Assembly (NCBI RefSeq): GCF_021018745.1
Contig: NZ_CP063845.1
Coordinates: 3,534,001-3,598,000, forward strand
DNA: 64,000 nucleotides
Direction of reading: 5' to 3'
Source of the DNA: Gloeobacter morelensis MG652769
Lineage (GTDB): Bacteria; Cyanobacteriota; Cyanobacteriia; Gloeobacterales; Gloeobacteraceae
The stretch's first letter is position 1, and each line of letters opens with the position of its first letter. Below are positions 1 to 64,000 of the stretch, piece after piece. A program made the translations under genes and the position numbers. The notes beneath the pieces were generated by a model. It had not been told where the DNA came from and searched no databases. It was given only the letters and a program-made list of their open reading frames with translations.

Positions 1-1211
1 AAAAGTCCCGGCTCCTCGCCGTCCCAGTGGGCGTACACGATTGTGCGCTTCGGTTTCCAGCCGCTTTTGGTGAGTGCCGCGATCGCCCGCGCTTCTTCCA
101 TGAGCGCCACCGTGCCGCTAATCGGATCGTGGGCGCCGAGTACCCAGGCGTCGTAGTGGTTGCCGCGGATGATCCACTCGTCGGGAAGCTCTGCCCCCGG
201 CAGTCTGGCGATGACGTTGTAGGCGGGCACCTGTTGCCAGTCAAAAGCCAGCTTCAGGCGCACCTTCGCCGGTCCCGCCCCGAGGCGGTAGGGTACCGGC
301 AGTGCCCCGCGCCACTCAGGGGGAGCGAGCGGCCCGCCCATCGCTTTGAGTAGCGGCAGGGCGTCGGCGTAGGAAATCGGCAGTACCGGAATTTTGACGA
401 TCGTGGCGGCGTCTTTGCGATTCAGGCGTTTGGTGCCCGGCACGGAGCCTGCGCCCGGGGTGAGCGGGTCGCCCGGGTAAGTGGGCATATCGGCCACCGA
501 GCCGCGCTGGGCGCCGTATTCGTTGCGCCAGGCACCTTTGGGGTAGGTCTCGCCCTGAAAGTAGCCATCTTCTTTAGGGTCCGAGTAGATGATGCAGCCG
601 ATTGCCCCGCGCTCGGCCGCCACCTTCGGCTTGATCCCGCGCCAGGAGCCGCCGTAGCGGGCGATGACGACTTTGCCTTCGACGTCGATGCCGCGCCGCG
701 CCAGTTCTTCGTAATCTTTTGGTACACCGAAATTGACGTAGACCAGCTCGCCCGTCACATCGCCGTCGGCGGAATAGGCGTTGTAGACGGGCAGCTGCCC
801 AGCCTGGGCCGTACCGGCATCTTCTTTCAGAGGCGGTTCGGCAAGCTTCGCTTTGAATTTCACCGGGCTTACCAGTTCGAGCGAGCGGGTCACAGGCACC
901 GGAAAGAGCACATCAAAGCGTTCAATCTCCGCCTGGTAGCCCCAACTGCGATACTGGGCCACCAGAAATTCGGCGTGTTCTTTTTGGGCGGGGGAGCCGA
1001 CGTGGTGGGGTCTGGCTGCCAGCCTCCGCGTCCAGCTTTGCAGGTTGTTCTTATCGAGGAGACTATCGAACTGGGCTTCGAGCTTGCGCTCGCGCTCGGC
1101 GCCCGCCGCGTCGAAACCCAGGATGGGCTGGGTTTGGGCGGCAACAGAAATACAAGGAACAATCGACGAAAAGGCCAGACTCAGCGAAAGGGCGAGCGAG
1201 CGAAGGCGCAT
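1..1211 (-). CDS. M28 family zinc peptidase with PA domain, 3' end cut off by the window edge
   Basis: The reading frame opens with ATG at 1209-1211 and stays open to base 1, giving about 403 residues without the C-terminus. It starts with a signal peptide (basic MRLR then a hydrophobic stretch to about residue 25), so the enzyme is probably exported. Residues about 140-320 resemble the protease-associated domain of glutamate carboxypeptidase II-type peptidases, with the phrases EGKVVIARYGG and GAIGCIIYSDP. The catalytic domain then begins: GNHYDAWVLGAHDPISGT carries the first zinc histidine and bridging aspartate, and AHWDGEEPGLL carries the catalytic Glu and a zinc-binding Glu. The expected hydrolysis is of exopeptide bonds, possibly of acidic dipeptides. 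Substrate is not predictable. The next gene downstream lies outside the window. Confidence 0.88.
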   Translation of the reverse strand, partial: MRLRSLALSLSLAFSSIVPCISVAAQTQPILGFDAAGAERERKLEAQFDSLLDKNNLQSWTRRLAARPHHVGSPAQKEHAEFLVAQYRSWGYQAEIERFDVLFPVPVTRSLELVSPVKFKAKLAEPPLKEDAGTAQAGQLPVYNAYSADGDVTGELVYVNFGVPKDYEELARRGIDVEGKVVIARYGGSWRGIKPKVAAERGAIGCIIYSDPKEDGYFQGETYPKGAWRNEYGAQRGSVADMPTYPGDPLTPGAGSVPGTKRLNRKDAATIVKIPVLPISYADALPLLKAMGGPLAPPEWRGALPVPYRLGAGPAKVRLKLAFDWQQVPAYNVIARLPGAELPDEWIIRGNHYDAWVLGAHDPISGTVALMEEARAIAALTKSGWKPKRTIVYAHWDGEEPGL

Positions 1212-1314
1212 GGAATCCTCGAACAACGGCAATAGGCCGGGTGAAACCGGCCGTTCCGTATTGTACGGGCAGTCCTCACAGCGTCGGGTGTTCCGCTTGA
1301 ACACCTTGTAGTCA

Positions 1315-1890
1315 TTAAGCCCAAATCGGAGCCAGATTCAGTACGAACCCGGGTAGAACCGGCTCACCGGAAAGTCGTTCGGGATTATCCAGGACTTCGA
1401 CGGGCAGACCAGGCCGGTAGATCTCGACCTTGCGCGCCTGGGGGTCGATGAGCCAGCCCAATTGAGCGCCATTGTCGAGGTATTCCTGCATCTTGAGCCG
1501 CAGCCCTTTGATCGAATCGGTCTTCGAACGCAACTCCGCTACGAAGTCCGGGCATAGAGGCACAAAGCGGTCCTGCTCCTCGGCGGTGAGCGCCTTCCAG
1601 CGTTCGAGGCGCACCCAGGCCGCGTCCGGCGACCGATCGGCGCCGTTGGGCAACTTGAAGCCGGTGGAGGAGTCAAAGCCAGTACCAAGGTCGTTTGTAT
1701 CGGTCCAGTTCGCCAATTGCTGTGTGAGCCTGAAGTTGCGGCCTCCAGATTTTCCACCGGCAGGCGGCATGATGATCAGTTCCCCTTTGGCGGAGCGCTC
1801 GAAACGCAGATCACGGTTTGCCCGGCAAAGCTGGAAATATTGTTCGTCGGTCATACCAACAGAGTTTATATCGAGCGTGAGCATATCCAC
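1315..1890 (-). CDS. Uma2-family (DUF820) putative endonuclease, copy A
   Basis: A 191-residue protein of the Uma2 family, which has a PD-(D/E)XK-like fold and is greatly expanded in cyanobacteria; its biological role is unknown. Visible family features are DEQYFQLC near the start, GELIIMPPAGG, SPDAAWVRLERW (the Asp of the active site), PDFVAELRS (the Glu) and GAQLGWLIDPQARKVEIYRPG. It is closely similar to the Uma2 gene at 4689-5243, with about 30 differences in 180 aligned residues by eye. The two copies lie in the same orientation on either side of the interrupted erythromycin esterase. Start at ATG 1890; an ATG two codons later is possible. Confidence 0.9.
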   Translation of the reverse strand: MDMLTLDINSVGMTDEQYFQLCRANRDLRFERSAKGELIIMPPAGGKSGGRNFRLTQQLANWTDTNDLGTGFDSSTGFKLPNGADRSPDAAWVRLERWKALTAEEQDRFVPLCPDFVAELRSKTDSIKGLRLKMQEYLDNGAQLGWLIDPQARKVEIYRPGLPVEVLDNPERLSGEPVLPGFVLNLAPIWA

Positions 1891-1943
1891 AGCGGGGCCT
1901 CCCAGAGTATCTATTGTATGACCTTCATCGAGTCAAGATCGCA

Positions 1944-1971
1944 CCATTGTCAACGCCTATTTTGACAATGG
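1944..1971. repeat. 10-bp perfect inverted repeat over the esterase stop codon
   Basis: CCATTGTCAA (1944-1953) and TTGACAATGG (1962-1971) are perfect reverse complements separated by 8 bases. The esterase stop codon (1957-1959) lies in the loop. No T-tract follows on either strand, so it could be a weak terminator or an mRNA 3'-end hairpin. I infer no more than that. Confidence 0.6.
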
Positions 1972-2452
1972 CACCGCCCGGCTGGTCTTCTCGACAAATA
2001 CCAGAGCGTCGTAGCTTTCAGCGGGCCGAATTTCCTCAAAGCTACGCTTAGAAGTCATGAGCCCCCCATAAAAGTGAGCCTTTTGCCTCGACTTTAGCCA
2101 ACGCTGTACCACGTCATTCTGTAACGACTTGGAAAAATCGACAAAATAGAGAGGAATACCCGTTTGGGCGAGGGTGTAGGGCAAGGTGCCAATTGGGGCT
2201 GGTCCGAGCGTGGCCTCCTTTACAGTAAGATTACCGCCGGGCCGATCGAAAAATTGTGTCAAAAAGCTTCCTTGATTAAACTCGAACCCAATCGTATATA
2301 GGTCTTTTCTGTGTGTATTTACAAGGAATACGCCCATGGGCTTCGGTGTCGGTTCGCCAGCCGAGAGAGAGTAGTCAAAGCGGTATGGAGCGTCTAAAAA
2401 ATTGGGACGGAATTTCGGATCGCGATTGATGTGATTGTTGTGTGCCCAAATT
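1957..2452 (-). pseudogene. Erythromycin esterase-like gene, 3' fragment separated by an IS element
   Basis: This is the C-terminal part (about 165 residues) of the gene whose 5' part is at 3711-4637. Reading upstream from the stop at 1957 the frame runs through IWAHNNHINRDPKF up to a TGA at 2452-2454 formed inside the IS end. WAHNNH is the esterase-family WAHN motif, and YTIGFEFNQGSF matches the usual C-terminal (Y/F)xxGFxFGxG pattern. An internal ATG at 2337 could start a 126-residue fragment, but it would lack the catalytic half. Removing the IS plus one copy of the 9-bp target duplication joins LWA from the upstream part to HNNHIN in frame, so the interruption is the only visible lesion. 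Confidence 0.85.
2442..2450. repeat. Target-site duplication, left copy
   Basis: The 9-bp sequence GTGCCCAAA directly abuts the left inverted repeat of the IS element and is repeated at 3731-3739. A 9-bp duplication is typical of IS4-family insertions. Confidence 0.9.
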
Positions 2453-2471
2453 CAAGGGGTGACAGACAAGG

Positions 2472-3662
2472 CTACGTGACGCTCAGCATCAACCTTGCAG
2501 CCCGCAACCCGCGTCGATAGTCCCGGGCTTTGTTCCTACAGGTGTCTATCAAATTGTCGAGCCAGTCACCCAAACCCAGCACCGCCTGTGCCCAGTGCCA
2601 AGCGTACTGGCCAACCCGAAAAGGGCTGTGACGCCGCAAGCGTCGCTGCTTTTCTTGAACCCTGCCGGTGTACTTGTCCACCCCTATTCGCTCCAGTTGC
2701 AGACCGTTGAGCATCGCTGCACTCCAGGCAATCGATGCTAACAACAGTACCCGCATCATCCGTTCCTGACTGACGCGTACTTCTTCAAGATGGTAGCCAC
2801 AGGATTTGACGTCTTTGTGCCAAACTTCGATTCCCCAACGGTCAGCATACAGCTCAAGTGCTTCGTGTAACTTTGGCCGGTCTGTCAAAATATACCAGCC
2901 TTCACCCGGTTGCATATTCCGGATTTTTCGTTTCCAGATACAAGCAATATTGAACGGCTCGAATCCCTTGTTTTTACGATTTTTGGTGACGCGCACTCCG
3001 CCAAGAAACATCGACATTCCAGGTTGTAGTTCCAAAGACTTTAGCGAGCGAAAGTCTGCACCTTGTTGTCGAATATATTCACTGATTTTTAATCTCAAGC
3101 AAAAGCCGGCCTTTCGACTGCGCAACCAATTGGCCAGCTTGACACTGCAAAACTCTCTGTCCCCCAACACCACGACGCGATAGGCAGAAAGTAGAGACAG
3201 AACCGGTGAGAGTAACAGTTGTTGGTCTTCGAGGTTACTGTTGCCAGGATGGTCGAGCAAGGTCCAATTGAGTGGCAAGGCATGTCTATGCCACACCAGG
3301 GCCACTGTCAGCACGTTGTAGTGCCACCAGTCGGTGCGGTCGATCGCCAGTTTGAGTGTGGTTGTCTTGGAAAAGTGGGTCAGTACCAGGTACAAAACCA
3401 ATGGGAACCAAGCCTCGAAAATATTGAGTTTGTCGAGGGTGAGAAAGCGTTGGAGAGCGCGCTTGCGACTGTCGGCAGTGATCGGCAGCGGCAGTGCCTG
3501 GGAGAGTTTGCCCAAGGCGAGCTGTTTGTGGGTTTGCAAAGTGGCGACAAGCAAATGCAAAAACAGAGACTGTCGCGCAGTGAGCAGGTGTGCGAAGAAG
3601 GTCTGGTAGAATGCAGGCATCATTGTTTTTTTGGATGGACTTGGGCGACATCCCAAGTCCAT
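2472..3662 (-). CDS. IS4-family DDE transposase
   Basis: A 396-residue transposase that should cut and paste the surrounding element. The catalytic triad is visible: D108 in AIDRTDWW, D168 in VLGDREF and E279 in YADRWGIE. The last lies in the IS4-family signature Y-x2-R-x3-E-x6-K, here Y272, R275, E279 and K286. The first ATG (3660-3662) lies in one arm of a 10-bp hairpin (3636-3661). Two further in-frame ATGs at 3623 and 3620 (MMPAFYQ) are possible starts after the hairpin. A short SD-like AGGA precedes the first ATG. No frameshift or stop is present. Confidence 0.93.
   Translation of the reverse strand: MDLGCRPSPSKKTMMPAFYQTFFAHLLTARQSLFLHLLVATLQTHKQLALGKLSQALPLPITADSRKRALQRFLTLDKLNIFEAWFPLVLYLVLTHFSKTTTLKLAIDRTDWWHYNVLTVALVWHRHALPLNWTLLDHPGNSNLEDQQLLLSPVLSLLSAYRVVVLGDREFCSVKLANWLRSRKAGFCLRLKISEYIRQQGADFRSLKSLELQPGMSMFLGGVRVTKNRKNKGFEPFNIACIWKRKIRNMQPGEGWYILTDRPKLHEALELYADRWGIEVWHKDVKSCGYHLEEVRVSQERMMRVLLLASIAWSAAMLNGLQLERIGVDKYTGRVQEKQRRLRRHSPFRVGQYAWHWAQAVLGLGDWLDNLIDTCRNKARDYRRGLRAARLMLSVT
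3636..3661. repeat. 10-bp inverted repeat over the transposase start codon
   Basis: TGGACTTGGG (3636-3645) and CCCAAGTCCA (3652-3661) pair perfectly around a 6-base loop. On the transposase mRNA the hairpin covers the first ATG and the next eight codons. Hairpins at the transposase start are known in IS10/IS50-type elements, where they limit expression from outside transcripts. A similar role here is inference. Confidence 0.75.
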
Positions 3663-3710
3663 TTTCCTATGTAGCGATGCCTGGAATGCTTGTCCAGTCC
3701 GGTTTGTGAG

Positions 3711-4637
3711 CTACTCTGTCACCCCTTGAAGTGCCCAAAGAAAAGCTTTATTGTTCGAACCTTCACGTTCAATAATCCAATCCACATTGGCGGCCATGCC
3801 TCGATCGCGCAGCTCACTGCCAGCTGAGAAGCCGGGTGAGAAAATGCCATCTTGGGCAAGAACCATCATCTCTGAAGCCCGCAACATCACCGCCCACTCG
3901 TTTTCGGAGGAGCGGGCGACGTAACGCGCCTTGTTGCTCCTGAGCCGTTCCGGCAACATGAGAAGGTCATTTTTTACCCTGCTTTTATTGAGCTTTGCCA
4001 GCCGCCGCTCTTCGACTTTTTTGCTGAAAAACCTCTGCCTTTGCCTGTTCACCTGCGCTTCTACGGCCGACAGGTGGTTTACAAAACTTCTGTCGACACG
4101 GCCAAAATAACGCTGCAATTCAGGAAAGCCGTAAACAAAAGCTTTCTGGGTATCGAAACCATAGAACTTGAGTTTGCGTTGGTGAGCTGGCTCCTGATTA
4201 TAACGCCGCATCCACTCGACTAGCTCCAGAACTTCCTTTGTGTCCCAGCACCAGTATGAGTCGTGGAGAATCGCTGCCGGATCGCCCTGACCGGTTTGCA
4301 CATAGTTGTCGAGAGACACCCCTTCAAGAATCGGCAACTCCATCGCGAAAATCGTGAAGCCCATGTGCTTCACCAAATACTCGAACACGCGACGCTTGAA
4401 TTGAAAAAATTCGTGTGTACCGTGGGTGGCCTCCCCCATGGCTACTAGTCGCCGATTGCCTATAAGCTGCGGCAAAAAATCGAGATCTCCATCCTCACTT
4501 CCGGGTTCCACTGCTCGAAGAGGCTTGGCAGTTGAACGCAGCCACGCAACAATCACCTCGTCATCTGTCTGCGCAGGTGCGGGAGCGGCGGAGTAAAGGG
4601 CGAAAAGGATGCATAGCAAAGCGGCGAAGGTTTGCAT
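3711..4637 (-). pseudogene. Erythromycin esterase-like gene, 5' fragment interrupted by an IS
   Basis: About 300 genuine residues of an erythromycin-esterase/succinoglycan-biosynthesis family hydrolase (Pfam Erythro_esteras), then six codons of IS sequence (LQGVTE) and a stop. It has a signal peptide ending near APAPAQ, so the intact protein was exported. GEATHGTHEFFQFK contains the family Glu and catalytic-type His, MELP follows, and RDRGMAANVDWI is the late conserved block just before LWA. The missing part lies at 1957-2452. Family members open macrolide lactones, but distant members exist whose substrate is unknown, so resistance should not be assumed. The remaining fragment lacks the last third and is unlikely to be active. 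Confidence 0.88.
3731..3739. repeat. Target-site duplication, right copy
   Basis: GTGCCCAAA next to the right inverted repeat, identical to 2442-2450. It marks the point where the IS entered the esterase gene. Confidence 0.9.
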
Positions 4638-4688
4638 GGATGAGGCTGTGCTTCTGCGATGTCGATAAAATTATTGTATCCTGAACTT

Positions 4689-5243
4689 TCAGCTCCAGAT
4701 TGGAGCCAGATTCAGCATAAACCCCGGTAGAACCGGATCACCGGACAGTCGTTCGGGATTATTGAGCGTTTCAACGGACAGGCCGGGCCGGTAGATCTCA
4801 ACCTTGCGCGTCTGGGGGTCGATGAGCCAGCCCAGCAGAGCGCCGTTGTCGATGTATTCCTGCATCTTGAGCCGCAGTTCTTTGAGCGAGTCGGTCCTGG
4901 AGCGCAACTCTGCGACAAAGTCCGGGCACAGTGGCGCAAAGCGGTCCTGCTCCTCGGGAGTGAGCGCCTCCCAGCGTTCGAGGCGCACCCAGGCCGCGTC
5001 CGGGGAGCGATCGGCGCCGTTGGGCAACTTGAAGCCGCCAGAAGAATCAAATTCGATGCCCAACTCGTTCGTGTCCGCCCAGTTGGCTAACTGCTGGGAA
5101 AGTTTGATGTTGCGGTGTGAGGAGCTTCCACCGGCCGGGGGCATGATGATCAGTTCGCCTGTGGCGGAGCGCTCGAAACGCAGGTCACGGTTTGTCTGAC
5201 AAAGCTGGAAGTACTGCTCGTCGCTCAGGTCTACGGATTGCAT
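4689..5243 (-). CDS. Uma2-family (DUF820) putative endonuclease, copy B
   Basis: A 184-residue Uma2 protein closely related to copy A at 1315-1890, with the same conserved blocks (ELIIMPPAGG, SPDAAWVRLERW, PDFVAELRS, GWLIDPQTRKVEIYRPG). The start is set at ATG 5243 because a clear AGGAGGT ribosome-binding site ends five bases before it; an upstream in-frame codon at 5270 would overlap the preceding gene. It lies 19 bp after the Bax1-like gene on the same strand, so the two are probably co-transcribed. The predicted PD-(D/E)XK fold and the nuclease-rich surroundings suggest DNA or RNA processing, but the function is unknown. Confidence 0.9.
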   Translation of the reverse strand: MQSVDLSDEQYFQLCQTNRDLRFERSATGELIIMPPAGGSSSHRNIKLSQQLANWADTNELGIEFDSSGGFKLPNGADRSPDAAWVRLERWEALTPEEQDRFAPLCPDFVAELRSRTDSLKELRLKMQEYIDNGALLGWLIDPQTRKVEIYRPGLSVETLNNPERLSGDPVLPGFMLNLAPIWS

Positions 5244-5262
5244 GCGTACCTCCTGGATTCGC

Positions 5263-6474
5263 TTAGCCAAGGGCCTTCAGCACCGCCCGAGCGGAAAGTT
5301 TGTCCTTGTACCAGACAATTCTGGCAGGCAGATCGTCAAGTTTCACCCCGGCTTTTTCGAGGTTGAGCCGCTCGGAGACCGCCAACAGCAAATCGGCGCA
5401 ATCGACCCGGCGTACTTGGGAGAACTTTTTGCGCAGATACTCCGGCCGCCAGTAACCGACGATTTCAAGGATGACCGTGCGGCCATCAGGATGGACGAGC
5501 CTGAAGTCGGGGATCATCACGCTGCCGGGGATCGGCAGCAGGTGCACCTCACGCTCCAGTTGCCATTCGGTATCGAGGGCGTTCCACTGTTCGGCAAAGG
5601 ACTGCTCGATCATGCTGTCGAAGGGTTTGCCGGGTGGGTAATGGCTCACCAGGCCGCACCCGGCGTCCAGTTGAAAGGTGCCCGTGCGCACGGCCTTGGA
5701 GTACGGGTCGCGGTTTTTGAGTTGGGCTACCAGATGCCAGCGCTTGACGTGCAACAACGCCGGCAACAGTTTGGCGAGCGCCAGACCATACTGGGCGTGC
5801 ACCTGGAAGAGACTCGTGGGGCCGTCGATGGTGAGGGTGAAGCCGTGCTCGGGATCCCCCTCGATATAGGTCATCAGGCCGAACAGTTTCAAGAAGCGAA
5901 ACAGATACTTGTACTCGCCGGGGTCGTTGCGATGGACGTTCAGGCGGACGTGGGTGGCCCGGTAGAAAACTCCCTGCACCTGCGAAAGGTTGAAGCGGTG
6001 CAGGAGCGCTTCGGGCGAAGGTTCCTCGAATTGGGTCAAAATCCGGTTCTGGGGCAAGTCGGCAAAGAGAGACTGCCGGATCTGGTCTGCAAAGACCGGT
6101 TTTCCCAGCTCGGCGCTCAAAATCTCGGCTATCTGCTCTAGGCATTGGGCGGTGTGGTGCTCCCCCGGCGCCTGCTTGGCCGCCAGTGCGTACACGCGGG
6201 AGCGCAACTGCTGCGGGTCGATGGGACTCACCACCTCGAAGGTGCACAGCGATTTCAAGAGATGCACTAGACCACGCCGCACCCGGTAGTCGGGATGATC
6301 GCTTTCAAGTTCCGCAACCGAGCGGTCAAGTTCGGCCTGGGGTTGACCGTGGGCAGCACGAAAGGCTTCGATCAGTTCCCGGGCCATTTGCAGGTAGTAG
6401 CGCTCCAGGCCAAGGCGGCGGGGCACAATCACCTCGCCGCGGTAGGTGTGGATGAGCAGATCACCGGGAAGCAT
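5263..6474 (-). CDS. DUF790 / Bax1-like nuclease, predicted partner of XPB helicase
   Basis: A 403-residue protein of the DUF790 family. The archaeal founder, Bax1, binds XPB and cuts near the single-strand/double-strand junction XPB opens, as a helicase-nuclease pair in DNA repair. The C-terminal nuclease core is clear: DSMIEQSFAEQWNAL, then IPDFRLVHPDG, then EIVGYWRPEYLRKK, giving the Asp, Glu and Lys of an ERCC4/PD-(D/E)XK-like site. The start is placed at ATG 6474 because family members begin with MLP and a GxLxxxRxxxxGxxxxPR pattern, matching MLPGDLLIHTYRGEVIVPRR; a longer frame begins at 6555. The XPB-like gene is on the same strand at 7897-9309, but two genes of opposite strand now lie between them. 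Confidence 0.87.
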   Translation of the reverse strand: MLPGDLLIHTYRGEVIVPRRLGLERYYLQMARELIEAFRAAHGQPQAELDRSVAELESDHPDYRVRRGLVHLLKSLCTFEVVSPIDPQQLRSRVYALAAKQAPGEHHTAQCLEQIAEILSAELGKPVFADQIRQSLFADLPQNRILTQFEEPSPEALLHRFNLSQVQGVFYRATHVRLNVHRNDPGEYKYLFRFLKLFGLMTYIEGDPEHGFTLTIDGPTSLFQVHAQYGLALAKLLPALLHVKRWHLVAQLKNRDPYSKAVRTGTFQLDAGCGLVSHYPPGKPFDSMIEQSFAEQWNALDTEWQLEREVHLLPIPGSVMIPDFRLVHPDGRTVILEIVGYWRPEYLRKKFSQVRRVDCADLLLAVSERLNLEKAGVKLDDLPARIVWYKDKLSARAVLKALG

Positions 6475-6607
6475 AATTTGAGAAGCGAGCGACAGGCTCA
6501 ACCCATCCGGGTAAGGATTTGGTTGACACAATATAGAATACCTGGCGCCGCGCAAAGGCTACGATAGCACTTGGTCCAGGATCATTTTCCAGGCAAAGGT
6601 CGCAACG

Positions 6608-7405
6608 ATGGGCGATTTAGAAACTCTACTGAAGTACGCAAGTCCTTTGCAGGGGCTTTTGCCAACGCTTGTTCTCATTTATTTAGTGCTGGATATAACA
6701 AATAGAATCAACTCTCAACTAAATGGCTTCGGTCTCAAAATATTTAGACGCCAAAAACTTAAAGAACGACTAGAAATTGTCCGGGTTTTTTTGGCCTCCA
6801 ACGCGGACGTCAAACCATTTCTTCTCAGAAGCTTAAACGAAGAAAAGGAATCTATAATTTTTGAACTTGCCTACGGTATAAGAGCAAGGCCCGACAAAAG
6901 ACTGGCTCTCATCGCGCTTCATAATGTAACCGGGTTTGATTGGCCTGTTCTGAAGGGAATCTCTGATCATCTAGAAGTAGAGAAAGACAATAAGCTGCGA
7001 ATTTCTGGTACTAGCATTATTCTTGGAGCCATAACTTTTATTGCATTGGCAGTGATTGTGTTTGGGTACGCACGGTTGTTGTCAGTCAACTTTTCAACTA
7101 TCCCAGTTGAAGTGCGCGACTCGGTCTTTCTTGCAGTTGCCGCAATAGAGGTGTTGTTACTGATACCTTTGTTTTTCTTTGTGTACGTTGGCGTACCGAT
7201 TGTTCAAGCCTGGTTACAAGTTAAGCCCGCCCTTCCTTTGGCAGAAAAGGAACTGGTAAAAATATTGTCAGAAGCATCCCGCAAGTTATCGACAGAAATA
7301 ACGCTACCGAGTGACAAGTATATTGGCGCATTCGAAGGCGAAGTTTGGGATTATGTCATGGAGAACATCCATGGCAATCGAGAGCCTGACCAGGATAAAG
7401 ATTGA
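6608..7405 (+). CDS. Unknown three-helix membrane protein, AT-rich
   Basis: A 265-residue protein that I do not recognise. Hydrophobic segments lie at about residues 14-30, 138-158 and 172-198, so it is probably an inner-membrane protein with a cytoplasmic middle domain (about 35-135) and a C-terminal tail. Base composition is about 35-43% GC in the lines I counted, far below the genes on either side, which suggests horizontal acquisition. It is followed after 7 bp by a PIN-domain gene on the same strand, so the two likely form an operon. Start at ATG 6608; no strong ribosome-binding site is visible. Confidence 0.75.
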   Translation: MGDLETLLKYASPLQGLLPTLVLIYLVLDITNRINSQLNGFGLKIFRRQKLKERLEIVRVFLASNADVKPFLLRSLNEEKESIIFELAYGIRARPDKRLALIALHNVTGFDWPVLKGISDHLEVEKDNKLRISGTSIILGAITFIALAVIVFGYARLLSVNFSTIPVEVRDSVFLAVAAIEVLLLIPLFFFVYVGVPIVQAWLQVKPALPLAEKELVKILSEASRKLSTEITLPSDKYIGAFEGEVWDYVMENIHGNREPDQDKD

Positions 7406-7412
7406 ACTGCAT

Positions 7413-7829
7413 ATGTATTTGCTGGACACGGACGCACTGTCAAATTTACTCGATCAAAATCGTTCAAGCGCGGCTCTAAGAAGGAGGTACGACCAAGAAA
7501 AGGCAAAAGGGTTGAGCATCAGTACAGTGACAGTTGCGGAACTTTTGAAACCCGTGTTGGCCGCCGTAAACAACGAGCGATTTTCCAAAGTCAAGTCTTA
7601 CAGCACTTTGATGAGGGCGATCAAAGCACTGACTTCATTTAGAATTTTAGGCTACACGGATAGAGAAGAATCCATTTTTATGGAGATACCTTCCTCGATC
7701 CGACAGAGATGTCCAAATGATTGCAGAATTGCTGCTACCGCGAGAGTCAATGATTTGATAGTAGTCACCCAAAACACCAAAGATTACAGTCGCATAGGGA
7801 TCGTGGAGTTTGAAGACTGGAGTGTGTGA
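7413..7829 (+). CDS. PIN-domain (VapC-like) ribonuclease
   Basis: A 138-residue PIN-domain protein. MYLLDTDALSNLL gives the first acidic residue (D5), STVTVAELL the conserved Glu, NDCRIAATARVN the third acidic position and TQNTKDYSRI the fourth region. This is the pattern of VapC-type Mg-dependent RNases. The ATG at 7413 is chosen because the PIN fold starts exactly there; upstream codons lie in the preceding gene. No small antitoxin gene is visible next to it. The only partner is the membrane protein upstream, so it is either an orphan toxin or part of a different two-gene unit. It is AT-rich like its neighbour. Confidence 0.85.
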   Translation: MYLLDTDALSNLLDQNRSSAALRRRYDQEKAKGLSISTVTVAELLKPVLAAVNNERFSKVKSYSTLMRAIKALTSFRILGYTDREESIFMEIPSSIRQRCPNDCRIAATARVNDLIVVTQNTKDYSRIGIVEFEDWSV

Positions 7830-7896
7830 ATTTGCTGCAGCTATTCAAACTGATTCAAGAATCCGTTCAAAACTCTTGTCTTATCTCAAGATATGC

Positions 7897-9309
7897 TCAA
7901 CCGCCATGGGGACGGGTGTGGCGGTGGCGACGGGCGCTGGTGCGCTCCTCCAGCGTGTCCTCGGAGTAGACCTCGTAAAGGATGGCGAGTTTGTTCGGGT
8001 CGCGGCCTTTGCGCAAAATCCGCCCGAGCCGCTGGATGTACTCGCGCGCCGAGGCGGTGCCCGAAAGCAAAATCGCCACACTCGCCTCCGGCACGTCCAC
8101 CCCTTCGTTGAGCACCTGGGAAGCGACGACCGCCCGGTACTCGCCGGTGCGAAAGGCTGCGAGGATGGCGTGGCGCTCCTTGACCGGCGTCTGGTGGGTG
8201 ATGGCGGGGATCAGATAGTCCCGGGCGATGCGGTAGACCGTGGCGTTGTCGTAAGTGAATATCAGCGTCGGTTCCGGATAGTGGCGGACGAGCAGGTCCG
8301 CCATCACCCGCAGTTTGCTCTCGGTGCCCAGGGCGATGGCGCGCGCCTCGATGTGGGCCTTCATCGCCCGCCGCCCTTCGCTGCTGCGCGCGCTTGTCTG
8401 GACGAAGCGCTGCCAGCCATCGGCGCTACCCAGGGAGAGTTTTGCCTCGCGCAGGTAGGTGTTGCGCAGGGCGAGCAATGCGTCGTGGCGAGTTTGCTCC
8501 TCCGCTGACAGGCGAACTTTGAGACGCACCGTCCGGTGGGGGGCGAGGGCGGTGCCCGCCAGTTCTGCGGGGGTGCGCCGGTAGACCTCCGGCCCCACCA
8601 GGCCCACCAGTTCGCTATGGCGACCGTCGGCGCGCTCGGGGGTGGCCGTGAGCCCGAGCCTGAATGGGGCGAGGGCGTACTCGGCCACCTTGCGATAGAA
8701 GTCTCCGGGCAGGTGGTGGCATTCGTCGAAAACCAGGAGCCCGTAGCGCCCCCCCAGCGCTTCGCAGTGGATGGCGGCGCTGTCGTAGGTGGCGACCAGG
8801 ATCGGGCTGGTGTCGCGCGAACCGCCCCCGAGCAAACCCACCGGCGTATCCGGGAAGGCAGCCCGCAGATGGGCATACCACTGGTGCAGCAGATCCAGCG
8901 TCGGCACGGCAATCAGCGTACTGCGACCGGTCGCCTGCATCGCCAGTTGGGCCAGATAGGTCTTGCCGCTCGCGGTGGGCAGAACCACCACTCCCCGCTG
9001 ACCGGCGGCCTGCCAGGCGGCGAGGGCTTCTGTCTGGTGCGGGTAAGGCGCCATCTCGAAACCGGGGGTGAGTTCGACAGCCGCAAACGCCCCTGCCCGG
9101 TCCTCGAAGCGCGCCCCCTCCGCCTCCAACGCCTGCACCAGCGCCCGGTAATCACAAGCTGGGATGCGGAATTTTTCGACCCGGTCGTCCCAGGTGGCGT
9201 AGTCGATCCAGCCCTTGCCCCGGGGAGGTGGGTGCAAAATCAGCGTGCCGCGGTCGTATTCGAGCGTCGGGATGCGGGCCATCGGATACTGGCTGGGGAC
9301 TGGGACCAT
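7897..9309 (-). CDS. XPB-like superfamily 2 DNA helicase
   Basis: A 470-residue helicase. After an N-terminal damage-recognition-like region (1-90), the motor has PYPHQTEAL (Q-like), LPTASGKTYL (Walker A), VFDECHH (Walker B, DExH), LTATPERADGR (motif III plus a RED-like RAD), IFTYDN (motif IV), LNEGVDVPEAS (V) and QRLGRILRKG (VI). The RAD in place of RED and the compact length fit XPB/Rad25 proteins of archaea and bacteria, which unwind DNA at damage sites with the nuclease Bax1. The start is ATG 9309, preceded by an AGGA box; the frame extends to 9468 but would then overlap the divergent wall-hydrolase gene. The Bax1-like gene lies downstream on the same strand at 5263-6474. Confidence 0.88.
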   Translation of the reverse strand: MVPVPSQYPMARIPTLEYDRGTLILHPPPRGKGWIDYATWDDRVEKFRIPACDYRALVQALEAEGARFEDRAGAFAAVELTPGFEMAPYPHQTEALAAWQAAGQRGVVVLPTASGKTYLAQLAMQATGRSTLIAVPTLDLLHQWYAHLRAAFPDTPVGLLGGGSRDTSPILVATYDSAAIHCEALGGRYGLLVFDECHHLPGDFYRKVAEYALAPFRLGLTATPERADGRHSELVGLVGPEVYRRTPAELAGTALAPHRTVRLKVRLSAEEQTRHDALLALRNTYLREAKLSLGSADGWQRFVQTSARSSEGRRAMKAHIEARAIALGTESKLRVMADLLVRHYPEPTLIFTYDNATVYRIARDYLIPAITHQTPVKERHAILAAFRTGEYRAVVASQVLNEGVDVPEASVAILLSGTASAREYIQRLGRILRKGRDPNKLAILYEVYSEDTLEERTSARRHRHTRPHGG

Positions 9310-9433
9310 TGTGTCATCCTGATTGCGCTCTCCCGGTATATGGTTCGTCGGTGCTGCATTATCCGGCACAGAATCTGTCTTTGCAGTTGAGCGAAAATAA
9401 ATTCTCTTGCAACCCGAGCGAGAGGATGCCACC

Positions 9434-10585
9434 TTGGCTGTTCCCACCAACTTGAGTACCTTGTTCAAGGATCTTGCTTTACTCTATGCCCGCACCGATA
9501 TTCAGTATTCTCAACTCAAAGCAGTGACGCTCGCGCAGTGGATTTTGGAATCGGGTTGGGGGGAATCGGATCTGGCCAAAAACCATTACAATTTTGGTGG
9601 ACTCAAGTGGCGCAAGGAGATGACCGGCTTCGCCACCAGGATTCTTTACCAAGCGAACGATGGAGCAGATTATTATTGTCAGTTCGCCAGCCTGGAGCGC
9701 TTTATTCGGGGATACTGGCGATTTATCGATCGTTCTCCTTACACAGGTTGGGAGGAGCGCACCGACAGCGGCGAAGCATTTATTCGCTTTATCGGTCCGG
9801 TGTATTCCCCGTCCCCAGGCTACGTAGACCGGGTGCTGGCGCTGGTGGACGAAGCACAGATGCTCCTTGATACCGTTACCGAGCCGGTGATGGCGCCGCT
9901 GGAAAGTCCGTCGCTGCGGGGAACGGTAGTTCTCGATCCCGGACACGGCGGCACCCGTAAAGTCGGAGGGAGTTCCCCCAACAATGCCATCAGCGCAAGC
10001 GGCATCAAAGAAAAGACTATGACCCTGGAAATGGCGCTGCTCGTCCGCGATGCGCTGCAACAAACCGCCGCCCAGAACGGCTATGACATTCGTGTCATTC
10101 TAACCCGTACCGCCGATGTCAATGTCGGCATTGCCGAGCGGGCCAATACTGCAAGCATGGAGAGGGCGAATCTGTTCTTGGCGATTCATTTTAACGGATT
10201 CAACAAACAGACCAGCGGGGTAGAAACCTACATCCGTGCCCGCGCCAACGGCAACGTCAACTTCGAGCAAGACGAAGCGTTCGCCTGGCGCATCCAGGGG
10301 GCCGTGCTCGGGGCTTTGAGAACCTATGCCCCCGCCACGCGCGATCGTGGCGTCAAAGAAGATAGCGCCTCCGGGGGTGGGGTGCTGGGGGTGCTCGAAG
10401 ATCGCGCTTTGGGAAACGTGCCCCGGGACCATCCCTGCCGGGCCTGCCTGGTGGAAATCGAGTTTATCGACGTGCCCAGGGTAGATCGGTTGCTCAATAC
10501 CGGTCCGGATGCCCGCCAGGTGCGCAGGACTCTCGCCGGAGCAATTGCTGCTGCGATGGTCGAAGATTTGCTGGCGGACCGCTAG
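9434..10585 (+). CDS. Glucosaminidase plus N-acetylmuramoyl-L-alanine amidase fusion
   Basis: A 383-residue two-domain peptidoglycan hydrolase. Residues about 20-135 are a glucosaminidase domain (QWILESGWGESDLAKNHYN with the catalytic Glu, then NFGGLKW). From about 160 to the end is an Amidase_3 zinc amidase: LDPGHGG (zinc His), the Glu in GIKEKTMTLEMAL, FLAIHFNG (second His) and CLVEIEFID (catalytic Glu). It would cut both the glycan strand and the stem peptide. No signal peptide is visible, which is unusual for a wall enzyme and resembles an endolysin. TTG 9434 is chosen as start because AGAGGA lies eight bases upstream; the frame also opens at TTG 9407. Confidence 0.87.
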   Translation: MAVPTNLSTLFKDLALLYARTDIQYSQLKAVTLAQWILESGWGESDLAKNHYNFGGLKWRKEMTGFATRILYQANDGADYYCQFASLERFIRGYWRFIDRSPYTGWEERTDSGEAFIRFIGPVYSPSPGYVDRVLALVDEAQMLLDTVTEPVMAPLESPSLRGTVVLDPGHGGTRKVGGSSPNNAISASGIKEKTMTLEMALLVRDALQQTAAQNGYDIRVILTRTADVNVGIAERANTASMERANLFLAIHFNGFNKQTSGVETYIRARANGNVNFEQDEAFAWRIQGAVLGALRTYAPATRDRGVKEDSASGGGVLGVLEDRALGNVPRDHPCRACLVEIEFIDVPRVDRLLNTGPDARQVRRTLAGAIAAAMVEDLLADR

Positions 10586-10620
10586 ATTTGAAATCCCCTC
10601 ACCCACAAAGGACCCGCGCC

Positions 10621-11667
10621 ATGCGCCAGATTGCCCTGCAGTTCGACAGCAATCCCAAGGCGGTGCACGAAGACCTCTCCGCCATCTGCCAGACCCCGGA
10701 CGGCTGCCTTTGGGTGGCTTCCGACGAGACGCTCACCCTGGAGCGCCTCGCTCCCGTAGATGAGGGCGTCTACGGGGCTCACCGCCTATTTCAGCTTCAG
10801 GACCTGTTCGACATTTTTTCGGACCCGGAAGGGGAAATCGATATCGAAGGTCTTGACTATGCAGCCCCTTATCTCTGGGTGACCGGTTCCCACAGCATCA
10901 AGCGCAAAAGTGTCAAATCCAAACGCAGCGAAGCGGAGAACCTCGAACGCCTCGCCAGTTATACTGCCGAGATCAGCCGTTATTTTCTGGCCCGCGTTCC
11001 TCTGCACCAAAGCGGCCAATGTTTGGAGCCGACCCCAGAAGGAGCGGCCCATCTACCCCAGACCGACGTCGGCAATCTGCTTACCGAAGCTCTGAGGGGT
11101 GATCCGCACCTCGGACCGTTTCTGCTGGCTAATATTCCGGGCAAGGACAACGGTTTTGACATCGAAGGATTGGCCTTTAGAGAGAAGCGGCTGTTTCTCG
11201 GTTTGCGCGGCCCGGTGCTGTGCGGCTGGTCGCTGCTGTTGGAATGGGAGCCCTTCGAGGCGAGTCCCGGCCGCCTGGGTCTCAAACCGGTTGATCCAGA
11301 GGGCAAACCTTACCGTAAGCACTTTCTTGATCTGGCGGGGCTAGGGGTGCGGGATCTGTGTTTCGACGGCGACGACCTGCTCATCCTCGCCGGGCCGACC
11401 ATGGACCTCGACGGTACCATCCGCCTCTACCGGCTGACGGGCGGTCCAAGCGCCAAGCAAACGCTCATCGAACGCAAACCCGGCCAGCTTGAAGCGCTCT
11501 TCGAAATTCCCCACACCGAAGGAGCGGACCGCGCCGAAGGGATCACCCGGATCGGATCCCCGGAAGACGGTGAACTGTTGGTGGTTTACGACAGTCCTGA
11601 TCAAAAACGCAAACCGTCTGAGGGCGTCGTGCTCGCCGATGTTTTTTCGCTTGCGGCAAACGGCTAA
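10621..11667 (+). CDS. DUF3616 family protein
   Basis: A 348-residue protein matching the DUF3616 family, probably a beta-propeller-like fold of unknown function. Repeated phrases such as DIEGLDYAAPYLWVTGSHS, FDIEGLAFREKRLFLGLRGP and AEGITRI look like blades, with (D/E)G(L/I) at each blade start. ATG 10621 is used because AAAGGA lies upstream at the right distance. There is no signal peptide or membrane segment. Its stop overlaps the stop of the convergent PmbA-like gene by two bases (TAA and TAG sharing TA). Confidence 0.8.
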   Translation: MRQIALQFDSNPKAVHEDLSAICQTPDGCLWVASDETLTLERLAPVDEGVYGAHRLFQLQDLFDIFSDPEGEIDIEGLDYAAPYLWVTGSHSIKRKSVKSKRSEAENLERLASYTAEISRYFLARVPLHQSGQCLEPTPEGAAHLPQTDVGNLLTEALRGDPHLGPFLLANIPGKDNGFDIEGLAFREKRLFLGLRGPVLCGWSLLLEWEPFEASPGRLGLKPVDPEGKPYRKHFLDLAGLGVRDLCFDGDDLLILAGPTMDLDGTIRLYRLTGGPSAKQTLIERKPGQLEALFEIPHTEGADRAEGITRIGSPEDGELLVVYDSPDQKRKPSEGVVLADVFSLAANG

Positions 11668-12950
11668 TCGGCCCGGCCGGTGACGGCGAGCGATTCGACC
11701 AGCAGTGCCGCAGTGAGGGCGTTACCTTCCCACAGCCGTTCGCTGCCGAGGGCAGCGAGCCGGCCCAGGGCGTCGTAGGCATTGCCGGCCACCATCGTGT
11801 CCTTGATGCGCCCGACGATCTCGCCCCCTTTGACCCGAAAACCCAAGTCGATGTTGACAGAAAATTCCCCCGACAGACCGGCACCTTCTCCGAGTACCTG
11901 ATCGACCACGATGCCGTCGTCCATCCGGCTGAGCAGTTGGGCAAACGAATGATTTCCGGCGGCCACCACCAGGTTGAACAACCCCGGCTGAGGATAGCTG
12001 CCCAGGTCGGATCGCAGGCCGTTGCCCCCCAGGCGCAGCCCGAGGCGGCGGGCGATGCGCCGATCGGCATAAAACGTCTCAAGGCGACCCGCGCGTACAA
12101 ATTCGAGGGCAATAGCCGGGGTGCCCTCGTCGTCAAAAGGTGTAATGTAGGGGGCCAGTTGGGGATCTTGGCTCAAGGTGAGTAGCGGTGAGAGAACCGT
12201 CTCGCCCCGCTTCTGGCTCCAGGGTGAAGCTTCCTGCAATACCTGGCGGCCGTTGAGAGCGGCGCTCACCGCGCCCAACAGCACCGTGGCGGCCTTAGCC
12301 GTGAACAGTACCGGTACAGTCCCCGCTCGCGTAGGACAGTTCACCTCCGACCAGTCCAGCCGTTCGAGCACCGGGGTGGCGACCGCCTCCGGAGAGGGAT
12401 CCCCGAGCACAGTCTCCCCGTCGTACACCTGCAAAAAATCCTCGCCGCGCACCCACTCCACCCCCAAATAGCCGCTGCGGTGGTGGCTGGTATAGCGCAT
12501 ATCGAGGCCAAGGGAGTTCAGCAGGCGGACGGTGCCCACCTCCTCGCTGTAGGTGCAGCCGCAGATCACCTCCGCGTAGCGCTCGCGCACCAGGGCGATC
12601 GTCTGTTCTCCCCAGGCGATGAGTTGCTCGATGGGGGTCGGACTGTAGGGAGGGCTTTCGATGTTCAGAGATTCGCTGGCCAGTTCCGGCTCCTCCAGCT
12701 GACCAAATTGGGCGAGGGCGATCGCTTTTTCCACCAGCAGTTCGTCATCGACCGGACCGCGGGCCACCGCCAGACCCGGTCTGCCGTTGCGCCAGAGGCG
12801 CAGGGCCACCCCTTCCTCGTCGCCGGTCTCCACCTGCTTGAGGCGGTTGGCCTCGAAGTTGGCCGAGCGGCCGAGCCCCTCCGAGACATAAACCTCGGCA
12901 GCCTCGGCACCGTTTTTTCTGGCCAGTTCGAGCAGTCGCTGCGGGTCCAT
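11664..12950 (-). CDS. pmbA: TldE/PmbA family protein
   Basis: A 428-residue protein of the TldD/PmbA family. In enterobacteria TldE (PmbA) is the partner of the TldD protease, and the complex degrades unfolded peptides and helps mature microcins. Family features are the N-terminal AAEVYVSEGLGRSANFEANRLKQVE, the central FTAKAATVLLGAVSAALNGRQV, and the late FDDEGTPA followed by the C-terminal beta-sheet domain. The HExxxH motif of TldD is absent, supporting the TldE type. No tldD is seen in this window. Confidence 0.85.
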   Translation of the reverse strand: MDPQRLLELARKNGAEAAEVYVSEGLGRSANFEANRLKQVETGDEEGVALRLWRNGRPGLAVARGPVDDELLVEKAIALAQFGQLEEPELASESLNIESPPYSPTPIEQLIAWGEQTIALVRERYAEVICGCTYSEEVGTVRLLNSLGLDMRYTSHHRSGYLGVEWVRGEDFLQVYDGETVLGDPSPEAVATPVLERLDWSEVNCPTRAGTVPVLFTAKAATVLLGAVSAALNGRQVLQEASPWSQKRGETVLSPLLTLSQDPQLAPYITPFDDEGTPAIALEFVRAGRLETFYADRRIARRLGLRLGGNGLRSDLGSYPQPGLFNLVVAAGNHSFAQLLSRMDDGIVVDQVLGEGAGLSGEFSVNIDLGFRVKGGEIVGRIKDTMVAGNAYDALGRLAALGSERLWEGNALTAALLVESLAVTGRAD

Positions 12951-12986
12951 CGCTGGGGGCTTCCTGGGTCAAAGGACTGATCAATT

Positions 12987-13436
12987 GTGCACCCAGAGTG
13001 CGTTAGACTGCCGATTGGCCGTTTGCCCCACCTGAACGTGAACTATCCCGCCATTGCCTTTCGCCTGTTGGTTGCCGCCGCCTGGTCGGACGGCGAATTG
13101 CATCCGGCGGAGGCTTTGATCCTTGCCCAGTACCTGCAACGGCTGGATTTGGGTGTCGAGGAAAAGCGCAAGCTGCTGGAGTATTTGCAGATCCGCCCGG
13201 CCGCCGATACCAGCCGGGTATGGCTTGAGGAAGTCCAGGCCGCCCAGGCGCAGCCGGCTTTGCGCCGAGAATTGACCGCTGCCCTCAAGCTTGTGGTAGC
13301 GGCGGACGGCCGGGTGGTTCCCGAGGAGACGCAATTGATAGACGATCTGCGCCACGCCCTCGAAGCAAGTGACTCGCCGTCGCTGCTTGGTCGCTTCAAG
13401 CGCTGGCTGGGGCGCCTTACCGGTCAGGCCAGCTGA
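12987..13436 (+). CDS. TerB-like helical protein
   Basis: A protein of up to 149 residues resembling the TerB family (tellurite resistance and related stress proteins). The repeated pattern is FRLLVAAAWSDGELHPAEALIL and LKLVVAADGRVVPEETQLI: two antiparallel-helix units, each with an acidic DG(E/R) metal-binding turn. The start is unsure: GTG 12987, TTG 13023 or GTG 13038 are all possible, and homology begins near NYPAIAF. The last 13 bases overlap the 3' end of the convergent glycosyltransferase gene. Confidence 0.75.
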   Translation: MHPECVRLPIGRLPHLNVNYPAIAFRLLVAAAWSDGELHPAEALILAQYLQRLDLGVEEKRKLLEYLQIRPAADTSRVWLEEVQAAQAQPALRRELTAALKLVVAADGRVVPEETQLIDDLRHALEASDSPSLLGRFKRWLGRLTGQAS

Positions 13437-14752
13437 GTGAAGCTTTGTTGGGAATCCGACAAAACTGGCCGGCCAGTCTGGGCCAGCTGTTCCAGCAACG
13501 CAACCGCCCGTGCAGGAGCATCGTAACGTTCCATTTCGGTCTGAAAGCGCCTGGCCCTGTTTTTGTAAGTGGAGTTTGTGATCAGCTGTTTTATGGCGCT
13601 TGCGATCCGTTCGGGTTTTGGTGATTTGGTCCTCAAATCGATCCCTACCCCGGCCCAGGCCACCCGCGCAGCCACCTCCGGTTTGTCCTCGCTCCTGCCT
13701 GCCACCACCAGGGGAATGCCGTGGGCAAGGGCCATCTGCACGCCGTTGTATCCGCCATTGGTCACCATGACATCGATATGGGGCAACAGGTGGTAGTGGG
13801 GAATAAATCGTTCCACCCGGGCATTGTCGGGCAAGGGTGCAAGACCAATGTCTTCGACAGGTCTGCCCCCCGTCGTGGCTACGACCAGCACGTCTTCTTT
13901 CTGCAAGGCGCGCAGCGTTGGCACAATCAGATCCGAGGGTTCGGTGGTGACGGTGCCTTGGGTGACGTGCACGACCGGTCGATCTTTGTGCAACTCCTCC
14001 CACCAGGAGGGCGGAGTGAATTGGGCGGGCGGAGCAGGCAGCAGCGGTCCGACGAAATGCACCTGGGCGGGCAGGTCGCCTCGGGGATACTCAAATGCAG
14101 GGACGGTTCCTTGCAAATACAAAAATGGGGAAGTGACATCGAAGAATGCCTGGGAAACCGAGCGCAGACCGAGGCGATTCCGCACGGCATTCGTATGCGC
14201 CTGCACGTCCCGCAACAGCACCGACTGAAATAACCAGTGCAACCCCCGGTTGCACAGTTGGCCCAGGGGCGAAGCGTTCGGCCGCAAGCCGAGCCCGAAG
14301 GGGGCCGTATCGCGGCTACGGGTGGGAAGCACGGTGCTTCCATATTCGGCCCAGGGCGGACCACCCAACTCATGAACCCAGGCTGCCCCCAAAAAGAAGC
14401 TGTCGACCAGGAGTACATCGGCCGGAAATTCGCCAAGCAAAACCTGCAAGTCCTGCACCTGTCCGAGGGCAGTGTCGATAAAAAAGTGCTTCAAGTCGAA
14501 TTTCAGTTGGTCTAAGCCCTGTAGGGCATTGCGTTGAACGATCCAGGCTTCGGGGACGTTGCCTAGATCCGAATAGTCCAGACTGTTTGCGATTGGAGCA
14601 AAGCGGGCACCGGTCGCTTCGACGGTCGGTTGAAAGACCTTTCCGGTGTACCACCACACCTCATGGCCGTGCTCGACGAGTTTGCGGGCGATGGGAGCGG
14701 CGGGACCGACGTGTCCAATAACAGGCACCGTGCCGATCAAAAATCTAGCCAT
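13424..14752 (-). CDS. GT1-family glycosyltransferase (macrolide/UDP-glucuronosyltransferase type)
   Basis: A 442-residue GT-B fold glycosyltransferase. The N-terminal domain begins IGTVPVIGHVGPAAPIARKL, the small-molecule acceptor side. The C-terminal donor site has VVHVTQGTV, RFIPHYHLLPHIDVMVTNGG and GVQMALAHGIPLVV. This is the MGT/UGT class that adds a sugar to lipophilic acceptors such as polyketides, carotenoids or sterols. The acceptor cannot be predicted here. It ends 13 bases inside the TerB-like gene. No biosynthetic cluster surrounds it. Confidence 0.87.
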   Translation of the reverse strand: MARFLIGTVPVIGHVGPAAPIARKLVEHGHEVWWYTGKVFQPTVEATGARFAPIANSLDYSDLGNVPEAWIVQRNALQGLDQLKFDLKHFFIDTALGQVQDLQVLLGEFPADVLLVDSFFLGAAWVHELGGPPWAEYGSTVLPTRSRDTAPFGLGLRPNASPLGQLCNRGLHWLFQSVLLRDVQAHTNAVRNRLGLRSVSQAFFDVTSPFLYLQGTVPAFEYPRGDLPAQVHFVGPLLPAPPAQFTPPSWWEELHKDRPVVHVTQGTVTTEPSDLIVPTLRALQKEDVLVVATTGGRPVEDIGLAPLPDNARVERFIPHYHLLPHIDVMVTNGGYNGVQMALAHGIPLVVAGRSEDKPEVAARVAWAGVGIDLRTKSPKPERIASAIKQLITNSTYKNRARRFQTEMERYDAPARAVALLEQLAQTGRPVLSDSQQSFTQLA

Positions 14753-14868
14753 GGTCTTTGCTTGGAAGTGTTGCCTTTATAAATACGCTCCGAATTCTCC
14801 TTCGGGAGCACCTACATCCTGCAACACCGGCGGCGGGCAGGCAACGACCGGTGTGGCCCGCCCAAACT

Positions 14869-15954
14869 TCAGGTGCCGCTTTTGACCTCGGTCCAGGTGC
14901 GATCCCACAGCGGCGTGTTCTCGGCTTTGTCCTCCACCGGCTGGGCCGCTTTGAGAAAGGCGGGGCCGGGGTTGGTGGCGGGGGAGGCCATGTAGGTGGA
15001 GTAGAGTTTGGGATCTGCTTTTTTGAGCAGTTCGAGGGCCGCCCGGTTGGGGTTGGAGTACGGAAAAGCCTGGGTAATCAAAATACCCGCCTCCGGGCTC
15101 ATCGTGTAGTCGATAAAAGCAAGGGCGGCGTCTTTGTGGGGAGCGCCTTTGGGGACAGCCCAGTTGTCGTGCCAGATGCCACAGCCTTCGGCAGGACAGA
15201 AGTAGCGAATGGCCGGGTTCTCGCGCTGGGCGAGGGCCGCCTCGCCGTTCCAGACCTGCCCGAGCCAGACTTCGCCGGAGAGCAGGGCCGTCTTCGGGCT
15301 GTCGCTGTCGAAGAGCTTGATATTTGGACGTAGTTGGGTGAGTTTGGCTCGGGCTTTTGCCAGTTGGACAGGGTCTTTGGTGTTCTTGTCGAAGCCGAGA
15401 GTCTGAAGCGCCATGCCCAAGACTTCAAATTCGTCATCGAGCAGCACCACCCGCCCCTTGAAGGCGGGATCCCACAGGTCTTCCCAGTGGGTAATCGGCC
15501 GTTTCACCTTGGCCGTATCGACCGCCAGGCCGACGGTGCCCCACTGGTAGGGCACGGTGTGGCGGTTGCCCGGATCGTAGGGCGGGTTTTTCAAAGTTGC
15601 TTCGATATTGGTGAAGTTGGGCAGTTTCGCCAGTTCGAGCGGTTCGAGCCGGTTTTGCTTTTTGAGAATATCGACGGTGTAGTCGCTGGCAATAATCACG
15701 TCATAGCCGGAACTACCAGCTTGCAATTTGGCGAGCAGCTCCTCGTTGGAAGAAAACGTGTCGTAGTTGACCCGGATCCCCGTCTTCTCGGTGAACTGGT
15801 CGAGCATCTTCTGCGGAATATATTCCGACCAGGCGTAAAGATTCAGTCCCTTTGCACTGTCCCCGAAACCTGCCGGTGCACCACAGGCCACCAACAAAAG
15901 TGCCGCCAGGACAACGACAAACAGAGACAAAACCGACAGAGACGTCCGTTGCAT
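14869..15954 (-). CDS. PotD/PotF-type polyamine ABC transporter substrate-binding lipoprotein
   Basis: A 361-residue binding protein with a lipoprotein signal: a hydrophobic stretch then LLVACGAP (lipobox V-A-C). The mature part starts LNLYAWSEYIPQKMLDQF, the standard opening of spermidine/putrescine-binding proteins, followed by GYDVIIASDYTVDIL and PYQWGTVGLAVDTAKV. It should sit at the outer face of the inner membrane and deliver polyamine to an ABC permease. No PotA, PotB or PotC gene is present in the window, so the permease must be elsewhere. Start ATG 15954; a TTG five codons upstream is less likely. Confidence 0.87.
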   Translation of the reverse strand: MQRTSLSVLSLFVVVLAALLLVACGAPAGFGDSAKGLNLYAWSEYIPQKMLDQFTEKTGIRVNYDTFSSNEELLAKLQAGSSGYDVIIASDYTVDILKKQNRLEPLELAKLPNFTNIEATLKNPPYDPGNRHTVPYQWGTVGLAVDTAKVKRPITHWEDLWDPAFKGRVVLLDDEFEVLGMALQTLGFDKNTKDPVQLAKARAKLTQLRPNIKLFDSDSPKTALLSGEVWLGQVWNGEAALAQRENPAIRYFCPAEGCGIWHDNWAVPKGAPHKDAALAFIDYTMSPEAGILITQAFPYSNPNRAALELLKKADPKLYSTYMASPATNPGPAFLKAAQPVEDKAENTPLWDRTWTEVKSGT

Positions 15955-16102
15955 GGCTTGGAGAGGCAAGTACGGCTGACCCGAGAATAGGACAAATTCG
16001 CTTCCTTGCCCACGGGTTCAACAGAGAACTGCCAGGGTGGCTTTACTAAAACGAGTCAGATAGAACCCCTACGATGGAGACAAAGCGCAGGAGAACCTGC
16101 AG

Positions 16103-16843
16103 ATGATCTCTGAGCCCACTACCCCGCTACCGGATCACACCCAACTGCCGGAGTCGGACGGCACCTTTGTGAAAAACTTTCAAGAGCATCCCCAGAGCCT
16201 GCTTTTGACCGATTCTATTGAGCCTCGCCTACAGGCGCTGCACCCGGACAGCCAGTTTTGTATCGGTCAGGACTGTGGCATCTACTGGCGACTGCCGGAC
16301 CCACCCGAGCCGCCCGAGCGCGGAGCCGAATCCCCTGACTGGTTCTATGTGCCGGATGTGCCTCCGACGCTCGATGGCCGGATTCGTCGATCCTACGTGC
16401 TGTGGAAAGAGTTCATTCCGCCGCTGGTGGTGCTGGAATTCGTGAGCGGTGACGGCAGCGAGGAAAGGGACAGAACACGCGGAAGGGGCAAATTTTGGAT
16501 CTACGAGCGGGCGATCCGTCCGGCGTATTACGGCATCTACGAGGTGCAAAAGGCAAGTGTCGAAGTTTTTGAACTGGTAGCCGGGCGCTACCGCCGGTTG
16601 CCCCCCAACGACCGCGGACATTACCCCATTTCTCCACTTGGGGTGGAACTGGGAATCTGGCAGGGCCGCTATATGGATATGGACTTGCCCTGGCTGCGCT
16701 GGTGGGACGAGAATGGCAATCTGCTTTTGACCGGCTGGGAGCAGGCCGAGTGGGAGCGGCGGCGGGCAGGACAGGCCGAACGGCGCGCCGATGTCCTTGC
16801 CGCGCGCTTGCGAGAAATGGGAGTCGAGCCAGATAGCCTGTAG
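16103..16843 (+). CDS. Uma2-family protein with C-terminal coiled coil, copy C
   Basis: A 246-residue Uma2-family protein of the longer subfamily. The nuclease-like core shows QDCGIYWRLPDP, WFYVPDVPP (active-site Asp), PPLVVLEFVSGDGSEERD (Glu and following residues) and GKFWIYERA. Then comes the tail typical of cyanobacterial members: EQAEWERRRAGQAERRA forming a short coiled coil and ending REMGVEPDSL. An AGGAG box precedes ATG 16103. It converges with cruG, with four bases between stops. It is only distantly related to copies A and B. Confidence 0.85.
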   Translation: MISEPTTPLPDHTQLPESDGTFVKNFQEHPQSLLLTDSIEPRLQALHPDSQFCIGQDCGIYWRLPDPPEPPERGAESPDWFYVPDVPPTLDGRIRRSYVLWKEFIPPLVVLEFVSGDGSEERDRTRGRGKFWIYERAIRPAYYGIYEVQKASVEVFELVAGRYRRLPPNDRGHYPISPLGVELGIWQGRYMDMDLPWLRWWDENGNLLLTGWEQAEWERRRAGQAERRADVLAARLREMGVEPDSL

Positions 16844-16847
16844 AAGC

Positions 16848-18023
16848 CTACTGCCCCGTGCCGGTCGACTGTTCGAGATTGCCGTAACTGCGCCCGCGCC
16901 AGCGTCGGGGCACCGTAAGCGCAGAGAGCCAGATGCGCAACACCGCGAGCGGATCGGCCAGCGGAGAAAGCCAGAAGCTCCAGCGCAGGCGCTCGTAGGA
17001 GCCGCGCACACCAAACAGCAACAACACGCGAATGGTTAGCAGCAGAGCGTTCACCCACCCGAGAGCGGCGAGGGTGAAACCGGTGGGCGGGCCGGTTGTC
17101 GCGAGCGCCAGTAATACCGGAATGGGCAACCCTTGGGCCAGTAGCAGAAACACGCAGTCAAAAGCTTGCCACAGAGGGGTGGAGGCGTCTTTGAGATCGA
17201 GCGAGCGCCCCCACTCGTGCCAGGTTTCCAGCGCCGAGCTGTACATGCGCACTTTGATGAGCCGGGCGCCATCGAAAAATCCCACCCGTGCTCCCGCCGC
17301 CGCCAGGGCGCGCGCCTGGGTGATGTCGTCGCAAAACGAACGGCGCGCCGCCGTATGGCCGCCCGCCTGCACCAGTAACTGCCGCTTCATCAAAAAGCAC
17401 TGGCCGTTGGCCATCACCCGCTCGGGGCGTGCGGGCTTTGCGGTTCCGGAGGGACCAAAGCGGTAGATTAGGGTGAGCAGCAAAGCCGGTTGCAACCAGA
17501 ATTCCGCAAGGCTCACCAACCGAAACTGGGGCGAGAGGCTCAGCGCGTCGAAACTGCCTTTGCGGGCGGCCTCCACCGCAGCGCCGACCAACCCGGGCTG
17601 GGGCTCGGTGTCGGCGTCGACGTCGAGCACCCATTCGCTGGCCGGATCGGTGCGCAAAAAACCAAAGTGCAGCGCCCAGGGACGGCCTATCCACCCCGGC
17701 GGCAGCGGATCGTCGTAGACCACCCGAAAGCGCGGATCGCGGCGGGCCATCGCCTCCACAAGCGCCACCGTGCCGTCGGTGGAACGGCTGTCAACGACAA
17801 GCACCTCCACCAGTTCCGGTCCCTGGCGGTGCAGGCCCTCCAGACAGGGGCCGAGGCGAGCTTCCTCGTTGAGGGTGGGCACCACCGCGCTCACCCGCAC
17901 AGAACCTTTGGAACGCATCATCGGTTCCAAAGGCGGCGTGCGCGTCCGGCCCCCGGCCAGACGCGCCGCTAAAATCAATAGCGCAGTCGCCTGCAAAGCA
18001 AGCAACAGTCCTGTCCAGTGCAC
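16848..18023 (-). CDS. cruG: Carotenoid 2-O-glycosyltransferase CruG-like
   Basis: A 391-residue family-2 glycosyltransferase with an N-terminal membrane anchor (4-22) and C-terminal hydrophobic helices (about 290-365). The GT-A core shows VVPTLNEEARLGPCL, VLVVDSRSTDGT, WVLDVDADTEPQPG (DxD metal site) and FCDDITQARAL (catalytic DD). Adjacent CruF makes this the cyanobacterial CruG, which adds a deoxysugar to the 2-hydroxyl of myxol or oscillol carotenoids. The start codon is GTG at 18023, directly abutting the cruF TAG, so the two are probably translationally coupled. The exact sugar (fucose or rhamnose) cannot be read from sequence. Confidence 0.87.
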   Translation of the reverse strand: MHWTGLLLALQATALLILAARLAGGRTRTPPLEPMMRSKGSVRVSAVVPTLNEEARLGPCLEGLHRQGPELVEVLVVDSRSTDGTVALVEAMARRDPRFRVVYDDPLPPGWIGRPWALHFGFLRTDPASEWVLDVDADTEPQPGLVGAAVEAARKGSFDALSLSPQFRLVSLAEFWLQPALLLTLIYRFGPSGTAKPARPERVMANGQCFLMKRQLLVQAGGHTAARRSFCDDITQARALAAAGARVGFFDGARLIKVRMYSSALETWHEWGRSLDLKDASTPLWQAFDCVFLLLAQGLPIPVLLALATTGPPTGFTLAALGWVNALLLTIRVLLLFGVRGSYERLRWSFWLSPLADPLAVLRIWLSALTVPRRWRGRSYGNLEQSTGTGQ

Positions 18024-18890
18024 CTAGCCGGCCCGGCCGCCGGTCAGTTGCGGCTCGGGGTTTGTCGCCCCGCACCACCAGGCCCAGACCACCGGTAGCA
18101 AACCGAGCACCAACCCCATCAATACCGGGATGTAGAGGCCCGCCCCGATGCTCATCACCGCCGAGAAGAAAATATTCGCGACATAGATAATCAGCGGGAA
18201 GGTGAGTTGGGCGCGGGTGGGTACCGGCGGGTTGGTGCCCCAAAGTCCGCGCGCCACCGCCATGAACAATAGCCCCGTACCGAACCAACCGGCAAAGTTC
18301 TGCAGCGGCATCCCGAAGAATGGCCCCGTCTCCAACCAGACCCAGAACTTCGGATCGGCCACGGCCATCGCCGGGTCGAGTACCAGATCCCAGGCGGTCA
18401 AAAACCAGGCTCCCAAAAGCAGCGGGCCGACCACCCCCAGAACACCCCGCGCTTCGCCGAAGATCGCCCGCGCGAGCATGTAGGAGACCAGGCCCATGTA
18501 AAACCACGACAGCGGAATGACGAAGGGCACCAATCCCAATACCTTCGGACCCAACAGTTCGGTGTAGGAGTAGGCGCCGAACGGAAAGCCCGTGCTTGTG
18601 CCGAGCAACTCGCTGGCCAGCGAGAGCAAAAAGGACGGCACCAGGAACATCAGCAGTTGGCGCATCCCCAGGATTTGCGCCCCCCAGAGCCCCACAGCCA
18701 GGGCGCCGAAGACGATGTAAACGGCACCGCCGTGGGCCATGCCGAATTCCATAATCGCCATGCCCTCGGGCGGCATGTTTGCCAGAAATTCCGGCGAGCG
18801 CGGTAAAATTACCAGCCCGTACAGCCCGAAAAGCAGCGATCCGATGTGCAACGAGGTCAGAACGTTTCTGGCCAGGTTTAATGATTTCAT
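18024..18890 (-). CDS. cruF: Carotenoid 1',2'-hydratase CruF
   Basis: A 288-residue membrane protein with seven or eight hydrophobic helices, of the CruF/bisanhydrobacterioruberin-hydratase (DUF422) family. It hydrates the psi end of gamma-carotene- or lycopene-type carotenoids to give the 1'-hydroxyl used by CruG. Family blocks seen are ELLGTSTGFPFGAYSYTE, PLSWFYMGLVSY, LTAWDLVLDPAMA and GMPLQNFAGWF. ATG 18890 is used because it begins the first membrane helix region; the frame extends to 19037 but the extra residues are polar and low in homology. The gene is first in a cruF-cruG operon. Confidence 0.9.
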   Translation of the reverse strand: MKSLNLARNVLTSLHIGSLLFGLYGLVILPRSPEFLANMPPEGMAIMEFGMAHGGAVYIVFGALAVGLWGAQILGMRQLLMFLVPSFLLSLASELLGTSTGFPFGAYSYTELLGPKVLGLVPFVIPLSWFYMGLVSYMLARAIFGEARGVLGVVGPLLLGAWFLTAWDLVLDPAMAVADPKFWVWLETGPFFGMPLQNFAGWFGTGLLFMAVARGLWGTNPPVPTRAQLTFPLIIYVANIFFSAVMSIGAGLYIPVLMGLVLGLLPVVWAWWCGATNPEPQLTGGRAG

Positions 18891-19086
18891 CGAATAACTC
18901 GTATGAGAACAGCCAAGATGAACCACAGCGTGAAGCGCACCGACAAGGCTTTGCCGGAAACAAAACTTCACAACCAGCAGTATACGGCATCGACGGCCCG
19001 GCGAGAGAAGGCGGCGTCCAGTTTGGTGGGTAGCCAAGCCAAGGCCGGGATCGGGTTCCTTCTATGGTAGAAGCTCGGGAGGCCGG

Positions 19087-19923
19087 ATGCGGCGGCGAGA
19101 AGTGTTGAGTTTACTGGGGGCGCTGCCGGTGGGCGGATTGTCGGTTGCAGCCGGGGAGCACTCGGTCCTGCTTGGCAATCCTGCGGACAGGCTGAAGCTG
19201 GTGGTGCGCGACAGTGGGCAGCCGGGGCCGCTTTACTTTGCTCCCCACGACGACGAAAACATCGCGGTGCGCGCGGTAGAGCGGCGGTGGCAAAGCCGTC
19301 CCTCCGGGGTGCTCATCGAACTTCGACAGACAGGTCGGCGGTACATCTATCAACACCTGGGCGGTCGCCGCCTCTGGTGCGATCCCAACCGGATGTACTC
19401 CGAGCCGCAGGTGGTAGCTGCACAGATCACCGCCTTGCGGCCCAAGTGCGCCGTGGTGCCCCCGGCTGCGGCGAGCTTTGGGCCTATGGATTTAGATCTG
19501 GCGGGTGCCCATTTCGCCCGCATCGGCGCACAGGTATTGGCCACACTCGGGGAATGGCTCGGGCGCTCCTACGGACCGCTGGTGGGAGTGCACAACAACA
19601 CCGACGGCAGCCTGAACGTGGGCAACGTCTTCAAGCGCTCGGAAAAGCCAGTCGTCCACCGGGCCACCGGTGCGGATCCGGACGATTTTTTTCTGGTCAC
19701 CGAGGCGGGCGATTTTGACGCCCTGCGTACCCTGGGATTCAACGTGGTGCTACAGCCCGTCCGTACAGCCGACGACGGGTCGCTCTCGGTGTGGGCGGCC
19801 CGCAACCGTGTGCGCTACTTCAACGCCGAAGCCCAGCACCGCGATTGCTTGGATTACGATCGAGCGAGGGGACACCTTGACTATCAGATCCGGATGCTGC
19901 GCGCCCTCGAATCGCTGCTATGA
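19087..19923 (+). CDS. Unknown exported protein overlapping tsaD
   Basis: A 278-residue protein I cannot assign. It begins with RRREVLSLLGALPVGG, resembling a twin-arginine signal, so it is probably exported. The body contains FAPHDDENIAVRA near residue 60 and GPLVGVHNNTDGSLN near 165, both conserved-looking metal-type motifs (HDDE, VHNN), and later LTEAGDFDALRTLGFNVVLQ. A metal-dependent hydrolase is a reasonable guess, no more. Its TGA stop overlaps the tsaD ATG by four bases (ATGA), so the two genes are translationally coupled. No functional link to tRNA modification is evident. Confidence 0.72.
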   Translation: MRRREVLSLLGALPVGGLSVAAGEHSVLLGNPADRLKLVVRDSGQPGPLYFAPHDDENIAVRAVERRWQSRPSGVLIELRQTGRRYIYQHLGGRRLWCDPNRMYSEPQVVAAQITALRPKCAVVPPAAASFGPMDLDLAGAHFARIGAQVLATLGEWLGRSYGPLVGVHNNTDGSLNVGNVFKRSEKPVVHRATGADPDDFFLVTEAGDFDALRTLGFNVVLQPVRTADDGSLSVWAARNRVRYFNAEAQHRDCLDYDRARGHLDYQIRMLRALESLL

Positions 19924-20933
19924 CGACCATCTTTGCCATCGAGACCAGTTGTGACGAAAGTGCCGCCGCCATCGTACGCGGCCGGACCGTCGTCGCGTCG
20001 ATCATCGCTTCGCAAATCGACGTGCACCGCCTGACCGGTGGTGTCGTGCCGGAGGTCGCCTCGCGCGAGCACCTGCAGGCGTTGGGCGGGGTGATCGCGG
20101 CCTGTTTTGCCGAGGGTGGCCTGGGTTGGACGGACATCGACGCTGTCGCCTTTACCTGTGCCCCCGGCCTGGTCGGCTCGTTGCTGATGGGATCGATGGC
20201 AGCCAAGACCCTGGCCCTCGTGCACGCCAGGCCGCTGCTCGGCATCCACCACCTTGAAGGGCACATCTACTCGGCTTTTTTGAGCGACCCGGCCCTGGAG
20301 CCGCCCTTTTTGTGTCTGCTTGTCTCAGGAGGACACACCAGCTTGGTGGCTGTCGAGGATCACGGCTGCTACCGCATCCTGGGGCGCACCCGCGACGACG
20401 CCGTGGGCGAAGCTTACGACAAGGTGGCACGGGTATTGGGGCTTGGTTACCCGGGCGGTCCTGCGATCGACAAACTGGCGCAGCAGGGCGACCCACGTGC
20501 CTTTGCGCTGCCGGGGGGGCGGGTCGAATCGCCTTTCGACACCAGCTTCAGCGGCCTGAAGACCGCCGTGCTGCGCCTGGCTGAAAAACACCGGCTCCAG
20601 AGTCTGCCCATCGACCGGGCGGATCTGGCCGCGAGCTTCCAGCGCACCGTGGTCGAGGCCCTGGCCGAGCGGGTGGAGTTGGCCCTGGCCTACACCGGCT
20701 ATGATACGGTCGTGGTGGCGGGGGGCGTCTCCGCCAACCGCGGCTTGCGCGAACGGCTCGGGCAAGCCGGATCGTACCGGGCCGTTTTCCCGCCGATGCG
20801 CTTTTGTACCGACAACGCGGCGATGATCGCCTGTGCCGGGGTGGCCCGCTTCGCGAGGGGGTTCCGTTCATCCCTCGATCTGCCGGTGCAATCGCGCTTA
20901 TCGCTCGAAGCGTGTGACAGTCTTTACCAGTGA
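19920..20933 (+). CDS. tsaD: tRNA N6-adenosine threonylcarbamoyltransferase TsaD
   Basis: A 337-residue TsaD (Kae1/Qri7 family), which transfers threonylcarbamoyl from TC-AMP to A37 of ANN-decoding tRNAs with TsaB and TsaE. It shows the opening AIETSCDESAAAIV, the metal-binding HHLEGHIYSAF, LLVSGGHTSLV, the GGVSANRGLRERL block and the terminal FCTDNAAMIACAG. Length is normal for bacteria. It starts within the stop of the preceding exported protein. Confidence 0.96.
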   Translation: MTTIFAIETSCDESAAAIVRGRTVVASIIASQIDVHRLTGGVVPEVASREHLQALGGVIAACFAEGGLGWTDIDAVAFTCAPGLVGSLLMGSMAAKTLALVHARPLLGIHHLEGHIYSAFLSDPALEPPFLCLLVSGGHTSLVAVEDHGCYRILGRTRDDAVGEAYDKVARVLGLGYPGGPAIDKLAQQGDPRAFALPGGRVESPFDTSFSGLKTAVLRLAEKHRLQSLPIDRADLAASFQRTVVEALAERVELALAYTGYDTVVVAGGVSANRGLRERLGQAGSYRAVFPPMRFCTDNAAMIACAGVARFARGFRSSLDLPVQSRLSLEACDSLYQ

Positions 20934-21005
20934 CTGCCGGACCCTTGAGTGCTGGGCACAATGTGGGACAATTGAGATTAGGGATACGACCCCTGGAGTG
21001 GACGG

Positions 21006-21989
21006 GTGTTCGCACTGGCAGAAATACTGGACAAACCCTGGGCGCGGGCGGCCGTCTCGGAGCAGTTCAACGTCTGGCGCGGCGAGGAGGAGCAATGGAA
21101 ACTCTACCTCCCCGGGCCGGTGAGATCCTGGAAGGAACCGCCCGACAGCGAACTGGTGGTCGAGGGCACAGAGACCATCCGCTCGCTCATCGGCGGTGAG
21201 GAGTGGCGGGTATGGACTCTCGACACCCAGCCGTTGATTGCCTGCATTCAGGACTTCCCGAAACTCGGCCACTGGGACGAGGACGAGGAGGCCGAAGCGT
21301 TCGTGCCATTTTTGCAGGCGGGCCTTGAGGCGCTGCGCCTGCGCGCGGAACATTTTGAAGTTGAGGCGCAAGGCGCAGTCCAGTTTCTTCCGGCCGGATT
21401 GGGCGACCTCGATAATGCCCAGATCCAGGCGCTCATCGAAAAGCGCCCGCGCACCTGGAAGGTGCGGCCGCCGCGCGGCGGCCCATGGACGCCCACCTGG
21501 CAGATGCTCTGGACCTGGATAGAGGCGGCCCGCATCCTCTGGCAAACCCATTTCATCAACTCGGTTTCCACCCTCGCGCAGGCCTATCCGGAACTGCCGG
21601 TGCGCGCCGCCGGACCGGTGGGCGCGGGGCAGCGCATCGTGCAGGTTCGCCCCGCCGCTGCGCTCCAGGTCGAGCCCGCACTGTTGCAGACTTTTCTGGA
21701 GCGCTGCGAGTGGCCCGCCCAGTTGCGCCTCAGCCTGAACGCGGGCCTCTGGAGTGCCCAGGTCGTCGTGCAAGATCCTGTTTCCCGGGCCGTCCCCCTT
21801 GCGCAGGTGGCCCGAGTGGCCCAGTTGGCCGGTGAAGTCGGTCTGTCAGCTTTAAAGGACGAGAGCCACTGGCAGGGCGGCTGGGCACTTTTGAGGGGTG
21901 ACGATGGCCAGGAAAGCTGGATCTTCGAAGTGCGCTCGGTACCCCTGGAGGCGACCTGGCTGCCGGGTACCCTGGGTGCCGGTCAGTGA
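21006..21989 (+). CDS. Hypothetical protein, 327 residues
   Basis: I do not recognise this family. It starts at GTG 21006 and ends in a GTGA overlap with the HAD gene downstream, so it is probably translated with it. It is soluble, acidic in the first half and rich in Trp (for example GGPWTPTWQMLWTWIEAARILW near residue 160), without signal peptide, membrane helices or metal motifs. Its codon use and GC content match the neighbours. The conserved context with tsaD may only reflect an operon. Confidence 0.7.
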   Translation: MFALAEILDKPWARAAVSEQFNVWRGEEEQWKLYLPGPVRSWKEPPDSELVVEGTETIRSLIGGEEWRVWTLDTQPLIACIQDFPKLGHWDEDEEAEAFVPFLQAGLEALRLRAEHFEVEAQGAVQFLPAGLGDLDNAQIQALIEKRPRTWKVRPPRGGPWTPTWQMLWTWIEAARILWQTHFINSVSTLAQAYPELPVRAAGPVGAGQRIVQVRPAAALQVEPALLQTFLERCEWPAQLRLSLNAGLWSAQVVVQDPVSRAVPLAQVARVAQLAGEVGLSALKDESHWQGGWALLRGDDGQESWIFEVRSVPLEATWLPGTLGAGQ

Positions 21990-22636
21990 AGGCGGTGCTC
22001 TTTGATGCCGTGGGCACGCTGTTCGGGGTGCGCGGCTCGGTGGGCGAAATTTACAGCGCCATCGCCAGGACTTTCGGGGTCAAAAGCGATCCCGAAGCGA
22101 TCGAACAGCACTTTCGTAAAGCCTTTGCCGCCCGTCGACCCCCGAAGGCCGATGCGCGGTCCTGGTGGCGCTCCGTAGTGGCCCAGACGTTTACCAACAC
22201 CGATTTTCCCGACTTCGAGGCCTACTTCGCTCGGGTCTGGCATCACTTTGCTACTGCTGAGCCCTGGTTTGTCTACCCGGAGACCGTCGGTGTACTCGCC
22301 GAACTGCGCTCGCGCAGTCTGGTCCTCGCCGTGGTCTCCAACTTCGACGAGCGGCTTTACCCGGTTCTCGAAGCGCTTGATTTGCGCGGTTACTTTCAGG
22401 TGGTGGCCATCTCTACCGAGGTGGGTCACGCCAAGCCCGACCCGCGCCTTTTTGCCCACGCGCTTCAGCGGCTGGGTTGCTCAGCCGACGCAGCCATCCA
22501 CATCGGTGATTCGAGCGAGGATGTAATCGGCGCCAAAGCAGCCGGTATCCGGGTCTTCAAAGTCGACCGCTCCGGAGCGCTCAGTGCCGACACTATTGAT
22601 TCGCTCGCCAGGCTTCTGGAGACGGATTATTTCTGA
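21986..22636 (+). CDS. HAD-superfamily IA hydrolase, DREG-2-like
   Basis: A 216-residue HAD protein with GTG start. Motif I reads LFDAVGTLFG, so the nucleophile Asp is present but the usual second Asp (general acid/base) is Val. Motif II is VVSNFDERL, motif III has the Lys in VGHAKPDPRLF and motif IV is HIGDSSEDVIGAKAAG. The DAVGTL variant occurs in DREG-2/HDHD3-type proteins, whose substrates are mostly unknown; phosphatase activity is uncertain. Its end overlaps the convergent Rpn-like gene by 10 bases. Confidence 0.82.
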   Translation: MKAVLFDAVGTLFGVRGSVGEIYSAIARTFGVKSDPEAIEQHFRKAFAARRPPKADARSWWRSVVAQTFTNTDFPDFEAYFARVWHHFATAEPWFVYPETVGVLAELRSRSLVLAVVSNFDERLYPVLEALDLRGYFQVVAISTEVGHAKPDPRLFAHALQRLGCSADAAIHIGDSSEDVIGAKAAGIRVFKVDRSGALSADTIDSLARLLETDYF

Positions 22637-23583
22637 TCCAGCCAGGTGATCAGAGCTGCAAGTTCATGGAAATCCAGCAAAGCTTCGCTGAGCGCTTCGA
22701 GTTCGGCGACTGAAAGTGTGCGCACCCGTTCGAGTATTTCGGTGTCCAGTTGCCCAAGGCGGCGATTCAGCAGGCGCTGGACAAGGATCAAAGCCTCTTC
22801 CTGTTTACCCTGGATCAGCCCTTCTTCCCGGCCCCTGGCGATTCCTTCTTCCCGGCCCCTGGCGATTCCTTCTTCCATCCAGCTGGTGACAATCTCCACG
22901 ACGCCCTCGCGATCACCTGGCCCGATGGTAGCAAGTTCCATTGCAAAGAGGCGCTCTTCTTCGGCACTTAATTTCAAATAGATATCCACAAAACCCGATA
23001 TCATTTTCATCCGGGCAGGATCGAGTCGCAGTGTCGCAAGCAATCGCAAGCACTCCAGTTTGACCCTGGGACGTTCGCCGGGTGCAATGCGCATTTTGGC
23101 CATCAAGGCACCGGCCACCGGGTTCTCCTGCCTCAGATAGTCGCGCCAGTTGAGCCGATTCAGTTGCAGTACCCGGTAGTGAAACTCCAGCACCGTGAAG
23201 CCGGGAAACTCGACGCGGTGGATGTTGGGTGCGGCCCGCAGGGGCTCGTTGAACGAATACACGACGATCGGGTAGACCGGCAACCGGAATTTTTCGTACA
23301 GACGCGCGAAGTACCGGTACATCCGAAAATCGAAGCCTGCCTCGCAGCTGGACTGGTTTTCGATGTGCACCAGAAAATAAGTGTCTCTATCCAGGAAGCG
23401 CACTTTGGCTACGATATCCGCCTCGAATTGCTCCCCGGCGGTGACGTCGGTGAACAGTTCCTTGTCGAGGAAGCTGATCGAGTTGCGATCGAGGTAGCCG
23501 CTCACGTCCTCAAAAAACAGGTCGACAAATTCGACAAAAAACGTCGTGAGCAGTTCTTTGAATAGCCGGTCATGGTCAACCAT
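22627..23583 (-). CDS. Rpn-family PD-(D/E)XK nuclease/putative transposase-like protein
   Basis: A 318-residue protein of the Rpn/DUF4351 group, recombination-promoting nucleases related to the transposase_31 fold. The N-terminal nuclease domain shows DRLFKELLTTFF, an acidic ADIVAKVRF position and the E-x-Q motif FLVHIENQSSCE. The C-terminal part is a DUF4351-type helix bundle (QRLLNRRLGQLDTEILERV). Between them is a low-complexity linker, EEGIARGREEGIARGREEGL, encoded by a perfect 24-bp tandem duplication. Such genes are common singletons in cyanobacteria. Start at ATG 23583. Confidence 0.83.
   Translation of the reverse strand: MVDHDRLFKELLTTFFVEFVDLFFEDVSGYLDRNSISFLDKELFTDVTAGEQFEADIVAKVRFLDRDTYFLVHIENQSSCEAGFDFRMYRYFARLYEKFRLPVYPIVVYSFNEPLRAAPNIHRVEFPGFTVLEFHYRVLQLNRLNWRDYLRQENPVAGALMAKMRIAPGERPRVKLECLRLLATLRLDPARMKMISGFVDIYLKLSAEEERLFAMELATIGPGDREGVVEIVTSWMEEGIARGREEGIARGREEGLIQGKQEEALILVQRLLNRRLGQLDTEILERVRTLSVAELEALSEALLDFHELAALITWLDQK
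22820..22867. repeat. 24-bp tandem repeat, two perfect copies
   Basis: The 24-bp unit at 22820-22843 is repeated exactly at 22844-22867, and the first nine bases recur again at 22868-22876. Each unit encodes eight residues (GIARGREE) of the Rpn-like protein linker, so copy-number change would keep the frame. Confidence 0.92.
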
Positions 23584-23650
23584 GACCCAATCGTAAGGCA
23601 GCGGCCACAGGCACTGCCCGGTTTATTGCAAGTTGAAGCTGCACTTTTTT

Positions 23651-24214
23651 CTACTCGGTGATCTCGAAGCGAAAGGCGATCTTTTCGTTTTTGCCGAGCG
23701 CCAGCGTGTCACCCGGTTGGAGTTTGCGCCGGAAGCGGGCGCCGGGTTTGAGCGCTTCGCCGTTGAGGAAAGTGCCGTTGCTGCTGCCGGCATCTTCCAG
23801 ATAAAAATCGCCCTCCTCCTCGCGCACCAGCGCGTGGATGCGCGAGACGATGTCGGCGCCCGCCAGGTGGGACACGTCGATATCGACATTCACCTCGTCG
23901 TTGGGCTTGCCGATCACCGCCGAGGACTGGGTGACCGGCACTTCGAAGCGCTCGCCCGTGGCAAGGTGAACGAGCACGGCCCGCTCCAACTGCAGATAGG
24001 TTGCCGGAGAAGCGATGCGCGCGTTGGCGGCACCGTTCAGCTCGGCGGTAGGGCGCAGCGGTTCTGCAGAAGACGTCATAGAAACCTCCGGGGATGGGGA
24101 CAAAGACGGTTCGGCCGGTTGGGCCGTCGCCTGGGCGAGATCGGCGCCGCACTCGATGCAGTAGGGCGTGCCTTCGGGGTTCTGGGTGCCGCATTCGGGG
24201 CACAGGATCGTCAT
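23651..24214 (-). CDS. Zinc-ribbon plus FHA-domain protein
   Basis: A 187-residue protein. An N-terminal zinc ribbon (CPECG and CIECG, residues 5-25) is followed by a Ser/Pro-rich linker (30-60) and a forkhead-associated domain (about 90-187). The FHA signatures are AVIGKPND, VSRIHALVREEEGDFYLED and GSSNGTFLNG. FHA domains bind phosphothreonine, so this is a likely reader for Ser/Thr kinase signalling. The start is firm: an AGGAGGT box ends seven bases before ATG 24214. Confidence 0.88.
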   Translation of the reverse strand: MTILCPECGTQNPEGTPYCIECGADLAQATAQPAEPSLSPSPEVSMTSSAEPLRPTAELNGAANARIASPATYLQLERAVLVHLATGERFEVPVTQSSAVIGKPNDEVNVDIDVSHLAGADIVSRIHALVREEEGDFYLEDAGSSNGTFLNGEALKPGARFRRKLQPGDTLALGKNEKIAFRFEITE

Positions 24215-24694
24215 AGTTTGACCTCCTGGGGTTTGCAGAGAGCCGGTGGGACGGGCCTGGCGACACCACCGGTTGCGGCGTCACCGAGCGGACGACCGCC
24301 CCAGCCGGGTTGGCCGCTTTGAGGCTTCGGTGGCCTGAGCACAGGGGCCGGCGGTTTCGGTCTAGGGACGATCTCGACGGGTGGGTGGTCCTGGCAGCTG
24401 CAGCTGCTGAGCGGGCGGTACTGGCGTGTCCTCGGGACAGTGCTGGGGCGCGTCGACGACGACCGGGTACGGAGGTCGACGCTGTTGACCTTGGCGGTGT
24501 GGCTGTAGAGTTTACGGCTTTCGACCGAGCGCGGATCGCCCTTGTGGGCGGCGGCAGGCGTCCACAGCCGTACCTGTTGTCGTTGCCGCTTGCCGGCGTC
24601 CGCCGGGCAGGCGAGCTGGGTTGGCACAATATCGTCTGCCGACCGGCAAAGATTGCCCCGAGTATCAGTGGGTTTTGGCTTGGACGCGCTGGCT
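24215..24694. other. Interval of 480 bp without a convincing gene
   Basis: Between the FHA gene and gltS. Open frames exist on both strands (a minus frame ending at 24211 with a proline-rich tail, another beginning at 24629, and a plus frame 24310-24711), but none has a ribosome-binding site, recognisable family or normal amino-acid composition. The minus frame ending at 24211 could encode a proline-rich tail (PRPKPPAPVLRPPKPQ) overlapping the FHA start by four bases; I treat it as unproven. Confidence 0.5.
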
Positions 24695-27600
24695 TTACTC
24701 GGCTGGAGTGAGGATCGATTCGCTGCGGGCGACGGGGGAGTCTTTTTCAGAAGGGGGCACAACCTGCCAGAACAAAGGCAAATGTGACTCCCAATTCTCC
24801 AGGATCCGTCGGGCCAGATCGCTGTCGGTCTTGCGGTAGTGGTCCTGGACGAGGCAGAGCAGTTGGGCTTCGCCCGCACCTCGGGGGACGCGCTGCAGCA
24901 CTTTGTCGCTGTCGAGGTTGACGTGGGCGCGCAGACTGTCGTCGGCGTCGAACACATAGGCGATACCGCCGGTCATGCCCGCCCCGAAGTTACGGCCCAC
25001 CGGGCCGAGGACAACGACCACACCACCCGTCATGTACTCGCAGCCGTGATCGCCGCAGCCTTCGACGACGGCGGTTGCCAGCGAGTTGCGCACCGCAAAG
25101 CGCTCGCCCGCCTGGCCGTTGGCAAACAGCGCCCCGCCCGTCGCCCCGTACAGACAGGTGTTGCCGATGATCACGTTGCGGTGGGGTTCGTAGCGGGCAC
25201 CCGCAAAGGGCCGGATCAGAATTTCGCCGCCGTTCATGCCTTTGCCCACGTAGTCGTTGGCCTCTCCAGTGAGCACCAGGGTCATCCCCTGCAGATTGAA
25301 GGCACCAAAGCTCTGGCCCGCTGAGCCGCTAAAGACCAGCACCAGTTCGCCCCCAAAGCCCGTGTCGCCGTACAGTCCGGCGAGCCGACCGCTCACGCGC
25401 GCTCCCACCGATCGGTCGGTGTTGAGCACGGGGAAGAACTTGTGGGCCTGGCCGTGGTGGGCAATGGCCCACTCGATTTCGGGATCTTGCAAGATCAGAT
25501 CGTCCAGCACCGGCCCGTTGCCGTGGGCACACTCGCTGTGGGCAAGCCAGTCGCGACCGGTATGGTCCAGACCGCCCAGCAGGCTGGTCAGATCCAGCCG
25601 CGCAGTCTTAGCGAGGGGCACCTCGCGCTGGGCTAGCAAGTCCACCCGGCCAATCACTTCCTCCAGACTCCGGTAACCCAAGGAGGCGAGGAGCGAACGC
25701 ACCTCTTCGGCGATAAACCAGAAGAAATTGACGACATGTTCCGGTAGGCCGTCGAAGCGGCGGCGCAACTCGGGGTTCTGGGTGGCGACACCCTTGGGGC
25801 AGGTATTGAGGTGGCAGACGCGGGCCATGATGCACCCCTCGGCAATCATGGCGATCGAGCCGAAGCCGTATTCCTCGGCACCCAGCATCGCCGCCTGCAC
25901 CACTTCATAGCCGGTGCGCAGACCCCCATCCACGCGCAGGGTCACCCGGTCGCGCAACTGGTTGGCAAGTAGCACCTGATGCACTTCGGTGAGCCCCAGT
26001 TCCCAGGGCACCCCGGCGTGCTTGATCGAACTGAGCGGGGAAGCGCCCGTGCCGCCCTCGTGGCCTGAAATTTGGATGACATCGGCGTTGGCCTTGGCCA
26101 CGCCGGCGGCAATCGTGCCGATGCCCACTTCGGCCACCAACTTTACCGAGACGAACGCCTCGGGGTTGATCTGGTGCAGATCAAAGATTAGCTGGGCAAG
26201 GTCTTCGATCGAGTAGATGTCGTGGTGGGGTGGGGGGGAGATGAGCGGGACGCCCGGTTTCGAGCGGCGCAGCGTGGCGATGTAGTGATCAACTTTGTGG
26301 CCGGGCAGTTGGCCGCCTTCGCCGGGCTTGGCTCCCTGGGCGATCTTGATCTCCAGTTGGCGGGCGCTCACCAGGTACTCGGGGGTGACGCCAAAGCGAC
26401 CGCTCGCCACCTGTTTGATGGCGGAACTGGCCGAATCGCCGTTGCGCAGGCCCAGAATGCCCGGCAGCGACGGGGAGGTGGTGTCGGGCAGGACGTCCGT
26501 GAGCGGCTTGAAGCGGACCGGGTCTTCGCCCCCTTCGCCGGAATTAGATTTACCGCCGATGCGGTTCATGGCGACGGCGAGCACCTCGTGGGCCTCGCGC
26601 CCGAGGGCTCCCAGGGACATGCCCCCGGTGCAGAAGCGGTGCAGGATGGTTTGGACGGATTCGACCGCTTCGAGGGCAATCGGGGAGCGGTCGCTTTTAA
26701 ATTCGAGCAAATCGCGCAGCGCAGCGGGCGGACGGGAGCGGATCTGATCGATGTAATCGCCGTAGAGCTGTTCGCGCTCGGCCCCGGCGCGCTCGGGCAG
26801 TTTGATCGCAGCGTGCAGCGCCTTGACCATCTTTGGGTTGTTGATGTGAAATTCGCCCCCCGGCCGGTAGGTAATCAGGCCGTAGTTGACCAATTTCTGG
26901 GCGGAGACCTCCGGATAGGCGGCGATGTGAAACTGCAGCGCCTCGCGGGCGATGTCGGCAAAACCCATGCCGCCTATCCGGGAGATAGTGCCGCAGAAGG
27001 CTTTGTCGATGACCGGAGCGCCGATGCCGATCGCTTCGAAGATCTGGGCGCCCAAGTAGCTGCTGAGTAGCGAAATGCCCATCTTGGAGAGGATCTTGAG
27101 AATCCCCGCCTCGATGGAGAAGACGTAATTTTGCTGCAGCCGGGTGGCGCTTTGCTCTTCGATTTTGCCGTTGCGCACCAGTTCGCGGGTGGTAGGGGCC
27201 GCCCACCAGTTGCGGATCGTTTCGAAGGCCAGGTAGGGACAGACCGCGCTGGCGCCGTAGCCGAATAGACAGGCAAAGTGATGGGTACTCCAGCACTGGG
27301 CGGTCTCGACCACCAGCGAGGCGCGCAACCGCAGGCCGACGGCAATCAGGTGGTGGTGGATGGCCCCTACGGCCAGAAGCGGCGGCAGGGTGACCCGCTC
27401 GCCGCCGAGGGCGCGATCGCTCAAAATCAGGACGCTTGCACCCGAGCGCACCGCCTGCTCGGCCTCGGCGCACAGCCCTTCCAGGCGCTTTTCGAGCGCT
27501 TCGGCACCTTCGTCGAGTGCGAAGACCACTTCGAGCGTCTGGGAATTGAACGGTGTATCGAGTGAGCGCAGCGCGGCCAGTTGGTTTTCGTTGAGAATCG

Positions 27601-29299
27601 GGCTGGTGAGCTGCAATAGCCGAGCAAATTCGGGTTTTTCTTCAAGCCAGCTGCCGCGCGGCCCCAGGTACATCTCCAGCGACATCACCAGCCCTTCGCG
27701 GATGGGATCGATGGGTGGGTTGGTCACCTGGGCGAAGCGCTGCTTGAAGTAATCGTACAAAAGCCGTTCCTTCTGGGAGAGCACCGCGAGGGGCGTGTCG
27801 TCGCCCATCGACATCACCGGCTCTTTACCCGCCTGGGCCATAGGCAAAATAATGCGCTCGACATCTTCAAGGGTGTAACCGGTGGCGCGCTGGCGGACCA
27901 GCAAATCGTGGGTGTCGAGCTGCGGGCCGTCCAGATAGGGCTGGGTTTCGAGGGTTTGCCGGTGACGGGTCACCCACTCGCGGTAGGGCTGCCGTCGGCT
28001 CACTTTTTGTTTGATGTCCCAGTTTTTGAGAATTTCGCCCGATTCGAGATCGACGGCGATCATTTGGCCGGGGCCGAGGCGCCCCTTTTCGATCACCCGT
28101 TCGAGGGGCAGGTCGACCACCCCGGCCTCTGAAGCGACGAGCACCAGGCCGTCGTCGGTGATCGCGTAGCGGGCGGGCCTGAGGCCATTGCGATCGAGGG
28201 TCGCCCCCACCTGCACCCCATCGGAGAAGACCACCAGCGCCGGGCCATCCCACGATTCCTGCAGCGGGCCATAGTACTGATAGAAGCCGGCCACCTCCGG
28301 AAAGTCGACAAGCGCCGGCTGGTTGCCGTAGGCCTCCGGCACCAGCATCATCATCGAATGCAGCGGGTCGCGGCCCGAACGGACCAACAGTTCAAAGGCA
28401 TTGTCGAGGGAAGCCGAGTCGGAACCTTCTAACTCCAGAATGGGCTTGAGCTTCTCGATGCGCCCGCCCCACAGTTCGCTGGTTAAGTCGGGCTCGCGCG
28501 CGCTCATCCAGTTGCGGTTGCCCAAGACCGTGTTGATCTCGCCGTTGTGTCCGAGCAGTCTCAGCGGTTGCGCAAGCGGCCAGCGCGGAAAGGTGTTGGT
28601 CGAGAAACGGCGGTGGTAAAGGACAAAAGGGCTCTCGAAGCGCTCATCCAGCAGATCTTCGTAGAAGCGTCCAAGCACCTCCGATCGCACCATGCCCTTA
28701 TAGACAATCGTCCGGCACGAGAGCGAAGTGAAGTGAAAATCGCGCGCTATCTCTCGGGCAAAGGTTTTGTCGATACTCGAACGGATGGCTTTGCGCGCCA
28801 GGTACAGCCTGCGCTCCCGCTCGGTGGGCGAACAGGGCTCGTCGGATTCGAGGATCACCTGCACAATTTCCGGCCGGGTCGAGGCCGCCTGCAGACCCAG
28901 GTACTCGGGGCGGACGGGCACCGGCCGCCAACCAACCACCCAAAAACCTTCGGCTGCGAAGCGCTCGGTGACAATCGCCCGGCAGCGCTCCTGGGCTTGC
29001 GGGTCGCGCGGCAAAAAGAGCATGCCCACCGCCCGCCGGTTGGGGTCGGGAGCGGCCAGAGCGGATTCGGCGCACCAGGCGTCGATGATCGCCCAGGGGA
29101 TCGCACTGAGCAGGCCGGCGCCGTCGCCGGAGTCGCGGTCGGCGCCGCAGCCGCCCCGGTGCTCTAAACAGGTGACCGCTTCGAGCGCCCGGGCGATCAG
29201 ATCGTGGCTGGCTCGACCGCGGCTGTCGGCCAAAAAGCCGACGCCGCAAGCATCGTGTTCGCGCATCAATTCGTCTGCAAACCAATTGGGATCGATCAT
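24695..29299 (-). CDS. gltS: Ferredoxin-dependent glutamate synthase, large subunit
   Basis: A 1534-residue glutamate synthase making two glutamates from glutamine and 2-oxoglutarate. Domain order is as expected. The N-terminal class-II amidotransferase has its nucleophile in HDACGVGF at Cys18 (the first 17 residues are cleaved). Then come a central domain, the FMN/2-oxoglutarate TIM barrel (SGHEGGTGASPLS, PPPHHDIYSIEDL) with the 3Fe-4S motif C-x5-C-x4-C in GCIMARVCHLNTCPKG, and a C-terminal beta-helix GXGXG domain (MNGGEILIRP, GATGGALFANG). Length and organism type favour the ferredoxin enzyme over NADPH GltB, and no small subunit gene is near. Confidence 0.94.
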   Translation of the reverse strand: MIDPNWFADELMREHDACGVGFLADSRGRASHDLIARALEAVTCLEHRGGCGADRDSGDGAGLLSAIPWAIIDAWCAESALAAPDPNRRAVGMLFLPRDPQAQERCRAIVTERFAAEGFWVVGWRPVPVRPEYLGLQAASTRPEIVQVILESDEPCSPTERERRLYLARKAIRSSIDKTFAREIARDFHFTSLSCRTIVYKGMVRSEVLGRFYEDLLDERFESPFVLYHRRFSTNTFPRWPLAQPLRLLGHNGEINTVLGNRNWMSAREPDLTSELWGGRIEKLKPILELEGSDSASLDNAFELLVRSGRDPLHSMMMLVPEAYGNQPALVDFPEVAGFYQYYGPLQESWDGPALVVFSDGVQVGATLDRNGLRPARYAITDDGLVLVASEAGVVDLPLERVIEKGRLGPGQMIAVDLESGEILKNWDIKQKVSRRQPYREWVTRHRQTLETQPYLDGPQLDTHDLLVRQRATGYTLEDVERIILPMAQAGKEPVMSMGDDTPLAVLSQKERLLYDYFKQRFAQVTNPPIDPIREGLVMSLEMYLGPRGSWLEEKPEFARLLQLTSPILNENQLAALRSLDTPFNSQTLEVVFALDEGAEALEKRLEGLCAEAEQAVRSGASVLILSDRALGGERVTLPPLLAVGAIHHHLIAVGLRLRASLVVETAQCWSTHHFACLFGYGASAVCPYLAFETIRNWWAAPTTRELVRNGKIEEQSATRLQQNYVFSIEAGILKILSKMGISLLSSYLGAQIFEAIGIGAPVIDKAFCGTISRIGGMGFADIAREALQFHIAAYPEVSAQKLVNYGLITYRPGGEFHINNPKMVKALHAAIKLPERAGAEREQLYGDYIDQIRSRPPAALRDLLEFKSDRSPIALEAVESVQTILHRFCTGGMSLGALGREAHEVLAVAMNRIGGKSNSGEGGEDPVRFKPLTDVLPDTTSPSLPGILGLRNGDSASSAIKQVASGRFGVTPEYLVSARQLEIKIAQGAKPGEGGQLPGHKVDHYIATLRRSKPGVPLISPPPHHDIYSIEDLAQLIFDLHQINPEAFVSVKLVAEVGIGTIAAGVAKANADVIQISGHEGGTGASPLSSIKHAGVPWELGLTEVHQVLLANQLRDRVTLRVDGGLRTGYEVVQAAMLGAEEYGFGSIAMIAEGCIMARVCHLNTCPKGVATQNPELRRRFDGLPEHVVNFFWFIAEEVRSLLASLGYRSLEEVIGRVDLLAQREVPLAKTARLDLTSLLGGLDHTGRDWLAHSECAHGNGPVLDDLILQDPEIEWAIAHHGQAHKFFPVLNTDRSVGARVSGRLAGLYGDTGFGGELVLVFSGSAGQSFGAFNLQGMTLVLTGEANDYVGKGMNGGEILIRPFAGARYEPHRNVIIGNTCLYGATGGALFANGQAGERFAVRNSLATAVVEGCGDHGCEYMTGGVVVVLGPVGRNFGAGMTGGIAYVFDADDSLRAHVNLDSDKVLQRVPRGAGEAQLLCLVQDHYRKTDSDLARRILENWESHLPLFWQVVPPSEKDSPVARSESILTPAE

Positions 29300-29409
29300 G
29301 TCGGGCGCTCGGTGGAACTAATCGTATGAACTTTGCTGACAGCGCTTCCCCGCCGGATTGAGACGCTTCACTACCAGCGTAGACAAAGCCGCGTCGTTCC
29401 TGGCGACAG

Positions 29410-29431
29410 GGTGCATTTTATTTTATGCACC
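29410..29431. repeat. 7-bp inverted repeat between rnhB and gltS
   Basis: GGTGCAT (29410-29416) and ATGCACC (29425-29431) pair perfectly around an all-A/T 8-base loop. It lies 10 bases after the rnhB stop and about 110 bases before the gltS start, both read on the minus strand. It could be an operator, or a weak terminator without a T-tract. Confidence 0.6.
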
Positions 29432-29440
29432 GATGCTCAA

Positions 29441-30160
29441 CTATTCAACGAAATGCCCGCCCGGCGGCGGTTCATCAAACAAATTCTTTTGCACCACCAG
29501 GCGCACCGAGGCAAAGCTGCGCCGGTGCAGCGGAGTGACTCCCAATCGAGCAAGCGCTTCGCGGTGGGAGGCGGTGCCATAACCGGCATTTGTGGCCCAA
29601 CCGAAGCCCGCAAAGCGCCGATCCAGCCGCGCCATCCACCGATCGCGGGTCACCTTGGCCACGATCGAAGCGGCGGCAATACTGAGGCTGGTGCGGTCCC
29701 CACCGACGATGGCGGTCTGGGCGATTCCCAGTTCAGCCACCGGCAACCCGTCCACCAGGACATGCTCGACTGGGGCCACCTGGTGCAGGGCGCGGCCCAT
29801 GGCAAGGGCGGTCGCCCGCAAAATATTGAGCCGGTCGATCTCGCGCACGGAGGCGCTGCCGATGCCCACCGCCGATGCCAGGGCCAGGATGCGCTCATAA
29901 AGCGCTTCGCGGCGGGGGCGCTCGAGCAACTTCGAATCTGCGACCCCGGCGAGGGCCGCAAGGGGCATATCCGGCGGCAACACCACCGCCGCCGCCACCA
30001 CACAACCAGCCAGGGCACCGCGGCCGACCTCGTCCACCCCCGCCAGACGGCGGATGCCCGCTGTCCACAGGGCGCGCTCGCGCTCCAGCGAAGGGAGAAA
30101 AATCTGAGACGGCCGCTTGATGTTATTCCTCCGGATTAGCGGGAACCGGCTCCGGGGCAT
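29441..30160 (-). CDS. rnhB: Ribonuclease HII
   Basis: A 239-residue RNase HII if started at ATG 30160; the enzyme removes ribonucleotides and RNA primers from DNA hybrids. Motifs seen are [13 protein letters not shown] (the catalytic Asp-Glu pair), [14 protein letters not shown] and [17 protein letters not shown], then [11 protein letters not shown] near the C-terminus. It follows rne with an overlap. An excellent GGAGGA box at the very end of rne is followed six bases later by ATC, not a normal start, so the true start is debatable (30160, or about 30115). Confidence 0.9.
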
Positions 30161-32120
30161 TCTGCGCCTCGGAGGCTTTACTGCGGGTGGTGCGGCGGCG
30201 GCGGCGGCGGCGCGGATCGCCCTCACCCTCCTCGCTCCCCTCGTCTTCGGGTTTGTCGGGGCTGGGCGGCCGGACCGAGAGAATCGAGGTGTTGCCCGAG
30301 GTGATTGCCGGACCGCTCAACAGCTCGGCGGGCAGCCCCATGTAGGCGAGCACTTCCTGCTCGGCAGCAGGGATGTGGTCGATGGGCATCTCGGGCGCTT
30401 CGACCGGGGGCTGCGTCGGCTGGGCACCTTCGTCACGACGATCTTCGTAGCCGCCGTAGCCGGACATCGAAGCCGCTGCCTCCGCCGGTTCGGCCTCGGG
30501 GACCCGGACGGTAGGCGAGGGCGGAGGAGGGCCGGAACCCGGTTCGCCCGTCTCAATCGCAGGGCGTCCCAGGCCCAGGCCCTCCTCCGCCCCGCCGCGG
30601 CCATTGCCGCCCCGGCCGCGGCGGCGGCGGTTGCGCCCACCGCCGGTTGTGCCCGGGGCACCGTTGCCGCCCGGCGGTGGCGCGGCCGGGCGGCGCTCCA
30701 TCGGCAGGCGGCGCCGGTCGTTGCGAAAAACCGGATGGGCCGTGAGGTCGAGATCCGACGATTCTTCCTCTTCGTACTCGCCGGTGGTGCCCGCCCCAGC
30801 AAATTCTTCGCCTTCGAAGCCTTCCAGTTCCTCAGCGGACGGGGCAAAAGTAGGCACGGTTTCGCCGCCGCCGTGCTCGTGGCGGGTACCGGGCAGGTGG
30901 GTGATGATGCCAAGACCGTCGCAGGTGGGGCAGGGCTTGCCGAAGATCTCGTAGATGCTCTGGCCCTGCCGCTTGCGGGTGATCTCGACAAGGCCCAGTT
31001 CGGTGAGCTGGGCTATCTGCGGGCGCGACTTGTCGGCTTTGAGCGCCTTGGAGAAGTGCTCCAGCACCTGCAACTGGTCGCGGCGCGCGTCCATGTCGAT
31101 AAAGTCGATGATGATGATGCCCGCGATGTTGCGCAACCGCAGTTGGCGGGCGATTTCGGTGGCCGCCTCGCAGTTGGTCCACAGCACCGTCTCGCGCGAA
31201 GTCGCCGAGCGGGTGAAAGAACCGGAGTTGACGTCGATCACCGTGAGCGCCTCGGTGGGCTCGATGATGATGTAGCCGCCGGAGGGCAAATCGACGCGGG
31301 GCCGCAGCGCCTCGCGAATCGCCGCATTGACCCGAAAATAATCGAGAATCGAACTGGGCTCGCGGTGGTGCTCGACGTAGACGCCCTGGGGCATGCGGCC
31401 GCCGTTCCAGTTGAGCAGGTGCTGCTTGACGCGCTTGACTCCGACGTGGGAGTCCACCACGATGCGGTTGACCTGGGCACTGTAGGCGTCGCGCAAGACG
31501 CGCTGAATAAAGTCTTCGTCGCGGTTGAGCAAAGCTGGAGCGCGGGTTTCGGCGGTCTGCTTCTGGATTTTCTCCCACTGCTTGAGTAGGCTTTCGAGAT
31601 CTTCGAGGATGCCCTGCTCGTCCATGCCGGCCGCCTCGGTGCGCACCAGCAGGCCCATGCCCGGGGGTTTGATGAGCACCGCCAGGGCACGCAGGCGGTT
31701 GCGCTCATCGTCGTCGCGGATGCGCCGCGAGAGGTTGACGCCCCGGCCGAAGGGCATCAACACCAAAAAGCGTCCCGGCAGGCTGACGTTGCCGGTCAGG
31801 CGCGGACCTTTGTTGCCGGTGGGCTCCTTCATCACCTGGACGAGCACTTTTTGCTGGGGGGTGACCAGTTCGCTAATCGAAGCGGAGGAGCGGCGCAGCC
31901 GGATTTGACCGAGGTCGGTGACGTGGATAAAGCCGTTGCGCTCGGGATTGCCGATGTTGACGAAAGCGGCATCAATGCTGGGCAGTACGTTCTCGACAAT
32001 GCCCAGGTAAATGTCTCCGACCTGGTGGTTGCCGGAGGCGACGATGAGTTCTTGAATTTGATCTTCTGCAAATACCGCCGCCAGACGGTATTGTTCCGCG
32101 ATGATAATTTGCTTGGGCAT
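30123..32120 (-). CDS. rne: Ribonuclease E/G
   Basis: A 665-residue RNase E/G: an endonuclease that starts mRNA decay and processes rRNA. The start is ATG 32120, with AAGGAG six bases upstream; a longer frame is unlikely. Order of domains: S1 RNA-binding region (about 35-120), 5'-sensor/RNase H-like fold, and the DNase I-like catalytic core with the Asp residues in [10 protein letters not shown] and IIIDFIDMD. The zinc-link CPTC follows near residue 405. A disordered Gly/Pro/Arg-rich tail ends with seven consecutive Arg followed by TTRSK, close to the C-terminal nonapeptide by which cyanobacterial RNase E binds polynucleotide phosphorylase. rnhB follows in the same transcript. Confidence 0.94.
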
Positions 32121-32137
32121 AGGGCTCCTTGTGAAAA

Positions 32138-32161
32138 GTGACGGCACCTTCAGTCCGTCAC
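32138..32161 (-). promoter_or_regulatory. Leader hairpin just upstream of the rne ribosome-binding site
   Basis: Read on the minus strand, GTGACGG and CCGTCAC form a perfect 7-bp stem with a 10-base loop, followed by TTTT, then the AAGGAG box and ATG of rne. RNase E is known to autoregulate through its own leader in other bacteria. A role here is inferred from position only. Confidence 0.55.
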
Positions 32162-32467
32162 AACAGCAGGCAATTGGGCTCATTTGGCGAGGTACTAAAC
32201 AGCCTGGCAGCGATGTGCCAAAAAACGGGAGAGGACAGCGCAAGCGTCGCACTCCAAAAAACGCTGATTCGGCAAAGTTGTCCAGAATGTAGTCGAAGCG
32301 CAGCAGATATTCAGCAGAATATCACCAGCAAGCCCGGAAGGTTCGCTCTTGGCAAGCATCCGACCACCGCGATTATACCGTCAACCCCGCCTGAACCGTA
32401 AGGCCAACCCCCAAATTCTCCAATCGTTCCGGGGTATTTGCTTCAATAGGAGAGCGGTGCACCGTAA
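32162..32467. other. Upstream region of rne and rimM
   Basis: About 300 bp between the divergent rne and rimM genes. It should hold both promoters, but I cannot pick out a convincing -35/-10 pair. No coding frame with a start signal is seen. Confidence 0.5.
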
Positions 32468-33013
32468 ATGCCCATGCAGCAGTGGCTTGAAATTGGCAGA
32501 GTCGTCGCCGCCCAGGGTCTGCGCGGCGAGGTGCGCGTGCAACCGGCGACCGACTTTGCCGAGCGGCTCACCCGCCCGGGAGTGCGCCTGGTGGGCCGGT
32601 CGCTCGACAATGGCCGGGTGCTGCGATTGCAAAGTGGCCGGGCCATACCGGGGAAGGAGCTGTTTGTCTGCCGCTTCGAGGGCATCGAGGAGCGCAACGC
32701 CGCCGAAAACCTGGTGGGCTCCACCCTCTGGAGCGACGCCGCCGAGCGGCCGGTGCTGGCTGCGGGCGAATTTTGGCTGCCGGATCTGATGGGAGCCAGG
32801 GTATTTCGTCAGGATACCGGCGAGGCCATCGGTAAGGTAAGCGATATGACGCGGGCGGGCAATGATTTATTGGTCATTCGATTGAGCGGTGGACAGACGG
32901 TGATGGTGCCCTTTGTCCATGCCCTGGTGCCGGTGGTCGATCTAGAAGCGGGGCGCATCGAGGTGGCTCCGATACCGGGTCTACTCGATCTGGCGGAGGC
33001 CGACCAGGCATAA
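32468..33013 (+). CDS. rimM: 16S rRNA processing/ribosome maturation factor RimM
   Basis: A 181-residue RimM, which binds S19 and assists maturation of the 30S head. The N-terminal barrel shows IGRVVAAQGLRGEVRVQPATDF, and the PRC-barrel follows from about residue 95 (FWLPDLMGARVFRQDTGEAIGKV). The C-terminal part has FVHALVPVVDLEAGRIEV. Start at ATG 32468, with a second in-frame ATG at 32474. No trmD or rpsP is adjacent, unlike in many bacteria. Confidence 0.92.
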   Translation: MPMQQWLEIGRVVAAQGLRGEVRVQPATDFAERLTRPGVRLVGRSLDNGRVLRLQSGRAIPGKELFVCRFEGIEERNAAENLVGSTLWSDAAERPVLAAGEFWLPDLMGARVFRQDTGEAIGKVSDMTRAGNDLLVIRLSGGQTVMVPFVHALVPVVDLEAGRIEVAPIPGLLDLAEADQA

Positions 33014-33136
33014 AATTGCCGCCGGCAGGTAAACGAATACCAAAATTTTGTATCGAATCGGACATTTATTGATGCCGGGAAGACAGCCCCGGAGCCATCC
33101 TGGTTGGGTTAGCCGAGCAATGTGGAGGTAAGGCCC

Positions 33137-34660
33137 ATGGTAGTTGCAGCTCCGGCGGCGTCCGCAAGCGAATCAATTTTCAAACCCCGTTACGACAATT
33201 TCATCGGCGGTCAGTGGCGAGCACCCCTCAAAGGGCAGTACACCGACAACATCACACCCATCAACGGCCGGGTACTCTGCCAGGTGCCCCGCTCGACGGT
33301 CGAAGACATCGAACTGGCCCTCGACGCCGCCCACGCGGCGCGCGAAAGCTGGGGGGCGCTTGCGGCGGCCGAGCGCTCGAACATGCTGCTCAAGATTGCC
33401 GATCGCATGGAAGCGAATCTGCACAAGCTGGCGGTGGCTGAGACCTGGGACAACGGCAAACCGATCCGCGAGACCACCGGCGCCGATGTGCCGCTCGCCG
33501 TCGACCACTTCCGCTACTTCGCCGGTTGCATTCGAGCGCAGGAAGGATCCATTAGCGAAATCGACGGCAACACGATCGCCTACCACTTCCCGGAGCCGCT
33601 GGGGGTGGTGGGGCAGATTATTCCGTGGAACTTTCCGATTTTGATGGCGGCCTGGAAACTGGCCCCGGCCCTGGCGGCGGGCAACTGCGTGGTGCTCAAA
33701 CCCGCCGGTCCTACCCCCGCCTCGATTCTGGTCTGGCTGGAGGTGGTGGGCGATTTGTTGCCCCCTGGGGTGCTCAACGTCGTTATCGGCCCCGGTCCCG
33801 AGGTGGGCAAGGCCCTGGCCACCAGCAAGCGCGTCGCCAAGGTGGCCTTCACCGGCGAGACGGAGACCGGCCGCCAAATTATGCAGTACGCAGCCCAAAA
33901 CATCGTGCCGGTGACCCTCGAACTGGGCGGCAAATCGCCGAATCTGTTTTTTGCCGATGTGATGAACGCCGACGACGACTTTCTCGACAAGGCCGTCGAG
34001 GGTTTTGTGATGTTTGCCTTCAACCAGGGCGAGGTGTGCACCTGCCCGTCGCGCGCCCTGGTGCAGGAGTCGATTTACGAGAAATTCATCGACCGGGCCA
34101 TTCGCCGGGTGGCAAGCATCAAGCAGGGCAATCCCCTCGACCCCAAGACGATGCTGGGTGCCCAGGTCTCCCAGGCCCAAATGGACAAAATCGGCCGCTA
34201 CGTCGAACTGGGCATTCAGGAAGGGGCCGAGGTGCTCATCGGCGGCGAGCGCAACAGTGAACCGGGCGAAGGGCTCGCCGGGGGCTACTACTACAAGCCG
34301 ACGGTGATGAAGGGCCACAACCAGATGCGCATCTTCCAGGAGGAAATTTTCGGACCGGTGCTCGCGGTGACGACGTTTAAAGATGTCGAGGAGGCGGTGT
34401 GCATCGCCAACGACACGCCCTACGGTCTGGGTGCAGGTGTCTGGTCGCGCGACATCAACACCGCCTACCGGGTGGGGCGCGGCATCCAGGCCGGTCGCGT
34501 CTGGGTGAACTGCTACCACGTCTACCCGGCCCACGCCGCCTTTGGCGGCTACAAAGCGAGCGGCGTCGGCCGCGAGACCCACAAGATGATGCTGAGCCAC
34601 TACCAGCAGACCAAGAACCTGCTGGTAAGCTACGACACCAAGCCCCAGGGCTTCTTCTAA
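33137..34660 (+). CDS. NAD-dependent aldehyde dehydrogenase
   Basis: A 507-residue aldehyde dehydrogenase of the acetaldehyde (ExaC/AldA) type. Cofactor and catalytic residues are visible: [20 protein letters not shown] (Asn), [22 protein letters not shown] (general base Glu) and [16 protein letters not shown] (nucleophile Cys). ATG 33137 follows a GGAGGT box; homology starts at [10 protein letters not shown]. It is followed by a strong terminator at 34720-34751, so it is probably a single-gene transcript. It should convert acetaldehyde or a similar aldehyde to the acid. Confidence 0.93.
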
Positions 34661-34719
34661 CCGGGCGTCGAGATCCGACACCACCTTCGGCGCCGTATTG
34701 GCTATACCTCGTCTTGCAT

Positions 34720-34751
34720 CCACCCGCCCTTTCGGGGGTGGGTGTTTTTTT
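34720..34751 (+). terminator. Rho-independent terminator after the aldehyde dehydrogenase
   Basis: The stem CACCCGCCC / GGGGGTGGGTG with a TTTC loop is followed by a run of seven T. It lies 60 bp after the dehydrogenase stop. Confidence 0.85.
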
Positions 34752-34850
34752 ATCGAAGTGCCGCATATCCGGCATTTGACGAGGCTTGCCTTCGGCGGGA
34801 CAGGATAATGGACGCCGCTAAGATAGAGCCATAGAAATTGAGAACAAGCG

Positions 34851-35516
34851 ATGATCTCCTCCGAAGAGATGCCGTTCTGGCCGATGGCGCAGAGGCTTCC
34901 CGACTCGGACGAACTGCCGGTGGATAACGAGTTGCAGGAGCAGGTGGCCGCTTTTTTGCGCCGTGTGCTTTGTGCTGTGTGGAGTGAGCGTCAGGACTGG
35001 TTTTTTGGTGTCGATATGGGTATCTATTTTGCCCCCGATGCGCCGCCTATTATGCCGGACGGTTTCTTGAGTCTTGGGGTCGAACGGTTTCGCGAGGAAG
35101 ACGGCCGCATCAGTTATGTGCTGTGGCAGGAGCACTGGGTTGTACCGGTCTTGGCCCTGGAAGTGGTCTCCCAGACTTACCGGGGCGAGTACGAAAGTAA
35201 GTTGCAAGATTACGCGCGGTTGGGTCTGCTTTACTACGTGGTCTACAACCCTCGGCGCAAACGGCGGCGTGCTCCGCTCGAAGTCTACAAGCTGATCGCA
35301 GGGAACTACGTTCTGCAGACCGGTGAGCCGGTGTGGATGCCCGAAATTGGCCTCGGTATCGGCCGCGCTCGCGGCACCTGCGACGGCTGGCAGCGCGAGT
35401 GGCTCTACTGGTTCGATGCCCAGAACAACTGCCTGATGGGAAGCGATGAGCAGCTTGAACGCCTGCGCGCTTTCTTGCTTTCCCAAGGCTTTGACCCAGA
35501 CAGCCTGCCAAGTTAG
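34851..35516 (+). CDS. Uma2-family protein, copy D
   Basis: A 221-residue Uma2-family protein, like copy C in the longer subfamily. Blocks are FGVDMGIYFAPDAPPIMPDGF (active-site Asp), VLALEVVSQTYRGEYESKLQDYARLGLLYYVV (Glu plus later Lys) and the tail ending SQGFDPDSLPS. It carries no signal peptide and stands alone between the dehydrogenase terminator and the TIGR03032 gene. The role of Uma2 proteins is unknown. Confidence 0.87.
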   Translation: MISSEEMPFWPMAQRLPDSDELPVDNELQEQVAAFLRRVLCAVWSERQDWFFGVDMGIYFAPDAPPIMPDGFLSLGVERFREEDGRISYVLWQEHWVVPVLALEVVSQTYRGEYESKLQDYARLGLLYYVVYNPRRKRRRAPLEVYKLIAGNYVLQTGEPVWMPEIGLGIGRARGTCDGWQREWLYWFDAQNNCLMGSDEQLERLRAFLLSQGFDPDSLPS

Positions 35517-35642
35517 CGGGGTGATAGGCAGTTTTTCTCGTTTTTTTGTTGGCTTCCCCTTGCGCGCACGGTAGCTCGGAGTACTCTCAGTGAAGGCTGC
35601 ATATCCAACAACCACTTCCCTTCGGCACTCCATAGATTCACT

Positions 35643-36722
35643 ATGACCACAAGCAATACGAACACCGCCAACACCGCCGATGCCGCCAACGCCAGTGCCG
35701 GTGAGGCTCCAGTCACCTTCGTCCATTCCCCGAGTTTTGCAGAATTGCTCGACCGGCTCGGCGTCACCCTGGCCCTCACCACCTACCAGGCGGGCAAGCT
35801 CTGTTTTATCAGTACTTATCAAAACCGATTGCGCCTGTTGATGCGCACCTACAACAAGGCGATGGGCCTGTTCCCCCACGATCAGGGCATGGTGCTCGCC
35901 ACGCGCAACCAGATCTGGTCGTTTGTCAAAGCCCCCCAACTGCTCGCCGCTCACTATCCCGACCGTGACTACGACAATCTCTACTTGCCGCAGTGCTCGT
36001 TTGTGACCGGCGATGTCGCCGCCCACGACGTGTTTTTGGTGGACGGCGAAATTCATCTGGTCAATACGCTGTTTTCTTGTCTGGCGCGCGTCAGCCAGAC
36101 CCGCAGCTTTGTGCCTACCTGGAAACCCAGCTTTATCAGCCGTCTGGCGCCGGAGGACCGCTGCCACTTCAACAGCGTCGCCCTTGATAGCGGCAAACCG
36201 CGCTATGCCGTCGCCTTGGGGGCAACCGACTACGCCGCCGGTTGGCGGGCCGACAAAAATAACGGCGGCTGCGCCATCGATATTGCGAGCAACGAGGTGA
36301 TTTACAAGGGATTTGCCATGCCCCACTCGCCCAGGCTCTACCAGCGCCAACTATGGGTGCTCAACTCCGGGCGGGGGGAACTGGGTACCCTCGATGTCCA
36401 GGCGGGCAAATGGCAGTCGATTGTGCAGTTGCCGGGTTTTTTGCGGGGTCTGGGCATCTGGGGCTGGTACGCCTTCGTCGGTCTATCGAAAGTGCGCGAG
36501 AAGGCCACTTTCGGCGGCACGCCCATCGACAACAGCGGCAGCCTCCAGTGCGGCGTGCAGGTGGTCAATCTCAAGACGGGCACCGTCGAAGCCTGGCTCA
36601 CCTTCGACACCGGTATCGAAGAAATCTACGACGTGCAGCTCATCAACGGCTGCCGCCACCCGTTCGTCCTCGGCTTCCAAAAAGAGGACATCAACCGGGT
36701 CTTCAACTACCAGAACCTGTGA
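35643..36722 (+). CDS. TIGR03032 family protein
   Basis: A 359-residue protein of the TIGR03032 family, found in cyanobacteria and proteobacteria and of unknown function. Family phrases include LALTTYQAGKLCFIS, LPHDQGM-like FPHDQGMVLATRNQIW, CHFNSVAL and GATDYAAGWRADKNNGGCAIDI. The repeated strand pattern suggests a beta-propeller. The first 20 residues are Asn/Ala/Thr-rich low complexity (NTNTANTADAANAS). No signal peptide is evident. Confidence 0.85.
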   Translation: MTTSNTNTANTADAANASAGEAPVTFVHSPSFAELLDRLGVTLALTTYQAGKLCFISTYQNRLRLLMRTYNKAMGLFPHDQGMVLATRNQIWSFVKAPQLLAAHYPDRDYDNLYLPQCSFVTGDVAAHDVFLVDGEIHLVNTLFSCLARVSQTRSFVPTWKPSFISRLAPEDRCHFNSVALDSGKPRYAVALGATDYAAGWRADKNNGGCAIDIASNEVIYKGFAMPHSPRLYQRQLWVLNSGRGELGTLDVQAGKWQSIVQLPGFLRGLGIWGWYAFVGLSKVREKATFGGTPIDNSGSLQCGVQVVNLKTGTVEAWLTFDTGIEEIYDVQLINGCRHPFVLGFQKEDINRVFNYQNL

Positions 36723-36723
36723 G

Positions 36724-36760
36724 GAGGTGTCAGGTGTCAGTAAATCTCCCCTGACACCTC
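36724..36760. repeat. 10-bp inverted repeat between convergent genes
   Basis: GAGGTGTCAG (36724-36733) and CTGACACCTC (36751-36760) pair perfectly around 17 bases. The left arm starts three bases after the TIGR03032 gene, which converges on chlH, so it could work as a bidirectional terminator, though T-tracts are weak. The core GGTGTCAGGTG also occurs at 49041-49051. Confidence 0.7.
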
Positions 36761-36828
36761 TTCTGTCTAAAGATCCGAACAATCCAGAAAATAGAGCAAT
36801 GACCACCCCCTGGATTGTTGGTTGCCGT

Positions 36829-39800
36829 CTACAGCAGCGGCGGGCGTTGTAGGGGCGGCAGGTTAACTCCCTCGATGTCGTCTTCGAGATCCTGGTACAG
36901 CTCCTGCAATCGGTCGAGTTGTTCCGGAGTGGTCTGCCAGTAACCGCGGCCGTTCGCTTCGAGCAGCACGCCCACCATCTTGCGGTAGGCGTGGGGGTTG
37001 AGCTTTTTGAGGCGCTCGGCCATCTGAGCGTCGTTCATGTAGATGTCGGCGGTCTCGTCGTAGACCCAGCCGTCCACGGCGTGGGCGGTGGCCGACCAGC
37101 CGAAGGTGTGGGTGAGGCGAAACTGGATTTCGCGCACACCCTCGAAGCCGTGCTTGAGCATGCCCTCGTACCACTTGGGGTTGAGCATCTTGGTGCGCGA
37201 ATCGAGGCGGACCATCTCCTCGATGCTGCGGATACGCGCCTGGGCGGCGGTGGTGTCGGCCATGTAGACCGAGGGCCGCTTGCCGCGCATCTTCTCGACC
37301 ACGCCGGTCACCGCCCCGAGGTAGTCGAAGTAGTGATCGACGTCGGTGATGCTCGTCTCGTTAGAGTCAAGGTTCTGAAAGGCGGTATCGACCGTCTTGA
37401 GGGCCGCTTCGTAAATTTCGCGCTGCTGCTCGTTGTTCAATTCGGAGCCGAAGGCGTAAGACTTGCGGCTCAGGTACATCTCGTGCAGCTGCTCTTCGCT
37501 CTCCCAGGCGCCGGTCTCCACCGCGAAGTTGACGTTGGCGGCGTAGGATCCCGAGGCGTTGGAGAAGACGCGGGTGGCCGCCTTGCGGGGGCTAATGCCA
37601 AGCGCTGCCGCCTGATCGAGGGCGTGCTTGCGCACGTAGTTCAAATTGAGCGGCTCGTCGAGTTCAGCGACCGTTTTGACCGCCATGTCGATCAGTTCCA
37701 TCTGGTTGGGGAACAAATCGCGGAATATTCCTGAGCAGGTGACGACCACGTCGATGCGGGGCCGACCGAGTTCTTCGATCGGGATTATCTTGATGCAGTT
37801 CATGCGGCCAATCGAATCGGGGGCGGGCAGCACGCCGATCATGGCCAGAATCTGCGCCAGGGCCTCGCCGTAGGTCTTGATGTTGTCGGTGCCCCAGAGG
37901 ACCGTCGCGATCGTTTCGGGCCAGGCGCCGTTATTCTCGGCGCGGTGGCGGGCCAGCATGCGGTCTACGACAATCTGGGCGGATTTGACCGCCGCCGCCG
38001 TCGGGATCGACTGCGGGTCGAGGGCATGGATGTTGCGGCCGGTGGGCAGCACGATCGGGTTGCGCACGGTGTCGCCGCCGGGACCTGGCAGGGTGAACTC
38101 GCCTTCGAGCGCCTTGACCAGAGCGCCCAGTTCGTTGTCGGCCACAATGCGCTCCAGCACTTCTTCAAGAAAGGCAAACAGCGGCTTGAGCTGTTTGGCA
38201 TCGAGTACGAAGCCATGGCCCTTGAGGGCTTCCACCCACGGTTCGGTGGTGCCCATGTTGAAGAAATTGAGTAGCGACACGCGCGAGACGCGCCCGCCCG
38301 CGTCGGTCTGGGCGTCCACCAGCGAGCGCACGGCGGCCTTGGCGGCGGTCTTGATTGCCCGCAGCCGGTCGAGCGACTCGATCCCGCCGGTCTCAGCGTC
38401 GCGCTGGAGCGCTTCGATGTCCCAGCCACGGGCAGTGGCGAGCATCCGGTCGAGACCTTCCATGTCTTTTTCGGGGCGGTCGAAGCTTGCTACCCCCACC
38501 AGCGTATCGATAGCCTCGGTGGCGGTGGGGGGAGTGCCTACGACGTGCAGGTCGCAGGGCACCAGCCGGTCTTCGATTTCCATCAAGAAGCGGTAGATCA
38601 GGCCCACAAAAGCGTCGCGCGCGTCCAGGCTGCCCAGTGCGGGAATGGCCACGTCCTTATCGAGGTTGACTTGGCGCACCTTCTCGGCGATGGTCTCGCA
38701 GATGGTCACGCCGCGCTCGCTCTCGCGCAGTTGCTTGTAGGAGGCCACCAGTTCCTGCAGTTCCTTGAGGCCCTTGTAAAGTCCGGCGTTCTCGGCAGGT
38801 GGGGTGAGGTAGCTGATGATCGAGGCGTAGGAGCGGCGCTTGGCGATCGTCGCTTCGCTCGGATTGTTGACCGAGTAGTAGTACAGATTGGGCAGCGTGC
38901 CGATGAGCCGGTCGGGGTAGCAGTTGCCGGACATGCCCATCTGCTTGCCGGGCATAAACTCCAGCGCCCCATGGGTGCCGAAGTGGAGCACCGCGTCCGC
39001 CCCCCAAACTTTTTCGATATAGGTGTAGTAGGCGGCAAAGCCGTGGTGGGGCGAGCAGGACTTGGAGAACATCAGGCGCATCGGGTCGCCTTCGTAGCCG
39101 AACGAGGGCTGCACGCCGATGAACAAATTGCCGTAGTGCTTGCCGTAGACCACCAGGTTGGTGCCGTCGTTGTTAAAAGGCCCCGGCGCCGGTCCCCAGT
39201 TCGCCTCCAGCCGGTCGCTAAAGGGGGTGAGCGCTTCGTACTCGGCCACACTCAATTTGGCTGCGACGTTGATGTCGCTGGAGCGAATCTGGGCGCTTAC
39301 GTCGTGGAGCACTTCCATCAACAGCGCCTGCGGGTCGGCGGGCAGCCCCTCGACGTCGTAGCCGTTGTCGCCCAACAGGCGCATGACGTTGTAGATCGAA
39401 GCGAACACGTCCAGGTAGGCGGCAGTGCCGACGTTTCCCTTGTCCGGCGGGAAGGAGAAGACCGTGATCGCTACCTTTTTGGCCAACCGGGGCTTCTTGC
39501 GCAGGTTCGCCCACTTGAGGGCGCGGGCCGCCACCAGTTCAATGCGGTCGGCCATCGGCATCGCCTTACCCGTAGCCCCGTCGCGGCCGGAAAGAATAAT
39601 CGGCTCGATGGCCCCGTCCAATTCCGGCAGGGCCACCTGCAGGGCGACTTGCACCGGGTGCAGACCCAGATCGGAGTTTTCCCATTGCTCGGTGGTCTGG
39701 AAGACCAGGGGCAGCGAGACCATGTAGGGGCGGTTGAGCTTTTTCATCGCGGCGATCGCCGCTTCCGGGTCGTTCTTGGCCGGACCGCCCACCAGCGAAA

Positions 39801-40812
39801 AACCGGTCAGCGACACGACCGCGTCCACTAGCGGCTGGTTGTTGATGGGGTTGTAGAAGTACTTCTCGACCGGCTTGGAGCAGTCGAGCCCCCCGGCAAA
39901 AATCGGGATGATCCGCGCCCCGCGCGATTCGAGTTCTTCGACCATCGCCACGTAGTGGCCGTCGTCGCCGGTCACCAGGTGGGTGCGCTGCAAAATCAGG
40001 CCGACGGTGGGTGCCAGCGGATCGCGCAACTCCTCGCTCACCTCGCGGCGGTTGTTGTACCAGGTCAGGTACTCGCGGATGTCCTCGAACATCTTGGGGG
40101 CGAGCGGGTGCCAGATGCCCAGATCGGGATACTCGATGGGCGGCTTGAATTCGAGCTTGCGCAGGTTCGGAAAGTAGTGATGCGAGAGCATCAGCAGCAA
40201 GTTGGCCATGTTGTCGGCGGAGCCCCCCAGCCAGTACTGGTAGCTGAGCATGAAGTTGCGGGCGTCCTGGGCCTTCTCCATGGGCAGGTACTTGAGAATC
40301 TTGGGCAGCGTCTGGACCATCTTGAGCATGCCTTCCTGGAAGCTGCCGCCTTTGTTATTCTCCTTGCGCTTGCGCATGAAGGAGGCGATGGCGCTCTTGG
40401 ACTGGCCCATGTTGGCCATCGAAAACGAACCCACCTTCGAGAGGCGCATCACCTGCGGCATGCACGGGAAGATCACCGAGGCTTTGAGCTTGCCAATGTG
40501 CGGGCGCACCCCCGCCACAATCTTGTTGGCCAGATCCTCGATGAAGATCATCGAGGCAAAGAAAACGTCCGCCTGGGCAACATCGGCGCAAAATTCGGCG
40601 TAGCGCTCCGCTTCGCGCAGATCCTCGATGAGGTAGCCTTTGACTTCGACCGCAAGCACCGGGTTGGTCTGGTTGATGAGCTCGGCTCCCGCCGCCACCG
40701 CGCTCTGGTATTGGGGTTCAAGCACCACGTAGACAAGCTTCAGAAGTGTGCGACCGTTCAAGCTCTGAGGAACAATGCGGGCGAGCGATGGCGTGGGAAG
40801 ATGGGCGAGCAT
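36829..40812 (-). CDS. chlH: Magnesium chelatase subunit H
   Basis: A 1327-residue ChlH, the porphyrin-binding catalytic subunit that inserts Mg2+ into protoporphyrin IX with ChlD and ChlI at the start of the chlorophyll branch. It shows the family N-terminal block (AGAELINQTNPVLAVEVKGYL) and central stretches such as SCSPHHGFAAYYTYIEKVWGADAVLHFGTHGALEFMPGKQMG. Near the C-terminus FGWSATAHAVDGWVYDETAD is followed by LEANGRGYWQTT. Length matches cyanobacterial ChlH. ATG 40812 is chosen where homology begins (MLAHLP); an earlier ATG at 40857 is possible. Neither chlD nor chlI is in the window. Confidence 0.95.
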   Translation of the reverse strand: MLAHLPTPSLARIVPQSLNGRTLLKLVYVVLEPQYQSAVAAGAELINQTNPVLAVEVKGYLIEDLREAERYAEFCADVAQADVFFASMIFIEDLANKIVAGVRPHIGKLKASVIFPCMPQVMRLSKVGSFSMANMGQSKSAIASFMRKRKENNKGGSFQEGMLKMVQTLPKILKYLPMEKAQDARNFMLSYQYWLGGSADNMANLLLMLSHHYFPNLRKLEFKPPIEYPDLGIWHPLAPKMFEDIREYLTWYNNRREVSEELRDPLAPTVGLILQRTHLVTGDDGHYVAMVEELESRGARIIPIFAGGLDCSKPVEKYFYNPINNQPLVDAVVSLTGFSLVGGPAKNDPEAAIAAMKKLNRPYMVSLPLVFQTTEQWENSDLGLHPVQVALQVALPELDGAIEPIILSGRDGATGKAMPMADRIELVAARALKWANLRKKPRLAKKVAITVFSFPPDKGNVGTAAYLDVFASIYNVMRLLGDNGYDVEGLPADPQALLMEVLHDVSAQIRSSDINVAAKLSVAEYEALTPFSDRLEANWGPAPGPFNNDGTNLVVYGKHYGNLFIGVQPSFGYEGDPMRLMFSKSCSPHHGFAAYYTYIEKVWGADAVLHFGTHGALEFMPGKQMGMSGNCYPDRLIGTLPNLYYYSVNNPSEATIAKRRSYASIISYLTPPAENAGLYKGLKELQELVASYKQLRESERGVTICETIAEKVRQVNLDKDVAIPALGSLDARDAFVGLIYRFLMEIEDRLVPCDLHVVGTPPTATEAIDTLVGVASFDRPEKDMEGLDRMLATARGWDIEALQRDAETGGIESLDRLRAIKTAAKAAVRSLVDAQTDAGGRVSRVSLLNFFNMGTTEPWVEALKGHGFVLDAKQLKPLFAFLEEVLERIVADNELGALVKALEGEFTLPGPGGDTVRNPIVLPTGRNIHALDPQSIPTAAAVKSAQIVVDRMLARHRAENNGAWPETIATVLWGTDNIKTYGEALAQILAMIGVLPAPDSIGRMNCIKIIPIEELGRPRIDVVVTCSGIFRDLFPNQMELIDMAVKTVAELDEPLNLNYVRKHALDQAAALGISPRKAATRVFSNASGSYAANVNFAVETGAWESEEQLHEMYLSRKSYAFGSELNNEQQREIYEAALKTVDTAFQNLDSNETSITDVDHYFDYLGAVTGVVEKMRGKRPSVYMADTTAAQARIRSIEEMVRLDSRTKMLNPKWYEGMLKHGFEGVREIQFRLTHTFGWSATAHAVDGWVYDETADIYMNDAQMAERLKKLNPHAYRKMVGVLLEANGRGYWQTTPEQLDRLQELYQDLEDDIEGVNLPPLQRPPLL

Positions 40813-41335
40813 AGGCTGCACGTATCCTTTCACGAGATGTGATGACCTGCCAGTCAATAGCGCATCCTACACCCATATGGGATGGAGAGCGAGATGCACC
40901 GCACCCAGTCGGGCGTCTGGGTACATAAATCATGCAGGATCGTCCTTCTCCAGACGGGAAAAGCCCGGCATTGTGTAAAGATTCTTCATCAAGTTTGATA
41001 AGAGACACTCATGGGCACGCCACAAGCCCCCAGAAAGCTCCGGGGCGCTTTGAGCAAAGTGCAGGTACTTGTACTAAGTCAAGCCGTGCGGCTTCGGCCC
41101 GCAGCCCTCGGGAAAGAAATGTTTAGAATGAAAACTTTTGCCTGCGAACAGGGGCGGCGGCGGTACTGGAGAAAAGCGGCGGACGGGGCCGAAACCCGTC
41201 AAATTCTGTTACATTACATTGCAGTACTCGCGCGGGCGGTCATCAGCGAGCGATCCCGGGAGTCACTCTCGAAACGTGGGCTTGGGGCGTCCCGAGATCC
41301 GCCTTGCGAGGGGTGAACGTTCAGTAGGAGCCCGC
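40813..41335. other. Intergenic region between divergent chlH and desA, with a short palindrome
   Basis: About 520 bp that must hold both promoters. A 10-bp palindrome CCCATATGGG lies at 40872-40881, about 60 bases before the chlH start. An AT-rich run (TTACATTACATT near 41208) may contain the desA promoter. Open frames through this region lack ribosome-binding sites and look like shadows. Confidence 0.45.
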
Positions 41336-42394
41336 ATGGTACAGCGACAGAGCTTCGAGGGGACAGGCCGCGACCTGAACCGTCAACGGATTGCCGCCCT
41401 GGAAAAACAGGCTTCCCTCGGCGATGTCATCCAGACCATTCCCAAGGAATGTTTTCGGATCAGCCCGGCGAAAGCCTGGGGAGGGTTGATTGTCAATGTC
41501 CTGCTTGTCGCCCTGGGCTACGCGGCTCTTGCGCTCAACCCCTGGTGGTGGCTGTTGCCACCTCTGTGGATCTTCACCGGTACGGCGCTTACGGGCTTTT
41601 TTGTGATCGCCCACGACTGCGGCCACCGCAGCTTCTCGACGCGGCGGCGCATCAACGACATCGTCGGGCACTTGATGCTCTTGCCGTTGCTTTATCCGTT
41701 TCACGGCTGGCGGATCAAGCATAACCAGCACCACGCCTTCACCAACCAGATCGAAATGGACAACGCCTGGCGGCCGATGTCGGTAGCTGAGTACCGCGCC
41801 CTTGCGCCGGGGGTGCGCGCCGGCTACCGCTTCGCCCGCGGTCTGGGTTGGTGGTTCGCTTCGGCGGTCCACCAGATCAATTTGCACTTCAATCCGTCGC
41901 TATTCAAGCCTAAGGACAGAGCGGACATCCGGCTTTCGGCCGGGGTGGTGATTGCCTTTGCCTGCGTGTTGTTCCTGGCTCTGTTGTGGATAGGCGGTCC
42001 CTGGGCGGTGATCCAGTTCTGGTTGATGCCCTGGCTTGTCTATCACTTCTGGATGAGCACTTTTACACTCGTGCACCACACCCATCCGGACATTCCTTTT
42101 TATCCCGCCAGCACCTGGACGCCGGTGACCGCGCAGCTTTTTTCGACGATCCACTGTGCATACCCAGCCTGGGTCGAATTTCTCTGCCACGATATCAACG
42201 TCCACATCCCCCACCACATCTCGACGGCGATCCCAAGCTACAGCCTCAGAAAAGCGCACGCCGCCCTCAAGACCCACTGGGCGGACTACATGCACGAGAC
42301 CGAGTTTTCCTGGTCGCTGATGCGTTCGATCACCCGCGACTGCCACCTGCGCGACGAAACGGGCTACTACCTGCCCTGCCGAGAAGTAGATTAA
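41336..42394 (+). CDS. desA: Acyl-lipid delta-12 fatty acid desaturase, DesA type
   Basis: A 352-residue membrane desaturase. The three His boxes are present: HDCGH (93-97), HNQHH (129-133) and HIPHH near 300; they bind the di-iron centre. The phrase LLPLLYPFHGWRIKHNQHH and the following DNAWRP match cyanobacterial DesA, which puts a double bond at position 12 of oleoyl lipids with ferredoxin as donor. Four hydrophobic helices lie around them. The start is firm at ATG 41336, preceded by TAGGAG. Regiospecificity is inferred. Confidence 0.9.
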   Translation: MVQRQSFEGTGRDLNRQRIAALEKQASLGDVIQTIPKECFRISPAKAWGGLIVNVLLVALGYAALALNPWWWLLPPLWIFTGTALTGFFVIAHDCGHRSFSTRRRINDIVGHLMLLPLLYPFHGWRIKHNQHHAFTNQIEMDNAWRPMSVAEYRALAPGVRAGYRFARGLGWWFASAVHQINLHFNPSLFKPKDRADIRLSAGVVIAFACVLFLALLWIGGPWAVIQFWLMPWLVYHFWMSTFTLVHHTHPDIPFYPASTWTPVTAQLFSTIHCAYPAWVEFLCHDINVHIPHHISTAIPSYSLRKAHAALKTHWADYMHETEFSWSLMRSITRDCHLRDETGYYLPCREVD

Positions 42395-42809
42395 GCTCAC
42401 CTACGAGCCAGCACCTTCGCTGATTCTGTCAAACTGGGTGCAATGACCGCTGCAACGCGCCTGCTGGAGGGCTTTGCGGTCATGGCTACCCAAAGAGAGC
42501 TCCATAGTACGATCTCTTTAGGTAGATCGATACTGCACTGCTCCGCTTATCAACTCTTGTTCGCAGATGTCCGAACTTTTGAATGCTTCAAAAGCTTGCA
42601 ACTCGGATTAATTTCCGACGCGACCCGCGGGCAGCCCTATCACGCCATGACGGACAAGTCGGAGGCCCAACACCGCGTCGATGGGATTCCCGAACAGGAC
42701 CACTGACCGCCAAAGGAGAGAAGCGCCGTAGACAGCCACCCACTTCGCAGGTGGGATTGATGTGCACCAGGAAAAACGCGGTAGGATAGCGAAGTATCCA
42801 GGACTACAT
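42395..42809. other. Intergenic region with an 8-bp inverted repeat and a GC hairpin
   Basis: No convincing gene is seen in these 415 bp. CTTTTGAA (42576-42583) and TTCAAAAG (42587-42594) form a perfect stem with a 3-base loop. A CCCACTT...AGGTGGG hairpin lies at about 42740-42756, just before the aminotransferase gene. A small structured RNA is possible but I cannot assign a family. Confidence 0.45.
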
Positions 42810-43982
42810 ATGCGTTTGGCAACCCGGCTGGAGAAGCTCCAGTCCAACGTGTTTAGCTTGATGGACGAGGCCAAGGCCAGAGCCCGCAAAGCCGGCCTCG
42901 ACGTGGTGGACCTCTCGCTCGGTTCGTCGGATCTCTCCCCCCCGGCCCATGCCCTGGAGCGCATCCGCGAGTCGATTCTCGATCCGACCTCCCACGGTTA
43001 TTTGCTCTTTCAGGGCACCCGCTCCTTCCGCGAAGCTTGCGCCGAGTGGTACGAACGCCGCTACGGTCTGGCGCTCGACCCGGAGACCGAAATTCTGCCG
43101 CTCATCGGTTCACAGGAAGGCACCGCCCACATCCCGCTTGCGGTGCTCGATCCGGGTGATGTGGCGCTATTGATGGATCCGGGTTATCCGTCCCACGAGG
43201 GGGGAGTGCACCTGGCGGGCGGGCAAATCTATCCGCTGGCGCTCAGGCCCGAGACGGGCTATCTGCCGCAACTGGAGCAGATTCCCGAGGAAGTGCTCGA
43301 GCGTAGCCGCCTGCTGGTACTCAGCTATCCCCACAACCCCACCGCCGCCACGGCGACCCTTGGCTACTTCGAGCGGGCAGTCGCCTTTTGCCGCGCCCAC
43401 GACATCGTCCTGGTCCACGATTTTCCCTACGCTGACTTTCACCTGTCCGGCGAGCAGCCGCCCTCGATTTTGCAGGCCGACCGCAGGCGGGAGGTGGCGA
43501 TCGAATTTTTCAGCCTCTCCAAATCGTTTCACATGGGGGGTTTTCGCATCGGTTTTGCCCTCGGCAGCCGCGATTTGGTGGCCGCCCTGCGCCAGGTGAA
43601 GGCGAGCATCGACTTCAACCAGTACCGCGGCATCTTAGACGGAGCCGAAGCGGCCCTGCGCGGTCCCCAGGACTATGTGCGCGAGGCGGTAAGCATCTTT
43701 CGTTCCCGGCGCGACCGGGCGGTGGCGGCCCTGGCCGAAGCCGGCTGGCAGGTACCCTCCCCCGAGGCGACGATGTACCTGTGGGCGGCACTGCCCGAGT
43801 GCTGGCAGGGGTCGTCAGTGGAATTTTGCATCCGCCTGGTAGAGCAGACAGGCGTAGCCCTCGCCCCCGGCTCCGGGTTCGGTTCCTCCGGTGAAGGCTA
43901 CGTGCGCTTCGCGCTGGTGCGCTCGGAGGACGTGCTCGAACGGGCGATTGCGCAGATTGCCGGGTTTTTGCAGAGAAGCTGA
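42810..43982 (+). CDS. Aminotransferase class I/II, LL-diaminopimelate aminotransferase-like
   Basis: A 390-residue fold-type I PLP enzyme. It shows DLSLGSSDLSPP, GSQEGTAHIPLA, SYPHNPTAA, HDFPYADF (PLP Asp) and the Schiff-base Lys in SLSKSFHMGGFRIGFA; the terminal Arg is in YVRFAL. These match the DapL family, which makes LL-diaminopimelate for lysine and peptidoglycan directly from tetrahydrodipicolinate, and the neighbouring AlaC-like aminotransferases. I cannot separate the two by eye. Start at ATG 42810; longer starts lack support. Confidence 0.85.
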   Translation: MRLATRLEKLQSNVFSLMDEAKARARKAGLDVVDLSLGSSDLSPPAHALERIRESILDPTSHGYLLFQGTRSFREACAEWYERRYGLALDPETEILPLIGSQEGTAHIPLAVLDPGDVALLMDPGYPSHEGGVHLAGGQIYPLALRPETGYLPQLEQIPEEVLERSRLLVLSYPHNPTAATATLGYFERAVAFCRAHDIVLVHDFPYADFHLSGEQPPSILQADRRREVAIEFFSLSKSFHMGGFRIGFALGSRDLVAALRQVKASIDFNQYRGILDGAEAALRGPQDYVREAVSIFRSRRDRAVAALAEAGWQVPSPEATMYLWAALPECWQGSSVEFCIRLVEQTGVALAPGSGFGSSGEGYVRFALVRSEDVLERAIAQIAGFLQRS

Positions 43983-44107
43983 GCGGGCGATGAGCCACCC
44001 TGCTGCCAAATCCTCCAGCCGCAGAGCGGCCAAAAAGATTGTGTTCGATGCAAACCTTGCCGCTTCACCCGGATTCGATACGCTACCGAATAGCGGCCCA
44101 GCCGCCA

Positions 44108-46342
44108 TCAAAAAGTTGTCTTCAAGCCCACCCGAAAATTGGTGCCGGGGGCGGGACCGCCGTAGGAGCGCTCGTAATAGGTATTGAGCAGATTGTCGAT
44201 ATAGGCATTAAAGACGATGGCCTGGGCCACAGGTACCCGAAGCGACAGATCCACAGTCGTGTAGCCGGGCAGCAGCGAGCCGGGCGGCAATTTGGCGATA
44301 TGGGAGATAAATATCGGATTGCCGGCGGGATCGAACACCTCGGCATCCCCCGGCCCGACGTGGTAGGTGTCCACCGAGCGACCGCCTACGACGTTGGCAA
44401 AGACCGCCGCGCGAAAGCCGTTCGGATCTTCGTAGCTGAATCCGGCACGGCCCATCAAAAAGGGCACCAACGCCTGTTGGGTCTGATTGATCTCAGGCCG
44501 CAAACCTTCGACCACCCGCGAATCGGTGTAGGTATTGGTCAAAAAGAATTCCCAACTCGGGGCCATCCGCCAGTTGAAGCCCATCTCGAAGCCGGTGTTG
44601 TAAACCGACGGATAATTGACCCGCACCCGGTCGTTGAAGACGTAGCCCAGCGACTGGAAATAGGCAAAATCCGCGAAGCGCGGATCCGCCAGGTTGAGGG
44701 ACATCAAGTTGCTGATGTTGGCGATGAAGGTCGTAAAGCGCAAGTTGGTGGTGGACGTCGGTTGCCAATCGATACCGGCGTCAAAAAATGAACCACGTTC
44801 AGGCAACAGGTTCGGGTTACCCTTGTGGACGGTTTTGCCGAACAGGTCATGAAAGTTGGGAGCTTTGAAGCCCTGGTTGAAATTGGCACGCAGGGCAAAG
44901 TTGGGAGCGACCTGCCAGCGAACGCCGATATTTGGATCAAAGGAATTGCCGAACTGGCTGGTGATGCTATATCTGGCCCCAGCGGTCAGGGTGACGTTGC
45001 TTGCCAGTTTGAAATCGTTGAGAAAAAATAGCGCCGGCCGGTCGAGACTGGTGTCGTAATCGGTGGTGCTGGCCCCTGTGACCAGCGACGTCACCCCCGA
45101 GCGGCCAATTTCGCGCAGGTAGTCAAAGCCGTAGGTGATGCCCCAGCCGCGAGAAACCTGCCAGGCGTGGCTGCCGCGCAGTCCCAATAGATAAATCTCG
45201 GTGCTGAAATCATCGCCGATGCGGTCGAGTTCGCGGTTAAGCGCCCGGTCCACCGAGACGCGAAATTGCAGGTTTGAATCGTTGCCCTGACCCAGTTTGC
45301 TGTCCCAGGTGAGGCCGATACCCCAGGTGTCGGTGAGCAATCGCGATTGGTGATCGTCGTTGAGCCCGAGTTGCTCGGCGCTCTGACCGTTAAACACGTT
45401 CTGGCGGGTATCGACGATCGAAAATGGCGAGATGCCCTTGGCGAAATTGCGCAAGTAGGTGTTGAGCGTAATCGTGTTGCGTGCGTCGATTTCGTAGCCA
45501 ACATCGAGGTTGTAGGAGCGCGAGTTGAAATCGCCGTTGGGCCGGGTGCCGCTCAAGATGCCCACCGGCCGCTCCACCCGGTAGAAAAAGTTGTTGAGGG
45601 TGTTGAAATTTTCGTAGTTGAAATTATAAGTAACCGGCCCGCTCTTGCCCTGGTAGTAGGCGCCGTACTTGCTATAGCCGTAGGAGCCAAATTCCACGGA
45701 CAACTGCCCTTCGAGGGGCCGGGTGGGCTTGCGGGTGATCACATTGATGACGCCGCCTAGGGCCGTACTGCCGTAGAGGGTCGTTCCCCCGGAGGGCATC
45801 ACCTCGATGCGCTCGACATTGTTGATGGGAATTTCGCTCGGGTCGTAGTGTTCCTGGTTGAGGTTGGTGATCGGACGGCCGTCGATGAGGATGGCCGTGC
45901 TGGTGGTGGGCACGCCGCGGATAAAGTAGCCGTTGTGGACATCTGAGCCGGCTCCGAAGATATTGGTGGTCACCCCCGGCACATTGCGGATCGCATCTCC
46001 CAGGGTGCGCGAGCCTTTTTGCTCGATTTCTTTTTGGTCGATGATATAAATCGGTGTCGTCGTCTCGCTCTGCCGCTGGGCTCGACCGGTGCCGGTGACG
46101 GTCACCTCGTCGAGATCGATGGGTTTATCCTTGGGGTCCGCTTCTGTCTCGCTTGCCTGCTGGGCCACCGGCTGCGATGGAGCAACCTGTGGCCCGGCCG
46201 CCTGGGCAATGCGGTTCCATTCAGCCGGGGCCAGATCGCCCGCCCGCGTGGAGACAGGAGGCAAAGGTTCGGCCGCCGCCGCCGCAATCAAAACTGAAAA
46301 CGCGCAACCCAAAACCAGTGCGTCCACCCGTAGCCCGGACAT
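44108..46342 (-). CDS. TonB-dependent outer-membrane receptor
   Basis: A 744-residue receptor. It has a signal peptide (to about residue 25), an unusual linker of about 40 residues, then the TonB box DEVTVTGTG. The plug domain follows (DAIRNVPGVTTNIFGAGSDVHNGYFIRG, NVERIEVMPSGGTTLYGSTALGGVINVITRKP). A 22-strand barrel completes the protein, ending in the outer-membrane signature ...KTTF. It resembles siderophore or iron-chelate receptors, but the ligand cannot be read. ATG 46342 has a GGGGGAG box. No ExbB, ExbD or transporter gene is adjacent; a 14-bp palindrome lies upstream. Confidence 0.9.
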   Translation of the reverse strand: MSGLRVDALVLGCAFSVLIAAAAAEPLPPVSTRAGDLAPAEWNRIAQAAGPQVAPSQPVAQQASETEADPKDKPIDLDEVTVTGTGRAQRQSETTTPIYIIDQKEIEQKGSRTLGDAIRNVPGVTTNIFGAGSDVHNGYFIRGVPTTSTAILIDGRPITNLNQEHYDPSEIPINNVERIEVMPSGGTTLYGSTALGGVINVITRKPTRPLEGQLSVEFGSYGYSKYGAYYQGKSGPVTYNFNYENFNTLNNFFYRVERPVGILSGTRPNGDFNSRSYNLDVGYEIDARNTITLNTYLRNFAKGISPFSIVDTRQNVFNGQSAEQLGLNDDHQSRLLTDTWGIGLTWDSKLGQGNDSNLQFRVSVDRALNRELDRIGDDFSTEIYLLGLRGSHAWQVSRGWGITYGFDYLREIGRSGVTSLVTGASTTDYDTSLDRPALFFLNDFKLASNVTLTAGARYSITSQFGNSFDPNIGVRWQVAPNFALRANFNQGFKAPNFHDLFGKTVHKGNPNLLPERGSFFDAGIDWQPTSTTNLRFTTFIANISNLMSLNLADPRFADFAYFQSLGYVFNDRVRVNYPSVYNTGFEMGFNWRMAPSWEFFLTNTYTDSRVVEGLRPEINQTQQALVPFLMGRAGFSYEDPNGFRAAVFANVVGGRSVDTYHVGPGDAEVFDPAGNPIFISHIAKLPPGSLLPGYTTVDLSLRVPVAQAIVFNAYIDNLLNTYYERSYGGPAPGTNFRVGLKTTF

Positions 46343-46443
46343 ACACTCCCCCTGCCTGTTTGAATCTAAAAACCCGCCGGCACCTAGACCCGGACAGCGG
46401 ATTTTTGTCAAGAAAAATGAACGACTTTAAGAAAAATCTTATC

Positions 46444-46457
46444 ACGCGGATCCGCGT
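46444..46457. promoter_or_regulatory. 14-bp perfect palindrome upstream of the TonB receptor
   Basis: ACGCGGATCCGCGT is its own reverse complement. It sits about 100 bp upstream of the receptor start, in an otherwise AT-rich stretch, a position fitting an operator. It does not match the Fur-box consensus by eye. Confidence 0.5.
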
Positions 46458-46495
46458 TCATTTCATCTTCTTTTCACAAAATGGGGGCGGACCAG

Positions 46496-46523
46496 CAAAA
46501 AGCCCCACACCGGGGTGCGGGGC
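46496..46523 (-). terminator. Rho-independent terminator of the 103-residue gene
   Basis: On the minus strand a 10-bp stem AGCCCCGCAC / GTGTGGGGCT (one G-U pair) with a CCCG loop is followed by TTTTT. It lies 25 bp after the stop at 46548. Confidence 0.88.
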
Positions 46524-46547
46524 TGGGCGTATGCGAAGGGCAGAGCC

Positions 46548-46859
46548 TCAATCGGAGATGCGGTGGTCCTGGATGCGCTCGGCCTCGGGACAGTCGTCGG
46601 AGATGAGCAGGTCGCTGGCGCTGGTGCGGCCCCGGGGAACCGAGGAGAGGCGGCGGGTGACCGAGCCGATGCTCTCCAGGCGAACCATCTCTTCCCAGGC
46701 GCAGATTTCGTCGTCGTCTTCGGTTTCGTAGCGGACGGTGACGAGATCCCCTTCGACCTCGATGATCCGCGTTCGCTCCAGCCAACGCCCTTGATCGCGC
46801 AGGTAAATCCAGACTTCTGTCCCTTCGCGGGAGAGCTGGTAAATCTTGCGATGCAACAT
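46548..46859 (-). CDS. Small conserved cyanobacterial protein (DUF6679-like)
   Basis: A 103-residue soluble protein without a known function. It matches my memory of a family restricted to cyanobacteria: MLHRKIYQLSREGTEVWIYL, RTRIIEVEGDLVTVRYETEDD, CAWEEMVRLESIGSV and SDDCPEAERI. The first 60 residues look like a small beta barrel. It stands alone with its own terminator at 46496-46523. Assignment to a named domain family is tentative. Confidence 0.8.
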   Translation of the reverse strand: MLHRKIYQLSREGTEVWIYLRDQGRWLERTRIIEVEGDLVTVRYETEDDDEICAWEEMVRLESIGSVTRRLSSVPRGRTSASDLLISDDCPEAERIQDHRISD

Positions 46860-46918
46860 ACGGACCTCCCTAAGGCCGACAATTGTACAAAGGTTTGTAT
46901 GCCGTGGCTTGCAACAAT

Positions 46919-47893
46919 TTAGAGGTTCCTTGCGAGTGCGGGGCGTGTATATTCGACCAGCCAGTCGACGACTTTATCCTCCAACACTACACCATCCAGC
47001 ACATCGATTTCGCAGATTCCGGTTGGGCTGGTGACATTGATCTCGGTGAGGTAAGTACCGATCACATCGATGCCGACAAAGTAGTGGCCGTCGGCCACCA
47101 GCCTGGGTCCAACCGCCCGGCAGATTTCGCGGTCGCGCTCGTTGAGGGTGGTTTTGACCACCCGGCCGCCGGCGGCCATGTTGCCGCGCACGTCGTCCTC
47201 GCGCGGCACGCGCAACAGAGCACCGATCGGTTCACCGGCTAAAAGCACGATGCGCTTGTCGCCCTGGCGCGATTCTTCGAGGTAGCGCTGCACCATGACA
47301 GGGCGGGTGCCGTAGGCGGTGCTCGCCTCGATGATCGCGTTGAGGTTACGATCGGCGCGCGCGAGCAGAAAAATTCCTTCGCCGCCCTTGCCGTCTAGAG
47401 GCTTGATCACCGCCCGGTGGTGGATATCGACAAAATCGAGGATGTCCTGGCGGAGGGTGCAGACCCGCGTCTCGGGGACCAGGTCGGGAAAGTGCAGGGC
47501 GTAGAGCTTTTCATTGTCGTTGCGCAATCCCGAGGGCCGGTTGAGCACAAAAGTCGTGCGCCCGTCGCCGCGGCCGGCGTTGACCAGATCGAGAATCTGC
47601 GTGGCCCAGAGGTAGGCGGCGGTGACCGGCGGATCTTTGCGCATCCAGATGACGTCAGCTTCGCTCAGGGGGTAAAAGCCAACGGCTTCGACCGTATAGA
47701 ACGGTGTGCGGCCCGGGTGGATGGCCAGGGTGCGCACCTGGGCGGCGGCGCGGTGGTGGTGGACCTGCAAATCGCCCACCTCCGCCGCCCAAACGCTGTG
47801 GCCGCGGCGCGCCGCGGCCTGCATCAGAGCAACCGAAGTGTCGTGACCGGGTTTGAGGGTATCGAGCGGATCGACGATAAAAAGAATCTTCAT
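46919..47893 (-). CDS. gshB: Glutathione synthetase
   Basis: A 324-residue GshB that joins gamma-glutamylcysteine and glycine using ATP. The start reads MKILFIVDPLDTLKPGHDTS, followed by VIWMRKDPPVTAAYLWAT, the ATP-grasp pieces VIKPLDGKGGEGIFLL and VMVQRYLEE, and metal-binding FVGIDVIGTYLTEINVTSPTG. The ATG at 47893 overlaps the grxC stop by four bases, which fixes the start and marks a grxC-gshB operon as in other cyanobacteria. Confidence 0.95.
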   Translation of the reverse strand: MKILFIVDPLDTLKPGHDTSVALMQAAARRGHSVWAAEVGDLQVHHHRAAAQVRTLAIHPGRTPFYTVEAVGFYPLSEADVIWMRKDPPVTAAYLWATQILDLVNAGRGDGRTTFVLNRPSGLRNDNEKLYALHFPDLVPETRVCTLRQDILDFVDIHHRAVIKPLDGKGGEGIFLLARADRNLNAIIEASTAYGTRPVMVQRYLEESRQGDKRIVLLAGEPIGALLRVPREDDVRGNMAAGGRVVKTTLNERDREICRAVGPRLVADGHYFVGIDVIGTYLTEINVTSPTGICEIDVLDGVVLEDKVVDWLVEYTRPALARNL

Positions 47894-48153
47894 GAAGCGA
47901 CAAGCAGCGGATCGAGCTGGCCGGAGCGATCGAGTGCGTATAGATCGTCGCAACCGCCGATGTGCTTGCCGTCGATAAATATCTGCGGCACGCTGCGCCC
48001 GCCGTCGGCGCGCTCGGCCATCACAGAGCGCGCCGCCTCGTCGCCGTCGATGGCGTATTCGGTGAAGGCGACACTTTTTTGCTTGAGCAGAGCCTTCGCA
48101 CGAATGCAGTACGGACAGAATTGCCAGGTATAAATTTCAACCTTGGGGTTCAT
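47890..48153 (-). CDS. grxC: Glutaredoxin 3
   Basis: An 87-residue dithiol glutaredoxin with active site WQFCPYCIRAK (CPYC), cis-Pro in SVPQIFI, and the glutathione-binding HIGGCDDLYALD. It reduces protein or glutathione disulfides and is co-expressed with gshB, four bases overlapping. ATG 48153 gives the normal length; a longer frame to 48447 runs into the divergent phosphatase gene. Confidence 0.95.
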   Translation of the reverse strand: MNPKVEIYTWQFCPYCIRAKALLKQKSVAFTEYAIDGDEAARSVMAERADGGRSVPQIFIDGKHIGGCDDLYALDRSGQLDPLLVAS

Positions 48154-48271
48154 CAAAGGCCTCCAGTGGGCGTTCGCCCTCGCCACCATTGTAACTTCCG
48201 TCAGGGACAAGGCCGCCTTGCATGAAGCCGTAGGACACTGAAGAGCAGCAACCCGCCTTACGAGAAGACCA

Positions 48272-49036
48272 ATGAGCGAAAAACTGCGCGCCCTACTGTT
48301 CGATGTGGACGGCACTCTGGCTGATACCGAGCGCGACGGCCACCGCGTCGCCTTCAACCGCGCCTTTGCCGAGGCCGGGCTTGACTGGAACTGGTCAGTA
48401 GAGCTGTACGGCGAACTGCTCGCCGTCACCGGCGGCAAAGAGCGCATCCGCCACTTTCTGGAGCGCTACCACCCTGGATTTGAAGCTCCCCCGGACCTGG
48501 TGGGATTTGTGGCTGGGCTGCACGCCGCCAAGACCCGCCATTACGTGCGCATGCTCGCCGAAGGCGGCATCCCGCTGCGCTCAGGGGTTGAACGCCTGCT
48601 CAAAGAAGCGAAGGCGGCCGGGTTGCGCCTGGCCATCGCCACGACCACCACGCCGGACAACGTCACTGCCCTGCTGGCGAGCACCCTCGGGGAGGAAGGG
48701 ACGGCGCTGTTCGAGTGCATCGGCGCCGGGGACGTGGTACCTGCCAAAAAACCAGCTCCGGACATTTATGTCTACGTGCTCGAAAAGATGGGCCTCGACC
48801 CCGCCGAGTGCGTCGCCTTCGAAGATTCTGAAAATGGTCTGCGCTCGGCTGTGGACGCGCAGCTGACGACAATCGTCACCACCAACGACTACACCCGCAG
48901 CCACGACTTCGGCGGGGCGGCGCTGGTGGTCGATCGCTTCGGCGAACCCGGCGAGCCGTTTGACCTGATAGACGGCGAGGCAGGGGACGCCGCATACGTC
49001 GACCTTGCCCTGGTGCGCCGGGTGCATAGCGCTTAG
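48272..49036 (+). CDS. CbbY-like HAD phosphatase
   Basis: A 254-residue HAD-IA hydrolase. Motif I is LFDVDGTLADTE with both Asp, the cap domain follows, motif II is IATTTTPDNV, the Lys is in VVPAKKPAPDIY and motif IV is CVAFEDSENGLRSA. This matches CbbY, which removes phosphate from xylulose 1,5-bisphosphate, a rubisco inhibitor. Other sugar-phosphate phosphatases remain possible. It is divergent from grxC, with 118 bp between. Confidence 0.88.
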   Translation: MSEKLRALLFDVDGTLADTERDGHRVAFNRAFAEAGLDWNWSVELYGELLAVTGGKERIRHFLERYHPGFEAPPDLVGFVAGLHAAKTRHYVRMLAEGGIPLRSGVERLLKEAKAAGLRLAIATTTTPDNVTALLASTLGEEGTALFECIGAGDVVPAKKPAPDIYVYVLEKMGLDPAECVAFEDSENGLRSAVDAQLTTIVTTNDYTRSHDFGGAALVVDRFGEPGEPFDLIDGEAGDAAYVDLALVRRVHSA

Positions 49037-49146
49037 AGCAGGTGTCAGGTGCATCAAAACAGCCGGTCGGCTCTCTACCCTGTCGAAAGATTGCCAGGAT
49101 GTCTTCAACGCGGGAACGAAACGCTCTTGCAAAAACATTCAAAACT

Positions 49147-49944
49147 CTAGGCGTCCGCGCTCAAAACCAACTCCAGCACCAGCCAAAGACTCAGTAACCA
49201 CGGCTGCAGGGTGAGGGCTGCGACTCCCGCCGCCCACCAGTGCACCTGGGCAATCAGCACAAGGATCGCCACAGCAGCGCTCGTGATCGCCAGGCACCCC
49301 AGACGCAACCGCCAGACGGTGGCGGTTTTGGGAGCTTTGGCCGCTTCTGCGCAGGTCCCCGCCGCCCCCAGCACGATGTGGCGCTGGCGCACCAGGATGG
49401 CCAGCAGCCGGTCAAAGGCCACCAGAGCGCAAGCTCCCGCCGGTACCAGGGCCAGAAGCCACCCCCAGACCGCCAGGGCGGTGTGCAGGGGCGTAGCGCT
49501 CGATAGCCGGGAATCGTTTGCAAGGATCAAAGCTCCCCAACCGATGGCCAGACAACTGAGGGCGACCACCCACCCACCGGCCACCAGGCTGCCCGGCACC
49601 AGTTGCCAGAAGCGATCGAGATAGACGCGCCCGGCGGCTGTGAGTATGCCCCCCAGGTGCGGCTCGATGCGGCCCACCGGGCCGGGATGGGCCAGCCCGT
49701 AGAGCTTCAGGCCCGCTCTGGCAAAGGCGCGCACCTGGGCGTCGGTGGAACTGAGCAATTGCGAGCAATGGGTGAGCAGCAATTCCTCGCGACCCACCGC
49801 CAGGCTGCAGCGGGCAATCCACATGCGCACCCGCTCGCGCTCGCTCGCCGAACGCTCTCCCGGCAACGCCTGCTGAAAGTAATAAAGCGCTTCGGTGTAC
49901 TGCTGCAACTGAAAGGCACTCAGACCCCGTTCAAGAAGCGACAT
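49147..49944 (-). CDS. TPR-like plus membrane protein of unknown function
   Basis: A 265-residue protein with start ATG 49944 (the frame continues to 50001). Residues 1-90 form helical TPR-like repeats (LLERGLSAFQLQQYTEALYYFQQAL). From about 115 to the end there are four or five hydrophobic helices (GSLVAGGWVVALSCLAIGWGAL and others). It is probably an inner-membrane protein with a cytoplasmic protein-interaction head. I do not recognise a family. Confidence 0.7.
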   Translation of the reverse strand: MSLLERGLSAFQLQQYTEALYYFQQALPGERSASERERVRMWIARCSLAVGREELLLTHCSQLLSSTDAQVRAFARAGLKLYGLAHPGPVGRIEPHLGGILTAAGRVYLDRFWQLVPGSLVAGGWVVALSCLAIGWGALILANDSRLSSATPLHTALAVWGWLLALVPAGACALVAFDRLLAILVRQRHIVLGAAGTCAEAAKAPKTATVWRLRLGCLAITSAAVAILVLIAQVHWWAAGVAALTLQPWLLSLWLVLELVLSADA

Positions 49945-50047
49945 CGCCCAAATCCCATATGTGCGAAATTCTAGCAGATGTGCCAGGGGAACTCTTGACA
50001 CCGCCCCCCGTCGGTGGGATAACGTTTTGAACTTGACGGAGCTGTTC

Positions 50048-51430
50048 GTGGGCCGTTTTTTGCTGGGCCTGATGCTGGCCGGTATGCTGTCGCTCGGGGC
50101 GGCGGTGCGGGCTGAGAGCGAGGCGGTTCCCCTACCGCCGGTTCAATTTAGCGAGCGCACCCTGGCCAACGGGCTGCGGGTGCTGTTGGTCGAAGATCAC
50201 ACCTCGCCGACGGTGGCCATCCAGGTCGCTTATCACGTCGGGGGCAAGGACGATCCGCCCGGCCGTTCGGGCTTTGCGCATCTGTTTGAGCACCTGATGT
50301 TCAAGGGAACGGCCAACACCAAACCGGAGACCCTCGACCGGCTCACCGAGGATGTGGGCGGCTTCAACAACGCCTTTACCTCCGAGGACATTACCAATTA
50401 CTTCGAAGTGGTGCCCTCCAACTATCTGGAGACCCTTCTGTGGGCGGAGGCCGACCGCCTCGGGTCGCTCGTCGTCGATGAGACCAACTTCAAGACCGAG
50501 CGGCAGGTGGTGATTGGCGAGTATGACCAGCGCGTGCTGGCCAGTCCCTACGGCATGCTCTTCGAACTGCTCGACAGCAAATCCTACACGGTGCACCCTT
50601 ACCGCCGGGGGGTGATCGGCAACCCGGCCGAACTGAACGCCGCCACCCTCGAAGATGTCCAGAATTTCCACCGCACCTACTACCAGCCCGACAACGCCAC
50701 GCTGGTGGTGGTGGGGGATTTTGACCCCGTCCAGGCCAACCGGTGGATCGACCAGTACTTTGGGGCGGTGCCCAACAATTCCCGGCCGATTCCGCGGGTG
50801 AGCGTCGTCGAGCCCAAGCAAAGCGTCGAGCGGCGCACGACGTACTACGGCGCCAATGTGCCGCTGCCGGCGGTGGCGCTGGTCTACCATGGCCCGGCGC
50901 GCTCCAGTCCCGACCGGGCTGCCCTCGATGTGCTGGAGAATGTGCTTTCGCAAGGGCAGAGCGCCCGGCTCTACCGCACCCTGGTCTACGAACAGCAGGT
51001 GGCCTCCCAGGTGTCCTCGAGCGCGGATCTGCGCGAGCAGCCGGGGCTGTTTGTGGTCTACGCCATCTTGAACGCGGGCAAAAAGCCCGAGCAGGCCCGC
51101 GCCCTGCTCGACGGCGAAATCGCCAAGCTGCAGCAAGCGCCGGTACCGGAGGCGGAACTGGCCAAGGCCAAGACCCAACTGATTGCTGAACTGGTGCGCG
51201 GCCGGGAGCAGGCCAACGACCGCGCCACCGAGCTGGTGCTTGCCACGCTGGTAGGCGGGGATCCCAGGCAAGTCAACACCGCCCTCGAAGAGATCCAGAA
51301 ATTGACCGCCCAGGACGTGCAGCGCGTCGCCCGCCAGTATCTGGTGCCCACCAACCGCACCGTCATCGACTACCTGCCCCGGGCGATGCCACCGGCCGGA
51401 CCCACCAAAAAGGAGCGCAAGTCGCCATGA
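50048..51430 (+). CDS. M16 family zinc peptidase, catalytic subunit
   Basis: A 460-residue M16B peptidase. GTG 50048 is used as start since GGAG lies six bases upstream and a good signal peptide follows (GRFLLGLMLAGMLSLGAAVRA). The inverted zinc motif HxxEH is in FAHLFEHLMFKGT, with the distal Glu in RQVVIGEYDQR. The C-terminal half lacks the usual Arg/Tyr substrate pair (LVYEQQVAS). It ends in an ATGA overlap with the second M16 gene, so the two form an operon and likely a heterodimer acting in the periplasm. Confidence 0.9.
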   Translation: MGRFLLGLMLAGMLSLGAAVRAESEAVPLPPVQFSERTLANGLRVLLVEDHTSPTVAIQVAYHVGGKDDPPGRSGFAHLFEHLMFKGTANTKPETLDRLTEDVGGFNNAFTSEDITNYFEVVPSNYLETLLWAEADRLGSLVVDETNFKTERQVVIGEYDQRVLASPYGMLFELLDSKSYTVHPYRRGVIGNPAELNAATLEDVQNFHRTYYQPDNATLVVVGDFDPVQANRWIDQYFGAVPNNSRPIPRVSVVEPKQSVERRTTYYGANVPLPAVALVYHGPARSSPDRAALDVLENVLSQGQSARLYRTLVYEQQVASQVSSSADLREQPGLFVVYAILNAGKKPEQARALLDGEIAKLQQAPVPEAELAKAKTQLIAELVRGREQANDRATELVLATLVGGDPRQVNTALEEIQKLTAQDVQRVARQYLVPTNRTVIDYLPRAMPPAGPTKKERKSP

Positions 51431-52893
51431 AAACGTTGTGTTGGGTGCTGGCGGCAGCGGTGCTCCTCGCCCCAGCGGCAGCCTCTGCCCAGACGCAGAC
51501 GCCGCCGCCCCCGGGACCCCCTCCTTCGGTGAGTTACCCGACCCCGGTCGAGCGCACCCTCGTCAACGGCCTGCGGGTGATCGCCGTGCAGCGCCCGAAC
51601 GTGCCGCTGGTGGCCGCGCAGCTGATCGTCAAAAGCGGCAGCGAGACCGACCCGCCCGCCCGCCCCGGCATCGCTTCGCTCGCTGCCGATCTGCTCAACA
51701 AGGGGACCAAGACCCGCAGCGCCCTGGAGATTGCCCAGGCCATCGATGCGCTCGGAGCCGAACTGGAGGCAAGTGCCGGCTTCGATGCGACCCGCGTGGA
51801 AGTGAGTGCCACCACACCCCAGTTCGGGCGGGCCTTCGCGATCCTGGCAGAGGTGGTGCGCGCCCCCGCCTTTGCCCCGGCTGAAATTGCCCGGGCCAAA
51901 ACCCAGGCGATCAGCAATCTGCAACTGGCCTACAGCAACCCTTCGACCCTGGCGCAGCTGGTGGCGCAGCGGCTGATGTACGGCGAAGCCCCCTACGGTC
52001 AACCGGCCGAGGGCACCCCCACATCGGTCGGCGCCATCGCCCGCCCCGATCTGGAGCGCTTCCACCGCACCTACTTCCGGCCGGACAACGCCGTGCTCGT
52101 GCTCGGAGGAGACATCGCCCCGGAGGCAGCTTTTGCCGAGGCCGAGCGCGTCTTCGGCAACTGGGCCAAACCCGCCGCACCGCTGCCTGCTTTGCCCAGG
52201 GACAAACGCACCGCTGCTTCCCGCGTCGTTGTGATCGATCAGCCCGAGGCGGGCCGCACGGCGGTGGCGGTCGGCAAACCCGTCCTCCGCCGCGCCGATC
52301 CGGCCTACATTGCGGGCGTGGTCACCAACGCCGTGCTCACCGGTTACTCCGGCCGGCTCAATGCCGAGGTGCGCATCAAGCGGGGACTGTCCTACGGCGC
52401 CAGTACCAGCCTGGTGGGCCGCCGCGATCCGGGTCCGTTTGTGGCTGCCACCCTGGTGGATCACACCAAAGCCGCCGAGGCCACCCAGGTGGTGATCGAC
52501 ACCCTCGCGAGCCTGGTAGGTCAACCGGCGGGCGCCGAAGAACTGAAGCCGCGCAAGGCGGTAGTCACCGGCGGCTTCGCCCGTTCGCTCGAAACCATCG
52601 ACGGTCTGGTGAACCAGGTGGGCACCCTCGCCCTCTACGGCTTGCCCCTGGGGCAGATCAACACCTTCATCGGCGAGGCGGAGGCGATCACCCCCCTCAA
52701 AGTCCAGGAATTTGCCGCGGGCTATCTGCAGTCCAACCAATCGGTGGTGCTGGTGGGCAACGCCAAGGCGTTTCTGCCCGACTTGCGCAGGCGCTTTGCC
52801 GAGCGCGCCTCCCGCATCGAGGTGATTCTCTTCAATCGGCTCGATCTCGGTCGGGCGAGCCTGGTGCGTGCCACAGGAGTGGCCGGAAAGTGA
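51427..52893 (+). CDS. M16 family peptidase-like, non-catalytic partner subunit
   Basis: A 488-residue M16 homologue with a signal peptide (LLAPAAASAQ). Where HxxEH should be it reads IASLAADLLNKGT, so it has no zinc site. Its C-terminal half keeps the Arg/Tyr pair region missing from the first gene (VRIKRGLSYGAST). This division of labour, one subunit with zinc and the other with Arg/Tyr, is known for two-subunit M16B enzymes. A Pro-rich linker (PPPPGPPPS) precedes the fold. An AAGGAG box precedes ATG 51427. Confidence 0.9.
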   Translation: MKTLCWVLAAAVLLAPAAASAQTQTPPPPGPPPSVSYPTPVERTLVNGLRVIAVQRPNVPLVAAQLIVKSGSETDPPARPGIASLAADLLNKGTKTRSALEIAQAIDALGAELEASAGFDATRVEVSATTPQFGRAFAILAEVVRAPAFAPAEIARAKTQAISNLQLAYSNPSTLAQLVAQRLMYGEAPYGQPAEGTPTSVGAIARPDLERFHRTYFRPDNAVLVLGGDIAPEAAFAEAERVFGNWAKPAAPLPALPRDKRTAASRVVVIDQPEAGRTAVAVGKPVLRRADPAYIAGVVTNAVLTGYSGRLNAEVRIKRGLSYGASTSLVGRRDPGPFVAATLVDHTKAAEATQVVIDTLASLVGQPAGAEELKPRKAVVTGGFARSLETIDGLVNQVGTLALYGLPLGQINTFIGEAEAITPLKVQEFAAGYLQSNQSVVLVGNAKAFLPDLRRRFAERASRIEVILFNRLDLGRASLVRATGVAGK

Positions 52894-52899
52894 CCGCTT

Positions 52900-53898
52900 T
52901 TAGGGTGTTTCCGGGCGATTGATCACGTTGGGTGGAGCGGGGGCGCGCTCGGCGGCGCATCTACGGGTACGCACAAAATCGCCCGCGTCCTCAAGTTGAA
53001 AGCTGGTGACGGTGCGGTCGCCGCCGCCGTACTCGTTGACCAGATTGCCGTCAATGATGGTTTGTACGTTCCTGGTGCCGACGCCCAGCCCTTTCTGGGG
53101 GCTGGTGACGATGGTGAGCGACTGGTCGGGGTAGAGGACGTTGGTGTTGTTTTCGGAAAGCCCCAACCCCATCTGACGACCCAACTGGAACATCGTCTGC
53201 TGGGTAATCTGCTCGGGGTGCCACCAACGAAAACCCTGCGCCACCCAGGCGCCGACATCGCGCTTGAAGGGCATGCGCACCACGACCCGGCCGCTGCGCT
53301 CGTCGATGAAGTAGCTGCTGTAGTCAGGATAATCCTCGAACGCTTCGACGACGACATCGGCCTGTTCGGGGGAAGGGACCACCACCAGCGGCTCCGGCAA
53401 TTTGCCCTCGGCGTAGCCCACCACCATCGCGTTCCACTTGATGAGGCCTTGTTCGAGACCTTTGAACAACACTTCAGGAATCGTTTCCTGGGTATCTTTG
53501 AGCGCGACGGGCAGAGCGACCCGCAGCGGAAAGCACCCCGGCACCCGGCCGCCGGAGCGGATCTGCAGCGCAAATTCCACCGGGCCGCGGGAGGCTGTGG
53601 CCACTACCGCCCGGCGGATCGCCTCCTCCAGGCTGCGGCGGGTCAGCTCGGCCGCTTCCCCGCCTGCGGTAGCGAGGGGACCGCCCAGGGTGAATTGGGG
53701 ATCGATCAGGTGTCCGTCGGACAGCAGCTGCGCTTTGACGGTGACGGTGCCGTCGGTCTTGAGCCGCGGCAGTTTCCACTGGGCCTGAACCGCTTCGCGG
53801 GCAAGCTGGCTGGGGGGCAACCCCGCAGCGGTGCCCACCGAGGCCAAATAGACCATCAAACCGCCGAACAGCAACAACGAACGCACGCAAGAGATCAT
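52900..53898 (-). CDS. Exported matrixin-like protein without zinc motif, TonB-like N-terminus
   Basis: A 332-residue protein with a signal peptide (to about residue 25). Residues 40-125 resemble a TonB/TolA C-terminal domain (LKTDGTVTVKAQLLSDGHLIDPQF then EEAIRRAV). The second half reads like a matrixin metalloprotease fold (ADVVVEAFED...SSYFIDERSGRVVVRMPF) but the helix that should carry HExxHxxGxxH reads FQLGRQMGLGLSENNTNVLYP. The Leu-Gly-Leu-Ser after it and the late Met-turn-like NVLYP are kept while all zinc His are gone. It is probably a binding protein, not a protease. Function is unknown. Confidence 0.72.
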   Translation of the reverse strand: MISCVRSLLLFGGLMVYLASVGTAAGLPPSQLAREAVQAQWKLPRLKTDGTVTVKAQLLSDGHLIDPQFTLGGPLATAGGEAAELTRRSLEEAIRRAVVATASRGPVEFALQIRSGGRVPGCFPLRVALPVALKDTQETIPEVLFKGLEQGLIKWNAMVVGYAEGKLPEPLVVVPSPEQADVVVEAFEDYPDYSSYFIDERSGRVVVRMPFKRDVGAWVAQGFRWWHPEQITQQTMFQLGRQMGLGLSENNTNVLYPDQSLTIVTSPQKGLGVGTRNVQTIIDGNLVNEYGGGDRTVTSFQLEDAGDFVRTRRCAAERAPAPPNVINRPETP

Positions 53899-54088
53899 CA
53901 CGGCTGCCACTTCCAACCAACGCGTGGGCCTGTCTACAGGTAGTACAATAACGCCAAATGTATGCAAGCTTCAGCAGACACCCGCTGTACAGGCTCCATC
54001 GGATGGGAGCCAGTTCCAGTCTACAAGTGCGCAGGCGCGGGCCTTGGAGGCCGTCAAGGGCCGGGACGCGGCCTGGCGAGTTCGCAAT

Positions 54089-55537
54089 TCAAAAATGGAC
54101 AAACACTTCGGGAACAAAGGTGCCGTGCAGGCTGTAGGGAACGTGGTGCTTGAGGCCGAGGCGGGTCAGGCAGCTGAGATCCCGGCCATCCAGAATCCAC
54201 AGATCGCTCCTGTCGCGCCGGGCATCGTAGACCATCGCCAATAGCCAGCCGTCGTCTTCGGCAGTACCGTCCGGGCGGGGCACGAAGATCGGTTCGCTGA
54301 CGAACCCGGACGGAGCAAAGCTGTGAAATAGCGCTTGGCCCGTTTCGACATCGAGTTTGGCGATGGCCTGCAAAGGGGCGTTGCGGCCCGCCGCGTGGAC
54401 AGCGGCGGCAAAGGCGAAGCGGTAGGGACGCCCGACGCGGTCGGGATGCACCTGGGGAAATTCGGCCGAGCGCCTGAGCAGGGGTCGGGCCTCGACCCGA
54501 CCGTTGGCCGGGTCGATCTGCGTGCGCCAGAGCCAGCCTTCGGGCAACCGGCTGAAGTCGGTCTGGCGAAAATCGCGGTCCTCCTGGGTGGTGATGTATT
54601 CTTCGTAGCGGATGCTGTCGACGACGATCCGGCCCTCCCGCTCGAAGGCGTTGACGTGGTGAAAGACAAAGAACGGGTCTGTGGCAATCGTCTGCACCGG
54701 CCCGCCGTTTCTTGGAATGAGCAGTATCCGCGTCGGTTCGCCGGGGGCGAGGCGCAGACATTCCCCGGCCGCCTTGAAACCCAGGACAAACGGCAGCGGA
54801 TCGAGGGCCATCGGGTTCTGAAAAAAGATCCAGTAGTTTTCGCTCAACGCAAAATCGTGCACGAAGGCAAAGCCCGGCACGGTGTGCTCGCTCTCGATGC
54901 GCACGCCGCCGTCGGGGGAGAGCCGGTAGATATACAGAAGCGTCTGCAGGCCGGTACGCACCCCAAAGGAGATCAAATCGCCGGTCGCAGGATCGAGGCG
55001 GGGGTGGGCGGCGAAGGGTTTGCCGCCGCAGAGCACCCCTGCGAGATCATCGAGGCCAAACGTTTCGAGGCTCGCCGGGTCAAGGCGGTGGGGAGGAGCG
55101 GCCTCCCAAAGCGCCAGAAGCCGGCCGCCGTGGTAGACGATACCGGTATTGGCGACGTTCTTGAAGCCGAAGTCGAAGGCGTTTGTCCAGAAGCCGCCGG
55201 GCCTGAGGGTGCCGAAGACGTTTTTGCTCAGAATCCGCCCGGCTGCCGATTCTTGGATAAAACCCTCGGTGCGCACGAAGCGGTTTTGAAAGTAAGCCCG
55301 GCCGCCCGCGAAGCGCACTGCCGAGATCATGCCGTCGCCGTCGAACGGGTGCTTGTAGGAGACCCCGCCGCGCTCGAAGCGGCCCGGGCCGTTGCGAAAG
55401 AGGGTGCCCGCAAGCCCGGCCGGGATCGTACCTTCGATATCGTCAATCCCATAGGCCTGCTCGGCTTCAAGGGTGCGGTACCCTCCGGCCCAATCGGCCG
55501 GCGCATACGAGTTTCGCGAATCCTGGGCGGCGGTCAT
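54089..55537 (-). CDS. Carotenoid cleavage oxygenase (apocarotenoid type)
   Basis: A 482-residue member of the RPE65/carotenoid cleavage dioxygenase family, a seven-bladed propeller with an Fe2+ held by four His. Four candidate His are visible: FAAHPRLDP, FVHDFALSENYW, FVFHHVNAFE and YSLHGTFVPE at the C-terminus. The N-terminal GTLFRNGPGRFERGG and HPFDGDGM are typical. It is most like cyanobacterial apocarotenal oxygenase, which makes retinal-type products, but cleavage site and substrate are inferred only. Start at ATG 55537. It lies 60 bp after truB on the same strand. Confidence 0.9.
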   Translation of the reverse strand: MTAAQDSRNSYAPADWAGGYRTLEAEQAYGIDDIEGTIPAGLAGTLFRNGPGRFERGGVSYKHPFDGDGMISAVRFAGGRAYFQNRFVRTEGFIQESAAGRILSKNVFGTLRPGGFWTNAFDFGFKNVANTGIVYHGGRLLALWEAAPPHRLDPASLETFGLDDLAGVLCGGKPFAAHPRLDPATGDLISFGVRTGLQTLLYIYRLSPDGGVRIESEHTVPGFAFVHDFALSENYWIFFQNPMALDPLPFVLGFKAAGECLRLAPGEPTRILLIPRNGGPVQTIATDPFFVFHHVNAFEREGRIVVDSIRYEEYITTQEDRDFRQTDFSRLPEGWLWRTQIDPANGRVEARPLLRRSAEFPQVHPDRVGRPYRFAFAAAVHAAGRNAPLQAIAKLDVETGQALFHSFAPSGFVSEPIFVPRPDGTAEDDGWLLAMVYDARRDRSDLWILDGRDLSCLTRLGLKHHVPYSLHGTFVPEVFVHF

Positions 55538-55600
55538 GGCGGCTCGCCTCCGGCAAACAGTTCGTTTCAAATGTTAACAAACTCTCGGCCGTTGGCGCGC

Positions 55601-56506
55601 TCAAAGCGGCGGCAGCACCACCAGCGGCTGCAGGAAACCCGCCTCGCAGGCCGCCACACCCAAAAAGCGCTCCGTCTCGGCCTCCCAGATCTGTGCGAAG
55701 GTACCCCCGCAATCGCCCGGTACCTTCTGGCCCATCAACCAGCGCGCCGCAAGCAGTGGATCAAGATGCACCGCGGCGAGGTGAGCCAGGGCGGCGCGCG
55801 GTCCGATGAGCGGCAGGGTGCCCGCCTGGACGTGCGCTTCGAGCGCCGCCAGCGGCAAGCTCGCTTCGAGCGCAAACGGCCCGCTGCGCGTGCGCAGCAG
55901 ATGGGCGAGGGTGGCGCCGGTGCCGAGGGCAGCCCCTAGATCGCGGGCGATCGAGCGGATGTAGGTGCCGGTGGAGCAGCTGATCTCGATTTGCAATTCG
56001 GGGTAGTGGCCTGGATACCAGCCCAGCACCGTGAGTGCCCGGATTTGGACGGTGCGCGGGGCAATTTCGGCGATGGCCACCCCCCGGCGGGCCAGGTCGT
56101 AGAGCCGTTCGCCCTCCTGGTGAATGGCGCTATAGCGCGGCGGTACCTGGGAGATTGTGCCGCGAAAAGCTTGCAGGTGAGCCTGTACGCGAGCGAGATC
56201 GAGATCGGCCGCACCGGCCTCAGCAAGGATATTGCCTTCGAGATCGTCGGTGTCGGTGCTCAGCCCAAAGCGCACCGTCGCCCGGTAGACCTTCCCTTCG
56301 CTCAAAAAGCGCAACAGTCGCGTCGTGCGACCCACCGCCACCGGCAATACCCCGGTGGCTGCCGGATCGAGGGTGCCGCCGTGGCCGATGCGCCGCTCCC
56401 CCAGTACCCGCCGCAATCGGGCGATGCAGTCGTGGGAGGTCAGCCCCGCGGGTTTGTCGAGATTGAGAAATCCTTCAAAACCTGAGCCTGAGGAGCGCTT
56501 TGCCAT
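55601..56506 (-). CDS. truB: tRNA pseudouridine-55 synthase TruB
   Basis: A 301-residue TruB, which isomerises U55 in the T-loop of tRNAs. It shows FLNLDKPAGLTSHDCIARLR, then GHGGTLDPAATGVLPVAVGRTTR with the catalytic Asp of GTLDP, and later YRATVRFGLSTDTDDLEG and STGTYIRSIARDLG. It continues into a PUA-like C-terminus. Start at ATG 56506, with the divergent psbO leader upstream. Confidence 0.95.
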   Translation of the reverse strand: MAKRSSGSGFEGFLNLDKPAGLTSHDCIARLRRVLGERRIGHGGTLDPAATGVLPVAVGRTTRLLRFLSEGKVYRATVRFGLSTDTDDLEGNILAEAGAADLDLARVQAHLQAFRGTISQVPPRYSAIHQEGERLYDLARRGVAIAEIAPRTVQIRALTVLGWYPGHYPELQIEISCSTGTYIRSIARDLGAALGTGATLAHLLRTRSGPFALEASLPLAALEAHVQAGTLPLIGPRAALAHLAAVHLDPLLAARWLMGQKVPGDCGGTFAQIWEAETERFLGVAACEAGFLQPLVVLPPL

Positions 56507-56564
56507 TCAACAAAAACCAACGGGCCACACTTCCCATTACAGCTCGATCCCGGCAACAATTTGG

Positions 56565-56593
56565 TTGCTCAACGGGGATCAGTGCTTTAGAAT
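56565..56593 (+). promoter_or_regulatory. Predicted psbO promoter
   Basis: TTGCTC (56565-56570) and TAGAAT (56588-56593, five of six matches to TATAAT) are separated by 17 bases, the sigma-70 spacing. Transcription would start near 56600, giving an 80-nt leader before the psbO ATG. Confidence 0.55.
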
Positions 56594-56601
56594 ATGAGAG
56601 C

Positions 56602-56621
56602 TATTGCAACCATTTGCAATA
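56602..56621 (+). promoter_or_regulatory. 8-bp inverted repeat in the psbO leader
   Basis: TATTGCAA (56602-56609) and TTGCAATA (56614-56621) are a perfect stem with a CCAT loop, right at the predicted transcription start of psbO. It could be a DNA operator or a 5'-end RNA stem-loop that stabilises the mRNA. Confidence 0.55.
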
Positions 56622-56681
56622 TTTGGCCATGTTTCATTGCCCTTTGCGCCCAGGACCGTACCTGCGGGAGGATTTTTCAAG

Positions 56682-57458
56682 ATGAGGCACTCAGCGCTTG
56701 TTTTGGGGTTGGTCGCGATCAGCGCAGTCTCGCTGACCGGTTGCGGCTCCGATCGTGCACCCGGCGCGTCGTCGACCGAGTTCGGCTACGCCATCGAGTG
56801 CAAAAAGCCCACCGGCGACCGCGCGCCGCTCGAGCTGCGGGCCGGTGAAGTCCGCCAGGCGTACGACCTGTGTTTGCAGCCTAAGAAAATTGCTTACGAA
56901 GGCCGCCCTGCCAAGATCATCTGGGGGCAGACCGCTCCTCTGGGACCGGTGATTGCCGAGTTGCACCAGAACGAGCAGGGCAAGCCCGTCATGGAGGTGA
57001 CCGGTGGGCGCAACACTTATCAGATGACGCTGCAGGTGGGCTCTGAGCGCATCGCCTTCAACTTCAGCGCGAGTGGCCTGGACGCCGTCTCGCCCACCCC
57101 CCGCAATGTCGTGGATACCTCAACCGACTTTACCGGCGAGCTGGTGGTACCGTCGCTGCGCGGCCTGGGTTACACCGATTCGCGCGGCCGAGGCACCGAC
57201 TACGGCTACGAAAACTCCCAGTCAACCTATGCCAACAGTGGCGCCGCCTACGACGAAGCAACCAAAGAGTCGCGGGCGCGCGAAACCGGCGAGGGTAAGA
57301 TGGTCCTCAGTATCGAGAGTGTCAACTCCCAGACCGGTGAAATCGCCGGCACCTTCAAGAGCAAGCAGTCTTCGGGTCTGGCGATCTTGCCCGGCGAGGT
57401 GGATGTCGAAGGCCGCTTCATCGGTACCTTCAAGCCTAAAAAAGAGAGCGCCAGCTAA
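56682..57458 (+). CDS. psbO: Photosystem II manganese-stabilising protein PsbO
   Basis: A 258-residue PsbO, the extrinsic subunit that stabilises the Mn4CaO5 cluster on the periplasmic/lumenal side of photosystem II. It is divergent, but the key blocks are clear: the Cys pair (ECKKP and DLCLQPKKIAYE), then NVVDTSTDFTGELVVPSLRG, then SRGRGTDYGYENSQ, and TGEIAGTFKSKQSSG near the end. The start is ATG 56682 with GGGAGG upstream. The signal peptide ends in a perfect lipobox L18-T19-G20-C21, so this PsbO is predicted to be lipid-anchored. It has its own promoter and terminator. Confidence 0.93.
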   Translation: MRHSALVLGLVAISAVSLTGCGSDRAPGASSTEFGYAIECKKPTGDRAPLELRAGEVRQAYDLCLQPKKIAYEGRPAKIIWGQTAPLGPVIAELHQNEQGKPVMEVTGGRNTYQMTLQVGSERIAFNFSASGLDAVSPTPRNVVDTSTDFTGELVVPSLRGLGYTDSRGRGTDYGYENSQSTYANSGAAYDEATKESRARETGEGKMVLSIESVNSQTGEIAGTFKSKQSSGLAILPGEVDVEGRFIGTFKPKKESAS

Positions 57459-57493
57459 GTTCCCGCTGCTTTGTACGGCGCATACTCTGGTAA

Positions 57494-57516
57494 AGGAGCC
57501 TCTGGGCTCCTTTTTT
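57494..57516 (+). terminator. Rho-independent terminator of psbO
   Basis: GGAGCC TCTG GGCTCC forms a 6-bp stem with a 4-base loop, followed by TTTTTT. It ends the psbO transcript 36 bp after the stop. Confidence 0.93.
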
Positions 57517-57581
57517 GCGCATTTTGGTGGGGGAGTCCCCTTTGACCTTATGATCGAAGGAGTACTTCTCGGAGGAAAGGC

Positions 57582-58571
57582 TTGCCCGCGGTACAGATGA
57601 CGGGTGTGGGCGGGGCTGTCCCTGCACAGGTCCTCACCAACCACCACCTCAGTGCACTGGTCACCACTTCAGACGAGTGGATTGCTTCGCGCACCGGCAT
57701 CCGCTCCCGGCGCATCCTTGCCCCCGGCCAGTCGCTTACCCAGCTTGCCGCCCGCGCCGCCGCTGCCGCCCTCGCCCAGGCGGGCCGCTCTCCGCTCGAT
57801 GTTGACTTGTTGATCCTGGCCACCTCCACCCCTGACGACCTGTTCGGAGGAGCTGCCCATCTACAGCACGAGATCGGGGCGGTGCGCGCCGTCGCCTTCG
57901 ATTTGACCGCCGCCTGTTCGGGTTTTGTCTTTGCCCTGGCTACAGCCAGCCAGTTCGTGCGTACAGGAACCTACCGCACGGTGCTGGTGGTGGGGGCCGA
58001 TGCGCTGTCGCGCTTTACCGACTGGACCGATCGCGCCACCTGCGTATTGTTTGGCGACGGGGCCGGGGCGGTGCTGTTGGAAGCGGGCGAAGCTGAGGGC
58101 ATTTTAGGTTTCGAGCTGCGCACCGATGGCGCCCGGGCGGGTCACCTCAACGTCTACTGCACGGTGGAGGCGGTGCCGCTGGCGGCAGAGATGGCAGCGA
58201 CGCGCGCCCGCTTTGCATCCATTACAATGAATGGCCGGGAGGTCTATCGTTTTGCTGTCGAAGCGGTGCCCGACTTGATCGAAAAGACCCTGGCCGCCTG
58301 TGGGGTGGGTCCAGAACAGGTCAAAGCTTATCTGCTGCACCAGGCCAATCAGCGCATCCTCGACTCTGTAGCCCACCGCCTGCGCGTCGCACCCGAACGG
58401 ATGGCAAGCAATCTGGCCGATTACGGCAACACTTCGAGCGCCTCAGTGCCGCTGATATTGCAGGAGTGGGTGCAGGATGGACGCATCGAGGCGGGAGACC
58501 GGGTGGTGTTGGCGGGATTCGGCGCCGGGTTGAGTTGGGGAGTGTTGCTGGCGCGCTGGGGACGGCTGTAG
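57582..58571 (+). CDS. fabH: 3-oxoacyl-ACP synthase III (FabH)
   Basis: A 329-residue KAS III that condenses acetyl-CoA with malonyl-ACP to start fatty-acid chains. The triad is visible: Cys in DLTAACSGFVFALA, His in LLHQANQRILDS and Asn in ADYGNTSSASVP. The start is likely TTG 57582 because GGAGGA lies five bases before it; ATG 57597 is an alternative. Length is normal. It follows the psbO terminator, so it has its own promoter. Confidence 0.94.
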   Translation: MPAVQMTGVGGAVPAQVLTNHHLSALVTTSDEWIASRTGIRSRRILAPGQSLTQLAARAAAAALAQAGRSPLDVDLLILATSTPDDLFGGAAHLQHEIGAVRAVAFDLTAACSGFVFALATASQFVRTGTYRTVLVVGADALSRFTDWTDRATCVLFGDGAGAVLLEAGEAEGILGFELRTDGARAGHLNVYCTVEAVPLAAEMAATRARFASITMNGREVYRFAVEAVPDLIEKTLAACGVGPEQVKAYLLHQANQRILDSVAHRLRVAPERMASNLADYGNTSSASVPLILQEWVQDGRIEAGDRVVLAGFGAGLSWGVLLARWGRL

Positions 58572-58653
58572 TGAGTTTCACGACACGGCAACGAGGCTGA
58601 AGGCCAATGGCCAGAAAATTTGGAACGCTGCTTGCACCGGGTGGGAGTTGCCC

Positions 58654-60981
58654 ATGAGCCATTCTCTGTTCGCTGGTTCATGGCGCGGCGGTTCTTTGAA
58701 GTGGCTGGCTTTCTATAGGCCGGTATTGGACGCGCCGGTCTGGTTTCTACTGGCTGTGCTGTCGCTTACTGCCGTTTTGGGAGTGCGCTTTTACAGCGAG
58801 CCGCGACTGTCGGTGGGAACCCGCGTCGATCGGGCGATCGTCGCTCCGCGCACCGTCGAGGTCACCGACCGCTCCGAGACCGAAAAAGCCCGCCGCGAGG
58901 CGAGCCGCGCCGCCGTGCAGGTGTACGACTACGATCCGCTGGTGGATGCCCAGGTGGGCGATCGCCTCGACGACCTGCTCACCGAGGGCGATCAGATCGT
59001 TGCGACTGCCGGCAAGCTGCCCTACCTCAATCCCGGCATCCTCACCAGCGAAGCCCAGCAGTACCTGCGCGCGATGCCCCAGGCGGGCTGGCGGCGCCTC
59101 AAGCAACTGGCCCTCTCCCCAGGCACACCTTTAGCTGAGACTTTGCCGACCCTCGAGCGTCAGATCCTTGCCAGTCTCAGTAATCGGCGCGAGGGCGGTG
59201 AAGTCGATAATTTAATCGTGGCGATTGAGCGCTCTCGTCTGGCCTACGGTCAGGCGCTCTCGCGCCTGCGCACCGCTCCTATCGTCTTTCAGGACCGGCT
59301 TTTGGGGCTGACTCCCGCTCAATGGCAGGACGTAGCTGACCAGGCCCGCCTGGTCACCCGTCGGCTTCTGGCGATTGGTATCGTTCCCAAACTCGATCCG
59401 GAGCTGCGCGAAAAGGGGATAACCGCCCAACTGCCCGCAAATTTTGATATTCTCCAGCGCCGGATCGCCACCGATCTGGTGCTTTCGGTGCTCACCCCCA
59501 ATCTGCGCGTCGACCCGCTCCAGACCCTGCGCGAGGCGGAGCAAAGCGTTCAGAACGTCGAGGATATCCGCATCAAGATCCAAAAGGGTCAGGTGCTGCT
59601 CGACAAAGGGGATATGGTCACCCCCCGCTGGTTTGCGATTCTCGATCAGCTCGATCTGACCCAGCGTGGGATCAACTGGCCGGAACTGGGCCTGCTCGCG
59701 GTGATCCAGATTGTCGCCTTCTCGACTTTTCTGGGCATCGACAAGCGGCTGGGCCGCGCCTGTCTGTGCAAGCGCGACTATCTGCTGACGCTGGTGGTCG
59801 CCCTGGGCACGGCGATTATCGGGGTGATCATCGGCAACAGTTGGGGCTGGGGAGGCTTTTTGCCCTTCATCGCCGCCGGATTGCTGCTGGGCAACTTTTA
59901 TGGCTCGCTGCGCGGCAGCGTTGCCCTGTTGGCCCTGGCGGTACCTTTCTGGTATGGCCTGGCTTTGCCGCCGACGATCTTCTGGCCGGTGCTGGCGGGC
60001 GGTCTGGTGGCGGCGGTGCAGGTGGGCCGCCTGCGCTCGCGCGAGGAGATGGCCTTTTTGGGGGTACTCGCCGCCGCTGTCCAGGGGGGGGTCTATGCCC
60101 TGCTCAATCTGGTTTTCCCGGCGGGCTACGACTGGCGCGAACTGCTCGTTCACACAGGCGAGATGTTCGGGGGCGGCCTGGTCTGCAGCATCGTGGCCCT
60201 CGGGGCGAGCCCCTATCTCGAGCGGCTGTTCGATGTCGTGACGCCAGTGCGCCTTTCAGAGCTGGCCAATCCCAACCAGCCTCTGCTGAAGCGCCTGGCC
60301 ACCGAGGCTCCCGGCACCTTCCAGCACACCCTGTTTGTCGCCAACCTGGCGGAGGCTGCCGCCCGCTGCCTGGGGGACAACGCCGATCTGGTGCGCACGG
60401 GTACCCTGTACCACGACATCGGCAAGATGGTCCGCCCCCGCTACTTTATCGAAAACCAGATGGGCCTTCCTAATCCCCACCTGCAACTGGACGATCCCTG
60501 GCGCTCGGCGGCCGTCATCCGCGATCACGTCACCGACGGCCTCAAACTGGCCCGCCGCCACGGTTTGCCCCAGGTGATCCAGAATTTTATTCCCGAGCAC
60601 CAGGGCACCATCCGCATCGCCTATTTCCACCACCAGGCCTGCGAAGAAGTGGGCGCCGAAAACGTTCGCGACGAAGACTTTACTTACCCCGGCCCGGCGC
60701 CTCAATCGCGTGAGACCGGGTTGGTGATGCTTGCCGATGCCTGTGAGGCGGCCCTGCGTTCGCTCAAAGACGTCACCGAGCCCGAGGCGGTGGCGATGGT
60801 GCAGCGCATCCTCGCGGCCCGCTGGCGCGAGGGCCAACTCAAAGACTCGGACCTCAAAGAAGAAGAGTTGCCCCAGATAGCCAAAAGCTTTGTCAAAGTT
60901 TGGAAAGAGCAGAACCACCAGCGCATCCGCTACCCCGCCGCCTGCACCGGCCAGACCGAGTTCCAGCCTGTCCGCCGCTGA
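58654..60981 (+). CDS. 7TM-HD family phosphohydrolase (PgpH-like)
   Basis: A 775-residue membrane protein. A first helix (about 28-46) is followed by a 280-residue extracellular 7TMR-HDED domain (SVGTRVDRAIVAPRTVEVTD ...) and seven hydrophobic helices (about 345-525). A cytoplasmic HD domain comes last, with FQHTLFVANLAEAAA, GTLYHDIGKMVRP and HVTDGLKLARRHGLP. PgpH-type proteins of this architecture break down cyclic di-AMP in Firmicutes, so a c-di-AMP phosphodiesterase is the best guess. ATG 58654 with GGGAG is preferred to TTG 58648. Confidence 0.88.
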   Translation: MSHSLFAGSWRGGSLKWLAFYRPVLDAPVWFLLAVLSLTAVLGVRFYSEPRLSVGTRVDRAIVAPRTVEVTDRSETEKARREASRAAVQVYDYDPLVDAQVGDRLDDLLTEGDQIVATAGKLPYLNPGILTSEAQQYLRAMPQAGWRRLKQLALSPGTPLAETLPTLERQILASLSNRREGGEVDNLIVAIERSRLAYGQALSRLRTAPIVFQDRLLGLTPAQWQDVADQARLVTRRLLAIGIVPKLDPELREKGITAQLPANFDILQRRIATDLVLSVLTPNLRVDPLQTLREAEQSVQNVEDIRIKIQKGQVLLDKGDMVTPRWFAILDQLDLTQRGINWPELGLLAVIQIVAFSTFLGIDKRLGRACLCKRDYLLTLVVALGTAIIGVIIGNSWGWGGFLPFIAAGLLLGNFYGSLRGSVALLALAVPFWYGLALPPTIFWPVLAGGLVAAVQVGRLRSREEMAFLGVLAAAVQGGVYALLNLVFPAGYDWRELLVHTGEMFGGGLVCSIVALGASPYLERLFDVVTPVRLSELANPNQPLLKRLATEAPGTFQHTLFVANLAEAAARCLGDNADLVRTGTLYHDIGKMVRPRYFIENQMGLPNPHLQLDDPWRSAAVIRDHVTDGLKLARRHGLPQVIQNFIPEHQGTIRIAYFHHQACEEVGAENVRDEDFTYPGPAPQSRETGLVMLADACEAALRSLKDVTEPEAVAMVQRILAARWREGQLKDSDLKEEELPQIAKSFVKVWKEQNHQRIRYPAACTGQTEFQPVRR

Positions 60982-61010
60982 TGGGGCTGTGATAGGCTGG
61001 TTTAGCGCAA

Positions 61011-61084
<74 letters not shown>

Positions 61085-61103
61085 TACTTCAGAATCCTCG
61101 GCA

Positions 61104-61117
61104 GCAGGCATGCCTGC
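61104..61117. repeat. 14-bp palindrome after tRNA-Pro
   Basis: GCAGGCATGCCTGC is its own reverse complement, 20 bases after the tRNA. Without a T-tract it is not a clear terminator on either strand. Confidence 0.5.
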
Positions 61118-61172
61118 GGCATCGAGCCGCCCACAATCCACGGCAACCAAAGTCGGCAAAATGCAGGGCGAC

Positions 61173-61997
61173 CTACTCCGCTCCGAGGGCCGCGGCCATG
61201 GCCCAGTTGCGCACTTGGGCGTACGTTCCTTTGAAGTAGTGGACCACCGGTTCCGCCCCTTCGATGGGCGGCGGCCCGAGCACGTCGAGCACCGTCTCCT
61301 GCGACGGCGGCGGCAAAATCGCCACCAGCGACGGGTCGAGATCGCCTGCAAGCTGCCAAAATCCCTGGGCTTTGAGGGGCGGCACCGGTGGCGCCGTCAA
61401 CTCGGTGGCGGCGGATTCGCTGGGCGCGGTAGTACCGCTGCCGCGCAGTTCGCGCAGGCGCTGGAGGATCTGGGTGCGGCTGCGGCCGCGCAGGGCGAAC
61501 AACACAAACGGGTCCTGGTCGAAGCGTTCGCCCATCAGGTAGTAGACGGCGGCGATGTGCTTGCAGGGATTGGCCGAGTCTGGGCAGGAGCACTGGCTGT
61601 GGATGTCCCATTTGTTGAAGGGAAACAAACTCAGCCCACTGGCGATAAAGGCTTCCTCGATATTCTGGGGCATCTCCCCCGCCAGCAGTTTGGCAGCAAA
61701 GATCGCGCGGCCTGCGAGGGTCTCGATCACTTCTTGCCACTGCTCGTCGCTGAAGCGATCGAGAAAGAGTGTCACGTCGTAGGGGGTGGGAGCGGTTCCC
61801 TGGACTTTGGCTTTGACCTTCGAGCCTTGAAATTCCATAGCAAGCACGTTGCCGCCGCGGGCGTAGTTGCGGCCGCGCGCGAGCCGCTGCGTCCAGCCGA
61901 ACGATTCGAGCACGTCGATCCACCGCTGTGCCCACCATTGGCTTGCGAACACCTTCGCTGCTGCCTCCTGGGAAGCTTTGGCCGGATCGCTGTTCAT
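61173..61997 (-). CDS. SWIM zinc-finger protein paired with SNF2 helicase
   Basis: A 274-residue protein with the SWIM motif CxCxnCxH in CSCPDSANPCKHIAAVYY (about residues 135-155). It follows a Trp-rich N-terminal domain (SQWWAQRWIDVLESFGWTQRLARGRNYARGG). SWIM domains bind DNA or proteins. The end of the SNF2 gene overlaps its start by four bases, and this SWIM/SNF2 pair is a common bacterial gene pair, so it probably works as an accessory subunit. The C-terminal third is Pro-rich and variable. Confidence 0.88.
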   Translation of the reverse strand: MNSDPAKASQEAAAKVFASQWWAQRWIDVLESFGWTQRLARGRNYARGGNVLAMEFQGSKVKAKVQGTAPTPYDVTLFLDRFSDEQWQEVIETLAGRAIFAAKLLAGEMPQNIEEAFIASGLSLFPFNKWDIHSQCSCPDSANPCKHIAAVYYLMGERFDQDPFVLFALRGRSRTQILQRLRELRGSGTTAPSESAATELTAPPVPPLKAQGFWQLAGDLDPSLVAILPPPSQETVLDVLGPPPIEGAEPVVHYFKGTYAQVRNWAMAAALGAE

Positions 61998-64000
61998 GCG
62001 GTGTCCTCCGTATCGACAATCTCCGAGCGATCGAGCACCAACAGTTGCCGGAGTTGATCGGTACTCAGATCCGACAGCCAGTTCTCACCGGCGCTCACCA
62101 CCTGCTCGGCCAGAGCCTTTTTGCTTTCGATCAGGGCGTTGATGCGCTCTTCGAGTGTGCCGGTGCACACGTACTTGTAGACCTGTACGTTCTTGGTCTG
62201 GCCGATGCGGAAGACGCGGTCGGTGGCTTGATTCTCGACCGCCGGGTTCCACCAGCGGTCGAAGTGGAAGACGTGGTTGGCGCGGGTGAGGTTGAGGCCG
62301 ACCCCCCCCGCCTTCAACGACAGAATAAAAATCCGCGGCCCCTGCGGATCGTTCTGGAAGCGCTCGATCATCGCCTCGCGCTGGTTTTTGCTGGTGCCGC
62401 CGTAGAGAAAAAACACTTCTGAACCCAACTGGCGGCTCAGGTGCGCCTGCAGCAGGTGGCCCCACTCGGCGAACTGGGTAAAAATCAGCGCCCGCTCCTC
62501 CTCGGCGAGCACTTCTTCGAGCATCTCGCCCAGGCGGTTGAGCTTGCCCGAGCGATCCGCAAGCGGCCCGTCGTCGCCCAAGTAGTGGCTTGGGTGGTTG
62601 CAGATTTGCTTGAGTTTGACCAGGGTGGCAAGCACCGTCCCGCGCCGCTGGATGCCGGTGCTCTGTTCGATCTTGACGAGCGATTCGTTCACCACCCGCT
62701 CGTAGAGGGCCGCCTGCTCGGGCGTGAGCGGACAGAAGACGTTGGTCTCCTGTTTCTCCGGCAGATCCTGAATAATCTGCGGGTCGGATTTGAGCCGCCG
62801 CAGGATAAACGGCTGCACCAGCGCCTTGAGGGCGTTCGCCGAGGAGCGATCCCCGTACTTTTCGATCGGGACTGCGAAGCGGCGCTGAAAGAAGTTGCGC
62901 GCCCCCAGATAGCCGGGATTGAGAAAATCGAGGATTGACCACAGTTCTGCGAGGCGATTCTCGACCGGCGTACCGGTGAGGGCGATCCGAAAGCGCGCCG
63001 TCAGCTCCCGAATCGACTGGGTCTGCTTGGCGTCGGGGTTTTTGATGTTCTGGGCTTCGTCGAGCACCAGGCCCAACCATTCGACGCGCTTGAGATCTTT
63101 GCTGTCGCGCTGTACCAGGGCGTAGCTGCTGACGATGATTTGCTTTTTCTGGGCCGTCTCGACAAAATTGCGCCCCTTCGGCCGCCGCGCACCATGATGG
63201 ACATGTACAGACAAACCAGTAGAAAATTTCTTGATTTCTCTCTCCCAGTTTCCCATTACTGATGTGGGGCAAATCAGCAGCACAGGAGCATCAAGCTCAT
63301 TTTTTGAGTTAAGATACAAAAGGAATGCTATCAGCTCAATTGTCTTTCCGAGTCCCATGTCGTCGGCTAGGCAAGCACCCAGGCCCCACTTCTGCAAAAA
63401 GGCGAGCCAGCCGACGCCAATTTTTTGATAGGGTCGCAGGGTGCCCTTGAACCCCGGTGGTTCGTCGATAGGGGTGAGTTTGCGCTGGTCGGTGAGGGTC
63501 TCCAGCAGTTGCTGAATGGGGCCGGAGCTGTCGAAGTTGACGATGGGCAGCCCATCGATTTTGGGGGTGTCGCCGAAGTTGAGGCGCAGCACATCCTCCA
63601 GCGAAAGTCCGACTTGATCTTTGCGCGACTGCAAAAAGCTGCGGGCGGCGCGCACGTCCTGGGGGCGCAATTCGACCCAGTTGTCGTGGACTTTGACCAG
63701 AGGTTCAGAACTGGCGGCGAGGCGGTCGAACTCGGCGCGGCTCAGGGTTTTGCCCGCGAGCGACAGCTCCCATTTAAACGCGAGCAAGCTCTGCATGCCG
63801 AGGCCCGAGCCGTTGCGACCGGGCGCGTTCGCTTCGAGTTTGAGGCCCAGGCGGTTGCGCAGGCTACCCGCATCCGCGAGGCTTTCGGGCAACAACACCC
63901 CGAAGCCGCTGTCGCGCAGCCGCCAGGTAGCGGCTTTGAGAAACTGAAACGCCTCGACGGTGCTCACGGTACAGCAGGTGGGCTGGGGGACGAGCAACCC
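61994..64000 (-). CDS. SNF2/Rad54-family DEAD-like helicase, 5' end beyond the window
   Basis: About 667 residues of a SNF2-family ATPase; the reading frame is open to the window edge, so the N-terminus is missing. Motifs: Ia/I GACLADDMGLGKTIELIAF (Walker A), VLDEAQNIKNP (DEAQ, Walker B), ALTGTPVENR (III), and in the second half LIFTQFAEWG, ILSLKAGGVGLNLTRANHVFHFDRWWNPAVENQATDRVFRIGQ (V and VI). These ATPases translocate on DNA and remodel nucleoprotein. A 160-bp stretch at 63201-63360 (around motif I) has only about 41% GC, unlike the rest of the gene. It is upstream of and overlaps the SWIM gene. Confidence 0.92.
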   Translation of the reverse strand, partial: GLLVPQPTCCTVSTVEAFQFLKAATWRLRDSGFGVLLPESLADAGSLRNRLGLKLEANAPGRNGSGLGMQSLLAFKWELSLAGKTLSRAEFDRLAASSEPLVKVHDNWVELRPQDVRAARSFLQSRKDQVGLSLEDVLRLNFGDTPKIDGLPIVNFDSSGPIQQLLETLTDQRKLTPIDEPPGFKGTLRPYQKIGVGWLAFLQKWGLGACLADDMGLGKTIELIAFLLYLNSKNELDAPVLLICPTSVMGNWEREIKKFSTGLSVHVHHGARRPKGRNFVETAQKKQIIVSSYALVQRDSKDLKRVEWLGLVLDEAQNIKNPDAKQTQSIRELTARFRIALTGTPVENRLAELWSILDFLNPGYLGARNFFQRRFAVPIEKYGDRSSANALKALVQPFILRRLKSDPQIIQDLPEKQETNVFCPLTPEQAALYERVVNESLVKIEQSTGIQRRGTVLATLVKLKQICNHPSHYLGDDGPLADRSGKLNRLGEMLEEVLAEEERALIFTQFAEWGHLLQAHLSRQLGSEVFFLYGGTSKNQREAMIERFQNDPQGPRIFILSLKAGGVGLNLTRANHVFHFDRWWNPAVENQATDRVFRIGQTKNVQVYKYVCTGTLEERINALIESKKALAEQVVSAGENWLSDLSTDQLRQLLVLDRSEIVDTEDTA

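Follow-up and report, generated by a model that had tools for sequence, protein, structure and literature searches.

A predicted lipoprotein signal on PsbO is widespread among cyanobacteria and is shared by PsbV in the Gloeobacterales

PsbO, the manganese-stabilising protein of photosystem II (PSII), is probably made as a signal-peptidase-II lipoprotein in most cyanobacteria; this would be its usual form and not an adaptation to life without thylakoids, and the Gloeobacterales appear to tether PsbV in addition. We put the probability of this reading, in which lipidation is a prediction, at about three in four. The gene from which the analysis starts lies in a stretch of 64,000 nucleotides from Gloeobacter morelensis MG652769 (contig NZ_CP063845.1, positions 3,534,001 to 3,598,000), which we call the window and whose first letter is position 1. 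PsbO is described as the one extrinsic subunit that is commonly observed in the PSII of all oxygenic phototrophs (PMC12661325).

Results

The N-terminus of G. morelensis PsbO has the features of a prolipoprotein (Table 1). Its first 21 residues, MRHSALVLGLVAISAVSLTGC, are followed by GSD; they comprise a charged start, a hydrophobic stretch and, just as the first-pass annotation had stated, a closing L-T-G-C, which agrees with the lipobox pattern [LVI][ASTVI][GAS]C quoted in PMC8038367. When this N-terminus was shuffled, 0.7-0.9% of the resulting sequences satisfied the same rule (the motif after a hydrophobic, uncharged stretch); this figure, together with the conservation around the box in the 131 sequences described below, leads us to reject a chance origin of the motif. 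The match to the Pfam MSP family (PF01716; 2.5e-31, 109 bits with a cut-off of 25) runs from residue 35 to residue 247, equivalent to positions 12-239 of a profile of 242. It is the only Pfam match at E up to 0.1, with no homology to the CyanoQ, CyanoP, Psb27 or Ycf48 families, and the lipoprotein matches in an NCBIfam scan were insignificant (E 0.3-0.4). By eye, other PsbO N-termini have Cys residues at the places matching Cys40 and Cys64; a disulfide pair of PsbO is described in PMC12661325, and the bond itself is predicted here. An AlphaFold model of PsbO from three sequences had a mean pLDDT of 41, too low for any conclusion to be drawn from it. Upstream of psbO lies an ORF on the opposite strand (55601-56506, -), which we take to be a tRNA pseudouridine synthase (TruB), and downstream an ORF on the same strand (57582-58571, +), presumably FabH.

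Table 1. psbO and the elements of its N-terminus, in window coordinates
Feature	Position	Strand	Remarks
Likely ribosome-binding site GGGAGGA	56666..56672	+	9 bases 5' of the psbO ATG; read directly
psbO	56682..57458	+	258 aa, manganese-stabilising protein of photosystem II; ATG at 56682; Pfam PF01716
PsbO signal peptide, residues 1-20 (MRHSALVLGLVAISAVSLTG)	56682..56741	+	positive start, hydrophobic stretch, lipobox
Lipobox L18-T19-G20-C21	56733..56744	+	agrees with the pattern; predicted signal peptidase II cut before Cys21
Cys21 (TGC) of PsbO	56742..56744	+	predicted lipidated N-terminal residue
PsbO residues 22-39	56745..56798	+	predicted tether before the folded domain; presumably flexible
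Cys40 of PsbO	56799..56801	+	first Cys matching the conserved disulfide pair; invariant in a three-sequence alignment
Cys64 of PsbO	56871..56873	+	second Cys of the disulfide pair; invariant in a three-sequence alignment
Likely intrinsic terminator of psbO, GGAGCC-TCTG-GGCTCC-TTTTTT	57495..57516	+	read directly, not by scan

The enzymes that would process such a protein are encoded in the same genome (5.10 Mb), in which Lgt (6.9e-77) and LspA (5.4e-36) were each found once. These genes and the conservation of the lipobox throughout the order support, at the level of sequence, the earlier designation of Cys21 as the predicted lipidated residue. A search that detected LolA in E. coli gave no LolA in the G. 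morelensis genome, nor in the Synechococcus elongatus control; a lipidated PsbO would thus be expected to remain in the inner membrane, the site of PSII. Synechocystis is reported to have no recognisable homologues for many proteins of a set that is apparently the Lol transport proteins (PMC5033237).

PsbO is present in all nine Gloeobacterales genomes, giving ten entries, since one genome has two copies. Every one of the ten has a strict lipobox (LTGC, LAGC, LTSC or LVGC). Hence the closest relatives do carry the lipobox, whose absence from them would, by the first-pass annotation's own criterion, have refuted it. Identity to the G. morelensis protein is 99% in Aphanocapsa lilacina HA4352-LM1 and 66% in Gloeobacterales cyanobacterium ES-bin-313. 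The PsbO proteins of the order are also without an N-terminal segment, L-T-Y-D-x-I-x-x-T-G-x-A, that is common to most other PsbO sampled and is not an essential feature of the PF01716 family model; their match to the Pfam profile starts at positions 11-22 in the nine genomes, compared with 1-3 in nearly all others listed. One assembly (G104; 530 contigs, 8% contamination) holds two slightly different psbO copies (L045 and L055), which may represent two strains.

We then looked beyond the order. PF01716 was matched in 376 of the 388 genomes of the class Cyanobacteriia. From genomes picked to cover genera, not at random, 181 PsbO entries representing 179 genomes and 155 of 160 genera were classified by one rule. 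The 188 PsbO loci assigned also included some that were unparsed (L044, with in-frame stops; L053 and L056, both fragments; L186, in which the marker was unmatched and no lipobox was seen by eye) and some that were left out of the counts (L054, identical in protein to L043; L057 and L058, from near-duplicates of genomes already sampled). L044 is a PsbO match with seven in-frame stops in a single-contig genome of 3.0 Mb (G383), possibly a decaying psbO. Outside the Gloeobacterales, 129 of 171 entries have a lipobox (125 strict and 4 loose, against 42 with none), two LNAC sequences from one genus being counted here as having none and as box-bearing in the 131-sequence, A-x-A and tree analyses. 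By genus, the figure is 113 of 149 (109 strict and 4 loose), and the commonest boxes are LTAC (81), ITAC (25) and VTAC (11). To our knowledge, thylakoid-less cyanobacteria come only from the Gloeobacterales; the other families surveyed are thus taken as thylakoid-bearing. Two statements of the first-pass annotation do not withstand these counts: that PsbO normally has no lipobox, which does not hold as a general rule across the sampled cyanobacterial genomes, and that its lipid anchor is linked to missing thylakoids, which finds no support when so many entries outside the thylakoid-less order have the box.

The sequence around the box is conserved as well. Among the 131 box-bearing PsbO from outside the order (LNAC included), Ala occupies position -1 in all 131, Thr position -2 in 118, Leu, Ile or Val position -3 in 129, and Ser position +2 in 106. 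Because this set was selected for the box, the Cys itself is given; Ala at -1 is informative, since Gly, Ser, Asn and Thr were also allowed. The Cys codon is TGT in 77 sequences and TGC in 54, and an acidic residue is found at +2 to +5 in 97. Nine to twelve residues after the Cys, conservation is down to about 1 bit.

A different distribution is seen for PsbV. PsbV-type cytochromes (cytochrome c550) are encoded as a neighbouring pair in all nine Gloeobacterales genomes. The G. morelensis pair lies outside the window (contig 1, 4712981-4713904), and its members (L212 and L220) have the lipoboxes VAGC and LAGC. Across the order, a lipobox occurs in 17 of 18 PsbV ORFs, strict in 16 and LCAC in one; one copy in genome G047 has none. 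The corresponding figure outside the order is 1 of 103 PsbV or PsbV2 ORFs, from 69 genomes of other families, three others among 72 genomes, with only weak matches, having been left out; the sole ORF flagged (G020, VTSC) was judged spurious, as its VTSC precedes a second, ordinary signal peptide. With the PsbO box shared, it is the PsbV box that, among the extrinsic proteins, is a feature nearly confined to the thylakoid-less order, and from these sequences it is plausible that the PsbV lipobox tracks missing thylakoids. The proposal that a lipid anchor keeps the protein from diffusing away in the periplasm, made for PsbO, is not supported for that protein and fits PsbV better. For PsbU, seven Gloeobacterales ORFs were recognisable by eye (7 of 10 loci, with weak matches), and none has a strict lipobox. 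One of these, L203 (G083), has a loose lipobox, LLSC, where its hydrophobic stretch ends, and then a type I-like site.

None of the nine Gloeobacterales genomes gave a match to Psb27; its absence from Gloeobacter is already published (PMC7368068), and CyanoQ has been reported missing from G. violaceus (PMC4180030). With CyanoQ missing and Psb27 not found, tethered PsbO and PsbV could, speculatively, stand in for them in part. These absences are of interest for an alternative in which the lipid serves assembly or quality control, placing PsbO in biogenesis zones, in line with a proposal for other PSII lipoproteins, and matters little once the protein is on PSII. Psb27, CyanoP and Ycf48 do act in PSII assembly (PMC8038367, PMC12661325). 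However, PsbO is a subunit of mature PSII. Moreover, Psb27 and CyanoQ are generally present in the lineages that supply most of the PsbO with a lipobox. We consider it rather unlikely that the lipid serves assembly or quality control in place of retention.

PsbO proteins without the lipobox offer a comparison. The 40 entries concerned (LNAC excluded) fall into families f7, f10, f13, f16, f25 and f28 and into parts of f4, f15, f17 and f32. A-x-A, a signal peptidase I site, occurs within the same 24-residue span in 28 of these 40, compared with 23 of the 131 box-bearing PsbO, and 12 of the 40 lack A-x-A as well. A permissive type I site is present in all 40 but carries no weight as a contrast, because most box-bearing PsbO match too; L-T-A-C itself matches the permissive pattern, which leaves A-x-A as the informative comparison. 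The hydrophobic stretch has another Cys, some seven residues further upstream, in 38 of 40 box-less and 130 of 131 box-bearing PsbO, so what the box-less proteins lack is specifically the lipobox Cys. Within family f17, one genus has LLTAC-AES and another LLTAF-SATPAFA, a pair that suggests the swapping of a lipobox for a type I site.

These observations bear on a second alternative, namely that the Cys is a mere signal peptide residue, with signal peptidase I cutting later and PsbO soluble everywhere. PMC5033237, a paper on work in Synechocystis, states that PsbO, PsbU and PsbV are cut by signal peptidase I and are soluble, unlike CyanoQ. A permissive type I pattern does lie within about 13 residues after the Cys in 86 of the 131 box-bearing PsbO outside the order, and after the Cys in 5 of the 10 Gloeobacterales entries; with the stricter A-x-A the figure is 23 of 131, and cutting by signal peptidase I is thus possible for a minority. 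Some proteins of family f4, which we take to be picocyanobacterium-like, look cuttable either way (VTACSGGAKA-V). However, 45 of the 131 lack even a permissive site after the Cys, and G. morelensis PsbO has none after Cys21. The invariant Ala at -1, where four other residues were allowed, and the use of both Cys codons also argue against this alternative, as do the acidic residues at +2 to +5, which suit signal peptidase I poorly. Finally, box-less proteins have A-x-A more often than box-bearing ones, yet nearly all of them retain the upstream Cys in the hydrophobic stretch. A universally soluble PsbO cut by signal peptidase I therefore seems to us improbable.

To place the box-less proteins, a PsbO tree of 159 rows was used, in which each genus outside the order is represented once for each lipobox state. 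The lipobox state changes at least 10 times on this tree, a number that is approximate because 61 of 156 inner branches are open, many forks being weak; in 300 shuffles the mean was 32 and the lowest value 25. A root with the box gives 10 changes and a root without it 12, such that a lipobox at the root is favoured, not proved. Box-less PsbO sit in about ten places on the tree, and these include relatives of Synechocystis and Thermosynechococcus. The signal peptide of one (L197, f28) is the same as that of a PsbO in the PDB, presumably from Thermosynechococcus, and that of another (L129, f32) resembles the signal peptide of Synechocystis PsbO. Synechocystis and Thermosynechococcus are the sources of the picture of a soluble PsbO, and both are without the lipobox.

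The idea that PsbO acquired its lipid anchor as an adaptation to the absence of thylakoids, to prevent loss by diffusion, would fit the box in all ten Gloeobacterales entries, where PSII faces the periplasm, and a PsbV that is a predicted lipoprotein there and almost nowhere else, but it is very improbable given the box in 129 of 171 entries outside the order, a count that leads us to reject missing thylakoids as the sole cause, and given PsbU, which has no strict lipobox in the order.

Discussion

We favour the view that PsbO is a lipoprotein in most cyanobacteria. PsbO would be made as a prolipoprotein and exported by the Sec system; Lgt would add diacylglycerol to Cys21, and LspA would then cut before this residue. 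The mature protein would sit on the outer leaflet of the inner membrane through an N-terminal tether of roughly 18 residues, from which its barrel could dock on the water-splitting face of PSII. The tether most likely holds PsbO at the membrane while PSII is assembled or repaired and when PsbO is transiently released from it. In the Gloeobacterales it may also retain PsbO in a periplasm that is open to the outer membrane, and PsbV would be tethered in the same way. Several lineages, among them relatives of laboratory and structural models, lack the box and would have a soluble PsbO. For both PsbO and PsbV we infer the lipidation, the retention at the membrane and its benefit.

As a tentative scenario, which we consider possible though not probable, both PsbO and PsbV would have been lipoproteins at the time when PSII was exposed to an open periplasm. 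Once the lumen was closed, the PsbV tether would have been lost for good, and the PsbO tether would have decayed piecemeal, some ten times, into the soluble form of model organisms and plastids. The contrast with PsbV also offers a marker, at the level of sequence, for the transition from periplasm to thylakoid lumen.

Every oxygenic phototroph relies on PsbO to stabilise its oxygen-evolving cluster, and the lipobox finding therefore touches a universal cap protein of PSII. If some three quarters of cyanobacterial genera make PsbO as a lipoprotein, the models that defined PsbO are exceptions. In that case a second look would be needed at salt-wash and reconstitution results, at structures in which no lipid was modelled and at ideas on what keeps PsbO in place during assembly and photodamage. 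PSII lipoproteins as such are already known; it is the lipobox on PsbO across most genera, and on PsbV of the Gloeobacterales, that is apparently new. In open-access full texts, so far as their accessible parts go, we found PsbO or PsbV nowhere stated to be a lipoprotein; earlier notice in the subscription literature is possible.

CyanoP, CyanoQ, Psb27 and Ycf48 are established PSII lipoproteins (PMC8038367, PMC12661325). CyanoQ (PsbQ-like), CyanoP and Psb27 resemble PsbO in being exported, in lying on the water-splitting side of PSII and in having a lipobox, which in CyanoQ is missing from some lineages (PMC4180030), as it is in PsbO here. They differ in belonging to other families, and CyanoP and Psb27 are chiefly associated with assembly. 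When Synechocystis CyanoQ has no lipid, its accumulation falls to 17% (Cys-to-Ser) or below detection (PMC5033237), and this need for the lipid may serve, by analogy, as a precedent for tethered PSII cap proteins. In the same organism PsbO is cut after A-F-A (PMC5033237). The PsbO of T. elongatus is non-lipidated, and washing with salt or alkali removes it more readily than it removes the lipoproteins (PMC4180030); by analogy, we predict that box-bearing PsbO should resist such washes as the T. elongatus lipoproteins do.

Ycf48 offers a parallel of another kind: like PsbO, it was not counted among the lipoproteins, which changed in 2021 with the demonstration of its lipid, and its box is absent from some lineages, such as Thermosynechococcus (PMC8038367). 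However, Ycf48 is an assembly factor with a mostly atypical box such as C-V-S-C, whereas PsbO boxes are nearly all canonical. PsbO chains in the PDB that we assign to Synechocystis and Thermosynechococcus belong to the same family as the proteins described here, and their signal peptides align with them through the hydrophobic stretch, but they have no lipobox Cys. The PBS-PSII structure 8WQL is from Arthrospira platensis (PMC12152189). Its PsbO (chain 8wql_OD) carries VLTAC-SES, a canonical lipobox. Arthrospira platensis is a thylakoid-bearing organism.
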